Source of the DNA: Globomyces pollinis-pini
Lineage: Eukaryota; Chytridiomycota; Chytridiomycetes; Rhizophydiales; Globomycetaceae
Assembly (NCBI GenBank): GCA_025399215.1
Contig: MU621504.1
Span: forward strand, 1 to 13,095
DNA length: 13,095 nt
Direction: 5' to 3'
The translations under genes were made by a program, and so were the position numbers. The notes beneath the pieces are model-generated. The model searched no databases. It saw only the letters and a list, made by a program, of their open reading frames with translations, and was not told where the DNA came from. Of the stretch, positions 1 to 13,095 are shown piece by piece. Within the stretch, counting starts at the first letter, position 1; each line of letters opens with the position of its first letter.

Positions 1-258
1 CATAGCTGATGGTGTCTTTGAATTGTCAACTGTTGGTGTGGTTTCAGAATCTGGCTTTACTGAAGAACCATTTGATACCGATCCTTTAGCACCTGAATTG
101 GATGGTGGATACTTCTTGGTATCAGAATTATCTGAAATTGGCACAGCTCCAGTTCCGTCATTGTTGGAAACAGGTTCTGAACCACCAGGAGCAGGACTGG
201 AAGACGGACGTTGTGGAGTGGTTGGAATAGGTCCCTTACCATCATTGTTAGATACAGG
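1..258 (-). CDS. Ser/Pro/Thr-rich low-complexity protein fragment, interrupted
   Basis: On the minus strand one frame is open from 258 to the left edge. It encodes a Ser/Pro/Thr/Asn/Gly-rich sequence with runs such as TTPQRPSSSPAPGG and an imperfectly repeated SNNDG(K/T)G unit, which is also visible as a DNA repeat (about 158-185 and 240-258). This composition is usual for linker or wall/surface-type regions, but I recognise no domain, so the function is unknown. The frame is cut by a stop at 259-261, created where the putative hAT terminus begins at 260. This suggests that a formerly longer repetitive coding region was broken by insertion. An alternative is that the coding starts after a splice acceptor (ggtaag, about 238). 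The plus strand of the same stretch is also open (23-262), but its composition is less protein-like, so I regard it as antisense. Confidence 0.4.
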
Positions 259-259
259 T

Positions 260-510
260 TAGGGTTGGATCGAATCGAATATTCGATTCGATTCAGTTGA
301 GGTGTCGAATCTAATTCTAATACTAATATTAGTATTCGATTCGATTCGATTTTAAAATCGAGATGGTCGAATACTAATCTATTCTAATAGTTTCGAATCG
401 AATATTCGATTTGAATCCAATATTCGATTAGTCGAATATTCGATTTAATTAGTCTAATATTCGAATAAATTGATCGAATATTAGATCTAATTAGTCGAAT
501 ATTAGAAAGA
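260..510. mobile_element. Putative hAT terminus with palindromic subterminal repeats
   Basis: The stretch begins TAGGGTTGGATCGAATCGAA, which resembles the YAGRG-type ends of hAT transposons. It continues as roughly 250 nt built from TCGAAT/ATTCGA words on both strands. Perfect palindromes include 269-292 (24 nt), 319-336 (18 nt) and 346-361 (16 nt). hAT elements typically carry short subterminal repeats bound by their transposase, and the next recognisable coding remnant (630-823) is a hAT transposase C-terminus pointing towards this end, so this would be the 3' end of that element. The candidate 8-bp target duplication on the left is ATACAGGT (252-259). I found no matching right terminus in the window, so the element is probably truncated. 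It could instead be an unrelated AT-rich satellite. Confidence 0.55.
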
Positions 511-629
511 ATAATTATTCTTATGAAACGTTTCTAAATATTTATTGTGTTTTAACTTAAATTGCTAATTCTAAGTTCAAATTAAACAAATGTAGTCGAA
601 TTTTTAGATTAGGGGAATATTTAAATCGT

Positions 630-823
630 TTATTCTGAATCTTCACAATCCCACTCATCACTTTCTAATTTAAGCCAGTCTCGTAGCCACATAATTGCTT
701 GTAGTGTCGGTGGGGACAAACGAGTCCTATATTCCATGGCATAGCCAGGCGAGCGCGCAAAAAGACTCTCTCATATGCTGCCGATGTAGCGGGAATTGCC
801 AATATCATCCTCGCAATTTGACT
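630..823 (-). pseudogene. hAT transposase C-terminal dimerisation region (decayed)
   Basis: Two minus-strand frames together give the hallmark end of a hAT transposase. The first, reading from 823, contains ILAIPATSAAYERVF. The second, after a frameshift near 760, contains YRTRLSPPTLQAIMWLRDWL and ends in an acidic tail with a TAA stop at 630-632. This matches the hATC dimerisation motif (P-A-T-S-x-x-x-E-R-x-F followed by R-x-R-L-x-P-x-x-x-x-x-L). Upstream (above 823) the frame runs into stops and I cannot follow the catalytic domain. The protein would have moved DNA by cut-and-paste; this copy is broken by at least one frameshift and lacks most of its length. Confidence 0.85.
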
Positions 824-1463
824 TAGTTTCTAAAGTCGCATTTGGGAATGCGATACCGTTTGAAGTTGAATATTTTTTTTATTTCGCTATGGGCTCATAA
901 TTAAAAGACTTATTTGATCAAAAAAAATGTATTATGAAGTATTAAAAAATTATCTCTATAATTTCTTAATGGTCAAACAAAGTCTTTTTGTTATGATACA
1001 CCCTGACATTGACGGAGAAAGGAAAATGGACTCACAAATTGTAGTTGAAGTAATTGAGAAGGCAGATTAAGAACATCACATGTAATTTTTCTTAAAATGT
1101 ATTTGCTGTGGTAAAGTTTGATATGACTTTTCTTTTGTACTGGCAGGATGTTAATGTGCTAAGTGACGCGATTGATAAAAGTCTGGCAAATACTATCTAG
1201 GAGAAGTATCTTCCTTAATTACTAATGCATTGGATGACTGTGGAGTTAATGTATGTGGAGAGGAAATTGCCAAACAAATGTTTTATTAGTACACTACTTG
1301 GAGCTGTTGGGTGACTTCCTTAATTAGTATAAACGGCCATATACACGGAGTAGTATAAATTTTATGCTGTATAAACGGTCAATCTATTTCAGGGATCAAG
1401 ACCCCCGAATCCGCCGAATAGATGTTTATTGAGAATAAAATTTCTTTTATTCTAAATTCATTC
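824..1463. other. Non-coding or heavily decayed stretch
   Basis: I see no intact gene here. Short plus-strand open pieces near 1004-1070 (with MDSQIVVEVIEKAD) and 1149-1199 (with DVNVLSDAIDKSLANT) are separated by stops and by a possible GT...CAG intron (about 1081-1147), and I recognise neither. The word GTATAAACGG(C/T)C occurs at about 1326 and 1373, and a related GTATAAACAGTC at about 2174, just outside the following Myb-like ORF. These may be remains of element ends, but they are too short to be sure. Confidence 0.3.
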
Positions 1464-2146
1464 ATGCCAAGAACTCAAGGTGCTAAAAAATACAGCCGGA
1501 TTAAAACAAGTCAAGTTTAGACTTGGTAGAAAACATCAAACCAATGAAAACGATATGTGGAAAAGAGTATCACAAAAATACAACAGAAAATGTTTGGGAG
1601 GAAAGAGTTGACGACTCATTAAAAGCAAAGTTCAAAGATCTTGTCAACAATAGAAAACCAAGAGCTTCTGATTTTGAAAAAGATGATCAACTACCAATGA
1701 TGTTGATTTTGAAGAAGTCAAAAGTTCTAGCATTGATGGATACATTTCCACTCCTAGAAGTTCACCAGCTGCTGCCTCCTCGTCTCAAAACGACCATCAA
1801 ATAAAAAAGATTCACCTAAAGAACAAACGAACAAAATTTGACTTGAAAATCCCAAGTATTGAAAACCAATTGTTTCTAAACAAACAAGAAGAGGAGTTGA
1901 AAGATATGCAACTTGAAATGAAAGAATTTAAAATGGAGGTTCGTAATTCTATCCAACAAACTGGAAATCTAAAAGGATGGATGGATGGATTGATGCAAGT
2001 CGTAAGTTAAGTTTTTATTAGTATATATTTTTTTTTTTTTTATGTATTGCCACAAGTGGCATCATCATTTAGAAACCCAACAAAATCAAATCCAGAATTT
2101 AACGAACATGATTATGATGGCATTTATGAATAATAATAATGAATAA
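1464..2146 (+). pseudogene. Harbinger-type Myb/SANT-like accessory ORF (frameshifted)
   Basis: The ORF starts MPRTQGAKKYSRIKTSQV at 1464. After a frame change near 1505-1520 it continues with DLVENIKPMK and VDDSLKAKFKDLVNNRKP, the typical layout of the Myb/SANT-like DNA-binding protein encoded beside PIF/Harbinger transposases (start M-x-R-T-x-G-x-K-x-Y, then a D-S-L-K-x-K-F-x-x-L-x-N-x-x-K-P block). A second frame change near 1690 leads into a Ser-rich linker and a coiled-coil-like Glu/Lys/Met segment (about 1855-2001). A 55-nt GTAAGT...ACAAG intron (2002-2056) then joins to a short Gln/Asn/Met-rich exon ending in TAA at 2144-2146. The partner transposase remnant lies just downstream on the opposite strand. 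Two frameshifts make this copy non-functional as read. Confidence 0.7.
2002..2056 (+). other. Putative intron in the Myb-like pseudogene
   Basis: It has a canonical donor GTAAGT after a complete codon, a T-rich interior including a long poly-T run, and acceptor CACAAG. Splicing keeps an open frame to the stop at 2144. At 55 nt it is longer than nearly all introns of the two host genes on the right. Confidence 0.45.
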
Positions 2147-2205
2147 CATTTCAATTTCAAAATAACTTTATGAGTATAAACAGTCTTTATTTGATTAAAA
2201 CCTAC

Positions 2206-2394
2206 TTATTTGATTCTAAAATTATGTAACAAAACTATTGGTTTAAGAATAGCTAAACATTTACGATTGTTTAATGGTAAAGGCGATTTTAGACGACCAA
2301 ATGTTCTTTGAATAGTACCCATGCCCCATTCTGCAGCTTGACATAACTGCTTTATAAAACTTTTGACTTTCACAATCGACAAGTAGAAACGTTT
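2206..2394 (-). pseudogene. PIF/Harbinger transposase C-terminus (fragment)
   Basis: The minus-strand frame contains QAAEWGMGTIQRTFGRLKSP and then LLHNFRIK before a TAA at 2206-2208. The AEWGMR-x-x-Q-x-x-F-x-R-L-K block followed by a (L)LHN motif is characteristic of the C-terminal end of DDE_4/Harbinger transposases; the final acidic catalytic residue lies just upstream in intact copies. The rest of the transposase is not recognisable above about 2400, where LTR-like and copia sequences follow, so the element was probably cut by that later insertion or by deletion. It faces the Myb-like ORF at 1464-2146, the convergent arrangement seen in many two-gene Harbinger elements. Confidence 0.78.
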
Positions 2395-2482
2395 TAGTAA
2401 ATGTCATATTGCTAAAGCATTATTTTAACAATATCGGCAAAATATTGTGAAACACTGTATTATATTCAACGCTACAGTTTTA

Positions 2483-2563
2483 GTTATGAATATTTTTAAG
2501 TTAAAAGAGAAATCTATTCTATATTATATGTGTCATGAAGACATGTCAACAATATGACTCACT
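2483..2563 (-). repeat. LTR-like repeat, copy 1 (minus)
   Basis: Read on the minus strand from 2563, this segment (GTGAGT...TGTTGACATGTC...ATAATATAGAATAGATTT...) aligns with plus-strand 5040-5116 over about 80 nt with a few substitutions and small gaps. It lies roughly 50 nt beyond the stop of the copia remnant (2617), where the 3' LTR is expected. An LTR start at TGTT is plausible. The two copies are in opposite orientation, so they cannot be the paired LTRs of one undisturbed element. Confidence 0.6.
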
Positions 2564-2616
2564 ATCATCAGAAACATCCTTTGTTGGAAGATGTGAGTTG
2601 TTTCAAAGACAAATAT

Positions 2617-3840
2617 TTAACCCAATAATAGTCGATGTTTGATAAATGCTAGGAATGGTAACGCCTTTGTGAACAAATCTGCTATCCTTCCTCTTCCAAT
2701 TTGATATCCGAGATGTTCATAACATAACCTCTATAAAATGATGCCGGATATCAATGTGCTAGACAGCCGGATGAGCCTTTAAACTTAACAGTTTTTGTCG
2801 CTTTCAACGATTGAAGTAGGATTGTTGAGGAAATCCTATTTCTGATAGAATTGTAAGAAGCCAATATTCAGCTTCAGTGAAAGAAAGAGGATCCTTGAAG
2901 TCTTTGTGTTTCTTCTAGCCAGCTGAAATATTTATGTAAGCTTCTTCGTTTAAGTTGGCTGTAATAACATCAACACAATCAATTTTATAATCCATCCTAA
3001 CCATTTGCATCATATGTAACAATTGTAGCATATACGTCAATGTAATAATAGCGGTTCAATACTTTCAGTGTTTGATACAACCGACTGAAGTTCTTTTGAC
3101 TCAATAATAGATTCAACCTGATGAGAGTCTGTTTCACCCGAAGATGAACCACTGTCTGGAATATCTCCTTACTCTGAAGTGGATGTTCTAGTAGAAGAGG
3201 GAACCTTTAACAGTATATGGTTGACTCAGTGATGTAGGCAATAAAAGTTCCATTTGCTTTTCGATCTTTATAGGTAAAGTTTCAATACAGGATGATTCAG
3301 AAATAATTGTTTCTTTTCCAGTTTCAGGGTTATACATTTTCCAACTGAAAGAATTCTTCACAGAACCAACAAAGATCATTCTCTCATACAGTACGATTTT
3401 GGTCGTGTTGCACGACTGTTTCCTTGAGGTGTATATGGCAATAGTGTTTTGTTTTGCCATTAAAGTATTTGTTTCCACCCTCTTGACCCATAAAATTCAA
3501 TATCCAATTTTGATCGTAATAAATAGATTGTCATAAATATTGTTGTGTCATCCATAATAAAGCAAACATTGTAAAATCTCCAACAACTGTTTCAATTCCA
3601 ACATAACACACATCTGTATGAGTCACTTCGCCAAACCATTTGGCATGACTTTATTCATTCCAATGTGTCTGCGATGCGATGAGGGTGTTCATCCTTTTAG
3701 ATGATCTTTGAGTATCATCTATATCTGAATACATTGCTGTCTTGTTCTTTAGCGGCATTCTTAATAAATCTTGCTGAGTTTTGTGTCCCTTTTATCCACA
3801 ATCAGAACAGGTAGAGTATTTAAAAGGAGTCAATATGTTA
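2617..3840 (-). pseudogene. Ty1/copia retrotransposon remnant, internally collapsed
   Basis: Recognisable pieces occur in copia order on the minus strand. First is a gag zinc knuckle-like CSDCG-stop-KGHK (about 3790-3815), whose last Cys is missing. Next is the integrase C-terminal motif MIFVG...KMYNPETGKETIIS (3188-3478), then a Ser/Asp/Glu-rich linker (about 3090-3185). The start of reverse transcriptase follows, with IDCVDVITANLNEEAY (compare D-V-K-T-A-F-L-N-G). It is joined almost directly to RNase H pieces: DPLSFTEAEY, HIDIRHHF and GRIADLFTKALP, ending in a stop at 2617-2619. Protease, the integrase core and most of RT including its catalytic YVDD region are absent, and several stops and frameshifts remain. 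The element is dead and probably old. Confidence 0.85.
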
Positions 3841-5039
3841 CTTGCGTAACTGAGGATGACAGATAAAACATATTTCTTTCTTTATTTATCTTCACATACA
3901 ACTGTTCCTGCTAGCCAGGTTCGTTGTTTCAGTTTCACAAAGTCAGCAAATGAGCTAGAGTCCACATTAACGGCAGATTTGATGATTTCTTCTTTTAGAA
4001 TATCTTGTACTTTGCCAAGAGTGGAGAGTTTTTCTGACATCATTCGGTGTCTTACCACAGCATCAACAACACCAATATTGCTATATATATCTTTTAAGTT
4101 ATTAAAAAGTTATTAAGTTGTAAAGTTTTCATTGAACTAAACTTTTTCAATAATTTCTTCGATCAGAGCCCGTTCCCACATTTTACTATTAACACTAAAC
4201 CGTAAAATAGTTCATGCAACTGATCGCCAGGGAATCAATTCTTAAACTATCTTCAAATGACAAAATAATTATCTGATTCACAATTATAATCATTTAAAAT
4301 ATGTTCTTGAAATTCCAAAACTTCAGAGCAGAGTTTCTCATAAATGTACATGAGCTCTACACTTTCCAAATCTTCAGCTGGATTGATTATTGTGCTACAT
4401 TAACACCTTTCCACCACCTACGAAAAACATTTGCTCTTATTTTATGCACTATATTGCTTAAATCAATCTAATCAGAAACATCTGATAGTGCTCTTGTCTG
4501 TGCTGTACTTTATAAGCTTCCAACCAAGTATGATATAACTTTCACTTTTTCTCTCAGAACAAAAAAATTCTTTATATAAAACGAGACAAACCTCAATTAA
4601 CTGCTAAATGGCGATTTTAAAAAAGGAGGAAAGTGAGTAGAGAAGCTTCAAGAGACACTCTAGCATTGACCTGCACATTGAAAGTCAAAAAGTGTGTTTT
4701 TATCAGTTTAAATATCCCTTCATTATTATCACCTAATCTGATAGCTATGTAATTTAGAAAACGATGTTCTTTGTCACCTCTTTGAGAACAGTAGATCAAT
4801 ACAATAGGGCACTTCTGCACTTGAAAGCAAAGAACTGTTCTTTTTGTTTCCGTCGACTTTATTAAGAGCTAATGAAGGATCTTATGTCATTCAAAGCTGT
4901 GGTGTTTGGATCTCTTTAGATGATTAACGTTTTTATCCCTCCATGATTTCTAGTTACGCAAATCGTTTATTCCAATCGATTTTTTATTTTATTTTAAACT
5001 TTAAAATTATCAAAACTAAATATTGATGTTGTTGTTACT
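3841..5039. other. Unresolved AT-rich stretch with broken minus-strand frames
   Basis: No intact gene can be supported. On the minus strand, moderately protein-like open pieces recur at 4617-4820 (with FLNYIAIRLGDNNEGIFKLI), about 4480-4590 (with LIEVCLVLYKEFFCSERKSE), about 4270-4380 (with DLESVELMYIYEKLCSEVLE), about 4140-4190 (with NSKMWERALIEEIIEK) and 3895-4095 (with VRHRMMSEKLSTLGKVQDI). They are separated by stops and I recognise none of them. They may be a decayed host gene whose small introns I could not place, the upstream part of the copia element, or chance. The region from about 4830 to 5039 shows nothing. Confidence 0.3.
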
Positions 5040-5116
5040 GTGAGTGATTCATCATTGTTTACGTGTCACTAAGACACGTAATATAGAATAGATTTTCTTA
5101 ACTTAATAAAAGATAA
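5040..5116 (+). repeat. LTR-like repeat, copy 2 (plus)
   Basis: This is the inverted counterpart of 2483-2563, sharing GTGAGT, a TGTT(T/G)AC(G/A)TGTC box and ATAATATAGAATAGATTTTC. It contains a perfect stem-loop at 5061-5079 (ACGTGTC, 5-nt loop, GACACGT); the other copy keeps this only partly. It may be the start of a solo LTR of the copia family inserted in the opposite orientation. It lies just beside the truncated end of the FAR1/MULE remnant. Confidence 0.6.
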
Positions 5117-5159
5117 CTTCTAAACTAAAAAGTGTAAACTAGTAGTTCATGTCCGTGAA

Positions 5160-5997
5160 ATATAATTAATTTCACTGTTGCAGGACAAACACATTAGTAT
5201 ACTTACTTGTCAGTTTGCAGATGTTTAATGAGAAAAAAATACATTAGTTGTAATATCGCCATCCAATTTAATACTATGAATGTAATCGCTAGTTGATATA
5301 TGATCAATCATAAGTCATAAGTTCTATTGGTTTTCGTCCATTTAAAAGTTCCAACTTTTTCTTCGCTGGCAGACTGTAAATTTCTTTTTCTGTAGTACAT
5401 TAATAATTGTTTTTAAATTCTTCAAATACACCAATATAATAAACTTAGGGGCGGTACCATTTCTACCCAGCTTGATAATTACTTCTGTTTCCTTTTCGTT
5501 CAGACGTCGTACTGCTGAATGTCCATATAAATCGGAGTTGATTTCATGATTGTTCACTTTCCTCACCCCCACTCTCCTTTCTTCGATGAACAAACAATTT
5601 CAAATGCACATCCGGTTACTTTGGATGAACTCTTTCTTCCAGGTTTACATTGACTATTGTAAACACCAACTTTATCACATCTTACTACCGCATAGCCCCC
5701 AGCTATTGTTTCCGTTTCCATGCCGCCTGTTTTCATCATTTTAAGTTGTTCATTTTGATGGCAAGCACCACCCCTCTCTCTAAATATTGTTTTTTCAACT
5801 CGTTTATTAATTAATCTCTTGTGTGGTACACCAATTCTGAATGCACACATAAAGTCAAATTCATCATCTAATCCTAAATCAAATATATTGTTTTTTACAA
5901 AGTAAAGTTGTTTGGTTTCGGACACTAATTCTGCTTTGTGACAAGGTGTCAAAATGGTTTTTTCCTTGATTTTATTCAGTTCAATCCTCCTTTTTAC
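5160..5997 (-). pseudogene. FAR1/MULE transposase N-terminal part (frameshifted, truncated)
   Basis: The minus-strand frame 5952-5563 carries a FAR1-type zinc-binding domain: GGYAVVRCDKVGVY, then YNSQCKPGRK, then TGCAFEIVCSSKKGEWG. A frame change at a C5 run (5566-5570 on the plus strand) leads into VRKVNNHEINSDLYGHSAVR and RLNEKETEVIIKLGRNG, the helix-rich segment that follows FAR1 domains in fungal Mutator-like transposases. A further degraded part with NGRKPIEL and KLDGDITTNVFFSH (to about 5160) matches the stretch just before the catalytic domain. The DDE domain itself is missing. The usual H-N-H ligand triplet reads N-N-H here, so one metal ligand appears lost. Downstream the remnant stops near the LTR-like repeat at 5040-5116. 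Confidence 0.8.
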
Positions 5998-6702
5998 TTT
6001 CTGATTTCCTCCTTTCCATAAATGTTTCCCTTATTGCTGCATCAAGTTCATAATAACAAATTGAACTTTGGAAATAGCTCTGTTCTGAGTGGTTTTCTCT
6101 TAGAGGTGTGTCTATAAGAGGTTAACCGAAAAATGCCCCTTTTATTGTCCAGACTACGGTAGCTTATCTTAAAGTATCCAATTGTTTCAGTCATCAGAAG
6201 CACAATTGACGCATTATGTTAGAGATTCCCTCCTTAGTTTTAGCTCATGATAGGAGCTCATCTTCAGCATATTCCAAACAATGGGTGACAAATCCAGAGA
6301 TTGAGGATGGCATTAATTTATTACTTTTTCGCGACCAGTGAAGACCACTTTAAACCTCGTCATTTCATCTAGCGAATAGGATTTTGAAACTATATTAAGT
6401 TAGTGTACAGTTCCATCAAATTCCACTAGCCGACACCAAGCAAAATAAGAGTAAGAAACCCAAAAGTATAACATTTAATAATACGTTTGAATAACTTTAT
6501 ACAATAGTTTCATCATCCCAACAGATAGATATAAAGCACTCATCCGCCTTGGAAAGGATTAAAATATTTCCACACTGGTTGACTTATAGTACATAGGTGG
6601 TATTGTATGTTTTTAGGAAAGTTTCCCATCTTGCCATATGATTTGTATAAAGTAATTGACCAATTGTTAGCTGATTGAGTTGAATTTCTTCCCTTTTCAC
6701 CA
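5998..6702. other. Intergenic stretch between the transposon remnants and the lipase gene
   Basis: I see no convincing gene. One short minus-strand piece near 6000-6065 reads LDAAIRETFMERRKSESKKE and then stops. The last 100 nt should hold the lipase promoter and 5' UTR. A possible further 26-nt GT...TTAG intron lies at about 6645-6670, which would allow an extra 5' exon for the lipase, but I could not find a frame that supports it. Confidence 0.3.
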
Positions 6703-8688
6703 ATGGTTTATAAGAACATTGTCAAAGTTTTTGCGTATATTGTTGAGCAATGGTTTGTAGTTAATGATTACTAATTTATATACAGGTTTATTTAATGGCT
6801 TCTAATAGCTTGATAGTTTGTCTGTGTTTATTGTTATTGCACAGTCTACTTATGAGTCAGTACATACACTATACACCAAAATAAGACCAATGGATCAAGA
6901 TATTTTATTGGAAAATAGACTGCAGTCTGCTCCAAACTACGAAAGTTGGTTGTCAATAGCTAAAGAGTTGGATCGAGTTCGGGGTAAAGTTACCGAAGTC
7001 TAATTTCAGAGTTGGATCAGTGGAGGAAACAGCCAGTGACTTCATTATTCGATCACAAATTGATAACATCCAGAATTAAAAGTTTGCGGGCAGCAAGAAA
7101 TGCAAACGATTTACCTACGATGAAGCTGTTAATTCGGTCAGGTATAATGTTGTTTTCATGAAGTAGGATTGTTAAGAAATTTGGGTGGAATTATGGATGT
7201 ACGATTATTTACTGTTTCTTATGTTGGAACCAAAAATCTTATAGAAGAGTACTTAGCAGAAGTCACAACTACAATCCAATACATTGCTGATTTGGACGCA
7301 GAAATGGAGTCACTACAGAGTCGATTAGAACTATTTACAGAAGTTGAACAAAGCTTCGGCCACACAGCACTGTTATTACATGGTGGTACTACTTTTGGTA
7401 TTTTTGGCTGGTTCCATTGATACTATAGGTTTGTATCATGTTGGGGTAGTGGAGGCCCTTTATAGGGCACGGTTGCTTCCAAAAGTTATTAGCGGCTCAT
7501 CGATTGGAGCACTGATTGCGGCTTTGATTTGTAATCTGGTGTCTCTAATTTTGAAATAGGTATTCATGATGAAAATGAGTTACCGGTATACCGAAATATC
7601 AACTAATTGGATGGTAGGGATTATTTGTTACCGGTGGAATTAATTTAGAAGCGTTTGCTACGAAAAAAGGTGGCAGTATACGTCGAAAAATTACCAGATT
7701 GTTGACTAATGGTACTAGTTATGTCTTTAACAATTCTGAAAAGGATATCTGTTGGATATTCAAGTGTTGGAAGAATGTGTTAAAGCAAATTTGGGCGATA
7801 TAACATTTGAAGAAGCTTACGCTAAAACCGGAATGATTTTAAATATCACTGTATCCTCTTCTAGAAAAAACGAAATACCAAGAGTAAGCATCTGGACCTA
7901 ATAGCAGGTCTTGAACCATTTAACTTCTCCTAATGTTCTTATTCGAAGTGCTGCTTGTGCTTCATCGTCCATGAAATTTTTGTATAACAGTGTTGACTTG
8001 TTGGCCAAAAATAGTTCTGGTCAGATTTTTGTGTGGTCTCCTTCATCCATAAAGTGGGGGAACTCTTATTCTGACAAGTATTCAATTCAATTTTAATAGT
8101 AGCGACTCCCCCGAGCAACGGTTAGCAGAGTTATTCAATGTCAATCATTTTATCTTGTCTCAAGCACAACCATATATTGCCCCATTTCTTTCCAAAAGCC
8201 CAAAATCAAATAGTGCAATGACTAACATTGTGCATAAAGCGTTAACGTTCACCAGCAGTGAAATTCGTTTCCGAATGACTCAAGTACAAATATTCTGTTT
8301 TAAACCTAATAGCTTGCGAGGCTGGGTTTAATTCCGCAAAGTTTAGGATCATTATTTGACTTGAAAATACATGGGCATGTTACCATTGCTCCACCACTCG
8401 ACTCTATGGTAATTGCAAGTGCTAATTACCTAGGATTTCTATACTATTTTCGGAAATCCTACATATGAATCTTTAGATTATTGGATTTTAAAAGGTCAGA
8501 GATCCACCTGGCCTTTTTTGGCCATGATTAAGAATAGAACTCTGATTGAAATGAAACTATATGAAGGTCTGGTTATGTTTTGCTAATTCTCAGTGAAATA
8601 TGCAATCTCTTGTGCATTGGAAAGGCGAAGAACAACCATTGCAGACCCACGTTCTATTTTGAAAAAAAGGACTCAGTCTATTGGCTAA
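6703..8688 (+). CDS. Patatin-type triacylglycerol lipase (Tgl3/4/5-SDP1 family), 14 exons
   Basis: Exons: 6703-6756, 6786-6815, 6845-6983, 7010-7141, 7167-7397, 7429-7530, 7560-7585, 7618-7711, 7744-7883, 7908-8077, 8103-8283, 8313-8408, 8434-8566, 8594-8688, giving 540 aa. Layout: a hydrophobic N-terminal segment (residues 5-27); DUF3336 (about 55-175, with NYESWLSIAKELD and LLRNLGGIMDVRLFTVSYVG); then the patatin domain with HGGTTFG (190-196), nucleophile motif GSSIG (Ser220), LEECVKANLGDITFEEAY, LNHLTSPNVLI and LAELFNVNHFILSQ. Such enzymes hydrolyse stored triacylglycerol at lipid droplets. The dyad aspartate, normally in W-(S/x)-D-G-S, aligns with Asn368 (WGNS), and the usual A-L-P-G after ACAS is SMKF, so activity is doubtful. 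The first two exons and the last junction are less certain than the rest. Confidence 0.92.
7884..7907 (+). other. 24-nt intron of the lipase gene
   Basis: It is bounded by GTAAGC and ATAGCAG, with CTAAT only a few bases before the acceptor. Removal joins NEIPR to VLNHLTSP, matching the family without gap or insertion. It is a multiple of three but contains in-frame TAA, so retention would stop translation. It is the shortest intron I can place with confidence. Confidence 0.85.
8078..8102 (+). other. Lipase intron with tandem acceptors (22 or 25 nt)
   Basis: The donor GTATTC follows the codons for KWGNSYSD. The 3' end reads TAGTAG, so splicing at 8099 or 8102 differs by one codon. The 25-nt choice preserves the usual family spacing between the W of the dyad-Asp motif and the RLxELFNVNH block. 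The junction lies beside the position of the catalytic aspartate. Confidence 0.6.
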
Positions 8689-8781
8689 TATACATGTTTT
8701 GTAAGATTTAAATGGTCTTTATCACCGGAATTCAGTCAAACTACTAATCTTGTAATGACTTTCCATAAAACTTTTCTAAAG

Positions 8782-8874
8782 TAACTGCATATATTTTGTT
8801 TCAATTAGCACAAATTTATTAAGTTGTTAAAGAACTACATAAATTTTGTGTTTAACCAGCACAAATTTATTAAG
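8782..8874. repeat. Tandem duplication in the convergent spacer
   Basis: Copies at 8782-8823 and 8832-8874 (period about 51 nt) share AGCACAAATTTATTAAG, respectively CAGCACAAATTTATTAAG, and a diverged upstream half (about 80% alike by eye). The duplication makes up much of the 187-nt spacer between the stop codons of the two host genes. Confidence 0.75.
8815..8871 (-). terminator. Two AATAAA polyadenylation signals for TRAPPC10
   Basis: On the minus strand AATAAA occurs at 8871-8866, only a few bases after the TRAPPC10 stop, and again at 8820-8815 in the second repeat copy. The first is so close to the stop that the second may be the working signal. No AATAAA follows the lipase stop on the plus strand before the TRAPPC10 coding region. 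Confidence 0.5.
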
Positions 8875-8875
8875 A

Positions 8876-11800
8876 TTACCTATTAGGTTCTTTAAAATAT
8901 CTTTTGCAAGACTCTTCCTTTGGCAAAATAACCAATCCAGATTGTACAATTGGCCCTTCAAAAAAAACTCCTTCAATACTGTCGTCCAAGACACGAAAAC
9001 GAATATTTGGTAGTGTAAAGGGCCCAGGACATAATGGCGTAATGTGTATCCTAAAATCTGTTGCTTGGGTTTTCTATTTGGTTTGAGTTCGTAAGTATTA
9101 CCGTCATCACAAATTTCTTTCTTGTTGGTCCACCAAGTATATATTTGGAGCGATTTTGGCTAATTTCAAAAAGAACAATAAGGTTTTGTTCATTTGCTAA
9201 CCAATTCTGAACCTTGATGCTCAAAGTGGTAGTCAACAAATCACCGACATGAGGACGTTCTACCTTGTCAATTACCCACTCTGCACGGAGTAATACCTTA
9301 GATTAGATTGTACAAAAAAACTTACACGACAAGGCTGATAGGATTTTTGATGTATCACCTTACGCATAGGTAAAGAGGATAGTGGCTGTGAAGCAATCAT
9401 GTCTTCAGTGATGCACATCAATTCCTGAAATGAACATAAAACTGGGATTACATTATTGAACTGTGCAATTGCATCTAAAAGCAGGCTCTTCTGTTCACTG
9501 GAAATTTGGAAAAAAGACTCAGATAGTATAACGCTATCAATAGCGGGAATTTGGATGGTTCCATAATAGCAAAGATCGGAAAAATCCACATTTCTGGCCA
9601 ACTTCAATAGCATTCTCTTAGTATGACCATATGCTTGCAATACGTTAAATTCTTTCAAAATGGCAATAAGCCTCTTTAGCAAATACTCTTCGATTTCTAA
9701 AGACTAAACAAACAAATAAAAATACCTATATGTAACGGCTGGTATTCAATTTCTATTGAGACATCTAAGCTGTCTGTTAATCGTGTTATGGATCAATAAT
9801 TATTTACCTTGAAATTGATCAGCAGGAATCTTTCCTACGACAATAGACTCTTGGTCTGAAAACAGTAGCTACAGTTTAAGTTCTTCGCACAGTTTACTAA
9901 ATTTGATTCGGGAAGTAAAGGGATCACAGTGACAGGTTTTAATTTAAACGAAGTTAATCGAACAGGATATGTAACTTGACTAACAAGGTGGTATCGTAAA
10001 TATGTGCTAAAGAGAATATGAGCATTACTCAATAAATTACAAATCAGAGCTATGAGAAACATGATCTACAATTGAAAAAGGATCTGAGAGTTGAAGTTGA
10101 ATCATGATTGGGTAAACAACTTTTTGACTTTCACTCAGATTATCAGTTAAGATGACCTTGATCTAAACATTAAAAAGAACTGCTCACACGTTGTTCTACG
10201 TTATCAGGATCTGTTGACTGATATGGCAGAGAAAATGTTAAAATCGAATAGGAAGTAAGTGGGGGTATTAAAATCTTCGAATCCTTTACGGTCAAATTTA
10301 AATCAGACCATTCTTCATCTAAAAATATTTAGTTTGGACACAGTACTTGTAAATAATCTGCCACTGATACTGTCTTGATATGTAAATGAGATAGCCGTCA
10401 AAGGAGTGATATCAATTGACCCACGTTGAATAGCAGAAGCTTTAGATTGAACTTCGAAGCACACTAATTTCTGTCCCACTGAACAATTAGAGTTCTAATT
10501 TAATTTCATACCCATTGGCGATTTATAACAAGTAACCGATAACGAGTCAAAAGATTCTTCGACATAAATTTTCAATGACTTTTGAATTTGCTGCTGAATA
10601 TCATACTTCAATTCCAGCTTTCCACAGGTAAACGAAATGGATGTTGGGATATAAACTCCATGGATAGCAACTTTCTGTTTCTTCAGTTTTAGTGGGACTC
10701 ACCTTTCCTTTCAAGACAATACTTTGGTTATTACCAGGGGTAATAAGCAATTCAGTTGCAGACAAATGCATATTCAATCCGTCTCCAGCGGTGAAAGTCA
10801 GCGCAACCTTGTCAAATTTGATTTCCTAGTGTAAAGTTTATTGGTAAGCCTTACCTTTGGAAATAAACTAATAACGTCTACTTGAGCTATTAAATCAACA
10901 CCATAAGCCAATTCATCTTTCACTGAAACATTCCTGACAGATAGAAGAGAAGAATTGAATTGAACAAAAGGTTCAAAATATCTATACGCAACCAAAACTA
11001 ATTGATCCATGTAAAATAATGGTGATTCCAATGTTAAATCGGAAGGATGAATTATTAAGTGCAAATAACTTTCCAGAAGATTTTCATCGATATGCAGTTG
11101 TCTTTGGCAGATTGCGTAACGCTCTATCAGCATCGAATCAATCTGATTCCAACCGGATCTCGAATACTGAAAACATATCTGTTTGAAAATATCTGAGGCC
11201 TTTTGATAATTTTGTCTCGCACTAAAGCGAAATGAGAATTAAACATTGTTACAAATATAAAAAAGCCAAATCCGCTTTTAGGAATGCCACTGTTGCTGGA
11301 CGCTTGCAGATTTCAAAAGATCGAAAGCATTTATTAGTTAAATCCTATGAAATAATTAATTGTTACATTGTATTATGATGATAGTTCGCCATTATTATAA
11401 AATTTATAAATTTATCATACCTCATAAATATGATCAAAAGACACCTTAGACTTCAATATATTCTGTAACGTTTCATTGGTAGTTTTAATCTCCAACTTTT
11501 CATGAGAAGTCATATCAGCATCTAACAAATCATCCACTGGGATACAATCCTCAGCATCACAATGCAATGAAGTTGGCATTAAATTACTTGACACACCCAA
11601 TTTATCCAGCTATAAAGTGTTAGAATAAGACGGATACTTGGTGACGAGCATGCTGGAATAGCTCACCTTTGAGAATTAAACCAATGTTGTACAACCTGTA
11701 TTATCACTATCAACTCGGAATAAGTGTACCTTTTAATCCTTCATACTCTAATACTGCAGCTGGAGGGTAGTTTGAAATGGCAAATAGCTCATCACAGTGC

Positions 11801-13095
11801 TTAATAACATTCAAAACAATTGAATATGTCCAGCTTTCGGTAAAAAACTTCGAAAGAGATTCCTTCTATGTTAATAATTTCACTTTATACTTTGTATTCT
11901 TGTAGAGTTTTAGAAAAAGAAGCCACAAAGACTTTTGTTCGGTGACAAATTTCAATTGGATGTGAGAGTAGGTTTAAAATTGTAGTCTGTCGGGCAAATA
12001 AATACATCCTAAAGTCAAATATTGTAATAGAGTTTTGAATGATTAATTCTTTGAATCGTTTTTGGTTTATAGTGAAAACATCTAGATGATCATCTCCTAT
12101 TTCTGTTCCACCGAATTTCTTGAACCATGGTGCTCCTTGTTCACTCAAAGTTTGGTAAAATAATGCCTCCAGCTCATCATACTCTATCAATGCCTCCTTG
12201 TACAGTCCCATCATTTCAAAAGTTCCAGATAGTGCTTCCTAAATTATTAGTTGGATTTATTTGTAGTGATAAAGTGTACGATGAAATGCGCTATCCACAT
12301 AGAACATTCAGAAATTCTAATTATCTACCTTTTGAATGAAATATTGGCAATAATTCCAACCAGGAATCAAACGTTGATGTTCCAATTTTCTTGAATCTTC
12401 TTCATATTGAATTAATTGTTCGGTAAATCCATTTATCAATATGTCCCTCAGTCGTATCATCAAATCATTCCAAATATCAATATTTAACTTGTCAGACAGC
12501 TTAATCTGAAAGAATCTGTCATTCCAATTAAACAAATATCATCTTACTTTTCCTTCTTCAGATTAAAATCCAATTTTAATTTCTCAGTAACGGTTGTATT
12601 TGATCCAAACAACCTCGATTTGATATTCAAATCATTTGAAATATGTACAATAATCCAGTCCTATCTGTCTAGTTGAATCAAATACATACTTGATTCTTCT
12701 TGTTTGCAACAATATTCAACCATTCTTGAATAAGTTTCTTTGAATTATTTTTATAAGTATCCAAATCGTCAGTAGAACAGAAGAATATATGACCAAAAAC
12801 GCAGTTGGTAATAATAGCCCCTGGTGTGAATGTTGGAAATAGATCTGGAGAGTATTTCAACAATTCTAAGTGCATTGTTGGAAGGCAATGTTTAGATTCT
12901 GTTCCTCGTGTAGGATTTACAACATCCAAGTTCTTTAAAGGTAATCGAGATGCAAAATGGTCTTGGATAGTTGGCCAGATTTGACCATCCTCATGATAGG
13001 AGATGATTGGTTTCATGTAAAAAATATTAGATTTGTGGAATTGTGATGGATCCTGGTGCGATATCAAGGCAATTGGTCCTGCACAATGGTATTGA
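8876..13095 (-). CDS. TRAPPC10/Trs130, TRAPPII complex subunit; 5' end beyond window
   Basis: Twenty-one exons (minus strand, high to low): 13095-12690, 12660-12548, 12515-12329, 12238-11891, 11865-11730, 11666-11638, 11609-11421, 11344-11253, 11221-10855, 10825-10703, 10674-10512, 10478-10347, 10318-10188, 10162-10041, 10006-9891, 9855-9808, 9773-9726, 9696-9452, 9424-9326, 9296-9102, 9073-8876. They give 1161 aa to the TAA at 8878-8876. Matches to TRAPPC10: KPIISYHEDGQIWPTIQ and SRLPLKNL (28-56), FEMMGLYKEALIEYDELEAL (242-261), RMYLFARQ, ELFQHARHQLDKLGV (398-412), ERYAICQRQL, then beta-rich C-terminal domains ending near LPNIRFRV and SGLVILP. TRAPPII acts in Golgi/endosomal trafficking as part of a Rab11/Ypt31 exchange factor. 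The length fits the family. The true start may be Met at 13016-13014 or lie outside. Exons 9891-10006 and 9808-9855 are the least certain. Confidence 0.95.
9425..9451 (-). other. 27-nt intron or nine in-frame codons (ambiguous)
   Basis: It is bounded by GTAATC and ATTTCAG on the minus strand and fits the size class of the other introns. It is also a multiple of three with no stop, so reading through adds nine residues (VIPVLCSFQ). Frame alone cannot decide. Confidence 0.5.
11667..11729 (-). other. 63-nt intron readable as two adjoining introns (34 + 29 nt)
   Basis: The TRAPPC10 frame demands removal of 11729-11667 to join EYEGLK to GELFQHARHQ. The interval splits exactly into GTACAC...TACAG (11729-11696) and GTTGTA...CTCAAAG (11695-11667), each with its own GT and AG and each in the local size class. 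Keeping the second half would give a stop within seven codons. Confidence 0.6.
12239..12328 (-). other. 90-nt intron of TRAPPC10 (longest)
   Basis: The donor is GTAGAT and the acceptor AATTTAG, with ACTAAT near the 3' end. It joins WNYCQYFIQK to EALSGTFEMM in phase 0, where the family is continuous. An in-frame TAG lies near its start. Together with the introns at 11345-11420 (76 nt) and 11667-11729 (63 nt), it is one of three that exceed 35 nt. Confidence 0.85.

What the first reader, a model, noticed from the sequence alone, without database searches (positions are those of the whole stretch)
6703..13095. Two host genes interrupted by 33 introns, 30 of them only 24-35 nt long
Seen: conserved protein blocks of a patatin lipase and of TRAPPC10 continue in frame only if short GT...AG segments are removed. 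By position the lengths are 29, 29, 26, 25, 31, 29, 32, 32, 24, 25, 29, 25, 27 (lipase) and 29, 32, 90, 25, 63, 28, 76, 31, 29, 28, 33, 28, 25, 34, 35, 34, 29, 27, 29, 28 (TRAPPC10). Known: fungal introns rarely fall below about 45 nt; such small spliceosomal introns are described mainly from some ciliates, nucleomorphs and microsporidia. Inference: this lineage has a spliceosome tuned to miniature introns, with high intron density, inside a transposon-rich genome.
Basis: partly seen in the sequence, partly recalled or inferred. Interest (0 to 1): 0.88.

Follow-up and report, generated by a model that had tools for sequence, protein, structure and literature searches.

The report
Miniature introns throughout a chytrid fungus
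Genes of this chytrid fungus are cut up by spliceosomal introns that are mostly only about 29 letters long, which is unusually short for a fungus, and the pattern holds well beyond the two genes where it was noticed.

Summary
The window is contig C409 of Globomyces pollinis-pini (Chytridiomycota, Rhizophydiales): both spliced products match deposited proteins of that species from a 13,095-base contig. Those proteins map back without a mismatch using 11 (lipase) and 20 (TRAPPC10) GT-AG introns; 28 of 31 are 24-37 nt, median 29.

In 240 kb from 24 contigs, a gene model with a flat length prior called 455 introns, median 29, 379 of 20-40 nt, about 3 per kb coding; reversed and shuffled sequence gave none of 20-40 nt. 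Kinase-profile matches, found without a splice model, imply 26-31 nt at 13 of 17 frame-changing junctions. A branch motif (YTRAY) peaks 18-21 nt from the donor even when introns are called from GT and AG alone. U2 snRNA is canonical.

Weak points: no RNA reads; the gene model recovers exactly 21 of 31 deposited introns and over-calls long ones. A spliceosome 'tuned' to tiny introns is inference. I rate it a new member of the known class of tiny-intron genomes, here in an intron-rich fungus.

The parts
6703..8688 (+). patatin-domain (DUF3336 + Patatin) lipase gene; deposited CDS starts at 6890
   Evidence: Pfam PF11815 and PF01734; deposited protein P0001 identical; upstream exon from 6703 resembles the N-terminus of Boothiomyces P0002
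   Evidence: gapless N-terminal alignment to P0002, 91 against 72; whole-protein scores favour it in 2 of 4 orthologues, 1 point against in 2; outside the deposited CDS
6984..7009 (+). 26-nt intron
   Evidence: deposited model; 4 of 7 orthologues gapless across the junction
7142..7166 (+). 25-nt intron
   Evidence: 7 of 7 gapless
7398..7428 (+). 31-nt intron
   Evidence: 7 of 7
7531..7559 (+). 29-nt intron
   Evidence: 7 of 7
7586..7617 (+). 32-nt intron
   Evidence: 7 of 7
7712..7743 (+). 32-nt intron
   Evidence: 7 of 7
7884..7907 (+). 24-nt intron (3n, with in-frame stop)
   Evidence: 7 of 7; my gene model nt here
8078..8102 (+). 25-nt intron
   Evidence: insertion-prone place, counted 0 of 7
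8284..8312 (+). 29-nt intron
   Evidence: 7 of 7
8409..8433 (+). 25-nt intron
   Evidence: 7 of 7
8567..8593 (+). 27-nt intron (3n, with in-frame stop)
   Evidence: 6 of 7; missed by the sample-trained gene model
8879..13016 (-). TRAPPC10/Trs130 gene (deposited CDS, 1132 aa); the open frame runs on to the window end
   Evidence: Pfam PF23036, PF24967, PF12584; deposited protein P0121 identical
12661..12689 (-). 29-nt intron
   Evidence: 8 of 8 gapless
12516..12547 (-). 32-nt intron
   Evidence: insertion-prone place, counted 0 of 8
12239..12328 (-). 90-nt intron
   Evidence: insertion-prone place, counted 0 of 8
11863..11890 (-). 28-nt intron (reader: 25)
   Evidence: (8 of 8)
11667..11729 (-). 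63-nt intron
   Evidence: (8 of 8)
11610..11637 (-). 28-nt intron
   Evidence: 8 of 8
11345..11420 (-). 76-nt intron
   Evidence: insertion-prone place, counted 0 of 8
11222..11252 (-). 31-nt intron
   Evidence: 8 of 8
10826..10854 (-). 29-nt intron
   Evidence: 7 of 8, low identity
10675..10702 (-). 28-nt intron
   Evidence: 8 of 8, low identity; missed by the sample-trained gene model
10479..10511 (-). 33-nt intron
   Evidence: counted 0 of 8; missed by the sample-trained gene model
10319..10346 (-). 28-nt intron
   Evidence: counted 0 of 8
10163..10187 (-). 25-nt intron; the deposited model uses 37 nt (10163-10199)
   Evidence: orthologue scores favour 25 nt in 5 of 5 comparisons
10007..10040 (-). 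34-nt intron
   Evidence: 8 of 8 gapless, low identity
9869..9897 (-). 29-nt intron (reader: 35)
   Evidence: (8 of 8)
9774..9807 (-). 34-nt intron
   Evidence: counted 0 of 8
9697..9725 (-). 29-nt intron
   Evidence: 7 of 8
9425..9451 (-). 27-nt intron, 3n and without in-frame stop; the weakest case
   Evidence: deposited model; 7 of 8 gapless; orthologue scores against retention are mixed
9297..9325 (-). 29-nt intron
   Evidence: counted 0 of 8
9074..9101 (-). 28-nt intron
   Evidence: counted 0 of 8

Best explanation
These are genuine U2-type spliceosomal introns reduced to near-minimal size across the genome of the chytrid Globomyces pollinis-pini.

Anatomy: exon AG, donor GTA[A/T] with little conservation beyond +4, a YTRAY branch site whose adenosine lies about 17-21 nt from the donor G, then a (T/C)AG acceptor 6-11 nt further on, giving a modal length of 28-29 nt.

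Most likely mechanism (inferred): recognition across the intron (intron definition), where the fixed donor-branch-acceptor spacing replaces long consensus sequences. U2 base-pairs with the branch site in the usual way and a nearby AG is taken.

Shown: the segments, their lengths in two deposited models, the length peak in the sample, the branch motif and its spacing, an ordinary U2 snRNA. Inferred: excision in vivo, the recognition mode, extension from a 1.3% sample to the whole genome, and that the modal size sits near a lower limit set by donor-branch spacing.
For: Deposited proteins reproduced exactly by removing 31 GT-AG introns, median 29. Orthologues are gapless across 16 of 31 junctions in every row aligned. 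240-kb sample: 379 of 455 introns 20-40 nt. Controls: reversed sequence 2 introns, none of 20-40 nt; one set of second-order Markov shuffles 0; spliced CDS of at least 600 nt re-decoded, 4 introns in 141 kb (2 of them 20-40 nt); an intron model seeded with random introns, with the already trained codon table, converges to 392 of 479. Pkinase profile junctions without a splice model: 13 of 17 frame changes imply 26-31 nt. Branch motif: in introns called from GT-AG alone, 100 of 168 hold YTRAY against a shuffled mean of 44.8 (maximum 57), donor-branch peak 18-21 nt; in the 28 short deposited introns 18 against 6.9 (none of 200 shuffles as many). U2 snRNA 135.4 bits with canonical branch-recognition stretch.
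Against: No transcript reads. The deposited models are predictions whose RNA support I could not inspect, and at one junction orthologues disagree with the deposited form. At 10 of 31 junctions the alignment has insertions, so conservation cannot be judged. The gene model, trained on the sample (its first round was seeded with the window's introns), recovers exactly 9 of 11 and 12 of 20 deposited introns and adds false or shifted ones, five of them 61-157 nt. With GT-AG alone the size peak is less pure: 168 of 308, or 75 of 126 at a stricter cost, are 20-40 nt. A first motif scan on 200 kb showed only a faint excess. U6 snRNA was not found.
Confidence: 0.94

Rival explanations
1. Decayed genes: the breaks are frameshifts and stops in pseudogenes and the GT-AG segments are chance ways round them.
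For: Stops and frame changes interrupt both genes in every frame read.
Against: Junctions restore orthologue-like protein; the same lengths and a positioned branch motif recur in the sampled stretches and in 28 short deposited introns; scrambled or reversed sequence gives none of that size.
Confidence: 0.02
2. Artefact of gene calling: my model and the deposited pipeline both prefer short GT-AG gaps, so lengths are biased downward.
For: The gene model has visible biases: it recovers 1 of 27 simulated length-3n stop-free introns and 21 of 31 deposited introns exactly.
Against: Flat length prior of 15-160 nt, and 15-500 nt, with the same median; its false calls on the window are mostly long, not short; 4 introns in 141 kb of spliced CDS; kinase profile junctions used no splice model and gave the same size.
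Confidence: 0.03
3. Short introns are general in Rhizophydiales or in chytrids, so Globomyces is unremarkable within its group.
For: Untested. Chytridiomycota are said to keep many ancestral introns (PMC8476143, section 14 read); relatives such as Boothiomyces, Terramyces and Kappamyces could share the trait.
Against: Untested: no relative's genomic DNA was available to me, and the passages I read give no chytrid intron length.
Confidence: 0.4

Closest known systems
Ultra-short introns of Paramecium (about 25 bp; PMC5014332, abstract and passages seen)
   Same: modal length in the twenties, many introns, spliceosomal
   Different: a fungus; some longer introns exist; a YTRAY branch signal is seen here; the hallmark of depleted 3n stop-free introns could not be tested with this method
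Mikrocytid introns, 16-17 nt (PMC10245619, abstract passage and others seen)
   Same: numerous tiny introns kept rather than lost
   Different: there a very narrow size range and conserved sequence in a reduced parasite genome; here 24-35 nt with weak consensus in an 18.5-Mb fungal assembly
Stentor coeruleus tiny introns (PMC9505925, passages seen)
   Same: tiny spliceosomal introns
   Different: introns in 18% of Stentor genes, and Prp18 and Slu7 listed as not found; here 90 of 112 predicted genes have introns and Prp18 is present
Short introns of Cryptococcus neoformans (mean 63 bp, PMC8476143; introns under 60 nt called ultrashort, with a 20-40 nt class, PMC11913375, passages)
   Same: intron-rich fungus; introns of 20-40 nt do occur there
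   Different: there they are a short class; here they are the bulk, at about half the Cryptococcus mean

Membership tests
U2-type spliceosomal introns | GT-AG ends | tested here: met
   31 of 31 deposited introns; 29 begin GTA, 27 end YAG. The mapping allowed GC-AG at a cost; none was used
U2-type spliceosomal introns | branch site with constrained position | tested here: met
   YTRAY enriched and positioned, with a null intron model too
U2-type spliceosomal introns | cognate snRNAs in the genome | tested here: inconclusive
   U2 found, 135.4 bits; U6 not found; U1, U4, U5 not searched
U2-type spliceosomal introns | excision shown by transcripts | not testable with these tools
   no RNA reads available
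tiny-intron genomes (Paramecium-like) | genome-wide modal intron length of about 30 nt or less | tested here: met
   on a sample of 1.3% of the assembly: 455 introns in 24 stretches, median 29, 379 of 20-40 nt; medians per stretch 25.5-35.5 nt
tiny-intron genomes (Paramecium-like) | depletion of length-3n introns without in-frame stop | tested here: inconclusive
   3 of 103 length-3n short introns are stop-free, but the method recovers only 1 of 27 simulated ones
DUF3336-patatin lipase | PF11815 and PF01734 domains | tested here: met
   E 1.9e-38 and 7.2e-19, over the cut-offs
TRAPPC10/Trs130 | TRAPPC10 N-terminal, NTS and C-terminal domains | tested here: met
   PF23036, PF24967, PF12584 over the cut-offs

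The most novel reading that the evidence does not exclude
An intron-rich fungal lineage, free-living as far as I recall, has collapsed most of its introns, perhaps some 29,000 (379 in 240 kb scaled to 18.5 Mb; the sample is from larger contigs, so this may be high), to about 29 nt. Donor-to-branch spacing of about 17-21 nt plus 6-11 nt to the acceptor may be close to the smallest that a standard fungal spliceosome accepts, with donor position +5 nearly unconserved. That would make it a fungal natural experiment on the lower size limit of splicing, without the genome reduction of parasites.
Probability: 0.45. Interest if true: 0.68.

Novelty: new member of a known kind. Interest (0 to 1): 0.52.

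Why it matters
Tiny introns are mostly discussed for ciliates, nucleomorphs and reduced parasites. An intron-rich fungus in which they are the rule, with a normal U2 snRNA and a readable branch site, offers a comparison for what sets the minimum intron size. It also bears on method: a survey of over 3,000 eukaryote genomes excluded introns under 30 bp in all species (PMC10639083, passage), a cut-off that would drop about half of the introns seen here (median 29). Gene models are easily wrong at this scale: orthologues disagree with the deposited TRAPPC10 model at one junction and suggest that the deposited lipase start is too far downstream.

Tried and rejected
Consensus-pattern histogram on 200 kb: too weak, since donors are degenerate; replaced by a gene model.

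Selection against 3n stop-free introns: the raw table looked dramatic (3 of 103), but the gene model recovers only 1 of 27 such simulated introns, against 39 of 42 edited introns that are not 3n. Claim dropped.

My 51-nt alternative for TRAPPC10 intron 5: rejected by orthologues.

18S identification: the Rfam search did not complete and a typed conserved stretch found nothing; the species came from the deposited proteins.

U6: the Rfam search scored 47 of 1792 candidates and rang in no control. One search used a pattern mis-spaced by one base, corrected; tried other parts. No convincing gene; three 2-mismatch matches look like chance (its reversed-pattern control gave 2). Not evidence of absence.

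Slu7: no match, but no control rang either.

Literature, ten searches: in the titles and abstract openings listed, none reports intron length for Globomyces or Rhizophydiales. Three listings were cut (20 of 198, 25 of 229, 20 of 91 papers). The genome paper cited by others (Amses et al. 2022) is not held, so priority cannot be judged. Passages in PMC5364385, PMC11649378, PMC7466969, PMC3234268 and PMC3569864 gave no chytrid intron length.
Full report
WHAT THE WINDOW IS. The held genome G000 has 18,547,825 bases in 459 contigs and the window is all of contig C409. The spliced lipase contains a deposited Globomyces pollinis-pini protein at 100% identity, from a 13,095-base contig (P0001); the TRAPPC10 product is 98% identical to another from a contig of that length (P0121). 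NCBI places the species in Chytridiomycota, Rhizophydiales. Papers attribute its genome to Amses et al. 2022 (passages in PMC13391722, and PMC11797018; that paper is not held).

THE TWO GENES. The plus-strand gene carries DUF3336 and Patatin; the minus-strand gene carries three TRAPPC10 domains. Mapping the deposited proteins back uses 11 and 20 GT-AG introns with no mismatched residue. Lengths are 26, 25, 31, 29, 32, 32, 24, 25, 29, 25, 27 and 29, 32, 90, 28, 63, 28, 76, 31, 29, 28, 33, 28, 37, 34, 29, 34, 29, 27, 29, 28: 28 of 31 are 24-37 nt, median 29.

CORRECTIONS. Five TRAPPC10 orthologues (P0122, P0123, P0125-P0127) were used to judge differing junctions. Retaining intron 18 (27 nt, in frame, no stop) lowers the score against 2 of 5 and raises it slightly against 3 of 5, so it is uncertain. 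Upstream of the deposited lipase start a first exon resembles the Boothiomyces N-terminus. Over the whole protein it scores better in 2 of 4 orthologues and one point worse in 2; against one of them (P0008) the deposited short form scores best.

JUNCTION CONSERVATION. I aligned 7 of the other 119 listed lipase relatives and 8 of the other 73 TRAPPC10 relatives. In 13-residue windows, 8 of 11 lipase junctions are gapless in all 7 (mean identities 0.43-0.81) and 8 of 20 TRAPPC10 junctions in all 8, some at low identity. My count is set to 0 where the Globomyces row itself has a gap, that is where at least one relative has an insertion; this happens at one lipase and nine TRAPPC10 junctions. For these the support is the open frame and the deposited model, though the Kappamyces row lines up at some of them.

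BEYOND THE WINDOW. I fetched 24 stretches of 10 kb, all from contigs C1-C170, and ran my own gene model with a flat intron-length prior of 15-160 nt. It called 112 genes, 151.9 kb of coding sequence and 455 introns: median 29, 379 of 20-40 nt, 358 of 24-35 nt; 90 of 112 genes have an intron. Medians per stretch are 25.5-35.5 nt. With a limit of 500 nt it, same median, 392 of 20-40 nt and 27 above 200 nt.

HOW GOOD THE MODEL IS. On the window, the sample-trained model recovers exactly 9 of 11 and 12 of 20 deposited introns. It was seeded in round one with the window's introns, so this is not a fully held-out test. The long tail is therefore probably inflated.

CONTROLS. Reversed sequence gave 2 introns, none of 20-40 nt; one set of second-order Markov shuffles gave none; re-decoding 141 kb of its own spliced coding sequence gave 4 introns, 2 of them 20-40 nt; starting from random introns, with the trained codon table, it converges to 392 of 479 at 20-40 nt. 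A separate test used no splice model: kinase-profile matches listed exon by exon. Of 37 neighbouring pairs among the 106 rows I entered, 17 change frame; 13 of these imply 26-31 nt, the others 43, 46, 68 and 392. The 20 same-frame pairs give 51-438 nt, which may be insertions in the protein or in-frame introns. The Prp18 gene, itself a splicing factor, breaks between its two profile matches by an implied 29 nt, and the model gives it introns of 118, 28 and 29 nt.

HOW THEY ARE BUILT. In the 379 short introns donor position +3 is A in 339, +5 and +6 carry about 0.05 bit each, exon position -1 is G in 212, and the acceptor is YAG in 351. These counts lean on the model's own site scores. So introns were called again with GT-AG and a constant cost only: 308 introns, 168 of them 20-40 nt (75 of 126 at a stricter cost). 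Of the 168, 100 hold YTRAY against a shuffled mean of 44.8 and maximum of 57, the adenosine mostly 18-21 nt from the donor and 6-10 nt from the end. The deposited short introns show the same (18 of 28 against 6.9). The U2 snRNA gene on C213 scores 135.4 bits with the usual branch-recognition stretch.

MECHANISM. The simplest account is ordinary U2-type splicing by intron definition, with spacing between donor, branch and acceptor doing much of the recognition. This is inference; nothing here shows an altered spliceosome, and few of its parts were looked for.

AGAINST THE LITERATURE. A survey of 644 fungal genomes cites a 63-bp mean in Cryptococcus as relatively short (PMC8476143, passages and section 14); the text I read names no fungus near 29. 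Cryptococcus does have introns in a 20-40 nt class (PMC11913375, passages). A Malassezia review mentions 'very short introns' without figures in the passage seen (PMC7426719). Ultra-short introns of about 25 bp are established for Paramecium (PMC5014332, passages) and 16-17 nt for mikrocytids (PMC10245619, passages). The intron positions of this species are implied by its deposited models, so the raw fact is in the public record even though my ten searches found no paper stating it. I therefore call it a new member of a known kind. That the species is free-living is my recollection, not a tool result.

Noticed in passing
window 2200-6200: Dispersed repeats: 55 matches in the genome (self included). 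A stretch at 5021-5125 is 100% identical (104-105 bases) at 4 places in 3 other contigs, and inverted arms lie at 2493-2563 and 5043-5109, as in a mobile element. No Pfam domain in the open frames scanned.
   Followed up: partly
window 395-503: AT-rich palindromic tandem repeats with units such as GAATCGAATATTCGATT.
   Followed up: no
window 8777-8874: A 51-base unit repeated about twice between the two convergent genes.
   Followed up: no
window 8040-8130: The lipase has no Asp-Gly motif (recalled as the second half of the patatin catalytic dyad) at the aligned place; 117 of the 120 proteins listed, itself included, also lack DG[GSA] there, so this is common in its relatives.
   Followed up: partly
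window 6703-6890 and 10163-10199: The two deposited gene models may be imperfect: the lipase may start further upstream (2 of 4 orthologues favour it clearly), and TRAPPC10 intron 13 is probably 25 rather than 37 nt (5 of 5).
   Followed up: yes
G000 as a whole: No U6 snRNA gene found by one Rfam search and three correctly spaced patterns, while U2 was found with the first pattern. Could be an assembly gap, an inserted intron or divergence.
   Followed up: partly
L031, minus strand, 577-1799 of the reverse complement: Prp18 gene, itself with introns of 118, 28 and 29 nt by the gene model; the Slu7 search was uninformative.
   Followed up: partly
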